DNA of 64,000 nt from a virus, in the IMG/VR virus record IMGVR_UViG_3300046457_000143, positions 1-64,000 of that record; one strand, 5' to 3'. A program made the position numbers and the translations under genes. Of this stretch, positions 1 through 64,000 are shown in pieces (the stretch's first letter is position 1; each line of letters begins with the position of its first letter). The notes below the pieces were generated by a model. It ran no database searches and was not told the origin of the DNA. It was given only the letters and a program-made list of their open reading frames with translations.

Positions 1-269
1 TAGTTCCCTGGTTCAAGGTCGGGAAGATGTTCTTCCCGGAAGAGATGAAGCATTCCGTCATCATGGGACGGGCGATGGGCCAGATCAAACTGGTTACCCA
101 GTCGGGCATCAAGGGAAAGGACGACTTCGTGGACACCGTGTCCATGCTGGCCTTCCTCAAACCCTGGAAACCTTCCGATTCAGCGCCGGCCACCCCCGAC
201 GAAGTGAGCATCTACGAGGACGAGGAAGAACGCTCGGAACCTAGTGGGCTGTCTTCCTACATCGTGTGA
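1..269 (+). CDS. Terminase large subunit, C-terminal end (partial)
   Basis: The frame is open from the left edge, so only the last 88 or so residues of the protein are visible. The segment WFKVGKMFFPEEMK followed by GKDDFVDTVSML is typical of the end of a TerL nuclease domain, where a conserved Asp pair helps bind the catalytic metals. TerL is the ATP-driven motor that cuts and packages DNA into the procapsid. The acidic tail (EDEEERSEPSG) is the extreme C-terminus. The next gene begins 8 bases downstream, and the N4 order (gp68 then gp67) agrees with the call. The ATPase half lies outside the window, so the identification rests on this tail and the context. Confidence 0.75.
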   Translation, partial: VPWFKVGKMFFPEEMKHSVIMGRAMGQIKLVTQSGIKGKDDFVDTVSMLAFLKPWKPSDSAPATPDEVSIYEDEEERSEPSGLSSYIV

Positions 270-276
270 GGTAGAG

Positions 277-981
277 ATGAATATCCAGGAACTGTTTGCC
301 GACCTCTCCTTTGGAGAGTTGTCGAGCCTCACCCTGGCTCAGGAGGGTGCCGGTCTTATCACCGACGCCGGTAAGGAGCGGGTGATCCGCTTTGCCAATG
401 AGGGGCTGCTCAAGCTCTATGCCCGGTACGTCCTGAAACAGAATGATGTGCTCATCGAGACGGTGGACTGGATCACCCAGTATCACCTGCTCAGGAAGTT
501 CGCTGAGTCGTCGGCGGGCACCTCGACCCAGCCGGTCCTGTACATCAAGGATCTGTACCGGGAGCCGTTCCAGGAAGATGTGATCCGCATCCTGAGCGTG
601 TTCAACAGCTACGGCTGCGAGCTTCCGCTGAACGACGAGGGCAACCCACTCTCGGTTTTCACGCCGCAGGGCAATGTGCTCCAGGTGCCGCGCCCGGAAT
701 GCGGGGTGGCCCTGAGTGTCAGCTACCAGGCAAAGCATCGCCTGCTGACACTTGCAGACCTGACCCAGGAGATCGAGCTGCCCGAAGTGCTCAGGCCCGC
801 CTTGCGCGCCTGGATTGCCTCCGGCATTTTTGGTCAGGTCAACACGCAGGAGTCCCAGGCGATGGCACAGGGTCATCTGGCCAGCTATGAGGCTACCTGT
901 AGCGAGGCACTGCAGCAGGATCTGGTGAGTACCAGTACTTCAACCACAAGCAACCGATTCCATAAAAACGGATGGATCTGA
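277..981 (+). CDS. N4 gp67-like virion protein
   Basis: A 234-residue protein starting at MNIQELFADLSFGEL. I chose this ATG over the upstream in-frame one at 244 because it follows GTGAGGTAGAG and lies just after the terminase stop, whereas 244 would be inside terminase. The protein is mixed alpha/beta with no membrane segment or signal peptide. The middle (DLYREPFQEDVIRILSVFNSYG) looks like a globular structural domain. In N4 the gene directly after the terminase encodes gp67, a roughly 30-kDa virion protein of the tail region, and size and position fit. The call is by synteny and general character; I see no catalytic motif. Confidence 0.55.
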   Translation: MNIQELFADLSFGELSSLTLAQEGAGLITDAGKERVIRFANEGLLKLYARYVLKQNDVLIETVDWITQYHLLRKFAESSAGTSTQPVLYIKDLYREPFQEDVIRILSVFNSYGCELPLNDEGNPLSVFTPQGNVLQVPRPECGVALSVSYQAKHRLLTLADLTQEIELPEVLRPALRAWIASGIFGQVNTQESQAMAQGHLASYEATCSEALQQDLVSTSTSTTSNRFHKNGWI

Positions 982-982
982 C

Positions 983-3955
983 ATGAGTTATCGAAATTCG
1001 CTGGACTGTGAGGGTGGCGCTGCGCCCCTTGTCGACAAGATGCTGGGTACCGCCTTTGGGGTGGTGAACAGTGTTGCCCAGAAACTTCCGGTCATCACGT
1101 ACCTGCAGGAGAACATCGACCGGCTGGTGACGGACGTACATACGTCACGGGATGCTGCAGCAGCGTCTGCGGTGACATCGACCCAGGAGGCACAGGCCTC
1201 TGCCGGCAGTGCCGCTGCCTCGCATGATTCGCAGGTTGCGGCAGCCGTTTCCCAGGACGCGTCTCACGCCTCGGAAGTGGCCGCTGGCACCTCGGCAGCA
1301 GCAGCGCACGCCAGTGAGCTGGCCGCAGCAGCAAGTGCAGCCGCTGCAGGCGAATCGTCCGATGCAAGTGCGGCTTCAGCTGCTGCCTCGCAGGCAGCGT
1401 TCAATACCGTGGCCAACGGCACGTCTCCCGACGCCGGTGCACTGTCAGGTACTGACAAGTTGCCACTCAGCCGGGGAGCAGGACTGCTGGGTACCTCGCT
1501 CACGAAGATCGCACAGTGGGTGACCCAGACGTATCAGGGCTTCACACAGAGCGGAACGGGCGCAGTCGCACGAACGGTGCCGGATCGGCTGCGTGATTCC
1601 GTTTCGCTGCGGGATTTTGGTGCAGTGGGTGGTGCAGGTCTGGTGGATGACACGACAGCGCTGAACGTGGCCATTGCCGTAATCCAGGCGATGGCTGCGG
1701 CCCAGAACTCGACCTACCCGCTGCCAGCCATTGATATTCCAGGCGGGCGCTACAAACTCACCGGCACGATCAATACCTACCCATGGGTCAAGTTCCGGGC
1801 GGTCGGCAGTGTGGTGTTCGACTTCAGCACACTGGATCCGTCGATGAACGGGATTGTCTGCCGCAATGAGCAGACTGTTATCCCGGAAGGCCTGATGAAG
1901 TGGGGCACGAATAGTCCTTTCCTCGATGGTTCGGGCGGCTCGATCATGATTCAGGGACCGGGCAAGGTAGCCTCGCAGGGCTGGGCAATCGTGACGGGTA
2001 ATACGACACTCGCCTCTGGTCCGGTACGGGATACAGGCGGTTGCAACGTCATCGTGACTGGCTGGCGTGGGGCACTGCGCATCGACCCGATTAACTGCTA
2101 TCTGCAGAAGTGGAAGTCGTGCCGGTTCGAACAGAACCGGGAAGATTGTGTCTATGTGTCGCCGGCCAGCGGTAACCAGACCAACAGCGGCGAGCGCATG
2201 CTGTTCGAGGATGTCGTGTTCTCTGGCGCGAACAATGCTGTCTACCACAACTGTGATGGCTTCGATTACCAGTTTGTGTCGTGCTCTTTTGACTACAACG
2301 GTACGCCGATCAAGTTCGGCCCGAACGGTCGCTACTCGACGGTACGCCTGATCGGCGGGCATACCGAAGCGTTTGATGGCCTGTTCATCGACGCAACGGC
2401 CTCCGGCCAGTACGTTGCCGCCGTGCTGGCAGGGCATGACGTTCTGGCCACGCCCTGGACATCGGGCCTGCCGTGCTCACCCAGCCGCACGCTGATTGAT
2501 GGCAACCCGGCCAATCCGCTGCGCCTGTCGGTCGACGGGCTGACCATGCCATTCCTCGTGCGGCCGTATGTGCCGGACTCGGCCATTGTTGGCGATGGTG
2601 TGGATATCTACTCCTGCGGCGGCGTCATCTTTCAGTCGTTCTATGCACCGTTCTCCCGTACCAAATCGCTCGGGCGTGACTACGACTTTTCACTCGATGC
2701 AGTTGGGACACTGGCCACCGCCATGACGGCGTGGTTTGTCGACACGACTGCTTTCATCCAGGTCAGCGTGCCGGTTGCTGATGTGCAGGCTGCGCCGGGG
2801 ATGGCGGCAGGCATGCAGGCATTGCACCTTAACGGCACGGATGCGGTGAATTCGCAGATCACGATCGGCACCAAGGCGCTGTCTCCGTGTTCTCCGGGTG
2901 AACCGCTCTATCCGGGGTGTGACTTCTACGGCGGTGCGGCAACGGGTGTGCTGAACGTGCGCCCGTTCCTGCGCTTCTACGATGCGGCAGGCAATCTGCT
3001 GTCCGATAGCAATACGTGGTTCACCTATTCGATGTCTGCGGCTTATGCAGATGCGGCGGTGCCAACGCATGGCTCGCAGGCACAGTGGTTTCCGACCAAC
3101 TACACCGTTGCGTTTGCTCCGAAGAAGGCTGCATTTTTCCGTACCTATGTGAAGGTAAGTGCCTTTTCCGGGGACATTTACCTGCGCAACGTGCGGGCCG
3201 CATTCACGTCAAACCGGTCTGCTGCTGCAGGTACGCCGGCCTTTACCGCTGCTGCCGGATCAATTCCATTTGCAAGTGGCGCCGGCATGCTGCTCTCGGA
3301 CAACACCAATTTCGTCTGGGATGCCACGAACAAGCGTCTTGGGGTGGGTACGAAGAGTCCGGCTGCCCCGCTCAATACGCTGGTGGTAGGGGCGGGTGCG
3401 ACAACTACGGCAACACGCGTGGAGAACTACAGCAACACTGCTGGTACAGGTGTTGCCAGCGAGGAAAATGCGTCAGCGACCTACGGTGCAGTGGGTTACC
3501 GGCGCATTACCTACTCTCCCACTGGTTCGGCAGTCAACCGCCACAAGATCCAGCTCAATGATGGCACAGGTCTGAAGACTGTTCTCGACATGCGGTCGGA
3601 TGGTGTGAACGGTCTGATGGTCGGTGCGGACGGGCCTAACACGAGCACGCTGCAGTCGGCAGGCTCGCTTGCCACGGTACTGCCGCTGTACAAGCTGAAT
3701 GCGACCTACGCACTGGGGCCGAATGACTATTGCGTGCTGGGAGATGGCGCAACCATTTTCCAGCTGCCTGCTATCGCCACCTGCCCTGGCCGGATTTACG
3801 CCATCAAGAATGTCGGTACGGGCACATCCACCATCACGCCTAACGGCGCTGAGACTATCGATGGGACGGCTGGCAATCTCGTCATCTCGGTGAAAAACTC
3901 GGCCGTGATGGTTCAGGCTGCAGCAACAGGCTGGCAAATCATCGGAAAGGTCTGA
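983..3955 (+). CDS. Tail fibre/appendage protein with pectate-lyase-like beta-helix
   Basis: A 990-residue receptor-binding protein, starting 1 base after the previous stop. Residues 1-50 (LGTAFGVVNSVAQKLPVITYLQENI) resemble the virion-attachment segment at the start of N4 gp66-like appendages. Residues 55-140 are an Ala/Ser-rich heptad stretch (SAAASHDSQVAAAVS type) expected to form a trimeric coiled coil. From about residue 210 the motif DFGAVGG...DDTTAL marks the start of a pectate-lyase-type right-handed beta-helix, the fold of many capsule- or LPS-degrading spikes. The C-terminal 90 residues (GDGATIFQLPAI, then TPNGAETIDG) match a small beta domain that ends many phage fibres. Whether it cleaves polysaccharide or only binds cannot be told from sequence. 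Confidence 0.8.
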   Translation: MSYRNSLDCEGGAAPLVDKMLGTAFGVVNSVAQKLPVITYLQENIDRLVTDVHTSRDAAAASAVTSTQEAQASAGSAAASHDSQVAAAVSQDASHASEVAAGTSAAAAHASELAAAASAAAAGESSDASAASAAASQAAFNTVANGTSPDAGALSGTDKLPLSRGAGLLGTSLTKIAQWVTQTYQGFTQSGTGAVARTVPDRLRDSVSLRDFGAVGGAGLVDDTTALNVAIAVIQAMAAAQNSTYPLPAIDIPGGRYKLTGTINTYPWVKFRAVGSVVFDFSTLDPSMNGIVCRNEQTVIPEGLMKWGTNSPFLDGSGGSIMIQGPGKVASQGWAIVTGNTTLASGPVRDTGGCNVIVTGWRGALRIDPINCYLQKWKSCRFEQNREDCVYVSPASGNQTNSGERMLFEDVVFSGANNAVYHNCDGFDYQFVSCSFDYNGTPIKFGPNGRYSTVRLIGGHTEAFDGLFIDATASGQYVAAVLAGHDVLATPWTSGLPCSPSRTLIDGNPANPLRLSVDGLTMPFLVRPYVPDSAIVGDGVDIYSCGGVIFQSFYAPFSRTKSLGRDYDFSLDAVGTLATAMTAWFVDTTAFIQVSVPVADVQAAPGMAAGMQALHLNGTDAVNSQITIGTKALSPCSPGEPLYPGCDFYGGAATGVLNVRPFLRFYDAAGNLLSDSNTWFTYSMSAAYADAAVPTHGSQAQWFPTNYTVAFAPKKAAFFRTYVKVSAFSGDIYLRNVRAAFTSNRSAAAGTPAFTAAAGSIPFASGAGMLLSDNTNFVWDATNKRLGVGTKSPAAPLNTLVVGAGATTTATRVENYSNTAGTGVASEENASATYGAVGYRRITYSPTGSAVNRHKIQLNDGTGLKTVLDMRSDGVNGLMVGADGPNTSTLQSAGSLATVLPLYKLNATYALGPNDYCVLGDGATIFQLPAIATCPGRIYAIKNVGTGTSTITPNGAETIDGTAGNLVISVKNSAVMVQAAATGWQIIGKV

Positions 3956-3961
3956 TCATGG

Positions 3962-3981
3962 GGCTGCCTTCGGGCAGCCTT
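3962..3981 (+). terminator. UUCG-loop hairpin after the fibre gene
   Basis: A 7-bp perfect stem, GGCTGCC/GGCAGCC, closed by a TTCG tetraloop, 7 bases after the fibre stop. Only two T residues follow, so it may trim or stabilise the mRNA 3' end more than terminate. Confidence 0.5.
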
Positions 3982-4001
3982 CCTGAACCAGGAAAAAGAA
4001 C

Positions 4002-4331
4002 ATGACAATACTTTTCAAGCGCGGACAGACCTTTGACTTCGCGGGGCAGCTCACGAGCAAGGGCGTGCCGTATCCGCTCGCCGGCTGCACGCTGTATGCG
4101 GATATACGGACCCAGGCGAATTTCGCCTTCGTCCAGCATATGACGTGCACGATCCTGGACCTGACGACTTCGCTGGTCCAGATCTATGCGTCGGACGCGG
4201 ACTCAGCGAAGTGGCGGGCCATGCCACACCTGCTCGATGTCCGGCTGGTCAACGCGGCAGGCAAGGTGCTGATCTCCAACACCGTGGAGATTGACGTACT
4301 CGACACTGTGACGGAGGCCAATACAGCATGA
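4002..4331 (+). CDS. Small beta-rich tail/fibre accessory protein
   Basis: A 109-residue protein (MTILFKRGQTFDFAGQL...) with alternating beta pattern and no membrane segment. The opening, a 'rGqTf-df-gqLt-kGvpypLaGctlyadir' layout, resembles the N-terminal domain of baseplate/fibre adaptor proteins of the BppU kind, which attach receptor-binding modules to a tail. The start is preceded by the leader TGAACCAGGAAAAAGAAC, a form repeated before several genes here. The stop overlaps the next start by 4 bases (ATGA), implying coupled translation with the large fibre protein downstream. Function is inferred from fold pattern and neighbours only. Confidence 0.5.
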   Translation: MTILFKRGQTFDFAGQLTSKGVPYPLAGCTLYADIRTQANFAFVQHMTCTILDLTTSLVQIYASDADSAKWRAMPHLLDVRLVNAAGKVLISNTVEIDVLDTVTEANTA

Positions 4332-5926
4332 GCGATGTACTCGATGATGAGGTGTCCATCGAGTTCACTACGTCAGGACTGGCCGTTGGAGTGGGGACCG
4401 ATCCCGTTGAACTCGGTCTCCAGTCCAGCGTCCTGTCGACAGAACTCGAAGAAGATGCCCTGGTTGCGGAGCTCGTATCCGACAACCTGATCCTCCGTCT
4501 GTACCAGCCGGGTGGTGTCCCGCAACCTGGCGATCCGGGCTCACCTACCGGCCCAGGCGGGGGAGGTCTCACCCCGGCACAGATCGAGCTGATCACCAGG
4601 GCAATCACAGATACTGCTGTCGCAGCTGCGGTGGCCCAGGCACAGATCACGGCCGCCTCGGCTGCCGCTGCAGTACTGCAGGCTGAGGTCGATGCACGCC
4701 TGCTCGCTGACAGCATTATTGAGGCGTCGGTCACGGATGTGTCGGCAGCCCTGCAGACCGAGACCGACTCGACGGCTATCAGCATCCAGACGGTCGGTGC
4801 CCGCATTGATGAGAATGTGGCGGCCCTGCAGGATGAAAAGGTGGCCCGTGCTGACGCCGAGTCCGCTATTGCGCTGCGCATCGACCAGACCGTGGCGGTG
4901 TCGGGCGGCAATACGGCGGCCATCCATGACGAGGTGATTGCCCGTACCGACGCAGATACTGCCATTGGTATGCGTATCGATGTGGTCGTGGCGAATGTCG
5001 GACAGAACACGGCCGATATCGTTACGGAACAGCAGGCGAGAGCCGATGCCGTCAGTGCACTGGCCACGCGGGTTGATACGGTCGAGGCAGAGTCGAATGG
5101 TGTCTCCGCACAGATCACCAGTCTGCAGACGGCCCAGGCCACGCAGAATGCCGCAACGGCCAGTTCGATCAACACACTGACCACGACACTCAATGGTCAC
5201 GCGACCACAATCCAGACACAGCAGCAGTCAATTGATGGTGTGTCGGCGCAGTGGTCCGTCAAGATCGATAACAACGGGATCATCTCCGGGTTCGGCCTGA
5301 CCTCGACGCCGGTCAATGGTGTGCCGGTGACTGATCTGGCTTTCCGGGCGGACAAATTCTCCATCTGGATCCCAGGTTATCCGGGTATTGCCCCCTTCCA
5401 GGTGCAACTGGTGGATGGTGTGCCGCGTGTGACCATGGTCAACGCCATGATTGGCGACGCGACGATCACCAATGCAAAGATCGGCAATGCTGCCATCACC
5501 AACGCCAAGATCGGCAACCTCGAAGTCGACACACTGAAGCTGGGCAACAACTCGGTCACAGTACCGGCCTACATGAGCGGGGTGGGTGGTTCAGGCAACA
5601 TCAACGCAGGGGAGACCAGCGGCATCATTGGTTCCCTCACCGTCAGCTACCCCGTCGACACGTCAGTCGTCGTGCTCTTCAGCTGGCAGTCAATCGTTGG
5701 CGATATCTCGACCGACTCGCGCATCCAGATGAGCATGGATGGCAACTACTTCATCGACGTGGGGAACTCGTCGCAGGATGGTTTCCGCAGCGCCTTCACC
5801 ACCTCGGCCCGTATCTACGTCCCGGCAGGTACCCATACCTTCGCCTTCCGGGGAGCGAACCAGTGGAATGCAGGATGGTGGTCGATTGACCAGTGGTCTG
5901 CCCTGATTCTTGGAGTGATGAAATGA
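4328..5926 (+). CDS. Fibre protein with lambda gpJ-like (DUF1983-type) module
   Basis: A 532-residue protein. An acidic N-terminal domain ends in a Pro/Gly linker (residues 58-80). Residues 85-300 are a coiled coil with a repeat of about 30 residues (ADAESAIALRIDQTV, TDADTAIGMRIDVVV, ADAVSALATRVDTV). Residues 300-415 match the fibre segment of the lambda gpJ family: WSVKIDNNGIISGFGL, then ADKFSIW, then tandem DATITNAKIGNAAITNAKIG turns. The last 110 residues form a beta-sandwich-like tip ending WSALILGVMK. In lambda-type siphophages this module projects the receptor-binding tip. Finding it in an N4-type podophage suggests transfer. Confidence 0.7.
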   Translation: MSDVLDDEVSIEFTTSGLAVGVGTDPVELGLQSSVLSTELEEDALVAELVSDNLILRLYQPGGVPQPGDPGSPTGPGGGGLTPAQIELITRAITDTAVAAAVAQAQITAASAAAAVLQAEVDARLLADSIIEASVTDVSAALQTETDSTAISIQTVGARIDENVAALQDEKVARADAESAIALRIDQTVAVSGGNTAAIHDEVIARTDADTAIGMRIDVVVANVGQNTADIVTEQQARADAVSALATRVDTVEAESNGVSAQITSLQTAQATQNAATASSINTLTTTLNGHATTIQTQQQSIDGVSAQWSVKIDNNGIISGFGLTSTPVNGVPVTDLAFRADKFSIWIPGYPGIAPFQVQLVDGVPRVTMVNAMIGDATITNAKIGNAAITNAKIGNLEVDTLKLGNNSVTVPAYMSGVGGSGNINAGETSGIIGSLTVSYPVDTSVVVLFSWQSIVGDISTDSRIQMSMDGNYFIDVGNSSQDGFRSAFTTSARIYVPAGTHTFAFRGANQWNAGWWSIDQWSALILGVMK

Positions 5927-6300
5927 CCGACGAAACACTCGACCCCACAGAGATGGTCGTCTTTCTCAAATACGACGCAACAGGCCGAATCCTGTTCAAG
6001 GGTGAAATACCCCGCAGCATGCTGGAACTGCAGGGGGATAACGTGCTGGAGGGCGATGCCGATGTCTCTCTTGACTGGATCCAGGATGGTGCGAAGGTGC
6101 CCCGTCCTGTGAATCCGGCCACCCTCAGTGGCATGACGCTGGAGAACCTGCCGAGTCCCTGCACGATCACGGTTGAAGGTATCGACCATGCGTCGACCGA
6201 TGCCACCTGTGAACTGTCGTTCAGTCAGCCTGGAATCTACACCGTCAAGGTGGTAGCCTGGCCGATGCTGGACGCTACGTTTGAGGTAACCCAGGCATGA
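5923..6300 (+). CDS. Small tail-associated protein, Ig-like C-terminal half
   Basis: A 125-residue protein. The start MTDETLDPTEM overlaps the upstream stop by 4 bases (ATGA), so I reject the earlier in-frame start at 5893. The first 60 residues (MVVFLKYDATGRILFKGEIP) are a small beta domain seen at the front of several phage fibre partners. The second half (PCTITVEGIDHASTDATCELSFSQPG then YTVKVVAWP) reads as an Ig-like beta-sandwich. It sits inside the fibre operon and is translationally coupled on both sides, so a minor structural or fibre-assembly role is likely. I do not recognise a named family. Confidence 0.5.
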   Translation: MTDETLDPTEMVVFLKYDATGRILFKGEIPRSMLELQGDNVLEGDADVSLDWIQDGAKVPRPVNPATLSGMTLENLPSPCTITVEGIDHASTDATCELSFSQPGIYTVKVVAWPMLDATFEVTQA

Positions 6301-6488
6301 AGATCCACCATGAAGTTGATCCACGACCACTCCGGAAAAAGGCCTACATGGGCATTGGTGAGCAGCTCGATGCGCTGATGAAGGGCTTTGCTGCACTTCA
6401 GGAAAAGGGCGTGGATCTGCCACCGGAAACGGTTGCCTGGATTGACCACTGCAAATCGGTCAAGGACCGCTTTAAAAAGAAGACTTGA
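6297..6488 (+). CDS. Small conserved tail-cluster protein (fibre chaperone-like)
   Basis: A 63-residue basic protein overlapping the previous gene by 4 bases. The pattern KKAYMGIGEQLDALMKGFAAL belongs to a short family commonly encoded beside phage fibre genes (consensus approximately 'r-aYPsigDQLDmlykai'). These are usually annotated hypothetical and suspected to assist fibre assembly. It is predicted all-helical. Function is inferred from family habit and location. Confidence 0.5.
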   Translation: MKIHHEVDPRPLRKKAYMGIGEQLDALMKGFAALQEKGVDLPPETVAWIDHCKSVKDRFKKKT

Positions 6489-6498
6489 GGACAAGAAA

Positions 6499-7584
6499 AT
6501 GACGGACGTTATCCCTCCGATTGATGTGCCTTCCGGCACATCCCCGAGCTTTGCCGACTTTCTCGGCTCCAACCCGCATCTGCTGAATCACTCCAGTGGC
6601 AGTGTGGACGGTCTGACAGCACCCCCGGAAGATGGGGATTCTGGTTCTGGTTCGTCGGCAGAGATCGATGCACTCCTCGCCCAGATCTCACCGTCGCCGG
6701 GTGCCAGCAAGATTCCCCGTGCGCGACCATCCGGCACCCTTGCTCCTTCCTGGCTCGACGTTGATGAGATGGCTGCCGCACTCGACGGCAAGGTCGGTGG
6801 AGGTGTCACGCCAGATGAAATGAACGCCGCGGTTGCTGCGGCTGGTGCTTCTGCTACCACGGCAACTCAACGTGCTGCCGATGCAGGTGCCAGCGCGAGC
6901 GCAGCGCATACCAGCGAGCTCAATGCTGCGCAGAGCGCAACGTCACTGTCCGCAGGTCTGGCCTCGTTCAACAAGAACTGGCTCGGCCCCCATGCTACGG
7001 ACCCGGTCACTGACAACCAGGGTCAGCCGCTGATCATCGGCGCACGGTACCAGAACACCACCGGCACGCCCAATGTGATCCGGGTCTACACGTCCACCGG
7101 CTGGCAGGATGAAGATGCGACGGCAGAAGCGGCCAGCGCCAACGCAACGCTGGCTGCAACCCAGGCTGCCTCGTCCGCTGCTGCGGCGTCGGGAAGTGCA
7201 GCTGCGGCGGCTGCCTCGGCTACGATCGCCCTGCGTGGTGTGTCGGCCAACACGCTGACGGCTGCACTGAACCTGGCTGCAGCAATTGGCGCCACGGCCA
7301 GTACCTCGTTCAATCTGGGTACTGCCCTGGGCGCACTGGCGCTGCAGCTGAAGGCCGACAACCAGCTGGTGGGGAACCAGAACTACGAGATCAAGCTCTT
7401 CGACGGCAGTGCGGCCGGCACGCTCCTGTATCAGGCAAGCGGCATCACCGATCAGCACTTCGCAGATAACGCCTGCTTCTTCATTCCGCCGCTCACGTCT
7501 GGCAACCTGTTCGTGCTCGTCACGAACATCGACGCCAATGCGATGACGCTGAACCTGACGATCAAGCTCCTGGGGATCCAATGA
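6499..7584 (+). CDS. Ala-rich tail/fibre protein
   Basis: A 361-residue protein starting at MTDVIPPIDVPSG after TTGAGGACAAGAAA; the in-frame start at 6388 would overlap the previous gene deeply and is rejected. The first 90 residues are low-complexity and acidic, with GSGSGSS. Two Ala/Ser-rich helical stretches (about residues 110-150 and 205-250) flank a compact domain with GPHATDPVTDNQGQPLIIG and YQNTTGTPNVIRVYTSTGW. That domain is common in phage fibres as a 'ryydt--g-irvyt--gW' strand pair. The C-terminus is beta-rich. Probably a fibre subunit or adaptor; it overlaps the GH114-like protein by 4 bases. Confidence 0.55.
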   Translation: MTDVIPPIDVPSGTSPSFADFLGSNPHLLNHSSGSVDGLTAPPEDGDSGSGSSAEIDALLAQISPSPGASKIPRARPSGTLAPSWLDVDEMAAALDGKVGGGVTPDEMNAAVAAAGASATTATQRAADAGASASAAHTSELNAAQSATSLSAGLASFNKNWLGPHATDPVTDNQGQPLIIGARYQNTTGTPNVIRVYTSTGWQDEDATAEAASANATLAATQAASSAAAASGSAAAAAASATIALRGVSANTLTAALNLAAAIGATASTSFNLGTALGALALQLKADNQLVGNQNYEIKLFDGSAAGTLLYQASGITDQHFADNACFFIPPLTSGNLFVLVTNIDANAMTLNLTIKLLGIQ

Positions 7585-10517
7585 CCGCACTCGTCAAATA
7601 CACCGATGCGGTGCTTATCCAGAGCAGCGAGACCTGGGAGGGTGTTGGCACGAACTTCCGGGACAACCGCTCCCAGTGGTTCAATATCAATGATGCTGGC
7701 ATCTCCCTGTCAGCCGGCGCCTTCACGATTCCGCCCAGCACGCATGTGGCCAACAGTGACTGGGTGCGGGATGCCGGGCCGAACACGATCGACGCCAGCC
7801 TGCAGGAAAAGCGGGCCTTCTGCCTGAAGGGCGCAGTCACGATCAACTTCACCGGTACCACCCTTGTGTTGCGTGTGAACACGGACTGGGGCTGGGGCAA
7901 TGCCCATAAGGTCTACATCGACGGGGTGCAGCCTTCGACCATCGGCGGGATCCAGGGCTATGCGAATACGGTATCCTGCGACTCGGCAGGCTATGGCCTG
8001 GAAGGTCCGGGTTACGCTGATGTCATGGTGGCCGATGGTCTGTCCAATGGTCCGCATACCTGCGTGGTGTATGCGAACGGGACGGGGGAGGGCTACTTCG
8101 CCATCGCCGGCTTCAAGACGTACAGCTTCGCCAGCAATGCGCTGGTCAAGGCCACGGCCTGGATTGTGCCGAGTGCGACGAAGCTCCCGCAGAACATGCA
8201 GACGCTGTCGATGATCAACAAGGGCGTGAACACGGTCCTGAATGCCACCCTGTCCTATCCGGCAGGGTTGCTCGATGGCAACGCCAATGCGCTGGTCGCC
8301 GGCAGTGTCGGCTCGCTCACCGGCATCAACCCGCTGACCCAGGTGGTCATGCCGGCGTTCAACGGCGACGAGTCGAGCGGCCAGCGCACGTATCCGCTGA
8401 CGCTGTCGGCGCTCTACGCCGATCCGGCCGGTACCGTCTCCATGCCGGCCACGGCCTCGATTGGTCCGAGCAGCCCGACGCTGACCATCGGTGGCAGCAC
8501 CTGGGCGGTGGATAACGCGGCACCGGGCGGTGTCAAGCGGATCTACTCCAAGGCCAACCCCGGCACCATCAATTACCTGCAGTTCACCTTCACTGGCGAT
8601 GCGCTGACGATGACGGTGCAGCAGGACTTTGGTTACGGGGTTCTCGGGATCTACGACTCGACGGGTACCACTCTCCTTGGTTCCGTGACCTGCAATGCAC
8701 AGCAGACCCAGCTCTTTACCACGACGATCACGGGCTTTGGTGCAGGCAGCCACACGGTGCGGCTGAAGAAGACCACCACGGACACGTCCAAGTACGTGAT
8801 CTTTGTCTCGGCCTCGTGGACGACGACCTCGAACTATTCGCAGATCACCGAGACTGTGAACCTGGTGATGAATGCCCAGCAGCCGTATGCGCTGCAGCCG
8901 GTCAATGTCGGCAGCGATGGCTACTCGCTGACCTACGATCCGCCGGTGCCGGGTGCAACGGATTCGTCGGGCTCAACCGTGCGGCAGAACTCCAACCTGG
9001 CCTATACCGAGGTGCTCGAGCGTTTTCCGACCTACGCGGTGTGTTACCAGCCGGGCTACTCCGACATCCTGTCGCAGTACGACATCCTGATCGTCGATCC
9101 GTTTGCGGCGAAGACGGCCGATGTGCTCGCCTGGCAGGCCATGGGCATCGAGGTCTACGGCTACATCTCGATCGGGGAGGAGGACGGTTTTTACGTGAAC
9201 CGGTACGATTTCCTGTCGGCCAATGCGCCGTACCGGGGTGACGGTACCGGGCCGGGCGGCAATGCCGGCTACTACATGAAGGGCGGCTACCAGGGCCGGG
9301 AGTGCACCGAGTGCACGTTCGACAACCAGGCGGTGGCGGGCACCAAGTCGTGCGCGCAGGCCCAGCCGATGTATTTCATGGGGACCGGCCGGTGTGGCTC
9401 CGCCTGCAGTTACGACAGCCTGAACGGATACACCACGTTCGCGGCAGGCGGGGCATGCGGTGCAGGCTTCACGTCAGCCAACAAGTGGATCCGCCCGGAC
9501 GCGAACACCGCGTGCACGAACGCCACCTGCCCGAGCTACAAGCCGATCCACCAGCTGCAGACGGGTACGAAGTGTCCGAAGTACGAGCAGGCCGACGCCG
9601 GCTACATGCAGGATTTCAGCATCGCCAACCCCGGCACGCCGGACCAGAACGGCGTGTGGGCGGCGTACTACGCAGATGCTGGTGATGCTTCCTGGCTCGA
9701 TCGCATCATGAGCTACTACGCACCGACCGTGATCGGCGGGCCGGTGGTGGTCGCCAATGAGGTGGTGACGGTGAAGGCTGCGACGATCGCAGCAGGTGCG
9801 GTGCTGGTGTTTGACACGGCGCAGTTCCCGATCGATCCGGATGCAACGATCACGCTGACCACGCTCGATGGGGTGACGGGTGTCTACCGCAAGAACCTGG
9901 ACTACACGCTGGACATGAAGACGGGCGCCTTCGTCTTCAATGTGGGCATCGCACCTGCAGTCACGGCAGGCCAGCAGCTGAAGATCTCGTACACCAAGAA
10001 GGGCCACCACATGAACGGCATCTTCATGGATACGCCGGATGATGCTGACGTGTATCCGCTGATGGGCGATGCGATGGCGGCGCTCGTGAATAACCTGAAG
10101 GCGAGGACCGGGACGAAGCTGATCTCTAACCGGGGTTTCTCCAACCTGAACAAGTACATCCAGTCCTGCTCGGGTGTGATGTTCGAGTCCTGGCTCACCG
10201 GCTGGAATGAGAACACGGGCGCCTACTTCAAGCTGACTGACCCCGACTCGATGCAGTTCGACAAGGAGGTCAATGACCAGCTGCGTGAGTTGCGCATGAA
10301 GCACGTCTTCGATGTGTACAGCCTGAACTACTGCAATGCCGATGCCAGCGGTGACGAGTTGCGCGCATACTGCTCGACCGAAGACCGGAAGAAGGGTTAT
10401 CTGAGCTGGACCTCGACGATTGCCCTGAATTCGCCGGCACCCAACATCGTGGTGGATACGCCGTCACAGAAGATCACGACCAATGCGTTCAAGCGGTACC
10501 GCATCAAGCGCTATTAA
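7581..10517 (+). CDS. Tail protein with GH114-like glycosidase barrel (predicted depolymerase)
   Basis: A 978-residue protein. Residues 1-480 are beta-rich repeats of a sandwich type. Two similar copies (around 60-190 and 310-430) both contain a WGWGNAHKVYIDG- or FGYGVLGIYDSTG-like strand and an SHTVRLK- or PHTCVVYANG-like strand. From about 482 the sequence follows the endo-alpha-1,4-polygalactosaminidase (GH114) barrel: FPTYAVCYQPGYSDI, YDILIVDP, VYGYISIGEE near 527, then NGIFMDTPDDADVY near 812 and GTKLISNRGF. Between barrel strands lies a cysteine-rich insertion (residues about 573-680, nine Cys). The family cleaves galactosamine-containing polysaccharides; a role in host capsule or exopolysaccharide removal is inferred. 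Confidence 0.7.
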   Translation: MTALVKYTDAVLIQSSETWEGVGTNFRDNRSQWFNINDAGISLSAGAFTIPPSTHVANSDWVRDAGPNTIDASLQEKRAFCLKGAVTINFTGTTLVLRVNTDWGWGNAHKVYIDGVQPSTIGGIQGYANTVSCDSAGYGLEGPGYADVMVADGLSNGPHTCVVYANGTGEGYFAIAGFKTYSFASNALVKATAWIVPSATKLPQNMQTLSMINKGVNTVLNATLSYPAGLLDGNANALVAGSVGSLTGINPLTQVVMPAFNGDESSGQRTYPLTLSALYADPAGTVSMPATASIGPSSPTLTIGGSTWAVDNAAPGGVKRIYSKANPGTINYLQFTFTGDALTMTVQQDFGYGVLGIYDSTGTTLLGSVTCNAQQTQLFTTTITGFGAGSHTVRLKKTTTDTSKYVIFVSASWTTTSNYSQITETVNLVMNAQQPYALQPVNVGSDGYSLTYDPPVPGATDSSGSTVRQNSNLAYTEVLERFPTYAVCYQPGYSDILSQYDILIVDPFAAKTADVLAWQAMGIEVYGYISIGEEDGFYVNRYDFLSANAPYRGDGTGPGGNAGYYMKGGYQGRECTECTFDNQAVAGTKSCAQAQPMYFMGTGRCGSACSYDSLNGYTTFAAGGACGAGFTSANKWIRPDANTACTNATCPSYKPIHQLQTGTKCPKYEQADAGYMQDFSIANPGTPDQNGVWAAYYADAGDASWLDRIMSYYAPTVIGGPVVVANEVVTVKAATIAAGAVLVFDTAQFPIDPDATITLTTLDGVTGVYRKNLDYTLDMKTGAFVFNVGIAPAVTAGQQLKISYTKKGHHMNGIFMDTPDDADVYPLMGDAMAALVNNLKARTGTKLISNRGFSNLNKYIQSCSGVMFESWLTGWNENTGAYFKLTDPDSMQFDKEVNDQLRELRMKHVFDVYSLNYCNADASGDELRAYCSTEDRKKGYLSWTSTIALNSPAPNIVVDTPSQKITTNAFKRYRIKRY

Positions 10518-10526
10518 GGACAAGCC

Positions 10527-10769
10527 ATGGCTCAAGAAAACAACCCGGCAGCACCCAATCCGTTCCTGGCCAACCCACCGGTCGTGCAGGTGGTGCGTCA
10601 TGTCCGGGTCATCACAGGCGGGGAGGTGGTGGCAGAGGATCCGCAGAAACTGGTGCGGCACCTGCAACGGGCAGTCCAGCCCCGTGTGTATCCACAACGG
10701 CTGACTGTTGCACCTGATGCACGGCAGTTCCCCAACGTCACGGTGGGCAACCGGAAAACGACCTTCTGA
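10527..10769 (+). CDS. Small protein ending the fibre operon, unknown function
   Basis: An 80-residue protein, Pro/Val-rich (NPPVVQVVRHVRVITGGEVV), preceded by AGGACAAGCC. No membrane segment or catalytic motif is visible. It is the last gene before a late-type promoter and a strong terminator, so it closes the tail block. I do not recognise the family. Confidence 0.55.
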   Translation: MAQENNPAAPNPFLANPPVVQVVRHVRVITGGEVVAEDPQKLVRHLQRAVQPRVYPQRLTVAPDARQFPNVTVGNRKTTF

Positions 10770-10806
10770 CACAAACAAGTTCGCCTGGAGTAGCCTGGGA
10801 CATTCA

Positions 10807-10828
10807 CGTATCATCCTGGTAAATTCCG
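10807..10828 (+). promoter_or_regulatory. Candidate late promoter before lysis genes
   Basis: CGTATC, five bases, GGTAAATTCCG. Nearly the same arrangement (CGTATC, four bases, GGTAAACTTCCG) lies upstream of vRNAP at 24885-24906. Two shared words in two late intergenic gaps suggest a common late start signal, by N4 analogy for host RNA polymerase. The evidence is two copies only. Confidence 0.35.
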
Positions 10829-10858
10829 TGACCCAGTGAGACCCGTTCAAGGCTCACC

Positions 10859-10900
10859 AAGGGGCAACAGACAGACACCCGTCTTCTGTTGCCCCTTTTT
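10859..10900 (+). terminator. Intrinsic terminator before the lysis cassette
   Basis: AAGGGGCAACAG pairs with CTGTTGCCCCTT (12 bp), followed by a T run. A second pairing (AGAC/GTCT) extends into the loop. It lies downstream of the candidate promoter at 10807, so it would attenuate lysis-gene transcription as well as end tail transcripts. Confidence 0.8.
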
Positions 10901-10931
10901 CGTTTACAGCCAGCAAATAGGGCCGACTCAC

Positions 10932-11267
10932 ATGCCGAATGACTCGATTGAAGTGCAACTGGCCGTCCTCGTGACGCAGTTTGGGTTCATCCAGAAAGAA
11001 CTGGAGGACGCCAAGGCAGCACGCAAAGGGCAGTACGAAAAGATGGAAGAGCAGTCGCAGATGCTCACCACGATGGATGGCCGGATGAAGGTGGTAGAGG
11101 AATCCCTCAAGCAACAGGCACCGACCATCGAGGAGTTCATCACGATCAAGCACAAGGTCGTTGGCGCCGGCGTATTTGGCCGGTGGACCTGGTGGGTCAT
11201 GGCGGGCCTGATCGGATTTGCCTGCTCCTTCCGCGTGGAGATCTTCAAGTGGCTGACAAGAAGTTAA
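10932..11267 (+). CDS. Lysis-cassette membrane protein with coiled coil
   Basis: A 111-residue protein; start at MPNDSIEVQ. The first 80 residues form a charged helix with heptads (ELEDAKAARKGQYEKMEEQSQML). One C-terminal membrane segment follows (about 87-105, WTWWVMAGLIGFACSF). This single-span, cytoplasmic-helix layout is common immediately upstream of phage holins, where such proteins act as holin partners or antiholins. It overlaps the next gene by 19 bases. The exact role (antiholin, second holin) is not decidable from sequence. Confidence 0.55.
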   Translation: MPNDSIEVQLAVLVTQFGFIQKELEDAKAARKGQYEKMEEQSQMLTTMDGRMKVVEESLKQQAPTIEEFITIKHKVVGAGVFGRWTWWVMAGLIGFACSFRVEIFKWLTRS

Positions 11268-11506
11268 CGCTAGTCCCGAACTGGCGAAGTGCCCACACGT
11301 GGGCGTCAATGTGGTGGAGCGGTCTGGGTTTTGTCACATCTCTGCTGGACCTGCTAACGGAGATCTGGGAAAGCCTCGGCCACCAGGCAAAAGGTCATGT
11401 GCCCTATGCGGCCGCCGTCGGCATGTTCCTCTTCGCAGGAACGATGCTCGGCCGGATCCTCATCTGGGCGCATGACGAACTGGAGGGATCCGATGGCGAT
11501 CACTAG
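11249..11506 (+). CDS. Holin (two membrane segments)
   Basis: An 85-residue protein from a GTG start (VADKKLTLVPNWRSAHTWAS); GTGGAGATC lies upstream and ATG starts in frame are absent nearby. Two hydrophobic segments, WASMWWSGLGFVTSLLDLL and VPYAAAVGMFLFAGTMLG, are joined by a short charged loop. The NWRSAHTWASMWW opening is typical of a holin family found in phages of beta- and gammaproteobacteria. It would open or depolarise the inner membrane, allowing the SAR endolysin encoded next to be released. The end overlaps the endolysin start by 14 bases. Confidence 0.7.
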   Translation: MADKKLTLVPNWRSAHTWASMWWSGLGFVTSLLDLLTEIWESLGHQAKGHVPYAAAVGMFLFAGTMLGRILIWAHDELEGSDGDH

Positions 11507-12110
11507 AAAGCATGTAGGTATCGGCGGCATAGCGGCGGCAATCATCTCTGCTGTGGTCGCTGTCGAAGGTGGCTACGTTAACGACCCCCATGATCCAGGG
11601 GGCGAGACCAATCACGGCATCACCAAGACGGTGGCCGTCCAGCACGGCTACACCGGGCCGATGAAAAACCTGAGCCAGGAACTGGCCAGCTCGATCTATT
11701 TTGAGGACTACATCAGGAAGCCCGGCTTCGAGCCGTTCCTGGCGTTGTCGCCGGCAGTGGCCCACAAACTGGTGGACGCTGGTGTGAATACCGGCACCGC
11801 CCGTCCTTCCCTCTGGCTCCAGACTGCACTTAACTCCCTGAATCGGGGCGGCCAGGACTTTCCCCCGATATTAGTTGATGGTAAAGTTGGGCCGGCAACG
11901 ATTGTGGCCTACCGCACACTTCAGCGCATAAGAGGCCGTGTTCCAGCGTGCGAAATGGTAATCAAGCTCCTCGATGCACAGCAGGCTGTGTACTACATTT
12001 CTCTAGATAAGTTGAGGGTGTACACGGTGGGCTGGATCACCAATCGTATTCAGAACGTGCCGCTTGCGCGGTGTAAGGATGACGGGGAGAGCACAGATGA
12101 CGCTACCTAG
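11493..12110 (+). CDS. SAR endolysin, GH108-type N-acetylmuramidase (N4 gp61-like)
   Basis: A 205-residue enzyme starting at MAITRKHVGIGG after GGAGGGATCCG. Residues 8-24 are a weakly hydrophobic Gly/Ala-rich stretch, the hallmark of a signal-arrest-release domain, which tethers inactive enzyme to the inner membrane until depolarisation. The catalytic Glu is E25 in EGGYVNDPHDPGGETNHGIT, the GH108 active-site signature. A C-terminal peptidoglycan-binding domain contains VDGKVGPATIVAYRTLQ. It cleaves the glycan backbone. N4 gp61 is a known SAR endolysin of this family, and position and length agree. Confidence 0.85.
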   Translation: MAITRKHVGIGGIAAAIISAVVAVEGGYVNDPHDPGGETNHGITKTVAVQHGYTGPMKNLSQELASSIYFEDYIRKPGFEPFLALSPAVAHKLVDAGVNTGTARPSLWLQTALNSLNRGGQDFPPILVDGKVGPATIVAYRTLQRIRGRVPACEMVIKLLDAQQAVYYISLDKLRVYTVGWITNRIQNVPLARCKDDGESTDDAT

Positions 12111-12627
12111 AATCCTGCTTTACACCGTCCTTCCCCTGGCCGTAGTGGGCGGGGCTGGATGGTGGTGCTACTCAGTCGGATTGGATCATGGCAAGTCCGA
12201 GATCCAATCCGAGTGGGATGCACAGAAGCAGGCCCAAACCAAAGCAGTAGACACACTGAAGGCGCAGTACGCCCAGAAGGAGCTGAGCCATGCTCAGGAA
12301 TCTCAACGGGCGGCTGACGCCCTGTCTTCGGCCAGCGAAGCTCATGCAAAGGAGCTTGACGCTGTGCGTTCTGACTACGCTCGCAGCCTGCAGCGCAGTG
12401 AAACCCGAGCCGCAATTTATCAACGTCAGGCCACAGGCGGTGCCGCTGAGTGCCGAGGTCTCGCAAGTCATACAGCCGAACTCGACCGATCTCTTGAAGC
12501 GGGCCGATCTCTGGTTGGAGAACTCCGAGCAACTCTTGAACTGCGTGACCGACAGCTCGTGCAGGTCGGCCAGCAACTGATGGCCGATCGCAAGCTGTTT
12601 GCTGACTCTGCTGAAGGCTCCCAATGA
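12097..12627 (+). CDS. i-spanin (Rz-like)
   Basis: A 176-residue protein; ATG chosen after GGGGAGAGCAC and overlapping the endolysin end by 14 bases. One N-terminal membrane anchor (residues about 5-23, ILLYTVLPLAVVGGAGWW) precedes a long charged periplasmic coiled coil (SEIQSEWDAQKQAQTKAVDTL onward). This is the inner-membrane half of the spanin pair that fuses inner and outer membranes at the last step of lysis. The outer-membrane partner is encoded inside it in another frame. The last bases overlap the portal start (ATGA). Confidence 0.8.
   Translation: MTLPRILLYTVLPLAVVGGAGWWCYSVGLDHGKSEIQSEWDAQKQAQTKAVDTLKAQYAQKELSHAQESQRAADALSSASEAHAKELDAVRSDYARSLQRSETRAAIYQRQATGGAAECRGLASHTAELDRSLEAGRSLVGELRATLELRDRQLVQVGQQLMADRKLFADSAEGSQ
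12290..12580 (+). CDS. o-spanin lipoprotein (Rz1-like), nested in the i-spanin gene
   Basis: A 96-residue protein read in a different frame wholly inside the i-spanin gene. A hydrophobic signal (SLTLCVLTTLAAC) ends in the lipobox LAAC, with the acylated Cys at residue 34. The mature part is short and Pro-containing (KPEPQFINVRPQAVPLSAEV), as in Rz1-type outer-membrane spanins. The start at 12290 follows AAGGAGCTGAGCC, a good ribosome site; an internal ATG at 12344 would give a more usual signal peptide (Cys at 16). Embedded Rz1 genes are classic for lambda-like and N4-like lysis cassettes. Confidence 0.75.
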   Translation: MLRNLNGRLTPCLRPAKLMQRSLTLCVLTTLAACSAVKPEPQFINVRPQAVPLSAEVSQVIQPNSTDLLKRADLWLENSEQLLNCVTDSSCRSASN

Positions 12628-14813
12628 ATAACGATCCACAGAAACTGACTGCACCACAGGTGCCGCAGAAGAAAATCACCAAGTGGGCCAATGAGCCGAC
12701 CATCGCAGATCTGCGGGGTGACTTCGATCTGGCCAAGCCGTCGCACGACACCCAGGTCACCCGCATCAATAACTGGCTGGACCAGCTGCATGTGAAGGGC
12801 AGTGCTGCGGTCAAGAAGGTCAAGGGCCGCTCCAGTGTCCAGCCCAAACTCATCCGTCGCCAGACGGAGTGGCGCTACTCGGCACTCACCGAGCCTTTCC
12901 TTGGTTCGGACAAGCTCTACCAGGTGAAGCCGGCCAATCCCGATTCGAGGGCTGCCGCCGTCCAGAATGAAACCGTGCTGAACTGGCAGTTCCGCACGAA
13001 GATGAACCGGGTCACCTTCATCGACAACTTCGTGCGCTGCACGGTGGATGAGGGCACCTCGGTTGTCCGTCTGGGCTGGAAGCGGGTGACCAAGAAGGTC
13101 AAGCAGCAGGTGCCCAAGTTCGATCATTACGAGATCGACACCCAGGAACAGCTGATGCCGTTCCAGCAGGCGCTCTCCCTGGTTCAGCAGGATCCGGAGA
13201 ACCTGGGCAGTCTCCCGCCTGAAATGCAGTCCGCCATCTCCCATTACCAGGAGACCGGTGAGATGACCTATGCGGTGCAGAACGGCACCGAGACGGTCAC
13301 GACAGATCAGCTGGTCGAGAACCGGCCGACTGCTGAAGTGCTCGACATCCGCAACTTCTTCCTCGACCCGAGCTGCAACGGCGACCCGGACAAGGCGCTC
13401 TTCGCCATTGTCACGTTCGAGACGAACAAGGCGGAGCTGCTCAAGGAGCCGGAGCGCTACAAGAATCTGGATGCGGTGAACTGGGAAGGCGCTACGGTCC
13501 AGACCGATCCGGACCACAGCACCAACACGCCCACCGATGTCCAGTTCAAGGACGCCCTTCGCAAGAAGGTCGTGGCCTATGAATACTGGGGTTTCTACGA
13601 TGTGAACGGCACCGGCGAGCTGGTACCCATCGTCGCCACCTGGATTGCGGACACGCTGGTGCGCATGGAACTGAACCCGTTCCCGGACCAGAAGATCCCG
13701 TTTGTCATCGTCCCGTACATGCCGATCAAGCGCTCGGCCTACGGCGAGCCGGATGCCGAACTGCTGGAGGACAACCAGAAGATCCTGGGTGCCACCATCC
13801 GAGGCATGATCGACCTGATGGGCCGCTCGGCCAATGGCCAGCAGGGCTTTGCCAAGGGCATGCTCGATCCCCTGAACCGTCGCCGGTACGAGAACGGACA
13901 GGACTACGAGTTCAACCCGAACATGCCGATCCAGAACGGGCTGATCGAGCACAAGTATCCGGAGATCCCGCAATCCGCACTCACCATGGTCCAGTTCATG
14001 AACCAGGATGCGGAAGCACTCACCGGCGTGAAGAGCTTCAGTGGCGGGGTGTCCGGTGCAGCGTATGGTGATGTGGCAGCCGGCATCAAGGGTGCGCTCG
14101 ACGCATCGGCCAAGCGGGAGATGGCCATTCTCCGGCGACTCGCCAAGGGCATGAGCCAGATAGGCGACAAGATCATCGCCATGAATGGCGCCTTCATGTC
14201 GGAAGAGGAGACCGTCCAGGTCACCGCCGACGAGTTTGTGACGGTGCGCCGGGATGAGCTGATCGGCAACTTCGATCTGATCGTGGACATCTCCACGGCT
14301 GAGGTGGACAACCAGCAGTCGCAGGATCTGGCGTTCATGTTGCAGACGCTTGGACCGAAGGCCGACTGGAGCTTCACGGCGATGATCCTCTCCGAGATCG
14401 CACGTCTGAAGAGAATGCCGGAACTGGCCAAGAAGATTGCCGCGTTCAAGCCACAGCCCGATCCGATGCAGCAGCAGTTGCTGCAGATGCAGATCGACAA
14501 GGAGAAGAGCGAGATCGACAAGAACAACGCTCAGGCCGAACTCTATCGTGCGCAGGCCAAGGCTGCTTCGGCTGTGGGCGACAAGACGAACCTCGACTTC
14601 GTCGAACAGGAAACCGGCACCAAGCACGCTCGGGACATGGAAAAGCAGTCGGCCCAGGCCGAAGCCAACCAGAACCTGGAAGTCACCAAGTCCCTGCTCA
14701 AGCCAAGAAAGCAGGCCAATGGTGGCGAGTCACGGCCGGATGTGCCGGCCGCCGTCGGCTACAACGCTCTTTCACGGGCACAAAGCGGCGTTCCTGCTGG
14801 ACAACCTGGCTAG
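12624..14813 (+). CDS. Portal protein (N4 gp59-like)
   Basis: A 729-residue protein, the usual size for an N4-type portal. The N-terminal part includes SVQPKLIRRQTEWRYSALTEPFLGS; the middle includes NFFLDPSCNGDPDKALF and FPDQKIPFVIVPYMPIKRSAYGEPDAELLEDNQK, as in podophage portals of this group. The C-terminal 150 residues are a long Gln/Lys-rich helix (PDPMQQQLLQMQIDKEKSE), forming the barrel that projects into the head. The dodecameric portal is the packaging gate and head-tail joint. It is translationally coupled to the lysis genes and followed by a weak hairpin. Confidence 0.85.
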   Translation: MNNDPQKLTAPQVPQKKITKWANEPTIADLRGDFDLAKPSHDTQVTRINNWLDQLHVKGSAAVKKVKGRSSVQPKLIRRQTEWRYSALTEPFLGSDKLYQVKPANPDSRAAAVQNETVLNWQFRTKMNRVTFIDNFVRCTVDEGTSVVRLGWKRVTKKVKQQVPKFDHYEIDTQEQLMPFQQALSLVQQDPENLGSLPPEMQSAISHYQETGEMTYAVQNGTETVTTDQLVENRPTAEVLDIRNFFLDPSCNGDPDKALFAIVTFETNKAELLKEPERYKNLDAVNWEGATVQTDPDHSTNTPTDVQFKDALRKKVVAYEYWGFYDVNGTGELVPIVATWIADTLVRMELNPFPDQKIPFVIVPYMPIKRSAYGEPDAELLEDNQKILGATIRGMIDLMGRSANGQQGFAKGMLDPLNRRRYENGQDYEFNPNMPIQNGLIEHKYPEIPQSALTMVQFMNQDAEALTGVKSFSGGVSGAAYGDVAAGIKGALDASAKREMAILRRLAKGMSQIGDKIIAMNGAFMSEEETVQVTADEFVTVRRDELIGNFDLIVDISTAEVDNQQSQDLAFMLQTLGPKADWSFTAMILSEIARLKRMPELAKKIAAFKPQPDPMQQQLLQMQIDKEKSEIDKNNAQAELYRAQAKAASAVGDKTNLDFVEQETGTKHARDMEKQSAQAEANQNLEVTKSLLKPRKQANGGESRPDVPAAVGYNALSRAQSGVPAGQPG

Positions 14814-14842
14814 GAAACTCCTACAATCCTCACGTTATGTTT

Positions 14843-14867
14843 GGGGTCGCACATACAGGGCGGCCCC
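14843..14867 (+). terminator. Hairpin after the portal gene
   Basis: GGGGTCGC pairs with GCGGCCCC (8 bp, one G-T wobble) over a 9-base loop, 30 bases after the portal stop. The downstream T run is delayed (ACTTTT at about 14879), so termination would be partial. A -10-like TACAAT lies upstream at 14822. Confidence 0.45.
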
Positions 14868-14897
14868 ATTCATACGGGGACTTTTACGGATCAACCC

Positions 14898-14914
14898 TCA
14901 ACCTATCTTTTAGA
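14898..14914 (-). promoter_or_regulatory. Weak copy of the leftward promoter motif, antisense
   Basis: CTCAACCTATCTTTTAG on the plus strand is a diverged copy of the CTCAAACTTATATCTAAT element that precedes minus-strand units at 43485, 53938 and 57881. Here it sits between two plus-strand late genes, so leftward transcription would be antisense to the portal gene. It could instead be a chance match. Confidence 0.3.
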
Positions 14915-14922
14915 GAGCATCC

Positions 14923-15291
14923 ATGCACTTCACAAGCCAGCTCCAGGAACTCGAACAGGCTCTGGAAACCGCCAAGAAAAATGTCGCCCTGCGTGACGCC
15001 CTGCTGAAATTGCAGGGCAACAAGGATTTCAAGAAGCTCGTGACCGAGACCTACCTGGTCAACGCAGCTGCCGACTTCGCCCGTCAGTCGGGTGATCCGG
15101 CGATGGGTGAGCGCCAGCGTGCGGACGCACTGGCCATGGCGCAGGCACCGGGCCACTTCAAGCGCTTCATGCACCTGGTCTTCGCACAGGGCCAGCAGTC
15201 GGAAGCGGATATCCCCGAGCTGGAACGCAGCATCGAGTTTGTCCAGAGCGGTGGCAACCTCGACGATCAAGACGAAAACGATCAGGAGTAA
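14923..15291 (+). CDS. Small virion/assembly protein (N4 gp58 position)
   Basis: A 122-residue largely helical protein (LQELEQALETAKKNVALRDALLKL) with an acidic C-terminal tail (LDDQDENDQE). It lies between portal and scaffold, the place of N4 gp58. No catalytic or membrane motif is seen. A role in head assembly is inferred from position alone. Confidence 0.5.
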   Translation: MHFTSQLQELEQALETAKKNVALRDALLKLQGNKDFKKLVTETYLVNAAADFARQSGDPAMGERQRADALAMAQAPGHFKRFMHLVFAQGQQSEADIPELERSIEFVQSGGNLDDQDENDQE

Positions 15292-15295
15292 CTAG

Positions 15296-16594
15296 ATGCC
15301 ACTCGCAGCGGGCCAGAACCCGCTGGAGTTGAGCGATGAGGATTTCCTGAAAGAGATGGGAGCCGGCTTCTCTGGCTCCACGACTCAAGCAACCGAGTCC
15401 GTTCAGGAAACCCCCACCGCTAACCCCAGCGAAGAGGCAGCGGTTGCCTCGACTGAAACCAAAGTCGAAACCCCCGAAACGAAAGTTGAACCGACTCCGG
15501 CTGAAGTAGAAGCGAAGTCGGATGTTGCATCTACGCAAGAGACCACTGGTAAACAGGGTGCGAATGATGTTAACGTTCAACCCAATCTGGAGTCGAAGGA
15601 AAGCAAGCAGGGCGAAGCAGCTGCAAGTGATACTGCAACCAAGCCGGCAGGTAAGGAGCAGGGCACCCAGGACACGTCGAAAGTCGCTGAGACCACCGAC
15701 AAGTCAGCCGAGTCCGACAGCACTGTCGACTACAAAGCGTTTTACGACCGGGTGATGACGCCCTTCAAGGCAAACGGCAAAACGATTGAGCTTCGCAATC
15801 TTGACGAAGCGATCAGCCTGATGCAGATGGGGGCGAACTACACCCGCAAGATGCAGGACATGGCGCCGCATCGCAAGACCCTGCTGATGCTCGAAAATGC
15901 GCAGCTGACGGATCCGGACAAGTTGTCGTTCTTGATCGATATCAACAACGGCGACCCCAAGGCGATCCAGAAGCTGCTCAAGGACAAGGGAGTCGATCCC
16001 CTGTCGATCGACACCAGCGAAGATTCAAACTACCTTGGCGGAAATCACAAGGTCAGTGATGAAGAAGCGAACTTTCGCACCCACCTCGACGACCTCAGTT
16101 CGCACGAGAATGGCAAAGCGACGCTTCAGACCATCAACTCGACATGGGATCAGGCTTCTAAGGATGTGCTGTGGAAAGAGCCACAGGTCATGCTGGCCAT
16201 TCACCAGCAGCGCGAGAACGGGATCTATGCCCGCATCGAAGCTGAGGTGGCGCGTCAGAAGACTCTGGGCCATGTTCCAGCTGATCTGCCGTTCATCAAT
16301 GCCTACAAGGTGGTTGGTGATGCGATGGATGCGGCAGGCGCCTTCAAAGACCTGGTAGCTCAAGCTCCCGCCCAGAAGACTCCTGCCACACCCACTGCGA
16401 CGACTCCCGAGACCAAGGTCTCCAAGGAGCCGGTAGCAACTCGTGTCGTCACTCCCAAGTCGGCTGCGGCTAACGCAGATCAGGCCGGTGCTGCTGCGGC
16501 AACGCGCAGTACCCCTCGTGAAGCAAAGCCTGTCATGAATCCCCTCGCCATGTCGGATGAGGAGTTCTTGAAGCAGATGAAAAACCGGCTCTGA
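15296..16594 (+). CDS. Probable scaffolding protein (N4 gp57 position)
   Basis: A 432-residue protein, very acidic and low-complexity over residues 20-150 (repeated ETKVETP, TEK and SKE units), then a helical core (YKAFYDRVMTPFKANGKTIELRNL) and an Ala/Thr/Pro linker. The same short motif appears at both ends: NPLELSDEDFLKEM at residues 9-22 and NPLAMSDEEFLKQM at the C-terminus. Extended acidic, helix-rich proteins just upstream of the major capsid gene are usually internal scaffolds. The repeated terminal motif may be the capsid-binding peptide. Confidence 0.6.
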   Translation: MPLAAGQNPLELSDEDFLKEMGAGFSGSTTQATESVQETPTANPSEEAAVASTETKVETPETKVEPTPAEVEAKSDVASTQETTGKQGANDVNVQPNLESKESKQGEAAASDTATKPAGKEQGTQDTSKVAETTDKSAESDSTVDYKAFYDRVMTPFKANGKTIELRNLDEAISLMQMGANYTRKMQDMAPHRKTLLMLENAQLTDPDKLSFLIDINNGDPKAIQKLLKDKGVDPLSIDTSEDSNYLGGNHKVSDEEANFRTHLDDLSSHENGKATLQTINSTWDQASKDVLWKEPQVMLAIHQQRENGIYARIEAEVARQKTLGHVPADLPFINAYKVVGDAMDAAGAFKDLVAQAPAQKTPATPTATTPETKVSKEPVATRVVTPKSAAANADQAGAAAATRSTPREAKPVMNPLAMSDEEFLKQMKNRL

Positions 16595-16608
16595 TAAGGG
16601 ATTGACCC

Positions 16609-17844
16609 ATGCCATTGAACTATAACGCCCCGGCCGACGGGACAAAGTCGAGCATCGACGGCGCTGGTTCCGACCAGATGCAAACCTTCATGTGGCTCAA
16701 GCAGTCACTGGTGACCGCACGCAAGGAGCAGTATTTCATGCCCCTGGCGAGCGTCACGAACATGCCGAAGAACTTCGGCAAGAAGCTCAAGGTGTACGAG
16801 TACATCCCGCTGCTCGACGACCGCAACATCAACGATCAGGGTCTCGACGCTGCAGGCGCCACCTACGCTGGCGGCAACCTGTACGGTTCGTCCAAGGACG
16901 TGGGCAAGATCACGGCGAAGCTGCCGCACCTGACCGAAAACGGCGGCCGTGTGAACCGTGTCGGTTTCACCCGTATCGAGCGCGAAGGTACGTTCCACAA
17001 GTTCGGCTTCTTCTACGAGTGGACGCAGGAGTCGATGGACTTCGACTCGGATCCGGAACTGGCCCAGCATCTGGCCACGGAACTGATGAACGGCGCCGTG
17101 CAGATGACGGAAGCCCAGCTCCAGATGGACCTGCTCGCCGCTCCTGGTGTGGTCATGTTTGCGGGCGCCGCAACGTCGAAGGCCACGGTGACGGGTGAAG
17201 TCGTGCCGGCTGCCGGTGGCAACCCGGAAATCCCGGCCTCGGTGGTGTCGTACAAGAACCTGTCGCGTCTGGACCAGATCCTGACCGACAACCGTTCGCC
17301 CACCTCGGTGACGATCATCACGGGTTCGCGCCTGGTCGACACGCAGACGCTCGGCGCACGCCGTGTGATGTATATCGGCTCGGAACTCGTGCCGGCGCTC
17401 GAAGCGATGACCGACCTGTTCGGCAATCCGGCGTTCGTGCCGATCCAGAAATACGGCGATGCCGGCACGCTGATGAATGGCGAGATCGGTGCGATCGGCA
17501 AGTGGCGCTTCATCCAGGTGCCGGAAATGCTGCACTGGGCAGGCGCTGGTGCAGCGGCGACGGATGCGAATCCGGGCTACCGCACCTCGATGGTTGGCGG
17601 CACGGAGCACTACGACGTGTTCCCGATGCTCACCATCGGTGACGACTCGTTCACGACCATCGGCTTCCAGACGGACGGCAAGACGGTCAAGTTCAACGTC
17701 ATCACCAAGATGCCGGGCAAGGACACGGCCGACAAGACCGATCCGTACGGCGAACAGGGTTTCAGCTCGATGAAGTGGTACTACGGCATTCTCATCAAGC
17801 GCCCGGAACGTCTCGGCATCATCTACACGGTCGCACCGGAATAA
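16609..17844 (+). CDS. Major capsid protein (N4 gp56-like)
   Basis: A 411-residue protein matching the N4-type coat protein in length and character: [25 protein letters not shown] at the front, [35 protein letters not shown] and a beta-rich C-terminus ending [13 protein letters not shown]. These coat proteins have the HK97 fold and build the icosahedral shell. Codon use is strikingly uniform and GC3-rich, as expected for the most highly expressed gene. It is followed by a long imperfect hairpin. Confidence 0.85.
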
Positions 17845-17861
17845 AGCCGGCGTGAAGCACT

Positions 17862-17909
17862 GAACCAGGAGGAAGGAGATTGTCCCCACAGTCTCTTTCC
17901 CTCTGGCTC
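17862..17909 (+). terminator. Extended imperfect hairpin between capsid and gp55-like genes
   Basis: The core GAGATTGT/ACAGTCTC (8 bp, loop CCCC) extends outward through purine/pyrimidine arms to GAACCAG and CTGGCTC at the base, allowing wobbles and two mismatches. The arms are the two orientations of the dispersed CTGGYTC word. No clean T run follows, so it may be a partial terminator or mRNA-stability element that keeps capsid expression above downstream genes. Confidence 0.5.
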
Positions 17910-17936
17910 CAAGTATCTGGAACCCAAGGAAAAGCC

Positions 17937-18587
17937 ATGAGTACCCTGAACGAAGACCTGGACGGCGAGAACGCGCAGGACGACCAGCTCACCGAAGCTG
18001 ATGAACTCAAGTTGCTGAAAGAGCGTGCCACGCTGATGGGCATCAAGTTCAGCAACAACATCTCGGTCGCCACCCTCAAGGAGAAGATCGAGGAACGCAT
18101 GTCGGGCACCACGAAGAGCGAAGCTCCGGAGCCGCAGGTCAAAGCCAATCCGCTGGCAGGTGAAGAGACCCCGGCTGATGGTCAGCCTGTCAAACGCAAG
18201 TCGCTGCGCCGGTACCTGCACGACGAGGAGATGAAGCTCCTTCGCGTGCGTATCACCTGCATGGACCCGAAGAAAGCGGATCTGCACGGTGAAGTGCTGT
18301 GTGTCTCCAACGAGTATCTCGGCAACGTGAAGAAGTTCATTCCCTACGGTGAAGCAACCGAGGGTGGCTTCCACATCGAGAACTGCCTGTACAAGACGCT
18401 GCGTGACCGGGAATTCCTGCAGGTCCGCACGCTCAAGGGCGACAAGTCCAACGGCATGACGCCGCGCATCGAGACGAAATGGGTGCGTGAATTCGCCATC
18501 GAAGTCCTGCCGCCGCTCACGCCCCAGGAGCTCGCGGACCTGAAGGTTGCACAGATCGCTGCCGGTAGCCTCGACGCGGCGAAATAA
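17937..18587 (+). CDS. Virion/assembly protein (N4 gp55 position)
   Basis: A 216-residue protein beginning MSTLNEDLDGENAQD after AAGGAAAAGCC; the in-frame ATG-like start at 17880 lies in the hairpin region and is rejected. An acidic N-terminus and a small SAP-like helical motif (LLKERATLMGIKFSNNISVATLKEKIEE) are followed by a compact basic C-terminal domain (RYLHDEEMKLLRVRITCMDPKKADLHGE). The helix-extended-helix motif in the first 60 residues resembles the Rho N/SAP fold, which often binds nucleic acid. Position after the coat gene matches N4 gp55, of unknown function. Confidence 0.55.
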   Translation: MSTLNEDLDGENAQDDQLTEADELKLLKERATLMGIKFSNNISVATLKEKIEERMSGTTKSEAPEPQVKANPLAGEETPADGQPVKRKSLRRYLHDEEMKLLRVRITCMDPKKADLHGEVLCVSNEYLGNVKKFIPYGEATEGGFHIENCLYKTLRDREFLQVRTLKGDKSNGMTPRIETKWVREFAIEVLPPLTPQELADLKVAQIAAGSLDAAK

Positions 18588-18605
18588 AGCTCACGCCCCA
18601 ACGGG

Positions 18606-18635
18606 AAGCCCGTCCAGATATGGGCGGGCTTTTTG
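18606..18635 (+). terminator. Intrinsic terminator
   Basis: AAGCCCGTCC pairs with GGGCGGGCTT (10 bp, one wobble) over AGATAT, followed by TTTTGTTT, 18 bases after the gp55-like stop. A clear Rho-independent terminator. Confidence 0.8.
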
Positions 18636-18657
18636 TTTCTGAACCAGGAAAAACAAG

Positions 18658-19539
18658 ATGGCTACTTACGGTATCGATACCGACGCAAACCTGCTGTACA
18701 CCCTGCTGCTGTCGGCTGAACACATCACCGTCCCGACGCTGGATCTCACCGCTCCCGTGTTCAACATTCCGGGTGACAACACCTCGGGTGCCTACCAGCA
18801 GATCAACCCGCTCACCAATGCGGACATGACGGCCGGCGCCATCGACGGTACCGGCACGTTCGACGTGCTGATGCAGGGCATGAAGGCGCAGCTGCGTGAA
18901 GAGTTCGAGAAGGGCCGCATTACCGGCGCCGAGTACACGAAGGCCTATGTCGCCCTGGTGCAGAGCACGATGCAGTTCGCCGTGCAGTACCTGCTCGGCC
19001 GGGATCAGGCCTACTGGCAGTCGGTGCTGGCCCAGTCGCAGGCAATCACTGCCCGTGTGGGCCTCGAGCAGGCCAAGATTCAGGCGTTCACCGCCCAGGT
19101 CGAGGCACGCAATGCCACGGCAGCGCTCGCCCTGACCAAGGCCAAGCTCGGCACGGAAGACGCACAGTTCGGCCAGCTCAAGTACCAGATCGACAACCTG
19201 CTGCCGGCCCAGCTCACGCAGGTGCAGGCCCAGACCCAGGTGACGAACAAGCAGGTGGCGCTCGTGGGTGAGCAGACCGAAGTGCAGCGTGCGCAGACGC
19301 TCGATGTGCGTACCGACGGCCAGACGGTGGCGGGTGCGCTCGGCAAGCAGAAGCAGCTCTACACCCAGCAGATCACGAGCTACCAGCGTGATGCGGAAGT
19401 GAAGGCGGCCAAGATCTTCAGCGATGCGTGGATCACGATGAAGACGATCGACGAAGGCATCACTGCACCGGCAGGCTTCTCCAACAGTTCGGTGGATACC
19501 GTGCTCACCGCGCTCAAGACCAACAACGGACTGGGCTGA
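18658..19539 (+). CDS. Structural protein, helical (N4 gp54-like)
   Basis: A 293-residue protein, almost entirely helical after residue 60, with Gln/Ala-rich heptads (QAKIQAFTAQVEARNATAALALTKAKL, then QVQAQTQVTNKQVALVGEQTEVQRAQTL). It starts after TGAACCAGGAAAAACAAG, the recurrent leader. In N4-type phages the gene at this position is a virion protein near the portal and ejection apparatus. The N-terminal 60 residues (NLLYTLLLSAEHITVPTLDLTAP) are a small non-helical domain. Function beyond virion structure is not visible. Confidence 0.55.
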   Translation: MATYGIDTDANLLYTLLLSAEHITVPTLDLTAPVFNIPGDNTSGAYQQINPLTNADMTAGAIDGTGTFDVLMQGMKAQLREEFEKGRITGAEYTKAYVALVQSTMQFAVQYLLGRDQAYWQSVLAQSQAITARVGLEQAKIQAFTAQVEARNATAALALTKAKLGTEDAQFGQLKYQIDNLLPAQLTQVQAQTQVTNKQVALVGEQTEVQRAQTLDVRTDGQTVAGALGKQKQLYTQQITSYQRDAEVKAAKIFSDAWITMKTIDEGITAPAGFSNSSVDTVLTALKTNNGLG

Positions 19540-19541
19540 TC

Positions 19542-22265
19542 ATGGGGAGCATCTTCAGCAGCGGGCCGACGACCGTCGTCTCCTCGACTGTTTACAACCT
19601 CGCCGGGGACGTGAACAAGCGGAGCAATTTTCTGAAGACCACGGTCATCAGCAATGTCGTTGGGGAATCCACCATGTCCATGGGGGAGTCGATCAACCGT
19701 GCATACCTGAATGGTCCCGCCATGAAGTTGCGCTCCTTCGCCCGGTGGGCGGAGGGCAGTGCTGACTACAACCATGTGATCGGCGCCGCTGCCGGGCGGA
19801 TCACCACAGGCAACTCGCTGGATGTGAATGAGCTGGCCCGCCAGATCCCGCATGACGCTGGCTACACGGTGTCCCTGCAGCAGAGCGATCTGGGGCCGGC
19901 CGACAGTGCGTGGTGGGCTGACCAGTACGTGGCGGAGCATCATCCTGAACGCCTGCTGACCGACTGGCATGCGGACTATGACGTGCCGTCCAACACGGTC
20001 ACGATCACCTACGCGGACCACACCACCGAAACGTTTCACCCGGTCGGGCTGGACATGAATGCCCGGTACATCTTTGCGGCCTACACCCTGATCACGGGCA
20101 AGGCAGTCGGGGCTGTGACGCCGGGCAATACCGTTTCCCTTGGCTCCGCTGGCAGCTTTCCGGCGACGGCCGGCTGGACGCTCGATTCGAACCTGGCTAC
20201 CAGCAAGGTGGTGAACCTGCGCAAGACCGTGACACGGGTCGTCAGCTACTCGGATGGCCGTCCGGTCGAAACCAGCACCACGGTCGACACAACCAGCATG
20301 ACCTATGCCGAGACGCATACGGTCTACGAAAGGACGGACTTCAAGGGCATTGATCTGGCCAACCCCACCCGGACCTACTCGATCCGCTCGATCATGAGCC
20401 AGGACCAGACGGTCAGTGCCGTGGCGGGGGCGCCTTCCGTGGCCACGATGACGGACACGGCAGGCGGTGGGGTGACCCAGACGATCACGATCACCACCGT
20501 GGTGGAGTCGGCCAGGTTCGCCCGGTCCTACCGCATTGACACGCAGGACATCACGAACAACACGATCTCCCCGGTCAAGGTGTTCATCTACCAGCTCGGT
20601 GCGGGCAATGCCGTGCTCGATGCAATGTTCAACCTGCCCGTCCAGTTCGGCTCGTTCTTCCCGTACATCCCGATCCGGATCAATAACCAGTTTGTCTCCG
20701 AGTCCTATCTGCCCGATGTCTATGCGATTGCAAAGAAGGCCTACAAGAAGTCAGTAGGAGGTCAACTGGACGACACCATCGCCCAGATCGCAGACAACGC
20801 CTCCATTGGCGATATCGACTACACCTATGCGGTGTTCGGCGTCTCCCTGAACGTGGCGGAAGTGAAGTGCAAGAGCTACATCTACACGTTCTTCAAGGCG
20901 ATCATGGAGTCCCAGTCGTATGACAGCCGGGCCTATGAGCGATGGAAGACTGACTGGAATGATGCCAAGGCCTCATGGGAAGCCTATGGCGCATGGTTGA
21001 GAGCCAACTGGGGGACGGGTACCGACAATGTGGCCACCATGCCGCAGATACGGCCGTACCCGTCACTGCCGCAGCAGTCGGTGAGTATGTATGTCCCGGC
21101 TGACTCCCCGATGAACTACAACATCCAGATGTTCTGGAACAGTGTTGAAGAGTCGACCGGTGCCGGCATGCACTCGCCGGATCACGCAGTGGGGGACATG
21201 TGGTGGGTGATCAACCCGACCGAGAGTTTCGACCAGACCACCTACTTTGTTGGGGACTCGGACATCGTTCCCTACGTCGATGCGATCAGGGTCGAGTCGG
21301 TGACCCTGTATTCCCAGGTCAGTGCGAACAACTGGACAGCGCTCACGCTGCGCGGACTGGTGCACCGCAACCTGATCTATGGGGGCAATGCAGTCTTCAC
21401 TTCCGCTGTGGATGCGCTCAACGACAGGGAAGAGTCTGGCTTCATCATTCCCCTGCAGGAAGATATCTACCGCACGACGCCGCTGGTGGATGCTACCCAG
21501 ATGGCCACGGCCTGCTGCTATCTCGTCTTCAACTGCTACAAGGTGGTGAAGAAGAAGTGGTACCAGACGGGGCTGTTTACCGTGATCATCATCATCGTCA
21601 TTATCATCATCACGTGGCTGACGTGGGGTAGTGGCACCGGCCCAGCCTCGGCCGGGTTGCTCGGCACCAATGCCGGGGTGGGTGCGGCGCTCGGCTTTAC
21701 CGGCACCCTGGCGATCGTGGTCGGCGCCATTGTCAATGCGGTCGCTGCGATGGTGCTGGTGAAGCTGATCGGTGTGGCTGCGGACAAGATCTTCGGTGAG
21801 AAGATCGGCTCTATCGTGGGCGCCATAGCAGCCGTGGTGGCCATCGTGGTTGGCACCAGTTACGCCAATAGCGGCAACTGGACCACTGCCATGTCCTCAC
21901 TCACCAGTCCTTCCAACCTGCTCCAGCTCACCAGTGCTGTGGCAGGGGGTGTGTCTGGCTACATCGGTTCCGAGACACAGGACATAATTAAAGAGACCAG
22001 CGATATGCTGGAGTCGTACAATGAAAAGATGGCGGATGTGCAGGATGCCTATCAAGCCACCGGCATGACTGACCTCGCACAGTTCGACCCCATGCAGCTC
22101 ACGGATGCCGGTGCCCCGAAGCGGCCCGATCACATCTACGAGCCAGCAGCCAGCTTCCTCAACAGAACACTGATGACCGGTAGCGACATTGCGGACCTGC
22201 AGAACATGCTGATCTCGCAATTCACGTCATTGACTCTGGACCCCAATCAGAACCTCGTTACCTGA
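19542..22265 (+). CDS. Large internal/tail virion protein with membrane segments (N4 gp53 position)
   Basis: A 907-residue protein starting at MGSIFSSGPTTVV, 2 bases after the previous stop. Residues 1-670 are mixed alpha/beta with many aromatic residues. At about 680-705 lies a very hydrophobic run rich in Ile (VIIIIVIIIITWLTW), and a Gly/Ala/Val-rich hydrophobic block continues to about 780 (GFTGTLAIVVGAIVNAVAAMVLV, AIAAVVAIVVGTSYA). Membrane-active segments in an otherwise soluble virion protein suggest an ejection protein that crosses the host envelope at infection. Position matches N4 gp53. No enzymatic motif is seen. Confidence 0.55.
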   Translation: MGSIFSSGPTTVVSSTVYNLAGDVNKRSNFLKTTVISNVVGESTMSMGESINRAYLNGPAMKLRSFARWAEGSADYNHVIGAAAGRITTGNSLDVNELARQIPHDAGYTVSLQQSDLGPADSAWWADQYVAEHHPERLLTDWHADYDVPSNTVTITYADHTTETFHPVGLDMNARYIFAAYTLITGKAVGAVTPGNTVSLGSAGSFPATAGWTLDSNLATSKVVNLRKTVTRVVSYSDGRPVETSTTVDTTSMTYAETHTVYERTDFKGIDLANPTRTYSIRSIMSQDQTVSAVAGAPSVATMTDTAGGGVTQTITITTVVESARFARSYRIDTQDITNNTISPVKVFIYQLGAGNAVLDAMFNLPVQFGSFFPYIPIRINNQFVSESYLPDVYAIAKKAYKKSVGGQLDDTIAQIADNASIGDIDYTYAVFGVSLNVAEVKCKSYIYTFFKAIMESQSYDSRAYERWKTDWNDAKASWEAYGAWLRANWGTGTDNVATMPQIRPYPSLPQQSVSMYVPADSPMNYNIQMFWNSVEESTGAGMHSPDHAVGDMWWVINPTESFDQTTYFVGDSDIVPYVDAIRVESVTLYSQVSANNWTALTLRGLVHRNLIYGGNAVFTSAVDALNDREESGFIIPLQEDIYRTTPLVDATQMATACCYLVFNCYKVVKKKWYQTGLFTVIIIIVIIIITWLTWGSGTGPASAGLLGTNAGVGAALGFTGTLAIVVGAIVNAVAAMVLVKLIGVAADKIFGEKIGSIVGAIAAVVAIVVGTSYANSGNWTTAMSSLTSPSNLLQLTSAVAGGVSGYIGSETQDIIKETSDMLESYNEKMADVQDAYQATGMTDLAQFDPMQLTDAGAPKRPDHIYEPAASFLNRTLMTGSDIADLQNMLISQFTSLTLDPNQNLVT

Positions 22266-22275
22266 CAGGTGCTCT

Positions 22276-22725
22276 ATGGCATTGCCGCAAACCTATAACT
22301 TCGGACAGGGCGATAACGTCACGCCCTACCCGTTCCAGATGCCGGCCGGCTCCGGCCAGCCGTGGGACTTCAGTGGTATCAATTCCTACGGCATGGGTGG
22401 CACGCCCACGCTCGGGGCGAATGCTGCCGGTACGATTGCCGGCGCTACCCCCAAGGGTTTTTTCGACGGATCCGGTCTCGGCATGAACCTGCCGACGCTG
22501 CAACTCGGGCTGGACACCGTCGGCAAGCTCGGCAGTCTCTACGCCGGTATCTCGGCGCTGGGCCTGGCCAAAGACCAGTTTGGCTTCCAGAAAAACATGG
22601 CCGAGAAGAACTACACCAACTCGGTCTCGAGCTACAACACGTCGCTGGAAGACCGGGCCAATGCCCGTGCTTCGGTGGACGGCTCCAATGCCGCGGCGTA
22701 CATCGCTGCCCACAAACTCACGTAA
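22276..22725 (+). CDS. Small internal virion protein (N4 gp52 position)
   Basis: A 149-residue Gly/Asn-rich protein (TYNFGQGDNVTPYPFQMPAGSGQPWDF) with a C-terminal amphipathic helix (LYAGISALGLAKDQFGFQKNMAEKNYTNSV). It lies between two large internal proteins, with 10-base gaps and a good AAGGAG site for the next gene. N4 gp52 is a virion protein at this place. Nothing else can be said from sequence. Confidence 0.5.
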   Translation: MALPQTYNFGQGDNVTPYPFQMPAGSGQPWDFSGINSYGMGGTPTLGANAAGTIAGATPKGFFDGSGLGMNLPTLQLGLDTVGKLGSLYAGISALGLAKDQFGFQKNMAEKNYTNSVSSYNTSLEDRANARASVDGSNAAAYIAAHKLT

Positions 22726-22734
22726 GGAGAAGCC

Positions 22735-24834
22735 ATGGCTGTCCTGACCTGGCGCAACGTGGATGCGCCCTCGGATCGCGGCAACTCGGCCATCAATGGG
22801 CTGACTGCTGCGGCCAACCTGTTCAATACCGGTGCCTCGGGCATCGGGGATGCGATCGGCAACTTCGGCAAGGCGCAAACCACGCTGGCCAACAACGCTG
22901 CCGTGCAGGCTGCATCCCGGCTTCAGGATGCAGACCAGCTGAAGGCTGCACTCGCTGACGGCTCGCTTCTGTCGGGCCTTCAGGGAGTGGATCCTTCCCG
23001 TGTCGATGCGGCAACGGTGGGCGACATCAACACCCGTGTGTCGAACCTGCTGCTTGACCGTGGCCGGGATCTGAACAACCAGACCACGTCTCAAGCCCTG
23101 CATGACACCCAGTACACGCAGAACCGGCTGGAGACGAATAACGCACTGACCGACGCAGCCCGTCCTGCACTAAATGCACTCTTTCTCGCCTCGAAGAGCC
23201 GGGATCCGAAAGCGATTGCTGCGGCGCAGGCTGATCCGGCTCTGGCCCAGTTGCCGTCTGATGTGCTTACGAAGTTCCTGACGGATGCAACCGCCCAGGA
23301 ACAGGGCCGGGCATCACTCACCGGAACCGATCTCACGAACCGGGGAACGGGAATCAGCAATGATGCCCGTGCGCTCGACCTCAAGATCAACCAGCGCAAT
23401 GACGCTGCGCAGCAGGGTGCGCTTCAGGTCATGAACCAGCTCCGGGATGCAGCCTCCGGAGGTGAGGCACTCTCGCAGTACAGCAGCATCGCCAACTCGC
23501 TCGATCCGCAGGTGGCGGCAAGCGTGCGGGCACAGCTCGAGCAGCGCTGGGGTCCGATCTTCGGCGGTGGCAGCGGAGCAGGTTCTTCCCCTGGCTCAGG
23601 TGGTACGGGCGCGGCCGGCTCCATTGCAGGTGCAGCCGGTGGTGGACTGGCCCCGCTTGGCGGTGCACCGCTCGCTGTGGGTGATGCTGGCACGGCTACG
23701 GGTGGCGAGTACAACGTCACCTTCGGCTACAAGAAGACTGATGTGCCGATCACCTCGATGTCGATTGGCGATCTGACGAAGAAGGGTGGACTGCAGGATC
23801 AGATGATCAATGATCCGAGCCTGAAGAACTCACCCATTGGTAAATATCAGATCAACAAGGAGACACTGCTCGACTTTGCTGGCCGGCTCGGTATCAAGCC
23901 GGGCACGAAGTTCACGCCTGACGTGCAGGACCAGCTGGGCGAGGCGATCTTCAATGATCGCAAGTCGCAGGATCTGTCCAAGACCTGGGAATCGTTGAAG
24001 AATATCCCCGGTGCCAGTACACCGGGTGCGTTCAAGAACAAGTCCTGGGCCGAGGTCAAGGACTTCATCGCACAGCAGGAAGGCACGGCCAAGGCCCAGA
24101 CGGCGGCTGAAGTGCGCAACGAAGGCAAGACGCTGCTCGACAGTCTGGCGAACCTGAAGATCAACCAGGGCCAGAAGATCCAGCTGAACCAGGCCAACGG
24201 TGTGGAGAAGGCACTGGCTGTCTCCCGCACGGGAGATGCCGGCAGCGAGGCCAGCAACCTGATCACTACCGTGCCGGCATTCAAGGGTGCGGACGCCGGG
24301 TGGCTTACGGACGAGATCAACACCGTGATGAAGCGGGGGAACTTCACTGCTCCGCAGGCGGCAACGCTCATCCAGCAGCACCTGAAGTCGAACCAGGGGA
24401 CGCTGGCCAACTTTGCCGACAGGGTACGCACACTGGGTGGCCTCACTGATGGCTTCACGGGCACGGACGCTTCGCCCAATCTGCCAAGTGGTCAGCGTAT
24501 CAATGACCGTGCCTTGCTGGCAGCAGCTGACTCGAATGCCCAGGGTCAGGGTGTGGCACAGCTTGCCCAGACGCAGGGCATGCAGGCAACCCAGGCGCAG
24601 GTCGATGCAGCCAATGTCGCGCTCCAGCAGGCACAGGAGCAGTTGATCAATGCCCGCCAGCGGGCGGCCGCCAACCCGAACTGGAAGGGCTTGGCGGACT
24701 ATGAAGCGCAGTACCGGCAGGCTATTATCCAGGCCCGACTGCTTCTTGCTGGTGGTGCCAACAATGCCCCTGTAAACTTGGTGCCAGGCTACAACGATCA
24801 AGCAGCACGCAGAGCAGCGGCAACCGTCCGCTGA
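22735..24834 (+). CDS. Internal virion protein with muramidase-like domain (N4 gp51 position)
   Basis: A 699-residue protein. Residues 1-230 are helical (NRLETNNALTDAARPALNALFL). A Gly/Ser/Ala linker (about 265-315) leads into a domain at about 325-460 that resembles lysozyme-fold phage domains: EYNVTFGYKKTDVPITSMSIGDL, then SPIGKYQINKETLLDFAGRLG and FTPDVQDQLGEAIF. The order 'IGkYQi ... lG ... FtpdvQD ... a' is typical of muramidase-like domains in ejected proteins. A helical Gln-rich C-terminus follows. It would locally open peptidoglycan at DNA entry. Catalytic residues are not certain. Confidence 0.55.
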   Translation: MAVLTWRNVDAPSDRGNSAINGLTAAANLFNTGASGIGDAIGNFGKAQTTLANNAAVQAASRLQDADQLKAALADGSLLSGLQGVDPSRVDAATVGDINTRVSNLLLDRGRDLNNQTTSQALHDTQYTQNRLETNNALTDAARPALNALFLASKSRDPKAIAAAQADPALAQLPSDVLTKFLTDATAQEQGRASLTGTDLTNRGTGISNDARALDLKINQRNDAAQQGALQVMNQLRDAASGGEALSQYSSIANSLDPQVAASVRAQLEQRWGPIFGGGSGAGSSPGSGGTGAAGSIAGAAGGGLAPLGGAPLAVGDAGTATGGEYNVTFGYKKTDVPITSMSIGDLTKKGGLQDQMINDPSLKNSPIGKYQINKETLLDFAGRLGIKPGTKFTPDVQDQLGEAIFNDRKSQDLSKTWESLKNIPGASTPGAFKNKSWAEVKDFIAQQEGTAKAQTAAEVRNEGKTLLDSLANLKINQGQKIQLNQANGVEKALAVSRTGDAGSEASNLITTVPAFKGADAGWLTDEINTVMKRGNFTAPQAATLIQQHLKSNQGTLANFADRVRTLGGLTDGFTGTDASPNLPSGQRINDRALLAAADSNAQGQGVAQLAQTQGMQATQAQVDAANVALQQAQEQLINARQRAAANPNWKGLADYEAQYRQAIIQARLLLAGGANNAPVNLVPGYNDQAARRAAATVR

Positions 24835-24852
24835 TCATCTGAACTGTCAATG

Positions 24853-24883
24853 AAGCCTCATCCAGAAATGGGTGGGGCTTTTC
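24853..24883 (+). terminator. Intrinsic terminator before vRNAP
   Basis: AAGCCTCATCC pairs with GGGTGGGGCTT (11 bp with two wobbles), loop AGAAAT, then a short TTTT. It separates the internal-protein operon from the vRNAP gene. Confidence 0.7.
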
Positions 24884-24884
24884 T

Positions 24885-24906
24885 CGTATCTCGCGGTAAA
24901 CTTCCG
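24885..24906 (+). promoter_or_regulatory. Candidate late promoter for vRNAP
   Basis: CGTATC, four bases, GGTAAACTTCCG, directly after a terminator and 36 bases before the vRNAP start. It matches the element at 10807-10828 before the lysis genes. The recurrence suggests a late promoter; start site and polymerase are inferred. Confidence 0.4.
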
Positions 24907-24910
24907 ATAC

Positions 24911-24928
24911 TTCAAACTTATCTCTAAT
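24911..24928 (-). promoter_or_regulatory. Antisense copy of the leftward phage promoter motif
   Basis: TTCAAACTTATCTCTAAT on the plus strand differs at two positions from the copy at 43485, which precedes minus-strand genes. In the same direction it would fire leftward from just upstream of vRNAP into the late block. A reading as a plus-strand promoter is possible (TCTAAT as a -10, 14 bases before the start), but the right-arm copies argue for leftward. Confidence 0.45.
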
Positions 24929-24941
24929 TGCAGGGACCGCA

Positions 24942-27900
24942 ATGGCAGACCTGAACAATTTGCTGGCCAGTGCAGCCGGCTCCACGCCGACTTCAGCCGA
25001 CCTCGCCTACGAACAGGCACGACAACAGGGTGATGGCCAGCTCGCCCGTGGCCTGGGTAGCCTGGGCGCTGGTATCAGCGCAGGCCTGGGCAAGCTCGGT
25101 GACCTGACGAACAGTCACCTCGTTACGCCTTCGTCTACCGCTCCGGTACCGGTGCAGAACCCGAACTCACTCGATGCTGTCTCGGCCCGAGTCACAGCTT
25201 CCCTGGCTCCGCTTGCGCCGAACAAGCAGGCAAGTGTTGCCGAGAAGATGTCGGGTCTCACGGGTGAGAGCTACTACCCCATCGCAGTGGCAGACAGTCG
25301 CCAGTCCGATGCAGGTCTTCAGTCCGCAGGCGAGGTCGAGAAAGACCTGCGCACGATGGACCAGATCTCGTTCGTGCTCAAGTACGGCAACGAAGGCCAG
25401 AAGATGCTCGACCGCTACAACTCGGCAAGCCGGGATGTGAGCCAGCAGAACATCAATGACCGCAACTGGGGCGAGACGCTCAAGGATTCGGCCAACTCCC
25501 TGGTGACTGCGCCCATCACTGGACTCACCTCCATTGCAGCCTGGGGTGCCGGCCAGCTGAATGCAGGCGTCGGTGCGGAGATTGCAAAGAACACTGCCGA
25601 CTTCGCCAGCAAGATGCAGGGGCTGAAGTCCCAGAAAGCACAGGACACAGCCGCGCAGAACGCAGCCATCTCCCCGCTGCAGGATCGGGATAACGAGCAG
25701 CAGTATCAGGCTGATCTGAAGTCGGGTTCGTCCAATATCGTGGCAACCGCCCGTAAGGTTGGCCGGGACTTCATGGCAGGTGCTGCGAACGAGTTCAGTA
25801 ATCCGACGACACTGGCTGAAGGCTCGGCCAATGCCCTCGGCTCACTGCTCGTGTCGGCACCCATTGGTGGCGCAATTTCGAAGGTGGCGGCCCCGATCAC
25901 CAAGGCACTGCTGCCGGAATCGGCCCGGCTCGGTATTGCACTGTCGGCCGATACCTCCCGTGCGCTCGGTGAGCGCTCCGCTTCCCGCCTGCTCGATGCG
26001 GCGATCCAGAAGGGTGAGACCCATCTGCCGATGGCAGCCTCGGTGGCCTTGCAGGAAGGGGGCGGTGCCTACCAGCAGACGGCATCTGATGTCATGGGCA
26101 CGGACCTCGACACGCTCGCACAGCAGTCGCCAACCTTCCAGAAGCTGGTCGCTGGCGGCATGAAGCCGGAAGACGCACGTGCGGAGCTCGCCAACCAGGC
26201 GGGGCAGGCGGCTGCACCGAAGCAGGCCGCCGTCGGCGCACTGACCGGCTGGGCCGTGGCGCCGTTTGAAGCCCATCCGTTCCAGGTCGGTAGCGCTCGG
26301 GCATTCGTCCAGAATGCGCTGGTCAAGGAACCGCTCGAAGAGGGTGTGCAGAACGCTACTGGCCAGTTCTTCCAGAACCAGGCCGAGCGTGACACGGGCG
26401 TCGATCCGGCCAAGGATCTGTTCGACTCGGTCGGCCGCCAGGCAGCACAGGGTGCGATCTACGGTGCAGCGGCGGCGGGTACCACGGCAGCGCCGGGTGC
26501 AGCACTCTCGACCACGGCACGGGCAGCACTCGGTGCCGGTGCACTGACGGTCAAGGGTGCGAAGGCACTGGCAGACCGTGCCCCGGATGCGCTCAGTGCA
26601 GTGGCCGACAGCACACCGCGCAACCTGCAGGACGTAAAGGACACCCTGTCCTCGGTCTATGACGCTGCCGCCAATGTCGGTGGCAAGGTGGCCGATGTCG
26701 CCTCGAAGGCCGGCAATGCAGCAGCGGACCTGTCGTTTGGCTACGCGCCGAACGTGTCCGGTAAGGTGGCTGACGCCTACGACTACACCAAGGCGAAAGC
26801 CCAGAAGGGTATCGATGCGGTGAAGTCGAAGTTCCCGGATGTGAAGGATGCGGCCGGCAATGTGGCCGATGCGGTGACGGGTGCTGTCACCGGAGCCAGG
26901 GAGAAGGCGGCCGACGCTGCGGATGTGAACTTCGGCGGCGTGGTGCGCAATGCAGCTTCCCTGGCTCGCAGTGGTCTGTCAGCTGTGAAGCCCTACATCA
27001 GCCGGGTGACCGACTACTTCGCCAATCGTGGCGACGCCGTCATGAAGGTCAACGAGCGCAACTCGCCGGTGTCCGACGAGACGATGGCTGGTGCCTCGCA
27101 GGAGCTGGCCGCACAGAATGGCCAGCTCGATGCGCTGAAGCAGGAGATCGCAGATACACCGGACGTGGGCGATGACGTGAAGGCCCGTGCCACGGATTAT
27201 GCCGAGCGCGCCGCACGCATCACGCAGCTCCCTCCCGAACAAACGGCTACGTGGCATCCGGCAGTGCAGGCGGTGGTGGGCAACACGACCGATCGCTATG
27301 CAGCGATCCAGCGCATGCAGTCGTTCCTGGCCGACACGAAGCACAGCGATGCAGACCGCCTGGCGGTGGCTGCCCAGCTTCAGGCCGAGAAGGAAGATCT
27401 GCATGGTCTGGCCGACGCCAACCCTCGCCAGCTCGATGGGCTGCCGGAAGATCACGGTCTGCGTTCGTATGCACAGGGTGCGGCCGCATTCGTGCAGGGG
27501 ATCAGCCAGACGCCGGGGATGAGCCGTGCCGATCGTGCAGCGGTGCCGCTGATCAAGCGGGCTGCCGAGATCATCAAGCCGCTGACTGAAGAACGGGTCA
27601 ACACGCCTGAAGGTCAGGCTGATGCGAAGACGATTGCCAATCTGGCGGAAGTTGCTCCGACTGAGTTGCCGGAAGGTTCGATCCAGACGGCACTGAAGCA
27701 TGCTTCAAAGCTCGGTCTGAACCCGAACCAGAAGCGTTCGTTGCAGACAGCCGATGGTCTGCTTAAGTCGGCCAAGGATCACTTCGACCGTCTGGTGGCC
27801 AATGGTGACAAGCCGCTAAGTCCGAAGGATCTGGTGACCAAACAGGTGACCGCCGGTGAGTCGGACCACCCCTTCAAGAAGTCGGCGGCGCAACACGCCC

Positions 27901-30900
27901 AGCGGATTGCGGAGTCGTACCGTGCGGGTGATCTCGACACTGCCCGGCTCCAGCTTCTCGATCTCCAGAAGTTTGCCCACAGCCAGCAGAACAAGCTCGC
28001 TGCGATCAACCAGGCGCTGGCTGGCGGGAATACGGATAAGAGTAACGCGGTCCACTACGAGGCTCTCTCGGGGAATGCTGACCGTTCGTTCTATACCAGC
28101 GAGGAGGGTGTCTGGGTTGACCCGGTTCACTTCGGATCGGTTCGTCTTGCCCGTCGGGTAGCCTCCGAGGCCAGGTTCCTCACTGATCTGTCGAACCACC
28201 TTGCAACGGCGTACCCTGATCTGGGTGTTGAACATCTGGCAAATACCTCGCTGGATTCCCGTCTGGCAGACGGTACGGTTAGTGAAGTGGTGCAGGGCTT
28301 CAAGAGTGGCGCCCGGTCGGTCAATTCTGGTACGTCCGAGGCAAAGAGCCAAGAGACGAAACAACCCGTTACGACTGCCGAGACTGTAGCAAAGGCCGAG
28401 GTAAAAGATGCTGCCGCAACGGCCGCTGAACCTGTAAACACTGCCGCAGCAGTGCAGGAAGTCAAGGAAGCGCCGGCAGTCAAAGTCGAGCAGGCAACTG
28501 AGACAGCTCCTTCTTCTGGCTCACAGACCAAGGAAACTTCCAATCAAGGAACCAAGGAGGAAGTGAAGCCCCGCAAGCCTACTGTCCTGACTGCACTGAA
28601 GGATGCCTCGGATGCCGATCTCATTGCCCAGTTCGCAGATCTCTCCGGCCAGGCCAGGCGCTCGGTCGGTGAGCAGGCCGTGATGGAAGCCGTGCGCAAG
28701 GAGTTGGGCCGCCGTGGTATCGAGGCAGCCTCCGAGTCCGACCCGAAGCAGGGTGTGGCCGCAGCGTTCCCCTTCCTGGTTCAGCCTGGCGCCGAAGGCA
28801 ATGCCTTCACGAACAGCTTCCGTCTGGCCAAGGCCGATGCGAAGGGTAACCCGCCGTCGAACATCCTCACGCACGAGGCGCCGCTCGCCGGTATCGGGGA
28901 TGGCGTGAAGCAGCAGATCCGTGTGATGCCGGCCAAGGCAGGCAAGGGTGTGTACGAGTCGTACAAGTCGGTCTTCAATGGCGCCAATGAAGTCGCCAAA
29001 ATCATGCGCGCCAACCTGCAGCACTTCCTCACCGAGAACGAGGATCGCAAGAGTGGCAAGAAGCGCACGCCGGTAGGTGAGCGTTTCCGGGATGGTGTCG
29101 AGGCGCACCGCTGGCAGGCTGGCAAGGTGCTGAACCTGACCGAGGACACGGGCACGACCTTCCACTACAACGAGCAGCTCCTGCAAGGCTCGGTACTCGC
29201 TGGCATGAGCTGGTGGCTGACCTCCGGCCAGCAGGGCGGTGTCTACGATGAGAAGGGTGCAGCCGAGAATCTCGGTGTGGGTGAGCAGGTCGTCGGTGAC
29301 GACATCATGAACCGGGTGAAGGGCACCACGTCCACGCTCGATGCACTCGACTCGCTGGCGGCCAAGATCACCCAGTACTGGGGTGTGCGTGCGAATGTCG
29401 ACGCACAGGAAGGTCTCGCTCAGGGCATCCCCCTGTCGATGGCCGCTGAAGTGCTGCGTGGCCTGACCGCTGCGGGCTATCTGGAAGTGGATAACTTCTA
29501 CGTCCATCCGACCGAAGTCGACACGATCTTCGACAACCCGACGGCTGACGAGATCAAGGAGATGGGCCTCAAGCACATCCAGCGTCTGGTGACGGTAAAG
29601 ACCGACAACGAGCGCAACAGCAAGGACAAGCGGGAAGTCCTCAACAGCGAGATGCTGGCGAACCTGCGCAAGTATCCGGACCTGATCGAGCGTGCAGTGC
29701 TGAATGATCCCACGCCGGCGTACTACTTCAGCGGTGCCCGCCCGAAGGTGGCCACCGAGCAGATGCGCAACGAGTTCGTGAAGAACACGCAGGACCAGCT
29801 CACGGCAATAAAGAATGAGCAGGAGACGCCGAACTACCTGAACGGGACCATGGCGAACCTGTACTTCGACATGGGCCGTGATGTTGCGCTGCGCTGGTTC
29901 GGTGCTGGTGACCTGACCGATCGCACGCTCAATGTGAACCACGAGCTGAGCCTTGTCGGCCAGAACCGCTCCATCTCGCAGGCCTTCGACGAGTTCGAGA
30001 ACCTGCATGCGGCACTCACCGGCGAAGCGGAACTGAAGGGTATCCCCGTCACCGATGTGCCGACGCACTACGGCTACAACATGAGCCGGGTGGGCCGGAT
30101 GCAGATGCTCGGCAAGTTCAATCCGCAAAGCACGAAGTTCATTCGTGAGGTCATGCTGCCGACCCGTAGCACGCTCGACCTGTCCAACGCCGACCAGCGC
30201 CGGGCATTCGATCTGGGTCTCGCCCAGGCACTCGGTATCAAGGTCCACAACGAGACCTATGAAGTCGTGCAGGCCAAGCTGGAGACGCTCCTCGGCAAGA
30301 CCTTCAAGCCGGCCGTCGATCACCTTCAGCAATGGCTGAATGGCAAGGCCGACTTCGACACCTTGCCCATCGAGAATGCGTTCCGTGCGGCGGGGCTGCC
30401 CATCTCTCCCCTGGCTCTGCATGCGCTCACGGAGTGGGCACGTCATGAGAATGCGAGCGCTGATGAGCGCAAGGCTTTCACCACGACTGCCTACCTCGAA
30501 GCTGACGGCATGACCAATGGTCCGGTTAACGCCATGGCGCTGCTCTCGGTCGGCCCGTTCGATGAACAGTGGGTGACCAACATGCGCCGGGGTGGTCTTG
30601 TCATTGGCGGCAATGAGTCGAACACCTCGCAGTGGATCCGCAACCAGCCGGACAATGCCGACCTGTACGCGGTGGCCACCGATCGCCTGAAGAGTCACAT
30701 CACGGATCTGAAGGCCTACTTCGCCAACCGGCAGATGGTCGACCTGCAGAACCAGATGGAGCACATGCAGTCGCTGATGAACCTGTTCCTGCCGGATCTG
30801 GAATATGACGGCAAGACGCTCTCGATCGGCCGGGGTGTGGCGAAGAACCCGCTGACCATCACCATCTACGGCTCAGGTGAGCGGGGCATTGCCGGCAAGA

Positions 30901-33900
30901 TCGCCCGCACGATGACCGCCGAGATCTACGCGCGTATGAGCAATGCAGCGCAGCTGATGGCTGATGCTGAGCGGGGCAAGCAAGAGATCACGCCGGCGCA
31001 GGCATTCTTTCCGAATGACCCGATGGCCGCGGAGAACTGGAACCGCTTCAAGCAGCACATGAACGCACTCACCAACAGCGTGGCCATGAGCTACGACGGT
31101 GACTACACGTTCGAGGAAAAGCCGACGAAGCCTAACGAAACGGGCGGTGATCCGCAGGCCTATACGCTGGCCACCGACGAGCTGAAGAACCTGACGACCA
31201 ACATCCAGCACCTGTTCGTGAAGCCGCTGACGAGAGCCATCGGTGACACGGTCGGCAATACCGACAAGGGTGCGACGATGGTCCGCATGGCCACGCAGTC
31301 ACAGTCGATCATCCTGAAGCGCCTGTTCCTCAACGGTGTCGAAGCGGCACTGGAAAAGCGTGCTGCGGCTGACCCGACCTTCAAGAAGAGCGACTTCCTG
31401 TCGGCCAGGGAAGTGCGGGCCGTGCTCGACTCGCTGGAGGCTTACCACCCACTGCTGCAGTCCGACGACCAGACGTTCTTCGTGGCCGGTAACTCATCGA
31501 GCTACACGAACAGCTCGCCGTTCGGTATGGCGCTCGATGACTCGTTCCGCTCGCCGGGCTTCGTCTATGGCCCGGACAATGCTGGTGTGGCGGGTATCCC
31601 GTTCCTGAACATCGGTATGGGCGACGGCCGGATGATGCAGATCCTGGCCAACGATCCGCGCATTGCCCGCACGCTCAAGATATTCGACGGCATGAACATG
31701 CCGCTCGACTCGATCATGGAGCAGAGCCGCGCCGCCAACGAGGCGGTCCTCGAGAGCTGGAAGGGCAATCCGCTTCAGGTGGTGCTCGATTCGTTCCGCC
31801 CGTTCATGGAGCAGGTGGAGAAAGACGGCATCGGCTCGCTCAAGATGACCCCGGATGAAGAGCTGGCACTGGCCAAGGCAATCTTCGGCCTCAATGTGAA
31901 GGCCGGTGAAGTGACCCTGGAGGAATCGTTCGACCGCATGAAGGAGTTGGTCTCCTACGTGGAGCGTGGCGCCATGCAGGTGGAAGCCCGTCACCGGGTG
32001 CTCGACCAGCTCAATCTCTCCCTGGATCAGATGTCCTCGGCAGGGGCGCCGCATGTCGTTGAAAACAAACTGCAAATTTCGGGTACCGATAAGGAGATCG
32101 CTGACCAGATGGCGAAGCTGTACGCCGATGAGCTGGCGAAGATCAAGGTTGAGCGCGGTCTCGTCAAGGAAGATGCCCCGCAGCGTGCTCCCGAAGAAAC
32201 GGCTGCACATACCGCAGCAGTGGAGTCGGAAAACATCGCCGGCCAGATCAACCAGTATGGCCGTGTCAACAAGGCCACCGGTGTCCGGGTGCTCTCGCCG
32301 TCGGCCATCAAGAAGCTGACGAAGGGTCTGGAGAATATCCCGGCCCATCAGAAGGCACTGCTCAACGAGATCCGCCTGTCGTTGTCGACGAAGGGCTACT
32401 CGGTGGTGACGGGTACCGCTGAGCAGCTGGCCGCTTACGCGCGGAACCAGGGGGACGAACAGTCCGTCTCGCTCAACCGTGGCGACTCGGGTGTGACGCT
32501 GCCGGCCAGCAAGCGGATCTATATCCTGAACCCGGATAGCGAGGTGCTCACGCACGAACTCATCCATGCGGCAACGTATGAGACGGTGCTGGCCTACTAT
32601 GAGGCCTACGAAGCAGACACTGGCCGGGCAGGTGATCCGGCGTATCCGGGTGGCCAGAACTCGGGTGAGGTCATCAACGCCATCCAGCGTATCGAGCAGA
32701 TGCTCGAACAGTTCCGCAACCTGGATGTGTCGAAAGAATCGCTCGGCACGCAGCAGGCCTACGCCGACGCCATGGCGGCGATCAACCAGGCCTCCGGTCA
32801 GGACGCCATCTCCAAGGCCCGTGCGCTGAACGAGTTCATGGCCTGGGCACTGGCGAACAAGAATCTGGCGGAGCTCGCCGGCAGGACCAAGGTCTCTCCC
32901 CTGGTTCAGCTGGCGAAAGCCGCATTCGATGCGATCAAGTCGCTGATCTGGGGCCGCAAGCGTGTGGCCGATCCGAAGCCGGGTGACGATCTGTTCAGCA
33001 ACCTGCTGTTCAACTCGTCGATCGTGATGCGATCGCAGCCGACACCGCAACAGGCGCTCTCGGCCACGGCGCTCTATCACTCCTCGAGCTACGGCACCAA
33101 CAGCCGGCTGGCGGACTACAACCAGACGTTCGCCCGCATGCTGGAGAACTTCCGCACGCAGCCGGATCGCAAGGACCAGCCCACCACGTTCAAGGCGCAG
33201 GTCAACTTCGCCGCCGTGCAGGCAGCAGGCCTTGCCGTCTCGCTGCGTGGACTGGGCTTCCTGACGACGCCACAGGAAGCCTCGACCTTCGAGCTGGTGG
33301 CCGCCGTCCTCGGCACGCAGATGCACCTGGATGCCAACTCCCTTGCTCTGGCTCAGGAACTGTACCAGCACGTCGTGAAGAACCTCGAAACCGAGCACTT
33401 CATGCGGACCAAGTCTGAAGAGAACGATCAGGGGGACCGCCACCAGGCGCAGCAGAAGTACAACGCCATCATCGGTGACTTCGGTTCGACCAAAGACCGC
33501 AGTGGACGCAGCTCGCTGCTGCCGGTGTTCATTGGTCTGGCCATTGTCGATGACCAGTTCCGGGACATCCTGAACACGATCGGTCTGCCGGAGAAGATGA
33601 AGAGCACGGCGAACTCCAGGGTCGATGCGATGCTGGAGAACTTCTTCGGTGGCCTGACGCAGCGGCTGGCCGAGCGCACCGCAGGTCTGAAGAATGAGCC
33701 GACCGTGGGTGCTGCGATCGACGCACTGCTGCAGCACGTCATGAAGGTGGCGGCCGAGCGTGAGGACTACATGAGCGTCACGGGTGCCGAGACGTTCCTC
33801 GACACGCTCGACCGCAAGGTGGTAGAGGCGGTGACGGCACTGTCCGACAAGGGCGTCGATGCGATGCAGAAGATCATCGACGATCCGAAGTCCTCGCCCA

Positions 33901-36446
33901 TGGCAAGGAACGCCGCCAAGTATGCGCAGCTCTCGTTCAAGATGGCGACCGAGAAGGGCGGCAATGAAGTGGCCGAGTCGGTGGTGGAGCTGATGAACCG
34001 GGCCAATGCGTGGCAGCCGCTGCATGACCTCGTCTATGACTTCGTCGGCCGCACTGAACAGAACGCTCCGGTCTACGACATGCTGAAGCTCGTGCATAGC
34101 CAGGTCTCACAGGATCGTCAGAACTACCGTGAGCAGGTGCCGTCGATCATCGCCTCGAAGTTCACGCGTGAGCTGGAGGATCACGAGTGGACGACGCTGC
34201 ACCGGGCACTGACGAAGACCGACATTGCCTCGCTGCGTCAGTCGCTGTCGAACGCCGAGATCACCGAGATCCTGGGTGATGCCAAGCAGCATTCGGCAGC
34301 GATCGATGCACTGGAAAAGCAGCTCCAGGATGCCGAGCCGAAGTGGTTCGCCGCACGCCAGAAGAAGGCGCAGCAGCTCGCCCGCTACATGATGACCAGT
34401 GAAGTCGGCCAGAACCTGCTGAGGAATGCCCATGCGGTGGCGCACCTCTGGGGCGAGAACAACCGTCCGAAGAGCGCCGGCGAGCATATCGTCAGCATGG
34501 TCGACCAGCTGACCACGCTCTATGCGCTGGAGCATCTCACGCCGACCGAGCGGAGCAATCTCCTTTCCCTGGTTCAACAGGAGGCCGCAGGCATCGCCTA
34601 CTCGACGGACTACCTGACAGGCCAGCGTGCGGAAGAGCAGCGCAAGATGAACACCCGCAGCGGCCGCGCACTGGCCAATGCCTTCAAGGGCTACGTGCCC
34701 GAGCAGACCGCTGGCGGTGTGCATCTGGTCGTGGCGGATGACAAGGAATACCAGCAGTGGACCGAACGGGCCTACGAGCGCCTCGGTGACTATCAGGGTT
34801 CCACCGCTGATGGAACCAAGGGAAGGATGGGGTATTACTTCTCCGGCACGTCCCCGAAGAATGTGTTCCTGCAGGGGATGTTCCAGAACGTGCGGCATAC
34901 CGCAGGTGGCGTGGACATCCTCACGGGTTACAACAACTCGACGATGACGGCGGGCCGCATCACCGACCGGGAGCAGGTAGCACGTATTGCCCTGAACCTG
35001 CGCTTCGAGAAGGGCAACGAGCCGCTCATGCCAATCTACGACCGCAACGGCGGCGTGGTCGGCTTCGAGCGTTCGATCGACCCGGAGATGCTGGCGAAGA
35101 TCCAGACGCCGCAGAACATGGCCAACCAGATCGGTGCCTGGCGTGGCCGGCAGGTCGAGGAGGAGAAAGCGCAGCGTTTCAACAATGCGTTGATCGATGC
35201 CCTGCACGACCGCTACAAGTCGGACATGAAGCAGAGCGGCAGCAATGCGCTCGGCTACGTGAACCTGTTCGACAAGGCTTACCTCAAGACCAATCCGGTG
35301 ATTGCCGATGCAGTCAAGCTCTGGACGCCGGAGACCCGCTCGGCCATCAAGGCAGCATTTGGCGAAGATGCTTTCTGGGTGCCCAAGGACATGCTGCACG
35401 ATGTAACGGGTTACCGTCAGGCATCAGTGGGTGACGTGTGGACGGGTAACTCCCGCTGGTCCAAGGAGACTCAGGACTTTGTGCGCCGGACTCTCATTGG
35501 TATGTTCGGCAACAAGGCCTACGAATACTTCGTCAACGGCGAGAAGATGTTGCAGAACTTCATTGGTGATGCCAAGACACTGATCGTAGTGAAGAGTGTT
35601 GTGGTGCCGATGGTCAACGCAATGGGCAATGTGTTGCAACTCATGAGCCGCGGAGTGCCGATCAAGCACATCATGACCAGTGTTCCGAAGAAGATTGCCG
35701 AGACTAACCTGTATGTGAAGCAACGTCAGAAGCAGATCGAGATCGAGGCAGATCTGCGCACTGCAACTGATGACGTGGTGCAGACCCGTCAGCTTCAGAC
35801 TCAGTGGCAGGTGATTGAGGATGGCTTCAAGCGTCTGTCGATCTACCCGCTCATTGCCAATGGTGAGTTCACGGCGATTTCGGATGCCTCGAAGGTGGGT
35901 TCAGATGATGTTGCTCTGACTTCGGGCAAGTGGCACTCGTTCATGGAGGCACAGGTTGCGAAGTTGCCGAAGTCCTTCCAGACCGCTGCACGGTACGCCC
36001 TGGTGACCAAGGACACCGCACTGTACAAGGGTCTGCAGAAATCTGTGGAGTATGGCGACTTCATCGCCAAGGCTGTGCTGTATGACGACCTGACGGGTCG
36101 CAAGGGGCTGAACCAGGAGAAGGCACTGGGCCGGATCACCGAGGAGTTCGTGAACTACGACAAGCTGCCGGGACGTTTCCGGGGCTACCTCGAATCCGTG
36201 GGCCTGCTGTGGTTCTACAACTTCAAGATCCGGGCGACGAAGACGGCCATGTCGATGCTGCGCAATAATCCGGTGCATTCGATGCTGGCCTACAGCCTAC
36301 CGCTGCCGGACCTGTTCAGCTCGGTGGGCACGCCGCTCTCGGACAACTTCATTGCGAAGCTGTTCTCCGGACAGATCGGGTATAGCTGGGGGCTGGGCCA
36401 GCTGCTCCATGCTCCGCAGATGAACCCGTGGGTGAACATCCTGTAA
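24942..36446 (+). CDS. Virion-encapsulated RNA polymerase (N4 gp50-like)
   Basis: A 3,834-residue protein, slightly longer than the roughly 3,500 of N4. The T7-like polymerase core shows the N4-family motifs: MSRVGRM at 1714-1720 (the DxxGR/TxxGR motif), EADGMTNG with catalytic D1855 (motif A), KNPLTITIYGS with K1968 (motif B) and IFDGMNMP with D2249 (motif C). Residues 1-1300 are ejection-related and include an LEA-like amphipathic stretch near 581-666. Just after the core, LTHELIHAAT contains HELIH (2538-2542), a zincin-type motif. The rest is helical. It is packaged, ejected with the DNA, and transcribes early genes from hairpin promoters. Confidence 0.9.
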   Translation: MADLNNLLASAAGSTPTSADLAYEQARQQGDGQLARGLGSLGAGISAGLGKLGDLTNSHLVTPSSTAPVPVQNPNSLDAVSARVTASLAPLAPNKQASVAEKMSGLTGESYYPIAVADSRQSDAGLQSAGEVEKDLRTMDQISFVLKYGNEGQKMLDRYNSASRDVSQQNINDRNWGETLKDSANSLVTAPITGLTSIAAWGAGQLNAGVGAEIAKNTADFASKMQGLKSQKAQDTAAQNAAISPLQDRDNEQQYQADLKSGSSNIVATARKVGRDFMAGAANEFSNPTTLAEGSANALGSLLVSAPIGGAISKVAAPITKALLPESARLGIALSADTSRALGERSASRLLDAAIQKGETHLPMAASVALQEGGGAYQQTASDVMGTDLDTLAQQSPTFQKLVAGGMKPEDARAELANQAGQAAAPKQAAVGALTGWAVAPFEAHPFQVGSARAFVQNALVKEPLEEGVQNATGQFFQNQAERDTGVDPAKDLFDSVGRQAAQGAIYGAAAAGTTAAPGAALSTTARAALGAGALTVKGAKALADRAPDALSAVADSTPRNLQDVKDTLSSVYDAAANVGGKVADVASKAGNAAADLSFGYAPNVSGKVADAYDYTKAKAQKGIDAVKSKFPDVKDAAGNVADAVTGAVTGAREKAADAADVNFGGVVRNAASLARSGLSAVKPYISRVTDYFANRGDAVMKVNERNSPVSDETMAGASQELAAQNGQLDALKQEIADTPDVGDDVKARATDYAERAARITQLPPEQTATWHPAVQAVVGNTTDRYAAIQRMQSFLADTKHSDADRLAVAAQLQAEKEDLHGLADANPRQLDGLPEDHGLRSYAQGAAAFVQGISQTPGMSRADRAAVPLIKRAAEIIKPLTEERVNTPEGQADAKTIANLAEVAPTELPEGSIQTALKHASKLGLNPNQKRSLQTADGLLKSAKDHFDRLVANGDKPLSPKDLVTKQVTAGESDHPFKKSAAQHAQRIAESYRAGDLDTARLQLLDLQKFAHSQQNKLAAINQALAGGNTDKSNAVHYEALSGNADRSFYTSEEGVWVDPVHFGSVRLARRVASEARFLTDLSNHLATAYPDLGVEHLANTSLDSRLADGTVSEVVQGFKSGARSVNSGTSEAKSQETKQPVTTAETVAKAEVKDAAATAAEPVNTAAAVQEVKEAPAVKVEQATETAPSSGSQTKETSNQGTKEEVKPRKPTVLTALKDASDADLIAQFADLSGQARRSVGEQAVMEAVRKELGRRGIEAASESDPKQGVAAAFPFLVQPGAEGNAFTNSFRLAKADAKGNPPSNILTHEAPLAGIGDGVKQQIRVMPAKAGKGVYESYKSVFNGANEVAKIMRANLQHFLTENEDRKSGKKRTPVGERFRDGVEAHRWQAGKVLNLTEDTGTTFHYNEQLLQGSVLAGMSWWLTSGQQGGVYDEKGAAENLGVGEQVVGDDIMNRVKGTTSTLDALDSLAAKITQYWGVRANVDAQEGLAQGIPLSMAAEVLRGLTAAGYLEVDNFYVHPTEVDTIFDNPTADEIKEMGLKHIQRLVTVKTDNERNSKDKREVLNSEMLANLRKYPDLIERAVLNDPTPAYYFSGARPKVATEQMRNEFVKNTQDQLTAIKNEQETPNYLNGTMANLYFDMGRDVALRWFGAGDLTDRTLNVNHELSLVGQNRSISQAFDEFENLHAALTGEAELKGIPVTDVPTHYGYNMSRVGRMQMLGKFNPQSTKFIREVMLPTRSTLDLSNADQRRAFDLGLAQALGIKVHNETYEVVQAKLETLLGKTFKPAVDHLQQWLNGKADFDTLPIENAFRAAGLPISPLALHALTEWARHENASADERKAFTTTAYLEADGMTNGPVNAMALLSVGPFDEQWVTNMRRGGLVIGGNESNTSQWIRNQPDNADLYAVATDRLKSHITDLKAYFANRQMVDLQNQMEHMQSLMNLFLPDLEYDGKTLSIGRGVAKNPLTITIYGSGERGIAGKIARTMTAEIYARMSNAAQLMADAERGKQEITPAQAFFPNDPMAAENWNRFKQHMNALTNSVAMSYDGDYTFEEKPTKPNETGGDPQAYTLATDELKNLTTNIQHLFVKPLTRAIGDTVGNTDKGATMVRMATQSQSIILKRLFLNGVEAALEKRAAADPTFKKSDFLSAREVRAVLDSLEAYHPLLQSDDQTFFVAGNSSSYTNSSPFGMALDDSFRSPGFVYGPDNAGVAGIPFLNIGMGDGRMMQILANDPRIARTLKIFDGMNMPLDSIMEQSRAANEAVLESWKGNPLQVVLDSFRPFMEQVEKDGIGSLKMTPDEELALAKAIFGLNVKAGEVTLEESFDRMKELVSYVERGAMQVEARHRVLDQLNLSLDQMSSAGAPHVVENKLQISGTDKEIADQMAKLYADELAKIKVERGLVKEDAPQRAPEETAAHTAAVESENIAGQINQYGRVNKATGVRVLSPSAIKKLTKGLENIPAHQKALLNEIRLSLSTKGYSVVTGTAEQLAAYARNQGDEQSVSLNRGDSGVTLPASKRIYILNPDSEVLTHELIHAATYETVLAYYEAYEADTGRAGDPAYPGGQNSGEVINAIQRIEQMLEQFRNLDVSKESLGTQQAYADAMAAINQASGQDAISKARALNEFMAWALANKNLAELAGRTKVSPLVQLAKAAFDAIKSLIWGRKRVADPKPGDDLFSNLLFNSSIVMRSQPTPQQALSATALYHSSSYGTNSRLADYNQTFARMLENFRTQPDRKDQPTTFKAQVNFAAVQAAGLAVSLRGLGFLTTPQEASTFELVAAVLGTQMHLDANSLALAQELYQHVVKNLETEHFMRTKSEENDQGDRHQAQQKYNAIIGDFGSTKDRSGRSSLLPVFIGLAIVDDQFRDILNTIGLPEKMKSTANSRVDAMLENFFGGLTQRLAERTAGLKNEPTVGAAIDALLQHVMKVAAEREDYMSVTGAETFLDTLDRKVVEAVTALSDKGVDAMQKIIDDPKSSPMARNAAKYAQLSFKMATEKGGNEVAESVVELMNRANAWQPLHDLVYDFVGRTEQNAPVYDMLKLVHSQVSQDRQNYREQVPSIIASKFTRELEDHEWTTLHRALTKTDIASLRQSLSNAEITEILGDAKQHSAAIDALEKQLQDAEPKWFAARQKKAQQLARYMMTSEVGQNLLRNAHAVAHLWGENNRPKSAGEHIVSMVDQLTTLYALEHLTPTERSNLLSLVQQEAAGIAYSTDYLTGQRAEEQRKMNTRSGRALANAFKGYVPEQTAGGVHLVVADDKEYQQWTERAYERLGDYQGSTADGTKGRMGYYFSGTSPKNVFLQGMFQNVRHTAGGVDILTGYNNSTMTAGRITDREQVARIALNLRFEKGNEPLMPIYDRNGGVVGFERSIDPEMLAKIQTPQNMANQIGAWRGRQVEEEKAQRFNNALIDALHDRYKSDMKQSGSNALGYVNLFDKAYLKTNPVIADAVKLWTPETRSAIKAAFGEDAFWVPKDMLHDVTGYRQASVGDVWTGNSRWSKETQDFVRRTLIGMFGNKAYEYFVNGEKMLQNFIGDAKTLIVVKSVVVPMVNAMGNVLQLMSRGVPIKHIMTSVPKKIAETNLYVKQRQKQIEIEADLRTATDDVVQTRQLQTQWQVIEDGFKRLSIYPLIANGEFTAISDASKVGSDDVALTSGKWHSFMEAQVAKLPKSFQTAARYALVTKDTALYKGLQKSVEYGDFIAKAVLYDDLTGRKGLNQEKALGRITEEFVNYDKLPGRFRGYLESVGLLWFYNFKIRATKTAMSMLRNNPVHSMLAYSLPLPDLFSSVGTPLSDNFIAKLFSGQIGYSWGLGQLLHAPQMNPWVNIL

Positions 36447-36452
36447 ATGAAA

Positions 36453-36476
36453 AAGGCCTCCAGCAATGGAGGCCTT
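36453..36476. terminator. Bidirectional terminator between the late and middle arms
   Basis: AAGGCCTCCA pairs perfectly with TGGAGGCCTT over GCAA. CTTGTTT follows on the plus strand and TTTTTCAT on the minus strand, so it can end both the rightward vRNAP transcript and the leftward middle transcript that converge here. Confidence 0.85.
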
Positions 36477-36487
36477 CTTGTTTGGGT

Positions 36488-36517
36488 GGGGAATCGAGCA
36501 TAGGGTCTCGATTCCCC
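36488..36517. other. Perfect 11-bp hairpin in the convergent gap
   Basis: GGGGAATCGAG and CTCGATTCCCC pair perfectly over an 8-base loop. There is no T run on either side. It lies between the bidirectional terminator and the end of the leftward operon, so it would form the 3' end structure of the leftward mRNA. Confidence 0.6.
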
Positions 36518-36604
36518 TGACCGTCTTTAGCTTAGTGTCCAACTGTGTTGCCACGGTCGTCCGGACATCTCCACTCTCTCAGGGCGAAGGATCACATCTT
36601 ACAA

Positions 36605-36778
36605 CTATCGGCGGGGCCGTCTCTTCTCTGGCTCAGGTGCTTTGCTGGCGAGCCAGCAGACGATCCCGATGATGGCGAGTATCGCCAGATAGGGGGCCAT
36701 CGAGACCACCATCGCCGTGATGGCGATGAAGGCGATCACGAAGACCACCACTATCAACAGGACCGACAGCACGTTCAT
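36605..36778 (-). CDS. Small membrane protein ending the leftward block
   Basis: A 57-residue protein (MNVLSVLLIVVVFVIAFIAI...) read on the minus strand. Its ATG shares one base with the stop of the upstream gene (TGATG), which strongly supports it. Two hydrophobic segments (about 3-25 and 28-43) are followed by a basic, cytoplasmic-type tail, KAPEPEKRRPRR. It resembles no family I know; small last-gene membrane proteins of this sort are often holin-like or host-takeover factors, but nothing here decides. Confidence 0.6.
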   Translation of the reverse strand: MNVLSVLLIVVVFVIAFIAITAMVVSMAPYLAILAIIGIVCWLASKAPEPEKRRPRR

Positions 36779-37311
36779 CAGCCGTTGCTGATGCGCTTGA
36801 GGTTCGGGAACAGCGAGCGGCCAGCGGGCTTGGCTTCAGCGGCCGGCTGTGCACCGGTTTCGCCGTCGCCGGTGTCGGCTTGCTGCTGCGGCTCGTCACC
36901 AGCTTCCGCCGTATTCGTCGGCTCCGTCGAGCCGGTATTCTGGTCGGAGCCGGTCGAGCCAGCGAGCTGTTCCTGCGTGAACTGCTGGGCGCCTTCCTGG
37001 ACGGCCTGGTTGCTCACCGGGGGCTGTTCCTGCTTCCCCTGGTTCAGCTCCGGGCTGCCCTTGGGCGCCGCAATGGTAACGCCTGCCTTGGGCGTGAAGG
37101 CCGGAGCCGGGGTCGGTGCCGGCGCTGCGGCCTTCGCCTTGTTCTGTGCTGCCGGCACGATGTCGATGTTGGCCGTGAAGCCGGCATCGCCGCGCGTGGA
37201 GCGCAGATCGATGGTGATCTCCATGCCTTCCTTGATCGAGACCTGTTGCTCGATGTGGGCGCGGATAGCGGCTTCGATTTCTGCCTGAACGATGATGATC
37301 TGCATGGTCAT
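36778..37311 (-). CDS. Protein with small N-terminal domain and long disordered basic-ended tail
   Basis: A 177-residue protein. I take the start at MTMQIIIVQAEI, where ATG overlaps the RuvC-like stop (ATGA); an ATG two codons later is equally near the AAAGG site. Residues 1-60 form a small alpha/beta domain (AEIEAAIRAHIEQQVSIKEGMEITIDL). Residues 65-160 are Pro/Ala/Gln-rich and acidic. The C-terminus GRSLFPNLKRISNG is basic and shares an (R/K)SLF core with the SSB tail two genes upstream. The family is not recognised; position corresponds to N4 genes near gp47. Confidence 0.5.
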   Translation of the reverse strand: MTMQIIIVQAEIEAAIRAHIEQQVSIKEGMEITIDLRSTRGDAGFTANIDIVPAAQNKAKAAAPAPTPAPAFTPKAGVTIAAPKGSPELNQGKQEQPPVSNQAVQEGAQQFTQEQLAGSTGSDQNTGSTEPTNTAEAGDEPQQQADTGDGETGAQPAAEAKPAGRSLFPNLKRISNG

Positions 37312-37886
37312 ACCTTTGCGAAAAGTCGCATGAGTGTTTGAAACGCGGGAGTCCGTACTCCCGCATGAATGGCTGCTATGGCGTCGGCGCAATGCTCTGA
37401 CTCGTTCTTCAGGTCACCCTTCCTGTGCTTGGCCCCGTTCTTTTCCTGCCGGGGCCATGGCGCATCCGGGTACTCCATTACTGCTGCATCGATCATCTGC
37501 TTCTTGGTGGCGTTGCGATTGCCCGTGAGGGATTCCTTCACGTCCAGCGCATCCACCTGGATGATCTCGATGCCTGCGAGCCGCATGGCACCCAAGATTC
37601 CACAGACAATCCCGTAAGACTTCATGCCGTAGGCAGACTGGCTGCCTACCGGCACTTCCGCAAAAACCACGTTGCACTTCTGAGCCAGGGGAAAGATGCC
37701 CCGGCACAGCTCGGTGGCGAGATGCACGTCACTGGAGTTCTTGCGTACCTGCTTGCCGTCCAGATCCTCACCTTTAATGATGAGGATCTGGTTCAGCTCG
37801 AACACGCCAGAGTCCAGATCCAGCATCCCTTCGGCCAGACCCCAGTTGCGGTAACTAGGGTCCATGCCCAGAACGCGGACCTTCAT
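37308..37886 (-). CDS. RuvC-like Holliday-junction resolvase/nuclease
   Basis: A 192-residue RNase H-fold nuclease. The expected acidic residues are visible: D9 in GMDPSYRNWG, the Glu in VVFAEVPVGSQSA, and the C-terminal pair in NESEHCADAIAAIHAG. The lysine-rich ATKKQMIDAAVMEYP segment matches RuvC helices. Such phage enzymes resolve branched DNA before packaging. It lies in the replication block directly after SSB and is coupled by a 4-base overlap to the next gene. Confidence 0.75.
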   Translation of the reverse strand: MKVRVLGMDPSYRNWGLAEGMLDLDSGVFELNQILIIKGEDLDGKQVRKNSSDVHLATELCRGIFPLAQKCNVVFAEVPVGSQSAYGMKSYGIVCGILGAMRLAGIEIIQVDALDVKESLTGNRNATKKQMIDAAVMEYPDAPWPRQEKNGAKHRKGDLKNESEHCADAIAAIHAGVRTPAFQTLMRLFAKV

Positions 37887-37892
37887 GGCGCT

Positions 37893-38660
37893 TTACTTGC
37901 TGCCGAACAGCGACTTGCGCGGCGCTGCTGCTGCACCGCCTGCTGCCGGTGCGCCCGACTTGGGCGACTGCGGCGGGCCGCCTGCGGTACCAGCCTGCTT
38001 GCCGTCGTACTTGCGGCCGTCCTTGACCTTGTCCCTGTTCAGGTCCAGCCAGGCGTCCCAGAACACCGGTGCATCGGCGCCGTTGCGGGCTTCCGCGCAG
38101 GTGAGCTTCAGCTCCGGGTGGAAGACCTTGTCGGTCGTGTTTTCTTCACGTTCTTCCGGACCCGGCACGTACACGCCGGCATCGTTCTTCACGTTCTTGT
38201 TCACGAGGCGGCGCAGGATGCCGAGAGCGACCTTCTGGCCCGTGCAATCGACGAGGTGCGGCATGGCCTTGTTGACCTGTTTGCCGTCTTCCCAGACCTG
38301 CACGACCTTGTCTTCGGCGTCCTGCTCGGCCAGACCCTTGCCGGTAGCGATCAGGCAGATGTCGTCGACCATCGTGAAGCCGGGCAGGGGAGACTTCTTG
38401 CCGGTCTTGTTGCCGCTGCGATCCTTGGCTTCGAACCAGTTCTCGCCGTTCTTGTTGGTGACCCAGAACACCTCGCGGTATTCCTTGCCGCCTTCTTCAC
38501 CGATGAAGGTGACCGAACGTGCGCCGCCATCCGAGGTGCCGGCGAACATCGCCTTGATGGTCATCTCGTAGATGTTGGAGTTGCGCGGCTGGTAGCCGCC
38601 CAGGCGGTCCTGCGATTCTTCCAGGCCATCGGTGCTGAGTTTTCCGAACAGAGTGCTCAT
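37893..38660 (-). CDS. Single-stranded DNA-binding protein (N4 gp45-like)
   Basis: A 255-residue protein from MSTLFGKLSTDGLEESQDRLGGYQ. N4-type SSBs begin this way (an 'sLFgkl ... leeskDrlGG' opening) and continue with an OB-like core (VTFIGEEGGKEYREVFWVT, FTMVDDICLIATGKGL). The tail is a Gly/Ala/Pro linker ending APRKSLFGSK: basic, unlike the acidic tips of bacterial SSBs. In N4, SSB is needed for replication and recombination and activates late transcription by host RNA polymerase through its C-terminus. The leader is A/T-rich with only a weak GGAA, suggesting non-standard initiation control. Confidence 0.8.
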   Translation of the reverse strand: MSTLFGKLSTDGLEESQDRLGGYQPRNSNIYEMTIKAMFAGTSDGGARSVTFIGEEGGKEYREVFWVTNKNGENWFEAKDRSGNKTGKKSPLPGFTMVDDICLIATGKGLAEQDAEDKVVQVWEDGKQVNKAMPHLVDCTGQKVALGILRRLVNKNVKNDAGVYVPGPEEREENTTDKVFHPELKLTCAEARNGADAPVFWDAWLDLNRDKVKDGRKYDGKQAGTAGGPPQSPKSGAPAAGGAAAAPRKSLFGSK

Positions 38661-38731
38661 AATGTTTTCTTTATTTCCGTTTTGTTGATGTTTGAGTTCG
38701 CCGTTTGTGTGTAGAGAACCCGGTTGGTTGC

Positions 38732-39451
38732 TCAGCCGCCGTAATACGACTTCAGCCGGCCAAACACTTGCTTCAGATCGTTGTCGATATAAAGCTCGTT
38801 GCGATTCCAGAGACCCAGGGCGGAGCGCATCTTTTCCCCCTGGCTCTCCTTGGTGACGCGGGTACAGAAGACGTACTTGACGCCATCCTCGCGCTCCTCG
38901 TCGGTGATGTGCAGCAGATCGTTCTCGATGCTTTCGAGCTTCTTGACCGGCATCTGCTTGGTGCCGAGGATCGTGGTGAAGTCCGCTTCCACGCCGATCT
39001 TGCCGACGGCGCCCTTGATGGGCACCTTCGTCTCGAACGTGGCGGTCTGCTCGTTCACCTGCGTGTCCTCGTGGGCCATGATTGCGTAGTCCTTCGTGCC
39101 GGCCTTGATCTTGTGGATCAGATCCCGGTAGAAGTTGCCGTAGGCGCCCCACGCAGCCTGCGTGTTCACTGCGCCGACCACGTACTGGCGCTCGTACATC
39201 GACATGAGGAACGTGATCGTGTCGAGCACTGCACCCTTCACGTCATTCGTGCCTTCGATCTCGTCGATGTGGTTGAGCACTTCGTATGCGTCGGCCACTT
39301 CGACACTGGCCATGAACTTGTCCCGGAATGGGAGTTCCTTTAGGTCGGTGTTCAGATACACCATCGAGTCCTGCTCCAGGTTCCGAAGCGAGGTGGATTT
39401 CCCCGTGTTCGGTTTGCCCATGATCAGCACGATGTTCTTGTTCTGAGCCAT
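38732..39451 (-). CDS. Sak4-like RecA-fold ATPase
   Basis: A 239-residue ATPase from MAQNKNIVLIMGKPNTGKSTS, start chosen after GGGAGCAATAC; the longer ORF to 39499 is rejected. Walker A is GKPNTGKS at residues 12-19; the Walker B-like AVLDTITF follows. Downstream motifs AIMAHEDTQV and YVFCTRVTKES fit the phage RecA-like AAA_24/Sak4 family. These proteins work with SSB in single-strand annealing and replication-linked recombination, and this gene lies directly upstream of the SSB gene. Confidence 0.7.
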   Translation of the reverse strand: MAQNKNIVLIMGKPNTGKSTSLRNLEQDSMVYLNTDLKELPFRDKFMASVEVADAYEVLNHIDEIEGTNDVKGAVLDTITFLMSMYERQYVVGAVNTQAAWGAYGNFYRDLIHKIKAGTKDYAIMAHEDTQVNEQTATFETKVPIKGAVGKIGVEADFTTILGTKQMPVKKLESIENDLLHITDEEREDGVKYVFCTRVTKESQGEKMRSALGLWNRNELYIDNDLKQVFGRLKSYYGG

Positions 39452-39521
39452 GTATTGCTCCCTTGAATGCGTGTTGGCCCAGTCGCCAACCCCAAACAAC
39501 AGGGTCGGCGGCCGATCCGGT

Positions 39522-41699
39522 TTATGCAGCTTTCTTGTTGAAGCGCTTGGCGACAGACACGAAGATCGTTTGACGGATCTCGTCCTCGGTCAGCCCGTTG
39601 CTGAGCTTCGCGTTGAAGGCCAGCGTCGCCTGCTGCACCGAATACAGATCCATGTCCGAATCCACCAGTGCCATGGCGAACTTGAGCAGGTTGTTATTGC
39701 GGTTGCCGCTGGCGATACGCTGCGCAAACCAGCGCTCGAGGTTGTCCATCGAGGCGATCTTTTTCATCTCCTCGTTGTGCGCCTCGTTCTTCGCCGTCTT
39801 CGGGATGAATGGCAGCGCATCGAGGATTTCGCCATCGAGGCTGTAGTGGTACTGACCCCCGGCAAAGCTCTCCCACTTCTTGCTTCTCTGGTTCGCTGCT
39901 TCATCGGTCGGGAACGGCAGCCACTCCATGATGGAATTCATGAAGGCCTTGTACTCGTCCGATGACAGCTCCAGCCGGTAGTTGATCGGCAGCACCAGCC
40001 GGAAGCGATCGCCGTTGCCGTCCTTGCGGTGGCGCTTGGTGGTGTAGGTCATGAACTTGTATTCCTTCATCAGCTCATGCACTACTTCCAGCGTCACGCC
40101 CTGGTCGATGTCGAGCACCACCAGGTTGAAGCCCGGCACCACGTTTTCCTCGGCCCGGTGGCCACCCTTCAGGAAGTGGTTGCACCAGTGCAGCGGATCG
40201 CCGTTGTCCTGCGCACCGTTGGTGAGCACATGCAACTGGTCAAACGGGATCGACTCCGAGAGGTAGTTGTAGGCCCAGTGCTCGCCATAGGAGAGGGTGA
40301 CCTCATTGAGATCCGTCTCCTGCAAAGTCTCACCTCTGTACAGCTCGATGCCGTCAGCGAAAGACTTCTTGATGATGATGTGGTTCTTGTAGCCATGGGC
40401 AATGGCCATCGTCATCATTTCGTTGCGCGCCGCCTGGCCGGTCTTGTAGTACGGCAGGTTCTCGTGCAGATCCGCGTGCGTGACTTCCTTGCCGCAGGTG
40501 GCGATGTACTTCGCCAGCTTCACGTAGGCTTTCTCGCGGTTCAGGATCTGCTCGAAGCTCTTGCCGCATTCCTCGACCAGCAGGATGGCGCTCATCAGAT
40601 GCTCCATCTCGACGGTCATCGACTTGTCGACGAACGCCAGCGCACCAGCGAGTTTGACGGCCTTCCAGTAACGGTGGCCGAGCTCCGCCTTGCGCACTTC
40701 CTCGTGCTCCGGCATGGTGGCGGCGGCCGCCTCACAGGCCAGGCGATACTGGATCAGACGCACGCCGACCGGTTCATCGACTTCCATGCGCCAGCCGTGC
40801 ATCGCCGGGTCTGCCAGGTCATGGAAGTGGGTGGCCCACTTCTTCACGTTGGCGTCGTTCGACGGGGAGGTGAGCTTCTTGTAGATCGCCTCGGCCGTTT
40901 CCCTGGTCTCGGGTTTCGTGACCTGATGGCCCCAGCCGAACAGGCAGCGCCGTGCGTAACCCGTATCCAGCATCGAGTAGAAAGCATCCTCCGTGATGGA
41001 GCCGTCGAGCAGCTTGGCGGGTGTGCCGAAGAGCAGCATGTTGGTCGGCGTCTTGCCGTCCATCTCCTGCCCACGGGTGTTTTCCGCCGTGTTCTTGGTC
41101 AGCTTCTGCTTTACCAGCCCCTGGTCGTAGAGTTCGAGGAACAGGTTCAGCACCTCGACTTCCTTGATCAGGTTGGAGCCGATTTCATCGATCTGAAGAT
41201 TGATGGAACCGGCCTGCGCCAGGATCAGCTTGCTGCGCAGCTGCTTGACTGCCGGCACGGTGCCCGAGTCGAACGTGAAGGCGTAGTGGCCAGCACGGGT
41301 GTATTCACCCTTGACCGCTTCGAACTCCTCGTTCGGATCCGACGCATTGCGCACGGCCCGGTTATTGGCGATGGTCCACAGATGCTTCTCTGCGATCACG
41401 CCCATCGTGTCCTCCATGAACCGCTCCTTGAAGCCGGCCATGAATTCGTTCTCGATGATGTTGACCGAGTGCCCCTTGCCGTAGCCCGAGGTGGCGAGCG
41501 CCAGTGCGTAGATGTTCACCGGAATCTCACCACGGTCCTTCGTAACAATCGTCGCCCGCATGTTGCTGGCGAGCTTGCCCAGGAAGTAGGCGACTTCTGT
41601 GCGGAAAAATCCGCGATCCGTGTTCTGCGTTTTATTGCAGAGCACATCGACCATCTCTTCGATGGCGGGGTGGTGGGTAACTCCGGTGAGATCAATCAT
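39522..41699 (-). CDS. Primase-helicase (N4 gp42-like)
   Basis: A 725-residue protein. The N-terminal half is a P-loop ATPase: ATSGYGKGHSV at 69-79, Walker B INLQIDEIG with D171/E172, and a downstream arginine-rich region near GYARRCLFGWG. The C-terminal part carries a primase/PrimPol-like site, LVVLDIDQG with D530 and D532, followed by TYTTKRHRKDG and RFRLVLP. This joins helicase-like and priming activities in one chain, as expected for N4 gp42, which makes N4 replication independent of host DnaB/DnaG. The start overlaps the Cas4-like stop by 4 bases. Confidence 0.65.
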   Translation of the reverse strand: MIDLTGVTHHPAIEEMVDVLCNKTQNTDRGFFRTEVAYFLGKLASNMRATIVTKDRGEIPVNIYALALATSGYGKGHSVNIIENEFMAGFKERFMEDTMGVIAEKHLWTIANNRAVRNASDPNEEFEAVKGEYTRAGHYAFTFDSGTVPAVKQLRSKLILAQAGSINLQIDEIGSNLIKEVEVLNLFLELYDQGLVKQKLTKNTAENTRGQEMDGKTPTNMLLFGTPAKLLDGSITEDAFYSMLDTGYARRCLFGWGHQVTKPETRETAEAIYKKLTSPSNDANVKKWATHFHDLADPAMHGWRMEVDEPVGVRLIQYRLACEAAAATMPEHEEVRKAELGHRYWKAVKLAGALAFVDKSMTVEMEHLMSAILLVEECGKSFEQILNREKAYVKLAKYIATCGKEVTHADLHENLPYYKTGQAARNEMMTMAIAHGYKNHIIIKKSFADGIELYRGETLQETDLNEVTLSYGEHWAYNYLSESIPFDQLHVLTNGAQDNGDPLHWCNHFLKGGHRAEENVVPGFNLVVLDIDQGVTLEVVHELMKEYKFMTYTTKRHRKDGNGDRFRLVLPINYRLELSSDEYKAFMNSIMEWLPFPTDEAANQRSKKWESFAGGQYHYSLDGEILDALPFIPKTAKNEAHNEEMKKIASMDNLERWFAQRIASGNRNNNLLKFAMALVDSDMDLYSVQQATLAFNAKLSNGLTEDEIRQTIFVSVAKRFNKKAA

Positions 41700-42676
41700 G
41701 GCGTTTTCAGGTAACGGTCCTTCTGTGTGCAGACATTGAATGACTCACAGTACGAGCAGCGTTTGACTTCGCCGGGTACCGTGATGACAATTCCCTTGCC
41801 TCCCTTGTCGACCTTCCAGAACTGGTTCGCTTCGTGAAGCGCATCAAAATTCTTGGTCGATTTCCCCGAGGTCTTGGTGGGGTCGCTGTAATACTTGAAC
41901 TTCGGTGCCGAGCGCCAGAGTTCTTCTTCCGTGCACTCCGGCAGTTCGCTCTCCGGCGTGTTCCAGTACTTCTGGATCAGCGAGAGCTTCCAGGTGACCC
42001 ACGCTTCCGTCTCTTCGAGAGAAAGCAATGGCACGTCCTTGTAGGCCACCCGCTGCGGCGGATACTTCGGGTTGGACTTCGCATCCGCCGAACTCCAGTC
42101 CGTGAACAGGAAGTTGATGCGAATGAAGTCCTCGGTGATCTTGTCCGGGTTCAGCCAGCGATAGATCGAACCCTGCAGGCGGTAGTCGTCGTCCTTGCCG
42201 CCATAGATCCAGGTCCACACGGAGGTGGACTTGTAGTCCTGCACGATGCCTTCAGCCACCATGTCGAACTTGCCGCCGACGATGTAGACACGGCCATTGA
42301 CGTTGACTACCCTCTTGGCCCGCTGCTCCAGATAGATCGGGATCGTCCCTTCCTCTGGCTCATCGGGGTTGATACGGATGCGGTCGATCACATCGTCCGG
42401 ATAGCCGAGCAGCCGCAGTGATTCGCGGTGACCCTTGAGCCAGGCCTTCTCGATGGAATCGTGAATGGCCTTGCCAAGCGAGCTGGCAATGAAGTCGGCC
42501 ACATCGGGCATCACCTTCTGGTGAGCCGGGATGCGGTGCGGGAGTACGAGGTGACGGAGAGGGCGCATCAGCCGGGTGGCGCTGACGTAGTTCTCATCGT
42601 TCTGATAGTCGTACTCGTCATGCAGAAGCCACACTGCCATCGGCAGCGAGACATCATTGTTGTTGGTGACGAGCAT
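41696..42676 (-). CDS. Cas4/RecB-like PD-(D/E)XK exonuclease
   Basis: A 326-residue nuclease. The catalytic core is visible as VGGKFDMVAEGIVQDYKSTS (D, then Q-D-Y-K), preceded by GKAIHDSIEKAWLKGH, the typical RecB-family helix with its His. A C-terminal Cys group, KRCSYCESFNVCTQ, could complete an iron-sulfur cluster as in Cas4/AddB nucleases. It probably resects DNA ends for recombination-dependent replication. It is coupled to the primase-helicase gene. Confidence 0.75.
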   Translation of the reverse strand: MLVTNNNDVSLPMAVWLLHDEYDYQNDENYVSATRLMRPLRHLVLPHRIPAHQKVMPDVADFIASSLGKAIHDSIEKAWLKGHRESLRLLGYPDDVIDRIRINPDEPEEGTIPIYLEQRAKRVVNVNGRVYIVGGKFDMVAEGIVQDYKSTSVWTWIYGGKDDDYRLQGSIYRWLNPDKITEDFIRINFLFTDWSSADAKSNPKYPPQRVAYKDVPLLSLEETEAWVTWKLSLIQKYWNTPESELPECTEEELWRSAPKFKYYSDPTKTSGKSTKNFDALHEANQFWKVDKGGKGIVITVPGEVKRCSYCESFNVCTQKDRYLKTP

Positions 42677-42724
42677 GAGGAGTCCTCAATGGTGAATGGG
42701 TAGAAGCGGAACCAGGGAAAGACT

Positions 42725-43069
42725 TCAGGGGATCTTGAATGCCTTGCTTACCTGGGCAGCGAATTCCCGTTCCTTCTGGGTCACCGGTTTTCCCTCAGCC
42801 AGCTCCAGCTCACGCAGGGAACGCCTGGCGTAGTGCACGCGCTTCTCAGCGTCGTACTTCGCTTTCTGCCCCGGCTTGCCATTGCCCAGACGGGCAGCGG
42901 CGGTGCGCCAGATCGCCTTGAATTCACAGGCTTCGTTGAAGTCCATGTTCAGGGCGGCGATGATGTCCTCGCACTCAGCCTGGTAGGGCAGCTGCTCTTC
43001 CCGCTGCGGATGATCCACCTGGGCCAGGTAGTAATTCACCCGGCCGCCTGTGAGCTTGGCGCCGCTCAT
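42725..43069 (-). CDS. Conserved phage protein of unknown function (N4 gp41 position)
   Basis: A 114-residue protein with a recognisable conserved pattern: MSGAKLTGGRVNYYLAQVDHP, then PYQAECEDIIAALNMDFNEACEFKAIWRTAAARLG. This short family occurs next to replication genes in many phages. The conserved YxaECeDIieaLnM segment suggests a small protein-binding module. It overlaps the upstream gene by 4 bases. No enzymatic residues are evident. Confidence 0.65.
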   Translation of the reverse strand: MSGAKLTGGRVNYYLAQVDHPQREEQLPYQAECEDIIAALNMDFNEACEFKAIWRTAAARLGNGKPGQKAKYDAEKRVHYARRSLRELELAEGKPVTQKEREFAAQVSKAFKIP

Positions 43070-43434
43070 TGCAGCGATACTCCGGCCGACTTGACGACCT
43101 CCAGCGCCGCAGCCTTCTTCACCACCGGGCGGTGCAGGAACTCTTCCTCGGTCATGAAACCGAGGCTGATGATGTTCTGGAACACCACGTCGATGACCTG
43201 GATTTCAGCGAACGCTTCATCACCCAGCTTGTGCTTGAGCACCATCTGCGCTTCGACCTGTGCACGGGCGAGCTCGGCAGCACCGATGCGGTCTTCCTTG
43301 CTGGTGATGCGGGCATTCAGGCGCGCAAAGGTCGGCTGACCCTTGGGCTGATTCTTCTCGTCGAGTACGACGAAGGTGATCTCGGCAGCGATCAGGAAGT
43401 GAAACCGCTTGCCGTTCTGGACGGTTGATTTCAT
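43066..43434 (-). CDS. Small replication-block protein of unknown function
   Basis: A 122-residue protein (MKSTVQNGKRFHFLIAAEITFVVL...) with a small beta-rich front and a helical second half (ELARAQVEAQMVLKHKLGDEAFAEIQV). It is the first gene after the promoter-hairpin leader at 43460-43502, so it opens a leftward unit running through SSB. It is not recognised. Confidence 0.55.
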   Translation of the reverse strand: MKSTVQNGKRFHFLIAAEITFVVLDEKNQPKGQPTFARLNARITSKEDRIGAAELARAQVEAQMVLKHKLGDEAFAEIQVIDVVFQNIISLGFMTEEEFLHRPVVKKAAALEVVKSAGVSLQ

Positions 43435-43459
43435 GTGGGCCTCTTCTAAAGGGAAAGAA

Positions 43460-43485
43460 GGGGAGCACCGCGTTGGCTGCTCCCC
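43460..43485 (-). terminator. Attenuator-like hairpin in the leader
   Basis: On the minus strand GGGGAGCA pairs with TGCTCCCC (8 bp perfect) over 10 bases, followed by TTCTTTCCCTTT. It lies between the promoter motif and the first gene. A terminator this early would act as attenuator or 5' processing hairpin. Confidence 0.55.
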
Positions 43486-43502
43486 TCAAACTTATATCTA
43501 AT
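43485..43502 (-). promoter_or_regulatory. Leftward phage promoter motif, copy 1
   Basis: Plus-strand text CTCAAACTTATATCTAAT; read leftward as ATTAGATATAAGTTTGAG. It sits about 50 bases upstream of the gene starting at 43434 and just downstream of the DNA polymerase stop. Four further copies lie in other gaps in the same orientation. Confidence 0.6.
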
Positions 43503-43561
43503 GGATGGATGATAAAGGACTGATTCCGCAGTGTCCAGCGGTTAACGACACCCAAAGAAAG

Positions 43562-46219
43562 CTATGCAGGTTCGGCGGTCAGGATCTCTGCGATCTCCTC
43601 TTCCCTGGCCCCATTGGGGATGCCGATCTCGTCGGCCCAGGTCGGGAAGAACACGGACAGCTCGCCGCCGAGTTTGACCTCGTCGTGCCAGATATCCGGG
43701 TGGTCCTGCCACTGCACGGCCTTGACCAGGTGCTCATTCATGAAGGCGAGTGCGGCCAGATCCTCCCGGACCAGGTAATACTGCGCATCGTGAATGTGTG
43801 AGACCGGCCGGATGTCGTGCCGGTACTTCGACCCCCGCACCTTTTCCATGAATTCGACGCAGGCACGGGTGTTGAGCAGACACCAGCTCTGGCCCATGGC
43901 ATTGCCGGCTGTGCGGCCTTCCGCCTCGGCTTCCCGTGGCGTCTTGCTCGTGCCCCGGATAACCTGAGCCAGACGGGGAGTGCGGACCCGCAGCCCGAAA
44001 GCCACGGTGACGTAGCCGTCTTTGGCCGCCTGGTCGAGCCGGTCCTGCACCCACTTGATGCTGACGTGGTAGAGCGACTTGTAGGCCGCCTCAATGGCCG
44101 TGGCCAGCGTGAGCGTGAAGCCACAGTTCTTCATCAGCGTCGAGAAGGTGCCCTGATACGTCAGCGCAAAGGTGGGCGCCTTCGAGTCCTGCCGGTAGTC
44201 CTTGTACTTCACCTCGATGGAGTTGATGCTCGCCACCGAGTTGGGATCGATGTCGGGCATCTTGTCCCCGAAGTACGCGTGAGCACGTAGACAGTGACCG
44301 TCATAGCCATCGGTGTAGACCTTCAGCTTGTTCGGATCCTTCGTCGTGAGCGCACTGATGCGATCTTCGAGGGATGCGAAGTCCAGTCCCGTGAAGATCC
44401 AGCCGGGCGGCGCCTGGAAGCAGTACTTGATCAGCTTGCCGAGCGAGAGCTTGCCCTTCTTCACGAACTTGGCCAGCACCGGGTAGGCAGCGAGGAGCGC
44501 CGCGGAGATCGCCATCACCACGTTGGCCGGCAGATTCTGCATGTTCGGGTCGTTCGAACTCAGGCGGCCGGAGACCGTGCCGCCCAGGTTGTAGTTGCCG
44601 AACAGGTACCACCAGCCGTCCGGCCCCTGCTGCGCATTCTTCAGCGCCGGGATGAAGCTGGTCAGGATCTTGTCCACCGCCGCATGCTCAATCAGTGCGG
44701 CAAACATGGCCTGCACATCAGGATCCTTCGAGTGGTTCTTCAGCTTGTCGAGCGTGTCGCCATCGCACGAAGGCTGCCCGGTTTTCGTCAGCGAGATGAC
44801 TGGCAGGCCCAGCATGCCGTACAGCAGATCCTGCATCTGCGTGGACGAGCGTGGATTGAACACCACATCATCTGGCACTTCGGCCAGCGTGATGCGCTTC
44901 TTCTTCCACTTGCCGTGCATCTTCTCGATGTACTTTTCCTTCAGCCGGTACTCGAATTGCTCGATGACCTTTGTCCCCTTGAGACGGACCATCACATCGT
45001 CATACACCGCCTGTAATGCGGTATCGACTTCCATGACTGCAGGCATATAGACGGGCATGCCCGTCAGCTGCATCTGGATGATGTCCTTGGTCCCCGGCTT
45101 GAACAGCTTCTCGTAGGTGTTGAGTTGCTGGTCTGCCACCATCGTGGGGTAGTGCTTGTCGTGCGTGTACCAGGTCGAGAGGCCGTCGATCAGGTTGTAT
45201 TCGAGCAGCTGCGTGAGCGGGATCCGGGTGATGTCGTTGATCTCGGTCTGCGCGTAGTTGCCGGCGAATGCCTGTGCCTGCGTCTTCAGACTCAGGTCGT
45301 TACCGGCACACGAATTCGTCGCAAAGTACGTGATGAGCAGCGAGCAGTCCCAGTTCTTCAGCAGCACTTCCTGACCATGGAGCAACCCCTCGGTGTCGAG
45401 GATGTGATCCATGTAGAGCTGGTAGATCAGGATGTACACGTCGAAGGCGATCCGGTGATAGATCGCCCGCTGACTCATCCGCTCAAAGAAGTGCCGCAGC
45501 AGCTTCCTGCGGTGTTCGTTGCGCACCTGACGGCCGAACGGGGCAGACGTGGCGCCCTCGATGGGCACGTAGTCGACCGGGAAGGCAATTCCTTCTCCTT
45601 GGTTCCAGGCGAAGCTGATCGTGCCGATTCCGGCGTTGTAGTGCTTCAGGCCGAACGTCTCGATGTCCACCGTGAGTGGGACGTTCATGGCGAGGAGCCG
45701 CTCCAGCCACGCCTCGATCTCGCCGTCGGTCGTGGGATATTCCGCGAACCTGATGAGGTCGTGGCCGGGGGCGTTGTAGGCGCCGGTGGCGTGACCAACC
45801 AGCGCATCCATCGCCTGCTTGATCCGTTCCTTGCATCCCTTCGGATCATGGAACATGGTCCGGTACGAGGGGATGTAGAGCACCTTCTGCGGCCCGTACT
45901 TGCTGTCCATCACGTAGCCAAGATTGGCATCGGCCTTCGCAGCGCCGGTGAGCGCCTTGAAGTAGCCGGAGTCGGACACCAGGATGTACTGGCACTTGTT
46001 GTCGTCGATGACTTCCTGCAGCTGCTCGGTGAGGTAGCGCTGCATCTCACCGACCGAGGTTTTCTTGCCGGTGAAGTGCAGGTCCAGCACCATCACGTCT
46101 TCCTTATCCACCACTGAGCCAGAGGGGAAATAGACCCGCTCGATCTCGCTGATCTGGATCTGCCCGACCAGCAGGCAGACGGGATAGGTGGGTTGCTGCT
46201 CCCAGACGTGGTGGCGCAT
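43562..46219 (-). CDS. DNA polymerase, family A (N4 gp39-like)
   Basis: An 885-residue polymerase from MRHHVWEQQPTYPVC, start preceded by AAGGAACTTCACGCC; the longer frame to 46321 would overlap the upstream gene by about 85 bases. A 3'-5' exonuclease domain begins with VDIETFGLKHYNAG (D185, E187). The polymerase domain has motif A GLDFASLEDR (D613), motif B around DSKAPTFALTYQG, and motif C HIHDAQYY (H810, D811). N4 encodes a family A replicative polymerase with the same layout. It is the core of phage replication with SSB and primase-helicase. Confidence 0.9.
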   Translation of the reverse strand: MRHHVWEQQPTYPVCLLVGQIQISEIERVYFPSGSVVDKEDVMVLDLHFTGKKTSVGEMQRYLTEQLQEVIDDNKCQYILVSDSGYFKALTGAAKADANLGYVMDSKYGPQKVLYIPSYRTMFHDPKGCKERIKQAMDALVGHATGAYNAPGHDLIRFAEYPTTDGEIEAWLERLLAMNVPLTVDIETFGLKHYNAGIGTISFAWNQGEGIAFPVDYVPIEGATSAPFGRQVRNEHRRKLLRHFFERMSQRAIYHRIAFDVYILIYQLYMDHILDTEGLLHGQEVLLKNWDCSLLITYFATNSCAGNDLSLKTQAQAFAGNYAQTEINDITRIPLTQLLEYNLIDGLSTWYTHDKHYPTMVADQQLNTYEKLFKPGTKDIIQMQLTGMPVYMPAVMEVDTALQAVYDDVMVRLKGTKVIEQFEYRLKEKYIEKMHGKWKKKRITLAEVPDDVVFNPRSSTQMQDLLYGMLGLPVISLTKTGQPSCDGDTLDKLKNHSKDPDVQAMFAALIEHAAVDKILTSFIPALKNAQQGPDGWWYLFGNYNLGGTVSGRLSSNDPNMQNLPANVVMAISAALLAAYPVLAKFVKKGKLSLGKLIKYCFQAPPGWIFTGLDFASLEDRISALTTKDPNKLKVYTDGYDGHCLRAHAYFGDKMPDIDPNSVASINSIEVKYKDYRQDSKAPTFALTYQGTFSTLMKNCGFTLTLATAIEAAYKSLYHVSIKWVQDRLDQAAKDGYVTVAFGLRVRTPRLAQVIRGTSKTPREAEAEGRTAGNAMGQSWCLLNTRACVEFMEKVRGSKYRHDIRPVSHIHDAQYYLVREDLAALAFMNEHLVKAVQWQDHPDIWHDEVKLGGELSVFFPTWADEIGIPNGAREEEIAEILTAEPA

Positions 46220-46236
46220 GGCGTGAAGTTCCTTCT

Positions 46237-46776
46237 TCAGTAAATCATTCGACTGATTGCATACAGCTCGATCCTCGGCAGGATCCGCTGGTACATCTTC
46301 AAGTCCCGATCGTTCAGACATGCGGCCTCCTCGAAAGGAACAGTACGGGGGGTCTGCCGGTCACGCTCATTGAGATAGCTGATGAGCACTTCAGGCAGAC
46401 GGTTGCGAAAATCCTGGGTGTCGGTGTAGCCATTCAGGCACTTGTAGAGCATCTGCTGGATCGACTGACGGTCCCGGTCGATGTAGGTCCGGTCGGCCAG
46501 GTGGTCATCCATGTCCGACCAGAGCGTCAGGTGCAGCGTCGGGTAATGCCGGTTCTGGGGGATGGCGAATGCCCGTGCCGAGCGGTACACCGTGCCCTTG
46601 TACATAAAGGCGAGCACCCCATGCGACGGGGCAATCTCTTCCTGCCGCTCGACCATGCGGTCGATGGCGGTTTGCAGCCGGCGATTCTCGGCGGCGAACA
46701 TCTGCGCCAGCATCCCGTCGATGAACTTCGACAGGGCGTTTTCCGGCGTCGTTGGGGTTGGTCCTCGGCGGGGCAT
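46237..46776 (-). CDS. Basic protein of unknown function in the replication block
   Basis: A 179-residue protein (MPRRGPTPTTPENALSKFIDGMLAQ) starting after GAACCAGAGGAAGAGCT. It is predicted mostly helical, with RDRQSIQQMLYKCLNGYTDTQDFRNRLPEVL in the middle. It lies between the Dda-like helicase and DNA polymerase genes with tight spacing. The protein is not recognised; a replication accessory role is inferred from place only. Confidence 0.5.
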   Translation of the reverse strand: MPRRGPTPTTPENALSKFIDGMLAQMFAAENRRLQTAIDRMVERQEEIAPSHGVLAFMYKGTVYRSARAFAIPQNRHYPTLHLTLWSDMDDHLADRTYIDRDRQSIQQMLYKCLNGYTDTQDFRNRLPEVLISYLNERDRQTPRTVPFEEAACLNDRDLKMYQRILPRIELYAISRMIY

Positions 46777-46791
46777 AGCTCTTCCTCTGGT

Positions 46792-48102
46792 TCAGGTAAT
46801 GAGGCCTCCAAACTTGGACGCCAGTTCGCCATAACAGACGACACGGCGGCGTGCACGGGAGAAGGCGACGTAAAGCAGGCGGGCTGCCTGATCGGGGTTG
46901 CGGCAGGTGGACAGGTCACCCAGGTCGAGAAAGACCGTCTCGTAGGTGCTGCCCTGGGCCTTGTGCGTGGTGGCTGCATCACGCTGGCGAAGGTCGGGAA
47001 AACCGTTCTTCAGTGCGTAATAGGTCCGCCACAGCTTCTTGCCCTTGTAGTACTTGAGCAGGCTGTCATAGTGGTCCCGGTCCACCGGAATCATCACGTC
47101 CCGGTACACCTCGTTGTACCGGTTTTGCAGCACCGCACGGACACACTCGAGCTCGGCATCGCCTTCGTTGATGTCGACCATTTCATTGGTCGGATTCAGC
47201 TCGACGATCTCGACTTCCTCTTCGGCGTGCATGGTGCCGTTTTTTACGACGCAGCCGCCGTTGTTGACCAGGAACTCGCCCACGGTGAAGTCATCGCCCA
47301 GTCCCCGGAGATCCCGGATGTGCTGGTTGTAGAGCTTCACGCGGTTGTTCGTGTAGCAGAGGATGCGGCTGTCAAACGTCTGCTGTTTGAACGTGCGCTC
47401 GATCTCGGCTTCCATCTGGGCGGAGTCGAGCAGGTCGATCACACCCGGCACGATCCGGATCGGATGAAAGACACCGTCGTTGACCGTCTGGCGAAGCTGC
47501 GCATTGGTCGCCTGCAGATCCGGGTTGTTGGTCCGCATCTGCTCGGTCAGCTCGAAGAAGTTCGTTGTCGCCTGCGGGCCATAGACCGGGCTGACGGCTT
47601 CCATCACCGGGTTGAGCTGGCGATCGTCCCCGACGAACACGATCTTGCAGTTCAGCGTGCCTTCACGAATCATGTTCAGCAGACCTGTGTCGATCATCGA
47701 GGCCTCGTCGATGAAGATGATCTTGTTGCGGTGAATCGTCCACTGCTTGCCCCGGTCCAGATAGGTCTTGCCACTGGACCAGTCCTCCCTGATGACGAGA
47801 TTCATGAAGGAGTGGATGGTGGAAGTGGGGCGCTTGGCCGCTTCGGCCAGCACTTCGGCGGCCTTGTTGGTGGTTGCCGTCATCACCACTTCCGTGTATT
47901 CGGGCTTCACGTCGATCATCTTGCAGGTGTTCAGATAACTGGGCATGACCTGGTCAATCAGATGCGACATGAGGTACGTTTTACCCACACCACCGGGGCC
48001 GGAGATGCGGATCTCTTTCTCAGGGCTGAACAGGAAGTCCATGAAGCCATCAGCCGCTGCCTTTTGTCCCTGGTTCAGCGGGACGGTTTTCAGTTGTTCC
48101 AT
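46792..48102 (-). CDS. SF1B DNA helicase, RecD/Dda-like
   Basis: A 436-residue helicase. Motif I is ISGPGGVGKTYL (residues 33-44), Ia VVMTATTNKAAEVL, motif II IIFIDEASM, motif III IVFVGDDRQLNP, and the C-terminal motifs are THKAQGSTYETVFLDL and RLLYVAFSRARRRVV. The order matches T4 Dda and RecD2, 5'-3' translocating helicases that remodel forks and displace proteins. N4-type phages carry one near the polymerase gene. The start region is bracketed by an inverted repeat (48063-48151). Confidence 0.85.
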   Translation of the reverse strand: MEQLKTVPLNQGQKAAADGFMDFLFSPEKEIRISGPGGVGKTYLMSHLIDQVMPSYLNTCKMIDVKPEYTEVVMTATTNKAAEVLAEAAKRPTSTIHSFMNLVIREDWSSGKTYLDRGKQWTIHRNKIIFIDEASMIDTGLLNMIREGTLNCKIVFVGDDRQLNPVMEAVSPVYGPQATTNFFELTEQMRTNNPDLQATNAQLRQTVNDGVFHPIRIVPGVIDLLDSAQMEAEIERTFKQQTFDSRILCYTNNRVKLYNQHIRDLRGLGDDFTVGEFLVNNGGCVVKNGTMHAEEEVEIVELNPTNEMVDINEGDAELECVRAVLQNRYNEVYRDVMIPVDRDHYDSLLKYYKGKKLWRTYYALKNGFPDLRQRDAATTHKAQGSTYETVFLDLGDLSTCRNPDQAARLLYVAFSRARRRVVCYGELASKFGGLIT

Positions 48103-48151
48103 GTAGGAGTCCTAATAGGGATACGCCCCTGACCGGAGCCAGGGGGACAAA
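48063..48151. repeat. Inverted repeat around the helicase gene start
   Basis: TTTGTCCCTGGTTC (48063-48076) and GAGCCAGGGGGACAAA (48136-48151) are inverted copies, differing by a two-base insertion and one transition. They flank the helicase start codon at 48102. Both arms contain the dispersed CTGGYTC word. Confidence 0.5.
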
Positions 48152-48163
48152 CAGATGGGGGAG

Positions 48164-48679
48164 TTACTGCGGGTCGTCGAAGACGGGGATGCGCTGCGGT
48201 ACGAACTGTTCGAGGTTGGCCTTGAAGTAGTCCGGTCCCTTCATGATCTTGCCGTTGGCGTCCACGATGGCCTTGCCATCGACGAACTTCGACCAGTTGG
48301 AGTCGTTGACTTCAGCGAGTGCTTCGACAACCGGGAAACCGCAATGCTGGCCCACACCGGAGGCGGTGACCACCTGATCGCACAGTGAGTCCAGAAAGTC
48401 CTTGCGGTCTTCCGGCAGGACCGTGATGACACGATCGTTCGCTTTCAGGTGACTGGCTAATGCCTTGAGGGCAACTCTCGCCTCGTGCAGTAGCACCGCA
48501 GTCTGGGGATTACACGGAGTAATCTCATCGACCATTTCACCAACTTCTTCGAAGTGGACGCCGGTTTGCGTATGGAACTGCTTGCTGGTTGGATTTGGAC
48601 GGGCTTCCTTGAACCAGTCAAGAGTTGCGCTCAGGGTATTACTTTGCTGTTTTTGGTCTTGGTTTGACACTTGAATCAC
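48164..48679 (-). CDS. MazG-like / all-alpha NTP pyrophosphohydrolase
   Basis: A 171-residue helical protein, GTG start. The segment THTQTGVHFEEVGEMVDEI (shortened here: HFEEVGEMVDEI) supplies the acidic EExxE...D metal site of the all-alpha NTP-PPase superfamily (MazG, HisE, dUTPase-like). A later DDxxD-like region contains GKAIVDANGKIMKGPDYFKANLEQFV. N4-type phages encode such enzymes in their nucleotide block. It would hydrolyse non-canonical or signalling nucleotides. It overlaps the upstream HTH gene by 41 bases. Confidence 0.6.
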   Translation of the reverse strand: MIQVSNQDQKQQSNTLSATLDWFKEARPNPTSKQFHTQTGVHFEEVGEMVDEITPCNPQTAVLLHEARVALKALASHLKANDRVITVLPEDRKDFLDSLCDQVVTASGVGQHCGFPVVEALAEVNDSNWSKFVDGKAIVDANGKIMKGPDYFKANLEQFVPQRIPVFDDPQ

Positions 48680-48977
48680 CGTTGGCTAGGAACTCCTTGA
48701 CCAACAGGTTGCGCACAAGATCCTTGATCGAGATATGCGGCCCTAGTTGTTTGACCAACCAGTCCTGTTGTTTTGGAGTTAATGATTTAAAGACATCCTC
48801 CATAAAGGTGCGTCGAGTGTCAGCAGGGCTGATCCCAAGTGCCTTTAAGCGGAGGGTGATCGTTGTTGGATGACACTCCAACAGCTTTGCAATGGTGGAC
48901 AAGGACAATCCGACGCTGTTTAGTCGGATGATGTCCTCGTCCGTTGCCTTTCGGTTAGCCCGGTAGACGCCTGACAT
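48639..48977 (-). CDS. Helix-turn-helix DNA-binding protein
   Basis: A 112-residue basic protein from MSGVYRANRKATDED, start after GAGGAG; the TTG six codons upstream is rejected. Residues 14-50 (DEDIIRLNSVGLSLSTIAKLLECHPTTITLRLKALGI) form a clear HTH of the resolvase/MarR-like kind. The C-terminal half is helical (FKSLTPKQQDWLVKQLG). Two copies of TGACATGACT straddle its own start (48972-49019), suggesting autoregulation. Target genes are unknown. Confidence 0.65.
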   Translation of the reverse strand: MSGVYRANRKATDEDIIRLNSVGLSLSTIAKLLECHPTTITLRLKALGISPADTRRTFMEDVFKSLTPKQQDWLVKQLGPHISIKDLVRNLLVKEFLANGDSSVKPRPKTAK

Positions 48978-49019
48978 GACTGTGAATCTCCTCAAAATAA
49001 CCTCTAGTTTGACATGACT
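48972..49019. promoter_or_regulatory. Direct repeat TGACATGACT, candidate operator
   Basis: TGACATGACT occurs at 48972-48981, across the HTH gene's start codon, and again at 49010-49019. The second copy lies in a dyad, CTAGTTTGACATGACTAG (49004-49021). The spacing of 38 bases is between three and four helical turns. Confidence 0.45.
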
Positions 49020-49068
49020 AGAACTATCTTGGAAGTCAAGCAGGTTTACTGTGGCTTACCGCACAAAG

Positions 49069-51090
49069 CTAGGCAGCCAACTTCTTCTTGAGGCGGTAGA
49101 CCTGGTCCTTAGACAGGCCCGTCTTTCTGGCCACCTCGATGTTGCTAAGTCCCTGATCAAGCAGGGCAAGTGCTTCCGTCTGCTTGTCCCCGGTGGTGAT
49201 CACCTCGGTCTTCTGGCCCTTGGGGGTGCTTTTGCTCACGGCCTTCACAGGCTTGGGAGCGTTTACCGGTGCGGGTTTCGCGCCGAGTACTGCATCGAGT
49301 GTGACGGCTGTGTTCTCCGGCAGACCCAATGCTGTCCAGCTCTTGCGGGACTGCTTCTTGAGTGCCTTCAGATCTTGCGCAGCTGCCGCACGTTCGATTT
49401 CAGTTTTTGCCTTGTTGACTGCCTGAAGGAGGGCGGTAGCCTTGTCTTTCTGGCTCAACGTGCCGGTGCTTTCCACGGTCGATTCTGCCTTGTCCCCCAA
49501 TGTTTCTTTGGGGTCATTTGACATAATAAAGATTATCGAAGCCAAATCGTGGGGCTGTTCGGCAGGGGTTTCCGGTGCCTCGACAGCCGGCTTGACCAGA
49601 TCTTCAGCCTTGACATCGGGCGCTACCGGCAGCTTCGCCTCCAGTGCTTCGGTCATGTCGAGTGCCGAGGCGGCACCGCTGATCGGCGCCGGGATCTGTT
49701 CCGCTGAACGCAGGCCCGTGTCCGTGTAGGTCACGTTGGTGCCGCTGTGGCCGCCGACTTCGACGAGCTGCGTGATACCGATGTGGTTGCCACGCAGCAC
49801 GTTGTTCAGCAGCACCGCGCCTTCCGGATCCTGCGAGATCGACACACCCTGATCCACCAGTTGACGCAGTCTGTCCGGCAGCTCAGCGAGGATGTGGTAA
49901 CCCGCCACCCGCATCTTCGTGTGCTCGTACTCCGGCACCGCAAACACGTCTTCCGGACGGAGCTTGGCCATGATCGTCACGTTGCCGCTGAAGCTGCGCA
50001 CGTAGCTCATCACGCCTACATGCAGACCGTTCGAGCACGAGTTGCGGCGGTTCGGATCGACCAGGTGCGGCAACAGGTAGACGTAGCTGCCGACCTTCTG
50101 ACGGATCTTGCCCGTGTGCACGTCGACGAAGACACCCTTCTCGGCACGGTTCAGCTTCTTGTAGATGACGATGGAACCGTCATCGGCAATCGGCAGATCG
50201 CCCTTCTCGATGAATTTCATCAGGTCTTCGACGCTGTGCCCACGCTGGTCGATGATGGCCGACAGGCGCTCGATGAAGCGCGTGAATCCAGCGTAGTTCT
50301 GGAGCTTCTCCGACTGGCGAAGGTGACGGGCGAGCTTCTGCGCATCCGGCACGATGGCACCGGTCTCCGTGTGCAGGGCGACGATCGTTTCCGTCTTCTC
50401 GTCGAGCGGCGTGTGAAACTCGGCACGCTCCGTGCCCACACTGTTGCCGACCAGCTGCTGCATGCGGTCTTTTGCGACCGCCAGCTTTTCGGCATTGGTC
50501 ACTTCCCTGACGTACCCGGTGGCAGGATCGACCTTGACGCTGAGGTTTGTCGGGTAGACTAGCGTGGCCTGACCGGTAGTTGCGTTTTCCTTTTGCGTAG
50601 CCGTAGCTTCATCAGCCACAGCCGGCGTCGGATCTGCAGGTTCATCCTCTTCCTTGGTTCCCTGGTTCGTCGCTTCCTTGGGCACATGGTGAATGCCCAT
50701 GCCCGAGTCCACCACTTCGAACTTCGACTCCGGCTGGCCCGGAAATACGCCGATCGAGAGCGGCGAGATGTACGCCACTTCTTCCGGCACGGCCACCGGC
50801 GACTCCGTGTTGACGAGCTTCTTCAGGAAGCTCTTGGCCACCTTGAAGAACTTGATCACACCACCGGTACCCTTCTCCGCTGCGCCGAACTCGCTGCGCA
50901 CGATGTGCACCGGCGTGATATCGACAGCTGCCGGCTTTCCCTGTGCGAGCAGCTCCTTGGAGGCACTCACGATACCCGGCAGGCGTGCATCACCCTGAGC
51001 CAGGGTGAGCGTGCTGCCGTCCTGGAAATACAGCACGGCGTAACGGGTATCGACCGACAGTGCCACGATGGTGACGAGGTTATTGTTCAT
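49069..51090 (-). CDS. rIIB-like protein with C-terminal HTH
   Basis: A 673-residue protein. Residues 225-400 contain the rIIB signature: HLRQSEKLQNYAGFTRFIERL, IADDGSIVIYKKLNR, then VDPNRRNSCSNGLHVGVMSYVRSF and YHILAEL. The C-terminal third is Ala/Glu-rich and ends in a small HTH (EALALLDQGLSNIEVARKTGLSKDQVYRLKKKL). The start overlaps rIIA by 11 bases. In T4, rIIA/rIIB protect against the lambda Rex exclusion system; N4-type phages also have the pair, of unknown role. Confidence 0.8.
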   Translation of the reverse strand: MNNNLVTIVALSVDTRYAVLYFQDGSTLTLAQGDARLPGIVSASKELLAQGKPAAVDITPVHIVRSEFGAAEKGTGGVIKFFKVAKSFLKKLVNTESPVAVPEEVAYISPLSIGVFPGQPESKFEVVDSGMGIHHVPKEATNQGTKEEDEPADPTPAVADEATATQKENATTGQATLVYPTNLSVKVDPATGYVREVTNAEKLAVAKDRMQQLVGNSVGTERAEFHTPLDEKTETIVALHTETGAIVPDAQKLARHLRQSEKLQNYAGFTRFIERLSAIIDQRGHSVEDLMKFIEKGDLPIADDGSIVIYKKLNRAEKGVFVDVHTGKIRQKVGSYVYLLPHLVDPNRRNSCSNGLHVGVMSYVRSFSGNVTIMAKLRPEDVFAVPEYEHTKMRVAGYHILAELPDRLRQLVDQGVSISQDPEGAVLLNNVLRGNHIGITQLVEVGGHSGTNVTYTDTGLRSAEQIPAPISGAASALDMTEALEAKLPVAPDVKAEDLVKPAVEAPETPAEQPHDLASIIFIMSNDPKETLGDKAESTVESTGTLSQKDKATALLQAVNKAKTEIERAAAAQDLKALKKQSRKSWTALGLPENTAVTLDAVLGAKPAPVNAPKPVKAVSKSTPKGQKTEVITTGDKQTEALALLDQGLSNIEVARKTGLSKDQVYRLKKKLAA

Positions 51091-53569
51091 CTGCTTTTCC
51101 TTTCATGGCGCTCATGACGAGCGATTTGATTGCCGCTTTGCGGTCGGGAAACTTCTTGATCATTTCAAGCGGTTCGCTGAACGTGAAAAGGAACCGGCCG
51201 AGCATTTCGTCCTTCTTGATGAGCTGCACCTTCTGGACGAAAGCCGGCTCTTCCAGCTTCTGCTGCTTGATGGCAAGGATCGGTGCACAGTCATCGGCCG
51301 ACTTGCCGAGGTAGCTGGCAAGGTCGCTGACCTTCGCGTATTCGAGGCGATTGCACAGACGCTCCATCGCCGGATCGACACGCAACTTGTCGTAGCCGGG
51401 CAGCTTCACGCCGAGGTACTGCAGCAGCTCAACCTGATCCGGACGAACGTTGTACTGTTCTTCCAGCGCATTGAGCCGATGCTTGGTGCGGTACGTGGTG
51501 AATGCCGGATCCTGCACTGCATCCCACAGCTTGCGGCCGAGGTAGCGGGTGACATCGATGGCCCCACGCTTGATGGCCATGTTCTTCTCGATGCCGTTGC
51601 GCACGACCACACCGTGTTCCCTCTCCTCCTGGCTCAGATCCACGTAACCACCGTAGTGACTGAGCGAACCAGTGGAAGAGACACTGTCCACGTCGATATA
51701 GAAAAGCGGCGTGTCAGTCGTCACCAGGCCAGACTTCATCTGCTTGATGCGGTAGATGTCCATCTTGCGAACACCCTCGTCCGTGTAGACGTTCGAGAGC
51801 GACATCAGCGCATTGGCCGTCTTCTGCTTCGACCCGGTAGCAACCGTCACCGGACTCTTGCGATTGGCGTTGCGCCGCTCGTTTTCCTCCCGGATCTCCG
51901 CTGCTCCGTCATCCCACTCATGGTTGAGTGTCAGGTCAACGACCGTCATCCCGGCATCGGTAAATGCCTTGACGATGGCGTCCTTGTTCTTGCAGATCGG
52001 CTCGATCTTGTAGACCCAGGTCTGCGGACGTTCCATGATCGCCATGTCCGGGCAGCACTCGATGCTCATCTGGAGCTTGCGGGTGCGACTCGTCACGAAC
52101 ACGGTCGGCCGGTCGATGAGCATCCGGATCCGGTCGAACTCCTCGACATCCATGTAGCTCATCAGGGGTTGCCACCTGACCACAGCACCGGAGTGGATGA
52201 ACCGTTTGGCGTGGTACATCTGCTCGGGCTTGAGCAGTTCCCGGTTCGCCAGGAACACACGCGAGAGTGGGCGCAGGATGAAGTGACGGGCAAAGGCCTG
52301 CTTCATCTCGACCTGGCGCGTCCAGTGTGCACCCCGAAGACGGGTACGCAGGTGGTGATAGGCCTTCGTGGCGGCCTTGTTGCTGAAGACCGTCGCACGC
52401 TTGAAACCTGCATGCTCGGCTTCCCGCAAGGCACGCTCGTACTTCGCCCACTTCGCTGCACCGATCGGGTTGGACAGATATCGCTGCACCGCATACGGCT
52501 CGATGAAGTTGGAGAGGGGTGCCCGCGCTTCCAGTGTCTGGCGACTGGACAGTCCCTGCTTCAGCTTGTCGATGGCGTTTTTGATCGCACCGGGGATCTG
52601 CCTGAGAATGTCTTCCTCGATGCGGGCAACGAGGGCGACACACAGATCGACAATGCCGTTCTCCGTCATCTTCGAGCTCGAGAGCGACTCACGGGAAGGC
52701 GTGAGTGCCAGCGTGCCTGGTGCGGCCTGGATGACCATACGGCCGAAGCCGACGATCTCCATGAACTCCAGCAGGAGCTTGGTGGCCTCATGCGTGCCTG
52801 GCGTCATCAGCATCGGGTAGATCACCGCACCGTAACGCACGAACAGCTTGTGGTTGCCCATGTAACGGTCGTACCAGTTGTCGCTGTTCACATCGTAGGA
52901 ACCAGGAGTGGAATCCAGCCCCAGGATCCTGAGCTTCATCGGCTCTTCGAAGTGACCTTCACGCATGAGCGTGGCGTTCATGTCGCCGTGCATCACCACG
53001 TAACGGATGTAGAGCAGGATCTGGTCGACGTGTTCTGCCTGCAACTGGATCCTGACCGTGATGCCGCTTTCTTCGGTCGGCACCGACATGACTGTCTGGA
53101 TGGCTGGCAGGCCACCCGTTTCAACGCTGGCTTTCGTCAGGTTGTAGATGGTCTTCGTTCCCTGGTTCTGGTTGATCACCCGGAACGATTCGACATAGGC
53201 CCACGGCGACTTGGCACCGAGGCCAAAACCACCGGTGACCATGAGCTTCTTGCGCTTGTCGCTGCCGCCATACGTGCCATAGACGACCGGGAACTTCTCC
53301 TTGGGGATGCCAAGGCCGGCGTCCTTGATGACCAGCTCCAGTGACTCGGTGATGGTGATCTGCAGCGGCGTGTCCGTCGTGCCAGCTTCGATGTTGGCGT
53401 CCCATGCGTTGCACAGGACTTCACGGATCATGGCGAGCTGCTGGTTCGAGTACAGGTTGGACGAAAGCATCATCAGGAAGCCTGCGTCCTCGACCATGCC
53501 AACCGCTACTGTTTCCTGCGCACCGAGCGTGGCTGCGGTGGCTTGCCCTTGGGCGTCTGCGACTTCCAT
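51080..53569 (-). CDS. rIIA-like GHKL ATPase
   Basis: An 829-residue protein. The ATP-binding GHKL fold is clear: IREVLCNAWDANIEAG with the N-box Asn (residues 48-63), KDAGLGIP (82-89) and VTGGFGLGAKSPWAYVES (111-128). The remainder is a long alpha/beta region ending in helices, of a size typical of N4-like rIIA. It is transcribed just before rIIB with an 11-base overlap, implying a stable complex. It is probably membrane-associated and anti-exclusion by analogy with T4; the sequence shows only the ATPase. Confidence 0.8.
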   Translation of the reverse strand: MEVADAQGQATAATLGAQETVAVGMVEDAGFLMMLSSNLYSNQQLAMIREVLCNAWDANIEAGTTDTPLQITITESLELVIKDAGLGIPKEKFPVVYGTYGGSDKRKKLMVTGGFGLGAKSPWAYVESFRVINQNQGTKTIYNLTKASVETGGLPAIQTVMSVPTEESGITVRIQLQAEHVDQILLYIRYVVMHGDMNATLMREGHFEEPMKLRILGLDSTPGSYDVNSDNWYDRYMGNHKLFVRYGAVIYPMLMTPGTHEATKLLLEFMEIVGFGRMVIQAAPGTLALTPSRESLSSSKMTENGIVDLCVALVARIEEDILRQIPGAIKNAIDKLKQGLSSRQTLEARAPLSNFIEPYAVQRYLSNPIGAAKWAKYERALREAEHAGFKRATVFSNKAATKAYHHLRTRLRGAHWTRQVEMKQAFARHFILRPLSRVFLANRELLKPEQMYHAKRFIHSGAVVRWQPLMSYMDVEEFDRIRMLIDRPTVFVTSRTRKLQMSIECCPDMAIMERPQTWVYKIEPICKNKDAIVKAFTDAGMTVVDLTLNHEWDDGAAEIREENERRNANRKSPVTVATGSKQKTANALMSLSNVYTDEGVRKMDIYRIKQMKSGLVTTDTPLFYIDVDSVSSTGSLSHYGGYVDLSQEEREHGVVVRNGIEKNMAIKRGAIDVTRYLGRKLWDAVQDPAFTTYRTKHRLNALEEQYNVRPDQVELLQYLGVKLPGYDKLRVDPAMERLCNRLEYAKVSDLASYLGKSADDCAPILAIKQQKLEEPAFVQKVQLIKKDEMLGRFLFTFSEPLEMIKKFPDRKAAIKSLVMSAMKGKADEQ

Positions 53570-53572
53570 TTG

Positions 53573-53911
53573 CTAGTTCCTTGTGAGAGGGGTGAATTGA
53601 AACTTGAGAGGCGGTTTGTAGTGCTCTTCCCAATCGGCATCGACGATCCAGCTGCGTACCCATGCAGGCTCGTGGGACCGGCGTAATCCGTGCTCGTCTA
53701 TGAACGACTCGATAGACGGGTGTTGCATTTCGACGTAGTGCCTGAACGGCGGCTGGGCCTGGTCATGCGGAAACGGCAGCAGGACAAAGCCATGCAGGGC
53801 CAGCGCCAGGATCATCTGGTTGTTCCATTCGGCGCCCCCGTTGTTCCAGCCGGGGCCAGTGCCGACAAACACCTTGTCTATCGTTTCTCGGTACTCCTGT
53901 TCGGTTTTCAT
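53573..53911 (-). CDS. Small unknown protein opening the rII unit
   Basis: A 112-residue protein (MKTEQEYRETIDKVFVGTGPGWNNGG...) 3 bases upstream of rIIA. It is rich in aromatic residues, especially Trp (AWVRSWIVDADWEEHYKPP), with no membrane segment. Its ribosome site AAAGGAG sits at the base of a leader hairpin formed by CTTTGAG and CTCAAAG (53934-53954 region), so initiation could be structure-controlled. The protein is not recognised. Confidence 0.5.
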   Translation of the reverse strand: MKTEQEYRETIDKVFVGTGPGWNNGGAEWNNQMILALALHGFVLLPFPHDQAQPPFRHYVEMQHPSIESFIDEHGLRRSHEPAWVRSWIVDADWEEHYKPPLKFQFTPLTRN

Positions 53912-53937
53912 GGTGGGTTTCTCCTTTGAGTAGCTAC

Positions 53938-53955
53938 CTCAAAGAAATATCTAAT
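53938..53955 (-). promoter_or_regulatory. Leftward phage promoter motif, copy 2
   Basis: Plus-strand text CTCAAAGAAATATCTAAT, just after the leftward terminator at 53964 and 27 bases before the start at 53911. The order terminator, promoter, gene fixes its direction as leftward. Confidence 0.6.
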
Positions 53956-53963
53956 CAAAGGAC

Positions 53964-53994
53964 AAAAAAGAGGGGCACCGGTTAAAGTGCCCCT
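53964..53994 (-). terminator. Intrinsic terminator of the small RNA unit
   Basis: Read leftward, AGGGGCAC pairs with GTGCCCCT (8 bp perfect) over 8 bases, followed by CTTTTTTG. A textbook Rho-independent terminator. Confidence 0.85.
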
Positions 53995-54045
53995 AAAACG
54001 GTTGGCATGTTGGGGCTTGCACCCCGAAAAAACAATTCAACCTCC
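53964..54045 (-). ncRNA. Candidate roughly 80-nt RNA between promoter and terminator
   Basis: The 82 bases between the motif at 54045 and the terminator at 53964 hold no reading frame with a ribosome site. They contain a small hairpin (GGGGTGCAAGCCCC) after a T-rich stretch, plus the terminator stem. Promoter, short structured region and terminator form a self-contained unit, as expected for a small RNA. An alternative is a leader that merely attenuates the rII unit. Confidence 0.45.
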
Positions 54046-54063
54046 CACAAACTTAATTCTAAC
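54045..54063 (-). promoter_or_regulatory. Leftward phage promoter motif, copy 3
   Basis: Plus-strand text CCACAAACTTAATTCTAAC, a slightly diverged copy overlapping the ThyX stop codon. It is followed leftward only by the roughly 80-nt region and a terminator. Confidence 0.5.
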
Positions 54064-55045
54064 CAGGTACGAACTCTCCCGGCAACATCTTTCGGTACTG
54101 TTGCCATCCGGTGAAGTTGCCGTGCAGCTCCGGATGCTTGTAGGCAGGCCCAAGTGTCCGGGGGTCCGCGTAGGTGAAAACTTCGTCCGGTGTGGCCTGA
54201 TGCTCTGCCGGCGAAGCGTGCAGCGGCTCGGCCACCACCAGCCTGTCATGCAGGCCGGCGTCTTCCTCGACGGTGGTCCTGCGGCCGTCATGGGTGAGAT
54301 AGCTGACACGGGCACAGCGGGCGGTACTGACCTTGCGTAGCACCTTGTAGATCTCTTCCTTGCGAGGCATGTCGCGGGTGGCGCGGCCTTCCTGGCAATA
54401 CCGGGTAGCTTCGACCCAGTCTTCAGCGAGGTTGATGTAGGGCAGGTGCCACTCGCCTACATTGACCAGCTGGGGAACTGACAGCAGCATCGCGTGCTGC
54501 ATCAGGTCTGACAGCTCCTTGATCTCCGGCTGCGCATCGGCATGCGAGCGGAGATTGAAGAAGTTGGCATAGCTCGTGGCCGTACAGACCACATTGATGT
54601 GTGCCCATGGTTCGAGCAGCCGGTTAGCGATCTGCTTGTGCAAGCCGATTTCCATCATCGCTTTCACATGCTTGACCACGTCATCCAGTGCATCGAGCCA
54701 GTGACAGGAAGCGAGCAGCTTTGCTTCCGGGTCCAGCTCTTCACGGGCCTGCATGCCCGGTTGATTCTTACCCCAGTGCAGCGGTACGACAGGATCACGC
54801 AGAATGTCCTCGATCATCCGGTTCACCGGAATGGCACGGCTGGATGAGGCATTGCGTGAAAAACCCTTGTCGTACATCAGCCCGTCATGCAGCGCTTCGT
54901 AGATGACCGCCTCCGGAGTCGAACTCAGGATGCGGTGCGTCAGCTCTTCCGCATGAATGAATCGCGGATAGCGAAGCTGGAACGTAGTCAACCGCTGGCC
55001 AGAGGGGCTGATGGAGTCTGCAATGGTTTTGACGGTGATGGTCAT
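54059..55045 (-). CDS. thyX: Flavin-dependent thymidylate synthase ThyX-like
   Basis: A 328-residue protein. The ThyX signature region appears as KGFSRNASSSRAIP (residues 60-73), and the C-terminal active-site helix as HKQIANRLLEPWAHINVVCTAT followed by NFFNLRSHADAQPEI. ThyX converts dUMP to dTMP using FAD and methylene-tetrahydrofolate. The signature differs from the bacterial RHRxxSxNxxSxR but matches the phage-type variant with SSSRAIP. It belongs to the nucleotide-supply block with dCTP deaminase. Confidence 0.8.
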   Translation of the reverse strand: MTITVKTIADSISPSGQRLTTFQLRYPRFIHAEELTHRILSSTPEAVIYEALHDGLMYDKGFSRNASSSRAIPVNRMIEDILRDPVVPLHWGKNQPGMQAREELDPEAKLLASCHWLDALDDVVKHVKAMMEIGLHKQIANRLLEPWAHINVVCTATSYANFFNLRSHADAQPEIKELSDLMQHAMLLSVPQLVNVGEWHLPYINLAEDWVEATRYCQEGRATRDMPRKEEIYKVLRKVSTARCARVSYLTHDGRRTTVEEDAGLHDRLVVAEPLHASPAEHQATPDEVFTYADPRTLGPAYKHPELHGNFTGWQQYRKMLPGEFVPG

Positions 55046-55521
55046 TGATAACGGTCCTTCAATAGACGGAGATTGTTCAGGGTGAATTGAATCCCGCCTA
55101 CGAACCCCTGCACCTGTTGATACATCTCAAGTTGCTGCCGTCTTGTGGTTGCGGCCTGGAGATCGTCGGTGAGGTTCAACGCTGCTTTTAACTGTCCCAG
55201 CTCGTCCCCGTTACAACCGAACTTGCCGAGACGTTCGTACCGCTCACCCACGGCGATAAGGCTGCCCAAAGCAGGCAAGAAGACTTCTTTCTCAAGAGTC
55301 TGCTTACCTTCTTCGTCAGCGAACGCTGCGAGTGATGCCCCGACCAGTGTCCGGAAGGACACGGTCAGGTACTCTTCTTCCCCGCCCCGGCCTTGCACAA
55401 TCGCTTCCAGATGTGCGTGGGGAATCAGTGCGAGATTCAGCTCCTCCTCCTTGCTGTTGCGAAAGAGGATCGACTGACGCACGAACTTCTTGCGTGACTG
55501 GTGAAATTGGGGGCGTGGCAT
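55042..55521 (-). CDS. Unknown protein upstream of ThyX
   Basis: A 159-residue protein from MPRPQFHQSRKKFVRQSILF; a TTG three codons upstream overlapping the previous stop (TTGA) is the alternative start. It begins basic and continues helical (SKEEELNLALIPHAHLEAIVQ), ending QFTLNNLRLLKDRYQ. The end overlaps ThyX by 4 bases. The family is not recognised. Confidence 0.55.
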   Translation of the reverse strand: MPRPQFHQSRKKFVRQSILFRNSKEEELNLALIPHAHLEAIVQGRGGEEEYLTVSFRTLVGASLAAFADEEGKQTLEKEVFLPALGSLIAVGERYERLGKFGCNGDELGQLKAALNLTDDLQAATTRRQQLEMYQQVQGFVGGIQFTLNNLRLLKDRYQ

Positions 55522-55526
55522 ATCAA

Positions 55527-55769
55527 TCAACCTTTCTTGTAAAGCGGTGTTCCAACTGGAACGTCTTCAGCCTTGTAGACCACAATGGTCCAGGCATCGG
55601 TACCCGGCATGGCACTGGCAACGCCTGCCTGCTTGAAACCTTCCGGATGCTCCGGGACTGGCAGACCCAGTTCCTTGCGGCAGCGGCCCACAGCACCCAG
55701 GATTAGCTGGGCGGCCGCCTCGACACCGTCAGTGAAGGTGGTGGCTGCCTGTTTATCTTTCTGGATCAT
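55527..55769 (-). CDS. Small unknown protein
   Basis: An 80-residue soluble protein (MIQKDKQAATTFTDGVEAAAQLIL...) ending GTPLYKKG. It has one helix and a small beta half (DAWTIVVYKAEDVPVG). It is tightly packed between neighbours, with no recognised motif. Confidence 0.5.
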   Translation of the reverse strand: MIQKDKQAATTFTDGVEAAAQLILGAVGRCRKELGLPVPEHPEGFKQAGVASAMPGTDAWTIVVYKAEDVPVGTPLYKKG

Positions 55770-55776
55770 TGACTGA

Positions 55777-55995
55777 TCACTCCCAGCCTGCGATTTCGGT
55801 CACACGGGCGAGCTCGTCTTCCGTCACCTGTTCCGGCTCTCCTGCTGCAGCCAGATCGTTCATGAAGTCGTGCAGCTTGTCGCTGGCCCGATCGCTGATG
55901 CCATCCGGGCACAGCGCCTTCTCAAGCGCACCGAGTGCACCCCAGTACGCTATGCGTGCAGCGACGGCCGCACGTAACAGTTCAAGGTTGTCCAT
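55777..55995 (-). CDS. Small unknown acidic protein
   Basis: A 72-residue acidic helical protein (MDNLELLRAAVAARIAYWGAL) with a good GAAGGAC ribosome site. Its start lies inside the end of the next upstream small gene (14-base overlap). No motif is recognised. Confidence 0.5.
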   Translation of the reverse strand: MDNLELLRAAVAARIAYWGALGALEKALCPDGISDRASDKLHDFMNDLAAAGEPEQVTEDELARVTEIAGWE

Positions 55996-56143
55996 CTTTA
56001 CGTCCTTCGAGTTTGGCCAGATCCTTTTCGCACTGCTCGTAGATGGCCTTGGCCTTGGCTTGATCGCCGTCTTCGAGCGCCTGGTAGAGCTGCGAGCCGG
56101 GAGCGACCTTCACATCCCGGTACGTCTTGCAGTTGCGGTGCAT
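55982..56143 (-). CDS. Small unknown protein (53 residues)
   Basis: A 53-residue protein, MHRNCKTYRDVKVAPGSQLY..., whose ATG shares a base with the upstream stop (TGATG). The body is a helical pair (ALEDGDQAKAKAIYEQCEKDLAKL). The overlap architecture on both sides supports it as a real gene though it is short. Function is unknown. Confidence 0.5.
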   Translation of the reverse strand: MHRNCKTYRDVKVAPGSQLYQALEDGDQAKAKAIYEQCEKDLAKLEGRKDGQP

Positions 56144-56634
56144 CAGAACCTCCGTTTTCCCTGATAGAAGGCGAGCTTGGCTTTCGCCCGCTCGGTTTTC
56201 TTGCTGGCCAGGGCGCCGTTCTTTGCCCTTGGTTCCGGTTCATCCTGAGCCAGCGGAGGAAGACGGGCTTCCATGGCCAGCAGCTCGTCGATCAGACCGG
56301 GGTTGCTGAACGGTCCCTGAACGCCGATCCCTTTGATTCGTACCGGCTCGGTGTAGATGTCGTCGATGATCATCATCTGGACCTCACCTTTTTCCATCCA
56401 GATCTTGCGGCCGATGCACACCGAGGTGAGGTCACCGTAGCCAGGCGTGGCGAAGTCCACGCCCAACACAAGCTGTTCGAGAAAGGACTTGCCAGGTTCG
56501 CGGATCTGCGAAGCGAGCATGCGTTTCTCGATCTCTGCAAAGTCGAGCTGGTCGAGCCATTCGAGCGTCCTGCGGTGATAGTTCTCCAGCATGATCTCGG
56601 GCTTGTAGAGGGAGACGAATTCGCTGAATTTCAT
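56143..56634 (-). CDS. Unknown protein of the middle block
   Basis: A 163-residue protein from MKFSEFVSLYKPEI (start overlaps the upstream stop by 4 bases, so the frame to 56652 is trimmed). An N-terminal helical part is followed by FATPGYGDLTSVCIGRKIWMEKGEVQMMIIDD and a basic C-terminus (KKTERAKAKLAFYQGKRRF), suggesting nucleic-acid contact. The family is not recognised. Confidence 0.5.
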   Translation of the reverse strand: MKFSEFVSLYKPEIMLENYHRRTLEWLDQLDFAEIEKRMLASQIREPGKSFLEQLVLGVDFATPGYGDLTSVCIGRKIWMEKGEVQMMIIDDIYTEPVRIKGIGVQGPFSNPGLIDELLAMEARLPPLAQDEPEPRAKNGALASKKTERAKAKLAFYQGKRRF

Positions 56635-56870
56635 TCGTCCACCAGCGTGCACATGTTGACCGGCCAGAGCCCGCCGTCTTCGTCGACCACGAGCATCACG
56701 CCGTTGGCGTTCGTGCGCGTGAGCTGGCTGTTCCAGTCCACCACGCTGCCGCTGCCGCCGCTGTAGTCCGGCACACCAGCATCGCTCCAGCCCGTCACTT
56801 CCGCCGTCACGTTCACGGTATCCGCGGTGCCCACGATGCGCAGCCCGGTGGGTGCTCTCATCTGTTTCAT
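56631..56870 (-). CDS. Small unknown beta-rich protein
   Basis: A 79-residue protein (MKQMRAPTGLRIVGTADTVNVTAEVTGW) starting after AGGAGCCAGGG. Predicted strands dominate, with GGSGSVVDWNSQLTR in the middle. No motif is recognised. Confidence 0.45.
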   Translation of the reverse strand: MKQMRAPTGLRIVGTADTVNVTAEVTGWSDAGVPDYSGGSGSVVDWNSQLTRTNANGVMLVVDEDGGLWPVNMCTLVDE

Positions 56871-56879
56871 CCCTGGCTC

Positions 56880-57194
56880 CTAGCTGTGGTGGGTGTATTT
56901 CGTACCGTCTTCACGGGAGACGGCTGCCATCGTGAAGCCACGCGTGCCCTGCGGAGCGTCGGCATCGCGGTACGTCAGACAGACCTCTACATCGTCCATG
57001 CCCGACTTGCCGACCTGAATGCCACCGTTGACATGGGAATCCTTGGTCGAGCTGGTCATTCCGTAGAACACCATGTAGCCGAGCGCCTTGAGAAAGGCTT
57101 CGTGTTGCTGCGCTGCCTGGGGGAACTTGCCGTGATCGAAGACCAGCTTCTCGCTGTCGAAGTGGATCTCGAGAGTCCGTTTGACGAATGCCAT
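56880..57194 (-). CDS. Unknown protein of the middle block
   Basis: A 104-residue protein (MAFVKRTLEIHFDSEKLVFDHGKFPQ) with a strong leader GAACCAAGGAGCAGGAC. It has strand-helix-strand layout (FPQAAQQHEAFLKALGYMVFYGM). No family is recognised. Confidence 0.5.
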   Translation of the reverse strand: MAFVKRTLEIHFDSEKLVFDHGKFPQAAQQHEAFLKALGYMVFYGMTSSTKDSHVNGGIQVGKSGMDDVEVCLTYRDADAPQGTRGFTMAAVSREDGTKYTHHS

Positions 57195-57209
57195 GTCCTG
57201 CTCCTTGGT

Positions 57210-57665
57210 TCAGGCCGCTACTGCGTCCTGTGCAACTTCGATCGGCATGTGGTAGATCGGGCAATTGCCGTCCTTTTCCTCGCCGTACCAGCACAACAGG
57301 TGTTGGCCCGCCTGGTTGCGCTTCCACATCTTGCCGGGGTACACACCGGAAGGGATCGACGTGTCGTAGCTCGATAGCTTCTTGAAGTCCTGCGGATCGA
57401 GCAGTGCCTTGCCGTCACGGATGAAAATCATCTGACGGTCAGGCTGCGACCAGTGTTTGCCGAGCGGATCGGTCATCTCGGGGATGATGTCGACACCGTT
57501 CATCGGCTTGGCCGTACCGTCGATCGCTTCCTTGCGCTTGACATCGGCACGCACGTTGCGAATGTGTTGCAGCAGGCTTTCCTCGCTGAACGGATGGCCT
57601 TCGATGGTGTGGTGGTTGCCCAGCCACGTCTCAATCTGGTCCAGCAGTTTGTCGTTCGTCTTCAC
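57210..57665 (-). CDS. Unknown protein downstream of the structured RNA
   Basis: A 151-residue protein. I take the GTG at 57665 (VKTNDKLLDQIETWLGNH), which follows ACGGGAGAAATCA; the in-frame GTG at 57713 would place a terminator hairpin inside the coding region. Helical N-terminus (EESLLQHIRNVRADVKRKEAI) and a beta-rich second half (QMIFIRDGKALL, QHLLCWYGEEKDGNCPIYHMP). The protein is not recognised. Confidence 0.55.
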   Translation of the reverse strand: MKTNDKLLDQIETWLGNHHTIEGHPFSEESLLQHIRNVRADVKRKEAIDGTAKPMNGVDIIPEMTDPLGKHWSQPDRQMIFIRDGKALLDPQDFKKLSSYDTSIPSGVYPGKMWKRNQAGQHLLCWYGEEKDGNCPIYHMPIEVAQDAVAA

Positions 57666-57687
57666 TGATTTCTCCCGTTTACCAATA

Positions 57688-57720
57688 GAAAAGGGGCGAG
57701 AATCTTTCGACACTCACCCC
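57688..57720 (-). terminator. Intrinsic terminator closing the structured RNA
   Basis: Read leftward, GGGGTGAG pairs with CTCGCCCC (8 bp, one wobble) over 12 bases, followed by TTTTC. It lies 9 bases after the closing stem of the RNA and 23 bases before the next start. Confidence 0.75.
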
Positions 57721-57880
57721 TGATGAATCATCTTGGAGCACTCTGACAACCGGGCCGAATCCCATTTGTTCCGCGTTGACAGTGGACCACGCTCACGCAA
57801 TGCCCTGCGTAAGACTCTTAGGTGGCCTTGCCTCCAGCGGCGTCAGCCAGAGTGCTCGAAGATGACAACCTTGCTTGCTC
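57688..57880 (-). ncRNA. Candidate structured RNA, about 190 nt
   Basis: A 318-base gap between genes contains promoter motif, structured segment and terminator. The segment 57729-57864 is closed by a long stem read leftward: CATCTT/AAGATG, one C-C mismatch, GAGCACTCT/AGAGTGCTC, a GGC bulge, TGAC/GTCA. Inside are a hairpin CTTACGCA/TGCGTGAG (loop GGGCAT) and a smaller GCC/GGC hairpin, so a multi-branch junction is likely. No reading frame with a ribosome site is present. It is not a tRNA (no T-arm, no acceptor), nor a hammerhead ribozyme. The class is not known to me. Confidence 0.6.
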
Positions 57881-57898
57881 CTCAAAGTTATATCTAAT
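57881..57898 (-). promoter_or_regulatory. Leftward phage promoter motif, copy 4
   Basis: Plus-strand text CTCAAAGTTATATCTAAT, directly downstream (leftward) of the terminator at 57910 and directly upstream of the structured RNA. Terminator-promoter-RNA order fixes the direction. Confidence 0.6.
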
Positions 57899-57909
57899 AT
57901 ACGATCAAT

Positions 57910-57931
57910 AAAAAGCCCCTGTCAAGGGACT
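57910..57931 (-). terminator. Intrinsic terminator after the zinc-ribbon gene
   Basis: Read leftward, AGTCCC pairs with GGGGCT (6 bp, one wobble) over TTGACA, followed by TTTTTATT. It ends the dCTP-deaminase/zinc-ribbon transcript before the next promoter. Confidence 0.7.
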
Positions 57932-57936
57932 TGCTG

Positions 57937-57976
57937 GCGGGGGAACCCCAAACAAACAAAGATGGGGTGCCCCCGC
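57937..57976 (-). other. Very stable hairpin preceding the terminator
   Basis: GCGGGGGAACCCCA pairs with TGGGGTGCCCCCGC, 13 of 14 positions, over a 12-base A-rich loop (plus-strand text). It lies 7 bases past the zinc-ribbon stop. With the terminator at 57910 it makes a tandem structure that should protect the 3' end. Confidence 0.65.
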
Positions 57977-57983
57977 TGTGACC

Positions 57984-58187
57984 TCAGTCGTCCACTTCTG
58001 CTGTGGCCTTCGCCCGGTATCTGACGAATGCGTACTTGAACTGCCGGTCCATGTTGTCCCGGCAGGGGCCGCACCACCAGCGGTACTCCGTATCGAGCAG
58101 GGACCAGGCGTTATCGCACCCGCAGCTGCTACACCGAGGCAATAGCTGAGACGGGCTCGTCTCGCTGGTTTTGGTACTTTCCGTCAT
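57984..58187 (-). CDS. Small zinc-ribbon protein
   Basis: A 67-residue protein from MTESTKTSETSP. Two CxxC knuckles, RCSSCGCDN and WWCGPC, are spaced as in zinc ribbons. The start has AAGGAG ten bases upstream even though it lies inside the dCTP deaminase gene, with a 59-base overlap in another frame. It may bind nucleic acid or act as an adaptor. Confidence 0.55.
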   Translation of the reverse strand: MTESTKTSETSPSQLLPRCSSCGCDNAWSLLDTEYRWWCGPCRDNMDRQFKYAFVRYRAKATAEVDD

Positions 58188-58653
58188 ACCGTTGATGCTC
58201 CTTCGTCTGGTGAAACACGACCTGAGCGATCGCGGCGCCCTGCGGAATGACCAGGCCACCGCTGCCGTGGTAGACGAGTTCGAGTGTCAGGAATCCCTTC
58301 CACCCTGGCTCGATCACGGTATTGAATACGCTCAGGCCTTGCCGTGCCCAGGTGGACTTGTCGTGCACGATGCCGATCATGTCGGTCGGCATGTCGAACT
58401 CTTCGATGGCCGAGGCGATGATGAACTGACCGTGCGAGCGGCGGTAAGCGGTCACCTTCCCTTCCTGGTTCCGCTCGGTCGAGATCACGTACCGCTCGCT
58501 CCAGCTCTTCTGCACGAACTGGATCTCCTGCTTGATACGGATGTCGTATCCCGCTTCACCCAGGCCACGGCTGACGCCATGCTCGTGCACCTTGTAGCCG
58601 ATCATGTCCTTGATCGGCTGCCTGAGAACCAGTCCTACTCCGTTTATCACCAT
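58129..58653 (-). CDS. dcd: dCTP deaminase family protein
   Basis: A 174-residue enzyme. Family landmarks are EAGYDIRI (residues 33-40), DKSTWARQGLSV, and EPGWKGFLTLELVYHG with the catalytic Glu, then IPQGAAIAQVVF and YDGKYQNQ. It deaminates dCTP to dUTP, feeding dUMP to ThyX. The dUTPase branch of this superfamily is less likely because the segment is the longer LTLEL type. The product supports thymidylate synthesis during phage replication. Confidence 0.75.
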   Translation of the reverse strand: MVINGVGLVLRQPIKDMIGYKVHEHGVSRGLGEAGYDIRIKQEIQFVQKSWSERYVISTERNQEGKVTAYRRSHGQFIIASAIEEFDMPTDMIGIVHDKSTWARQGLSVFNTVIEPGWKGFLTLELVYHGSGGLVIPQGAAIAQVVFHQTKEHQRYDGKYQNQRDEPVSAIASV

Positions 58654-58659
58654 GTTGGG

Positions 58660-59805
58660 TCACTCGCTGATGTGGACTACGTCACCGAAGCTGGGCGTGT
58701 GTCCGTGCTTGCTCTTCAGACACACCCACAGAACCGGAATCTCATCCAGACCGGTGGGGTCCATCGGTGAGCATTCCATGTCGGAAAAGATGATAGCAGC
58801 GGTCGGCTTCTCTTCCAACATATCTCTACGGACACAGTCCAGACTCGTACCTCCCCGACCGATGATTTCGAGTTTCTCGAACTCGTCGTCTTCTTCCCAC
58901 ACGTCGATCCGCTGGATCTTCGTGTCGAACTGGACCACGGAAAGTTTTTCCGGTCGGAACGTGTCTTTCACAAACTTGAGTTCGGATTTGAACCGCACCG
59001 CATGACTCATGCGGATCGATCCTGACACGTCGATGTACCAGCGCAGGTTTTCCAGCCGGCCCATCTCCAGCTTGCGGCCGGGCAGGTAGATGTCATCGAA
59101 GCGGCGATTGGGCTTGGCCCAGGTGTAGTCCTCGTCGAGCAGCTCCGAGAACCAGCGCTGCAGCACGGTCTGCCAGGGAATGACCGGCTTCAGGAACTGT
59201 TCAACCAGCTCCCTGATATCACCGGGGACATGCCCTGCCCCGCTCATCTTCGCGTGCTGGATGGCGGTCACCACCTTGGACACCACCTGATTCTTCTTGG
59301 CGTTGTCCATCGGGAACATGTCCACGCCGGTGCCCGGCCCCCATGCGCCGAAGTTCGGTACTCGGGGTTGGGCCATGATCTTGTCGTAGACATCTTCTTC
59401 GGCCATGCCGTCGTACTGGCTATCGAGCAATCCGCCGAACTTGAAGTCGCACCGCTCCTTCTCCAGATCGCCGTTGATGATGTAGTCGCAGGCCTGATTC
59501 CATCCTTCCGGATCGCGGTTGCCGGCCCGCACCATGTGCAGCCGTGCGACGTGCCACAGCTCATGACGCAGCACCGTGTTGCGGTTCTCCGGAGCCAGGG
59601 TGAGAAACCAGTCCGGGTTCCACCAGAGGTTGATGCCGTCGGTGGCCGCCGTGGGAATCTCCCGCGTCCAGGCGAACTCCAGGCTCGACATGATCGAGCC
59701 GAGGAAAGCCGCCGTATCCGACTTGAGAAACACACTGCTCTTCGTAATGTCGAGCAGCTTGTTCAGGACGCGTAGATCCATGCTGGCCGGGTCGGCAGCT
59801 TGCAT
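58660..59805 (-). CDS. VWA-domain protein with metallopeptidase-like front (N4 gp24-like)
   Basis: A 381-residue protein. The N-terminal half resembles the DUF2201 putative metallopeptidase: VLRHELWHVARLH contains HELWH (H81, E82, H85). The C-terminal half is a von Willebrand A domain with the metal-ion site YIDVSGSI (D259, S261, S263) and later TAAIIFSDMEC. VWA proteins pair with MoxR ATPases, and one is encoded two genes upstream. In N4 the equivalent gp24/gp25 pair is conserved but of unknown role. The leader is GAACCAAGGAGAAGAGT. Confidence 0.75.
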   Translation of the reverse strand: MQAADPASMDLRVLNKLLDITKSSVFLKSDTAAFLGSIMSSLEFAWTREIPTAATDGINLWWNPDWFLTLAPENRNTVLRHELWHVARLHMVRAGNRDPEGWNQACDYIINGDLEKERCDFKFGGLLDSQYDGMAEEDVYDKIMAQPRVPNFGAWGPGTGVDMFPMDNAKKNQVVSKVVTAIQHAKMSGAGHVPGDIRELVEQFLKPVIPWQTVLQRWFSELLDEDYTWAKPNRRFDDIYLPGRKLEMGRLENLRWYIDVSGSIRMSHAVRFKSELKFVKDTFRPEKLSVVQFDTKIQRIDVWEEDDEFEKLEIIGRGGTSLDCVRRDMLEEKPTAAIIFSDMECSPMDPTGLDEIPVLWVCLKSKHGHTPSFGDVVHISE

Positions 59806-59820
59806 ACTCTTCTCCTTGGT

Positions 59821-60036
59821 TCAAAAAATGGCAATGCGGCCGTCGCTGTCCTGGCCATCGAGACGATTGCCCCACTTGATGTCCAGCTGCGCCGGGCGGG
59901 GATAGATCCACGAGACACTGCGGCAGCTCTCGGTCTGACATTCCAGACCCAGGTTTGCCTCCGCATCGCTCGTGAAGATCTTGAACAGCTCCCCGCCGCA
60001 ACCCCCGCACTTCATCTGCTTGAGGTCGGTGTACAT
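59821..60036 (-). CDS. Small zinc-ribbon protein between MoxR and VWA genes
   Basis: A 71-residue protein, MYTDLKQMKCGGCGGELFKIF..., with CGGC at residues 10-13 and a second pair CQTESC at 33-38, spaced as a zinc ribbon. It starts 2 bases after the MoxR stop. Its invariable place between the two partners suggests it acts with them, for instance as an adaptor. Confidence 0.6.
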   Translation of the reverse strand: MYTDLKQMKCGGCGGELFKIFTSDAEANLGLECQTESCRSVSWIYPRPAQLDIKWGNRLDGQDSDGRIAIF

Positions 60037-60038
60037 GC

Positions 60039-61082
60039 TCAGATCGTCAGATACTTGGCCAGCTCGCTCATCGCCTTCGTGAACGAAGGGTGCTGGCGCA
60101 GGTTCGGATGACGGACCATGGTCGAGCGGAAGAACAGGATCCGCATCGAGATGCCGAATTCCTGCCGGTTCACGTAGGTGCACACGTCGTCGAAGTTCAC
60201 GACGTTGATGTTTTCCATCAGGTGAGCGATGGTCGCCCACTTGGATGAAGCCGAGTCCGGGATGCGGAGATTCTTCGGATCCTTGACCACCATATCGATG
60301 GTGACCAGATCCTTCCACACGTTGGCGAACGTGATGAACTCGGTGGCAATGCCGCTGGTGAGCGCACCGGTGAGGAGCGGCGCCTTGTCGGTCAGGTCGC
60401 CCTGATAGTTCGGCAGCTGGCACAGGCTGTTCACGAACTCCCAGGTACGCGGACAGGCGAAGGTCTTCTCCGTGTGCGACGGGTTGAAGTCCATCAGCTT
60501 GTTCTCGAACTGCGACAGGAAGCCGATGATGCGCTGGTCGTAGTTGTTGGCGAACGCGACATCGTAGAGCCACTCCTGGAAGTTCACTTCCAGCTCCAGA
60601 TGCACGACACGGCTTTGCATGGCCGTGCTGATCTGGTTGACGATCGCCCGGTCGGTGGACAGGTTGCCCGCTGCCGTGATCACGCAGTTCGGGTGCAGCT
60701 TGAACTGGCCGACCATGCGGTCGAGCACCAGCTTGTAGGCCGCAGCCTGCACGCTCTTGGCCGATGAGTTGAATTCATCGAGAAAGAGCATCCAGCCAGC
60801 GAAGTCCTTCGGCACCGGCGTGTCTTCCAGCGGGAAGAGATCCTTGAACGGGAGAAACTGCGCAAACCCGTCGTGAAAGCGGGGCAGTCCGGAGAGATCT
60901 TCCGGAGCCGAGGTGGAGAGCCGGTGGTCGATGACCTTCAGATCGAAGTCCTTGGCCACCAGCTTCATGATGCTGGACTTGCCTACGCCCGGCGATGCGG
61001 TGACGAAGGGGACCAGTCCAGCTTGCAGTGCGTCAGCGATAAAGCTGCGGAGTTGACGGGGTGAACAACGATATGCGTCCAT
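60039..61082 (-). CDS. MoxR-family AAA+ ATPase (N4 gp25-like)
   Basis: A 347-residue ATPase from MDAYRCSPRQLRSFI; the frame to 61148 is trimmed because its extension overlaps the previous gene. Walker A VTASPGVGKSSI (28-38), Walker B WMLFLDEFNSS (D102, E103), sensor 1 VITAAGN, and arginine-finger region STAMQSRVVHLEL. MoxR enzymes work as chaperone-like partners of VWA proteins to insert metals or remodel complexes. Here the VWA partner follows after one small gene. Confidence 0.8.
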   Translation of the reverse strand: MDAYRCSPRQLRSFIADALQAGLVPFVTASPGVGKSSIMKLVAKDFDLKVIDHRLSTSAPEDLSGLPRFHDGFAQFLPFKDLFPLEDTPVPKDFAGWMLFLDEFNSSAKSVQAAAYKLVLDRMVGQFKLHPNCVITAAGNLSTDRAIVNQISTAMQSRVVHLELEVNFQEWLYDVAFANNYDQRIIGFLSQFENKLMDFNPSHTEKTFACPRTWEFVNSLCQLPNYQGDLTDKAPLLTGALTSGIATEFITFANVWKDLVTIDMVVKDPKNLRIPDSASSKWATIAHLMENINVVNFDDVCTYVNRQEFGISMRILFFRSTMVRHPNLRQHPSFTKAMSELAKYLTI

Positions 61083-61096
61083 GCCTTCCAGGTTCC

Positions 61097-61741
61097 TTAT
61101 TGTGCGACCTCCGTGCGCAGAACCTTGCCGGCGTGGATCGCCTGGCACAGCTCGTCATAGGCTGCCAGGAGTTTTTCCTGGGTCAGCTCACGGAAGTCAG
61201 AAATTGTTTTCTCAGGCATGAAATCAGCGATTCCAAACCTTCCTCGGGCCTTCAGTCGGACTGAGTCGCCCCAAAAAACCGGCATGACAGGTGCAATCAG
61301 ACGGGTGTCACGACATCGCGTGACTGCCTCCATCCAGCGATCTGCCAGCCAGTGCTGCTCATTGGTCCATCGCCACTCCGGGTGCTGCTCGAGAGTGAGT
61401 CGGTGAAAGAAACACACCTCGACGTTGTGCAACCAGTCGATCTGACCTTCACCACAGGTGGACTGAACGAGGTATTCATTGCCCCGACAGGTCACACGGA
61501 CCTGCTTGAGCCATCCCATACGGAACTCCAGGCGCCGGTGACCCGAGATCAGGAGCAGGTCTCCTTTCCTCAGTACGTCATCGCCGCCTGCGAGATCCAG
61601 GGAAACAAAGCCGGTGTGCGTCCCAAAGGTACGGGGCGTCTCCGATGCAGCATTGGCCATCCCATGAATCCGGGAGACACAGAACTGCAGCAGATAGTCC
61701 GTGATCATCTGGTGCGAAATGTCGTGGTGGCAGCGGTTCAC
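61097..61741 (-). CDS. Unknown protein upstream of the MoxR gene
   Basis: A 214-residue protein, GTG start after AAGGAGTCCTAAC. It contains many His, Trp and Cys residues (HPEWRWTNEQHWLADRWMEAVTRC; DWLHNVEVCFFHRL) and a beta-rich middle (DLLLISGHRRLEFRMGW). No fold is recognised. The leader contains two palindromes (61762-61780 and 61797-61816). It may be part of the MoxR/VWA unit. Confidence 0.5.
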   Translation of the reverse strand: MNRCHHDISHQMITDYLLQFCVSRIHGMANAASETPRTFGTHTGFVSLDLAGGDDVLRKGDLLLISGHRRLEFRMGWLKQVRVTCRGNEYLVQSTCGEGQIDWLHNVEVCFFHRLTLEQHPEWRWTNEQHWLADRWMEAVTRCRDTRLIAPVMPVFWGDSVRLKARGRFGIADFMPEKTISDFRELTQEKLLAAYDELCQAIHAGKVLRTEVAQ

Positions 61742-61761
61742 GTTAGGACTCCTTGTTTGTC

Positions 61762-61816
61762 ATGGCACAAATGGTGCCATAGCAATCTTCGAACCCAATG
61801 TGTGCTGTCACACATT
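61762..61816. promoter_or_regulatory. Two palindromes in the leader, candidate operators
   Basis: ATGGCAC, five bases, GTGCCAT (61762-61780), and AATGTGTG, CTGT, CACACATT (61797-61816), both perfect. This 105-base gap is one of the few non-coding stretches in the right end, upstream of the minus-strand unit starting at 61741. The second resembles a CRP-type core but with a shorter spacer. Confidence 0.5.
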
Positions 61817-61846
61817 CACACTGTTCACTCCATCTGACACCACAGA

Positions 61847-62056
61847 TCAGTAGTTCCCATCCAGCAGGATGTGGGCAGCTGCCTTCGACAGATTGACATT
61901 GACTATCTCATCCATCGGAAGTGTCTGATGCAAACCCAGTTTGGCCAGCTCAGCTTCGAGCATCTCTTTGGCTTCTGCCTGCGTGGATGCCACCATGACG
62001 GCAGCAGTACCCACCGGCCAAAAGCCTTTGAACCCCGTACAGGTGTATAGCTTCAT
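61847..62056 (-). CDS. Small unknown protein
   Basis: A 69-residue protein (MKLYTCTGFKGFWPVGTAAVMVAS) with a strand pair and a helix (AEAKEMLEAELAKLG). It overlaps the upstream gene by 4 bases. Last gene before the palindrome-bearing gap. It is not recognised. Confidence 0.5.
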   Translation of the reverse strand: MKLYTCTGFKGFWPVGTAAVMVASTQAEAKEMLEAELAKLGLHQTLPMDEIVNVNLSKAAAHILLDGNY

Positions 62057-62430
62057 AGGTCACTCACGTCCTTGGCGAGCAGCTTTTCCTTCGTCAGCAT
62101 ATCCAGAGGACTGTCCCCGCCGTTGTAGTAGATGCAGTTGTAGGGCTGGATCGTGGTGAGATCCAGATCGAAGCCGCTGGCCGCTGCCAGCTCGATGAAC
62201 TGTTTAAGACCTTGCGGAGCCAGGGAGCCGAGATGCAGCCCGTAGATGTTCTCGCGCTCACTCAGCGACTTGTTCGAGTTGTAGTCGACATAGAGCAGCG
62301 TGCCGTCATAGGTGACGGACAGTTCGCTCTTTTCGTTCCATAGGTTCTCGTTCGCTTCCTCGCTTTCTTCCTCGCTCAGAGGCTTCAGCAGGACGGCGAC
62401 GAAGCCGTACTGACGCACTGTGCTGCTCAT
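62053..62430 (-). CDS. Unknown acidic protein
   Basis: A 125-residue acidic protein (LSEEESEEANENLWNEKSELSVTYDG) with a C-terminal helix. The leader is GAGCCAAGGAGAAGGT and it overlaps the HNH gene by 4 bases. Acidic small phage proteins are sometimes DNA mimics, but nothing here proves it. Confidence 0.5.
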   Translation of the reverse strand: MSSTVRQYGFVAVLLKPLSEEESEEANENLWNEKSELSVTYDGTLLYVDYNSNKSLSERENIYGLHLGSLAPQGLKQFIELAAASGFDLDLTTIQPYNCIYYNGGDSPLDMLTKEKLLAKDVSDL

Positions 62431-62786
62431 ACCTTCTCCTTGGCTCGGCTGGCTCGCCGGCGTTGATTCTTCAGATGGGAAACCAGCTCCAGGTGAACTG
62501 GGTTACAGCAGAGCCGGTGGAAACACAGGTGATCGATCTGCTTCTTGCCGGGGATGTAGCCGAAGTAGTGGGTGTACACCACGAGGTGCACAGCCACGGT
62601 CTGCCCATTCAGGGACATGCGGCCGTAACCACCGCCCTTCCCTTCCCCGCTTGTCGGCCCTTGCCAGATGTGGCAGGGACTGGGCATGCCGTCGACCTCG
62701 AAGCCCATGTCCACCACCAGCACCCGCTCCATGATCCGTTCGATGATGGAGACCCGGCGCTCGGTCTGTGGAGCCAGGGTGCTCAT
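62427..62786 (-). CDS. HNH endonuclease
   Basis: A 119-residue nuclease from MSTLAPQTERRVSII; the upstream in-frame extension overlaps the previous gene and is rejected. The His-Me finger lies at residues about 82-108: IDHLCFHRLCCNPVHLELV, with the catalytic His and the two zinc-type Cys/His positions. Such small HNH enzymes in phages are often free-standing homing nucleases; because it is tightly coupled on both sides, a resident role is also possible. Confidence 0.7.
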   Translation of the reverse strand: MSTLAPQTERRVSIIERIMERVLVVDMGFEVDGMPSPCHIWQGPTSGEGKGGGYGRMSLNGQTVAVHLVVYTHYFGYIPGKKQIDHLCFHRLCCNPVHLELVSHLKNQRRRASRAKEKV

Positions 62787-63133
62787 CGCCGGATACCCTC
62801 CTCCCACTGTCTGGCCAGGTGATTCAGCCAGCGACGCCGGAAGGCCTGCACGTTCACCGTATTGAGCAGCTGATTGTCGATCCCGATGCGCTGCAGGTAG
62901 CAGTGGACGGTGCAACCCTCAGGCAGGCGAGACTCCACGATCCGGGTAGCCGCAAAAGCCTGGGCAGGGGAAATACGACCCAGCTGCTTTGCTCTTGCTA
63001 TCGCATGGCAGATGAACCCTTCGGCACCATCCAAGGAGCCTGTGCCACTCCACAGGAACTTCTTCGCTTCGCGGAACGGGTTGCCCGTGGTGAAGTCCGG
63101 CCCGTAGAGCTGTGTCATGTTCATCGTTTCCAC
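62783..63133 (-). CDS. Unknown protein
   Basis: A 116-residue protein, GTG start (or the ATG three codons later) after AGGAGTCCTCAAG. Sequence METMNMTQLYGPDFTTGNPFREAKKFLW has no recognised fold. The C-terminus is basic and Trp/Arg-rich (FRRRWLNHLARQWEEGIRR). It overlaps the HNH start by 4 bases. Confidence 0.5.
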   Translation of the reverse strand: METMNMTQLYGPDFTTGNPFREAKKFLWSGTGSLDGAEGFICHAIARAKQLGRISPAQAFAATRIVESRLPEGCTVHCYLQRIGIDNQLLNTVNVQAFRRRWLNHLARQWEEGIRR

Positions 63134-63144
63134 CTTGAGGACTC

Positions 63145-63894
63145 CTATATGTCACGCATAAAGAATTGATGGATGACGCTGTTCAGCAGACGAATGCCGA
63201 TCGGTGTCTGTTCAGCCTGCTCCTGCATGCGCTGTACGATCACGCGGGATGCCACCTTGTCGTTCGTGTTCGGGTACAGCGCCTTGTACTGCTGGTACAG
63301 ATCAACCTTGCAGATATGCTTCTGCAATTCATCGAGGGGCACCTCATCCGTGCAGAACACGAGCGGTACCCGGCCGATGAACTCCGTGCGCAGACCTGCA
63401 TCCTTCAGCCCCTGCAGGCTGTCGATGCGCTGGTTGCTGTAGGCGCCGGCGAAGATGAACAGCGAGTTGTCGATCCGGAACGGCTCGTACTTGCCGTAGT
63501 CCGTGAAGATCGACGTGTACTTGCTCTCCAGCGCGGTCAGGAACTCGTCCTGCACCATCGAGCGGTACGACTCGGTCTGCTCGCCGTTGCGCTGGAACAG
63601 CTTGTCGAACTCGTCGACGAAGATGATGTTCGGCGTCGTCCACGTCTCACGCAGCTTGCGCAGTGCCTTCGACAGACTGTTGCCCGACAGGCCTTCGGCG
63701 GTGAGACCGGCTGCGTTCACTTCGATGACCGGCAGCTTGTATTCCTTGGCGACCTGGCCGATCAGATACGTCTTGCCCGAGCCAGATGGACCAGTGAAAT
63801 GGAAGTGCGGCCGGATCGCCGCTTCCGATTCATGGAACACGCGCATGATGTGGTCGAGCTGGCGCACGACCCGTTCTTGTTGCGGGAATATCAC
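63145..63894 (-). CDS. AAA+ ATPase, ClpX/FtsH-like module
   Basis: A 249-residue ATPase. The GTG start at 63894 overlaps the upstream stop (GTGA) and has AAGGAG six bases away, so the longer ORF to 63939 is rejected. Walker A FHFTGPSGSGKTYLIG, Walker B NIIFVDEFDKLF, then a sensor-like NSLFIFAGAYSN and an arginine-finger region EFIGRVPLVF. The closest layout is a lone ClpX-like AAA module without a substrate-recognition domain. Partner not known; the MoxR/VWA set lies downstream. Confidence 0.7.
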   Translation of the reverse strand: MIFPQQERVVRQLDHIMRVFHESEAAIRPHFHFTGPSGSGKTYLIGQVAKEYKLPVIEVNAAGLTAEGLSGNSLSKALRKLRETWTTPNIIFVDEFDKLFQRNGEQTESYRSMVQDEFLTALESKYTSIFTDYGKYEPFRIDNSLFIFAGAYSNQRIDSLQGLKDAGLRTEFIGRVPLVFCTDEVPLDELQKHICKVDLYQQYKALYPNTNDKVASRVIVQRMQEQAEQTPIGIRLLNSVIHQFFMRDI

Positions 63895-64000
63895 CTTCTC
63901 TCTCCTTGGTTCCATTTGGCCGCAAGGTGGGCCAACCAAAGAAAGCGATGGCCTTGGATGGCCAGGTCGTTGATGTCGCCCAGAAGCACGCCCGCCTCGT
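63891..64000 (-). CDS. Upstream gene, C-terminal end (partial)
   Basis: Thirty-five residues are visible, ending HLAAKWNQGERR, with the TGA overlapping the AAA+ GTG by 4 bases. The beginning lies beyond the right edge. Helical and aromatic (QGHRFLWLAHLAA). No identification is possible from this fragment. Confidence 0.5.
   Translation of the reverse strand, partial: EAGVLLGDINDLAIQGHRFLWLAHLAAKWNQGERR

Follow-up and report, generated by a model that had tools for sequence, protein, structure and literature searches.

An RNA module downstream of the dCTP deaminase gene in an N4-type phage

The window, that is, the whole stretch of DNA analysed here, comprises 64 kb (64,000 nucleotides) of a 77,934-base IMG/VR record. 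The phage is N4-type, with a 3,834-aa virion RNA polymerase gene (phrog_2206) and genes for DNA polymerase, primase, portal, rIIA/rIIB, dCTP deaminase and thymidylate synthase. Its DNA polymerase is nearest to those of Achromobacter and Burkholderia N4-like phages, with 62-65% identity. On the minus strand, between the dCTP deaminase gene and a phrog_24427 gene, we found a structured RNA, and a small zinc-ribbon-like ORF lies after dCTP deaminase and before this RNA. Through searches with the neighbouring proteins, three N4-like contigs (L002, L004 and L005) were found to carry an RNA in the equivalent position downstream of dCTP deaminase; the sequences of their outer stems are quite different, and they fold with z-scores of -4.8 to -9.4. 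The features of the locus are as follows (all on the minus strand; n=8 denotes the eight carrier sequences described below).

58129..58653, minus: dCTP deaminase gene, a locus marker in N4-like phages, upstream of the RNA (phrog_1663, E 1.9e-53)
57896..57925, minus: sigma70-like promoter TTGACA-18-TATATT, first hexamer at 57925 (11/12 consensus matches)
57880..57898, minus: repeated promoter-like motif ATTAGATATAANTTTGAGG (4 sites in the window; copies in L004 and L005)
57727..57866, minus: structured RNA module with a three-way junction (fold z -5.7; covariance model 129-131 bits; covariation)
57842..57866, minus: outer stem P1, 5' strand, pairing with 57727-57750 (pair probabilities mostly about 1)
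57841..57845, minus: junction strand UGACG, in the family UG[A/C]CG (U, G, C and G invariant, n=8)
57771..57840, minus: P2/P3 arm, with a variable apical hairpin at 57815-57791 in the window (fold and alignment)
57764..57770, minus: conserved single strand AACAAAU (alignment; AACAA invariant, n=8)
57752..57763, minus: P4 hairpin GGG-AUUCGG-CCC, in the family SGG-RUUCGN-CCS (GG, UUCG and CC invariant)
57727..57750, minus: outer stem P1, 3' strand (pair probabilities and covariation)
57688..57721, minus: intrinsic terminator, hairpin 57721-57692 and U-run to 57688 (pair probability about 1)
57210..57674, minus: gene after the terminator, phrog_24427, of unknown function (domains vary among relatives)

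A first-pass annotation of the sequence had described a promoter-structured RNA-terminator unit at this place, and our analysis confirmed it overall. The predicted transcript from 57889 to 57688 begins with a hairpin at its 5' end, followed by the RNA module and the terminator, and folds at -90.1 kcal/mol. The module segment by itself folded at -87.6 kcal/mol, compared with -63.6 +/- 4.2 kcal/mol for 200 shuffles, none of which was as good (z -5.70); with the covariation reported below, this rejects the reading of the module as a chance hairpin. P1 is closed by pairs of 57864-57859 with 57729-57734 and of 57857-57846 with 57736-57747, separated by a C-C mismatch (57858/57735); U57845 is bulged, and 57844-57842 then pair with 57748-57750. 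The closing stem of 19 bp with one mismatch and one bulge noted at first was thus essentially correct, except that the minimum-energy fold has a bulge of 1 nt and not of 3 bases. The internal hairpin CTTACGCA/TGCGTGAG (57813-57791) is likewise present but specific to the window, since its place is taken by two other hairpins in L002 and L005. No ORF of at least 40 aa was found inside the module on the minus strand. We also rejected a coding-sequence reading because no ORF is conserved: a possible 16-codon TTG frame in the window is absent from L002, L004 and L005.

Promoter-like elements, terminator and downstream gene

The TTGACA hexamer of the sigma70-like promoter is kept at the equivalent position in L002, L004 and L005, and its -10 region in the window is overlapped by ATTAGATATAANTTTGAGG. 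The results of the motif search showed four ATTAGATATAANTTTGAGG sites in the window with at most two mismatches (24910-24928, 43484-43502, 53937-53955 and 57880-57898), all on the minus strand and leftward, where none is expected by chance. The other sites are located in gaps near rIIA and DNA polymerase, and a weaker one lies near the virion RNA polymerase gene. Near-identical copies precede the RNA unit in L004 and L005, and a weaker copy (5 mismatches) does so in L002. The leftward promoter motif first proposed at 57881-57898 was therefore borne out more strongly than originally claimed. It has been reported that an AT-rich stretch from -7 to +2 suffices for N4 RNAPII, the polymerase of the middle genes (PMC4496689). 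Because this polymerase requires just such a stretch, ATTAGATATAANTTTGAGG is probably a promoter of the phage middle RNA polymerase. The ATTAGATATAANTTTGAGG site at 43502 is directly followed by a GGGGAGCA/TGCTCCCC hairpin whose tail is rich in T, and the one at 24928 by a terminator-like hairpin.

The intrinsic terminator, also noticed at first pass, recurs in L002, L004 and L005 with compensating changes in its stem. According to the pair probabilities, P1 and the terminator each form with a probability of about 1, share no bases and do not compete. The gene that follows is less constant: the L002 version is without the N-terminal part and the L004 version without the C-terminal part of the window's protein, so that no domain is common to all four N4-like carriers. 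This variation indicates that it is the RNA that has been preserved rather than the gene. Between promoter and RNA, L004 (5018-5153) and L005 (1721-1852) share a small related ORF of about 45 aa; the window and L002 are without it and retain the leader alone.

Carriers in other phages and scope of the searches

We built a covariance model, R1, from the four N4-like sequences and a second, R2, from six sequences. With R1, the module was recognized in L156 (50.4 bits), a metagenomic relative of Stenotrophomonas phage vB_Sm_QDWS359, where it lies between two tRNA genes on a contig with a permuted tmRNA as well, and in vB_Sm_QDWS359 itself (L371; 60.3 bits). The latter match was not selected by motif; it surfaced when the L156 region, tRNAs included, was used as a BLAST query. 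In QDWS359, a permuted tmRNA gene has the module as its intervening segment (3442-3551 of L371), placed after the CCA, which ends at 3441, and before the 5' acceptor strand, which begins at 3552; the module stem pairs 3442-3451 with 3539-3548. Using R2, we found the module just after the tRNA cluster of Stenotrophomonas phages vB_SmaS_DLP_5 (60.4 bits) and DLP_3 (57.0 bits). Altogether, eight carrier sequences from three phage groups were obtained, with R2 scores of 57-137 bits, and every carrier identified is a phage. The module has no fixed place in the gene map and occurs as its own unit (window, L002, L004 and L005), after tRNAs, between tRNAs, or as a tmRNA intervening segment.

The terminases of L156 and QDWS359 are 87% identical, yet the module sits in different places in the two, and it is absent from the other QDWS359 relatives examined. 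By comparison of these genomes, this pattern is one of patchy gain, loss or movement. Whole-record searches with R1 and R2 gave no convincing match in at least 40 other N4-like or dCTP-deaminase-bearing records. These absences, with those among the near QDWS359 relatives, show that the module is dispensable.

As a control, 63 bacterial contigs containing the exact bare motif scored at most 23 bits. Among the 174 looser motif matches listed, an outer stem of at least 14 pairs at the right place was found in known members alone, although the known member L005 has a longest outer-stem run of 13 pairs, under this 14-pair limit. Contigs that matched by motif only, 63 of them genomic and more than 200 viral, were rejected, since these matches look like chance and lie mostly in genes. 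R2 gave no match in 369 Gammaproteobacteria and four further proteobacterial genomes, a search run without a positive control and, for the larger set, with strict filters; the plasmids searched gave no match either. The module probably extends beyond these eight sequences, because the motif seeds catch close variants only and the viral matches are those listed.

Covariation and the conserved core

The eight sequences were aligned with fitting to the structure. The results showed that 33 of the 38 pairs changed on both sides with pairing kept (n=8), so the compensatory changes that the first-pass annotation had proposed looking for are present. The share of paired cells was 91.8%; in shuffles it was 62.4%, and sliding the partners gave no more than 40.5%. 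The covariation score was 0.87 versus 0.27. Despite the few, structure-fitted sequences, the effect size and the slid control leave little doubt that the covariation is real. The number of independent events is limited by the few sequences (eight, with DLP_5 and DLP_3 close to each other).

Conservation is concentrated in the junction and core, with 85% identity, versus 37% in P1, of which 93% of the cells are nonetheless paired. The letters UG-CG, AACAA and GG-UUCG-CC are invariant in all eight, and in the window the first P4 pair is swapped from C-G to G-C. After one gap was shifted by hand in four rows, the variable letter of UG[A/C]CG was seen to covary with the position of U57764, A occurring with U (window and L002) and C with G (the other six). 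This suggests that the A/C position forms one extra pair, and the change may be a single evolutionary event. A long P1, UG[A/C]CG, AACAA and the GG-RUUCGN-CC junction are shared by the eight sequences. Taken together, these results indicate that the module is almost certainly a real conserved RNA family.

Comparison with known RNAs

Scanning the whole window with Rfam 15 at the gathering threshold gave no matches, and the best match of the module segment at E<=10 was SNORD23, with 15.2 bits against a threshold of 64. The Rfam search proposed at first pass therefore assigned no family, and 6S-like RNA or another known class was rejected. Neither tRNA nor tmRNA was detected in the window by ARAGORN or Rfam, the permuted tmRNA model (RF04321) included. 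Literature searches retrieved no report of the module RNA. To our knowledge, few structured RNAs of phages have been described, and the best known among those located in arrays of tRNA genes, namely RNAs C and D of T4 and GOLLD, are without an agreed role.

The stable RNAs C and D of T4 (rnaC and rnaD), about 120-140 nt in length, are like the module small phage RNAs adjacent to tRNAs and of unknown function. They differ in showing no homology to it: R2 with filters off scored at most 6.7 bits over T4 70500-73500, and identity with them was rejected. GOLLD (RF02032) is also an orphan structured RNA beside phage tRNAs, for example in Xanthomonas phage XacN1, but it is about 400 nt or more, and the module did not match its 416-position model, whereas the positive control from XacN1 scored 227 bits. 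This GOLLD RNA lies at 3816-4229 of the XacN1 record (L383), beside a permuted tmRNA and tRNAs. A further comparison is with the intervening segment of permuted tmRNAs; such segments can house other RNA genes, and in QDWS359 the module is exactly such a segment, but those of the other phage tmRNAs examined are unrelated to it in sequence and the window itself is without tmRNA or tRNA.

We class the module as a new family among the orphan structured RNAs of phages, distinct by its three genetic hosts. The first-pass inference of a dedicated phage small RNA of unknown class is upheld in part: a structured phage RNA outside Rfam finds strong support in the compensatory changes and the spread over three phage groups, and its status as a discrete transcript is suggested by the promoter, the terminator and the surroundings. 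The roles put forward at first pass, namely interference with host RNA polymerase or the ribosome, an sRNA sponge or anti-defence, are guesses. The settings among tRNA genes and within a permuted tmRNA gene were not visible from the window alone.

The outer stem as a possible holder

Stenotrophomonas phage Summit (L415) is 76% identical to DLP_5 over the module stretch. It keeps the outer stem of DLP_5 and DLP_3 with compensating changes, and this stem encloses a degenerate tRNA-like sequence at 1581-1649 (30.1 bits); the region 1558-1690 appears as if the cargo had been swapped within one stem. Stem-closed segments of unrelated sequence were also found in other phage permuted tmRNAs, and a tRNA-Ala inside the intervening segment of a permuted tmRNA has been reported (PMC11915505). 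From these three observations, the outer stem resembles a general-purpose holder and the junction its cargo.

Several further RNAs were observed in these phages. The tRNAs of DLP_5 (L417) are interspersed with and followed by two other multi-branch RNAs with long stems (about 1202-1335 and 1467-1556), which occur in DLP_3 and Summit as well. The second contains GGTTAAAGCGAGGATCAACCTCGG, resembling AAACAAAGCGGATTCGACCG of the module; the two may be paralogues or other orphan RNAs. Directly before the QDWS359 tmRNA, long-stem segments at 3141-3262 and 3263-3382 of L371 gave weak model matches (23.2 and 11.2 bits) and are perhaps other stem-enclosed cargo. Permuted tmRNA genes (RF04321) were identified in QDWS359 (L371 3349-3766), Rb1, DLP_6, XacN1, Mendera, X1 and PHB04 (L381-L386); they are not annotated as such in these records, and that of QDWS359 has a CDS, UQM93886.1, annotated over part of the tmRNA on the opposite strand.

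Proposed mode of action and alternatives

We consider it somewhat more probable than its opposite that the module is released as a discrete RNA acting in trans. In N4-like phages, the free RNA would be made via its own promoter and terminator, and in the siphoviruses the processing of tRNA and tmRNA precursors would cut it free on both sides. P1 would serve stability or processing and carry no sequence information, whereas the conserved junction would be the surface that does the work, most likely by binding a protein that belongs to the host or is common to its phages. Such a protein would probably belong to translation, RNA processing or a defence system. Our leading guess for the target, suggested by the company of tRNA and tmRNA genes, is translation or tRNA-directed defence. 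A trans-acting, protein-binding RNA is favoured because a conserved junction in a freely varying frame marks a binding or active site. A gene leader, an RNase substrate or a ribozyme is less well supported.

Among these, a processing or insulating element acting in cis is unlikely. It would be a long duplex, a substrate of RNase III or tRNA processing, that separates or protects neighbouring stable RNAs, the core aiding cleavage. The module adjoins tRNAs and sits in the excised segment of a permuted tmRNA, Summit holds a degenerate tRNA in the module's place, and the inserts of other permuted tmRNAs are stem-closed too, but the N4-like module has its own terminator and no stable RNA neighbour, and it is the junction that is conserved, not the stem that RNases would use. 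Quite improbable, in our estimation, is a leader of the downstream gene, such as a riboswitch, an attenuator or an antitermination RNA acting on the following terminator. The HK022 put RNA acts in cis on elongating polymerase. Like the module, put and other promoter-proximal phage RNAs are structured RNAs directly after a phage promoter and before a terminator, and all four N4-like phages show the order promoter, structured RNA, terminator, ribosome site and gene. Unlike put, the module also occurs far from such an arrangement, and the modules in tRNA and tmRNA contexts have no such downstream gene. Moreover, the domains of that gene differ between carriers, with no conserved tie to one regulated gene or pathway, and by folding alone, which may miss a ligand-dependent switch, no mutually exclusive structures of P1 and terminator were seen.

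We regard mimicry of a tRNA or tmRNA element as improbable in a still higher degree. It would have the RNA bind SmpB or a tRNA enzyme, as the hairpin GGAUUCGAC resembles the conserved GGNUUCGAC block of tmRNA; a 9-base string is presumably common to this hairpin and the E. coli block, which we treat as a lead only. The tmRNA of L371 itself reads CAGGUUUCGACGGG and the module travels with tRNAs and tmRNA, but the base after UUCG varies (A, G or U), and ARAGORN and Rfam detected no tRNA-like fold in the window. A self-cleaving or otherwise catalytic RNA would fit a small conserved junction core with free peripheral stems in processing contexts; with no match to a ribozyme family among the Rfam models and no conserved cleavage-site pattern recognised, we give it scarcely any chance.

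Returning to the trans-acting RNA, we tentatively propose, at somewhat less than even probability, a mobile class of phage RNA that moves between unrelated phages and genetic hosts, perhaps trades places with tRNAs within one and the same outer stem, and would act in trans through its junction on the translation, RNA-processing or defence machinery of the host. The small conserved core, the cultured carriers (DLP_5, DLP_3 and QDWS359), the clear covariation model and the differing contexts make deletion and pull-down tests straightforward. These results also show that a segment excised from a permuted tmRNA can contain a conserved RNA of its own.
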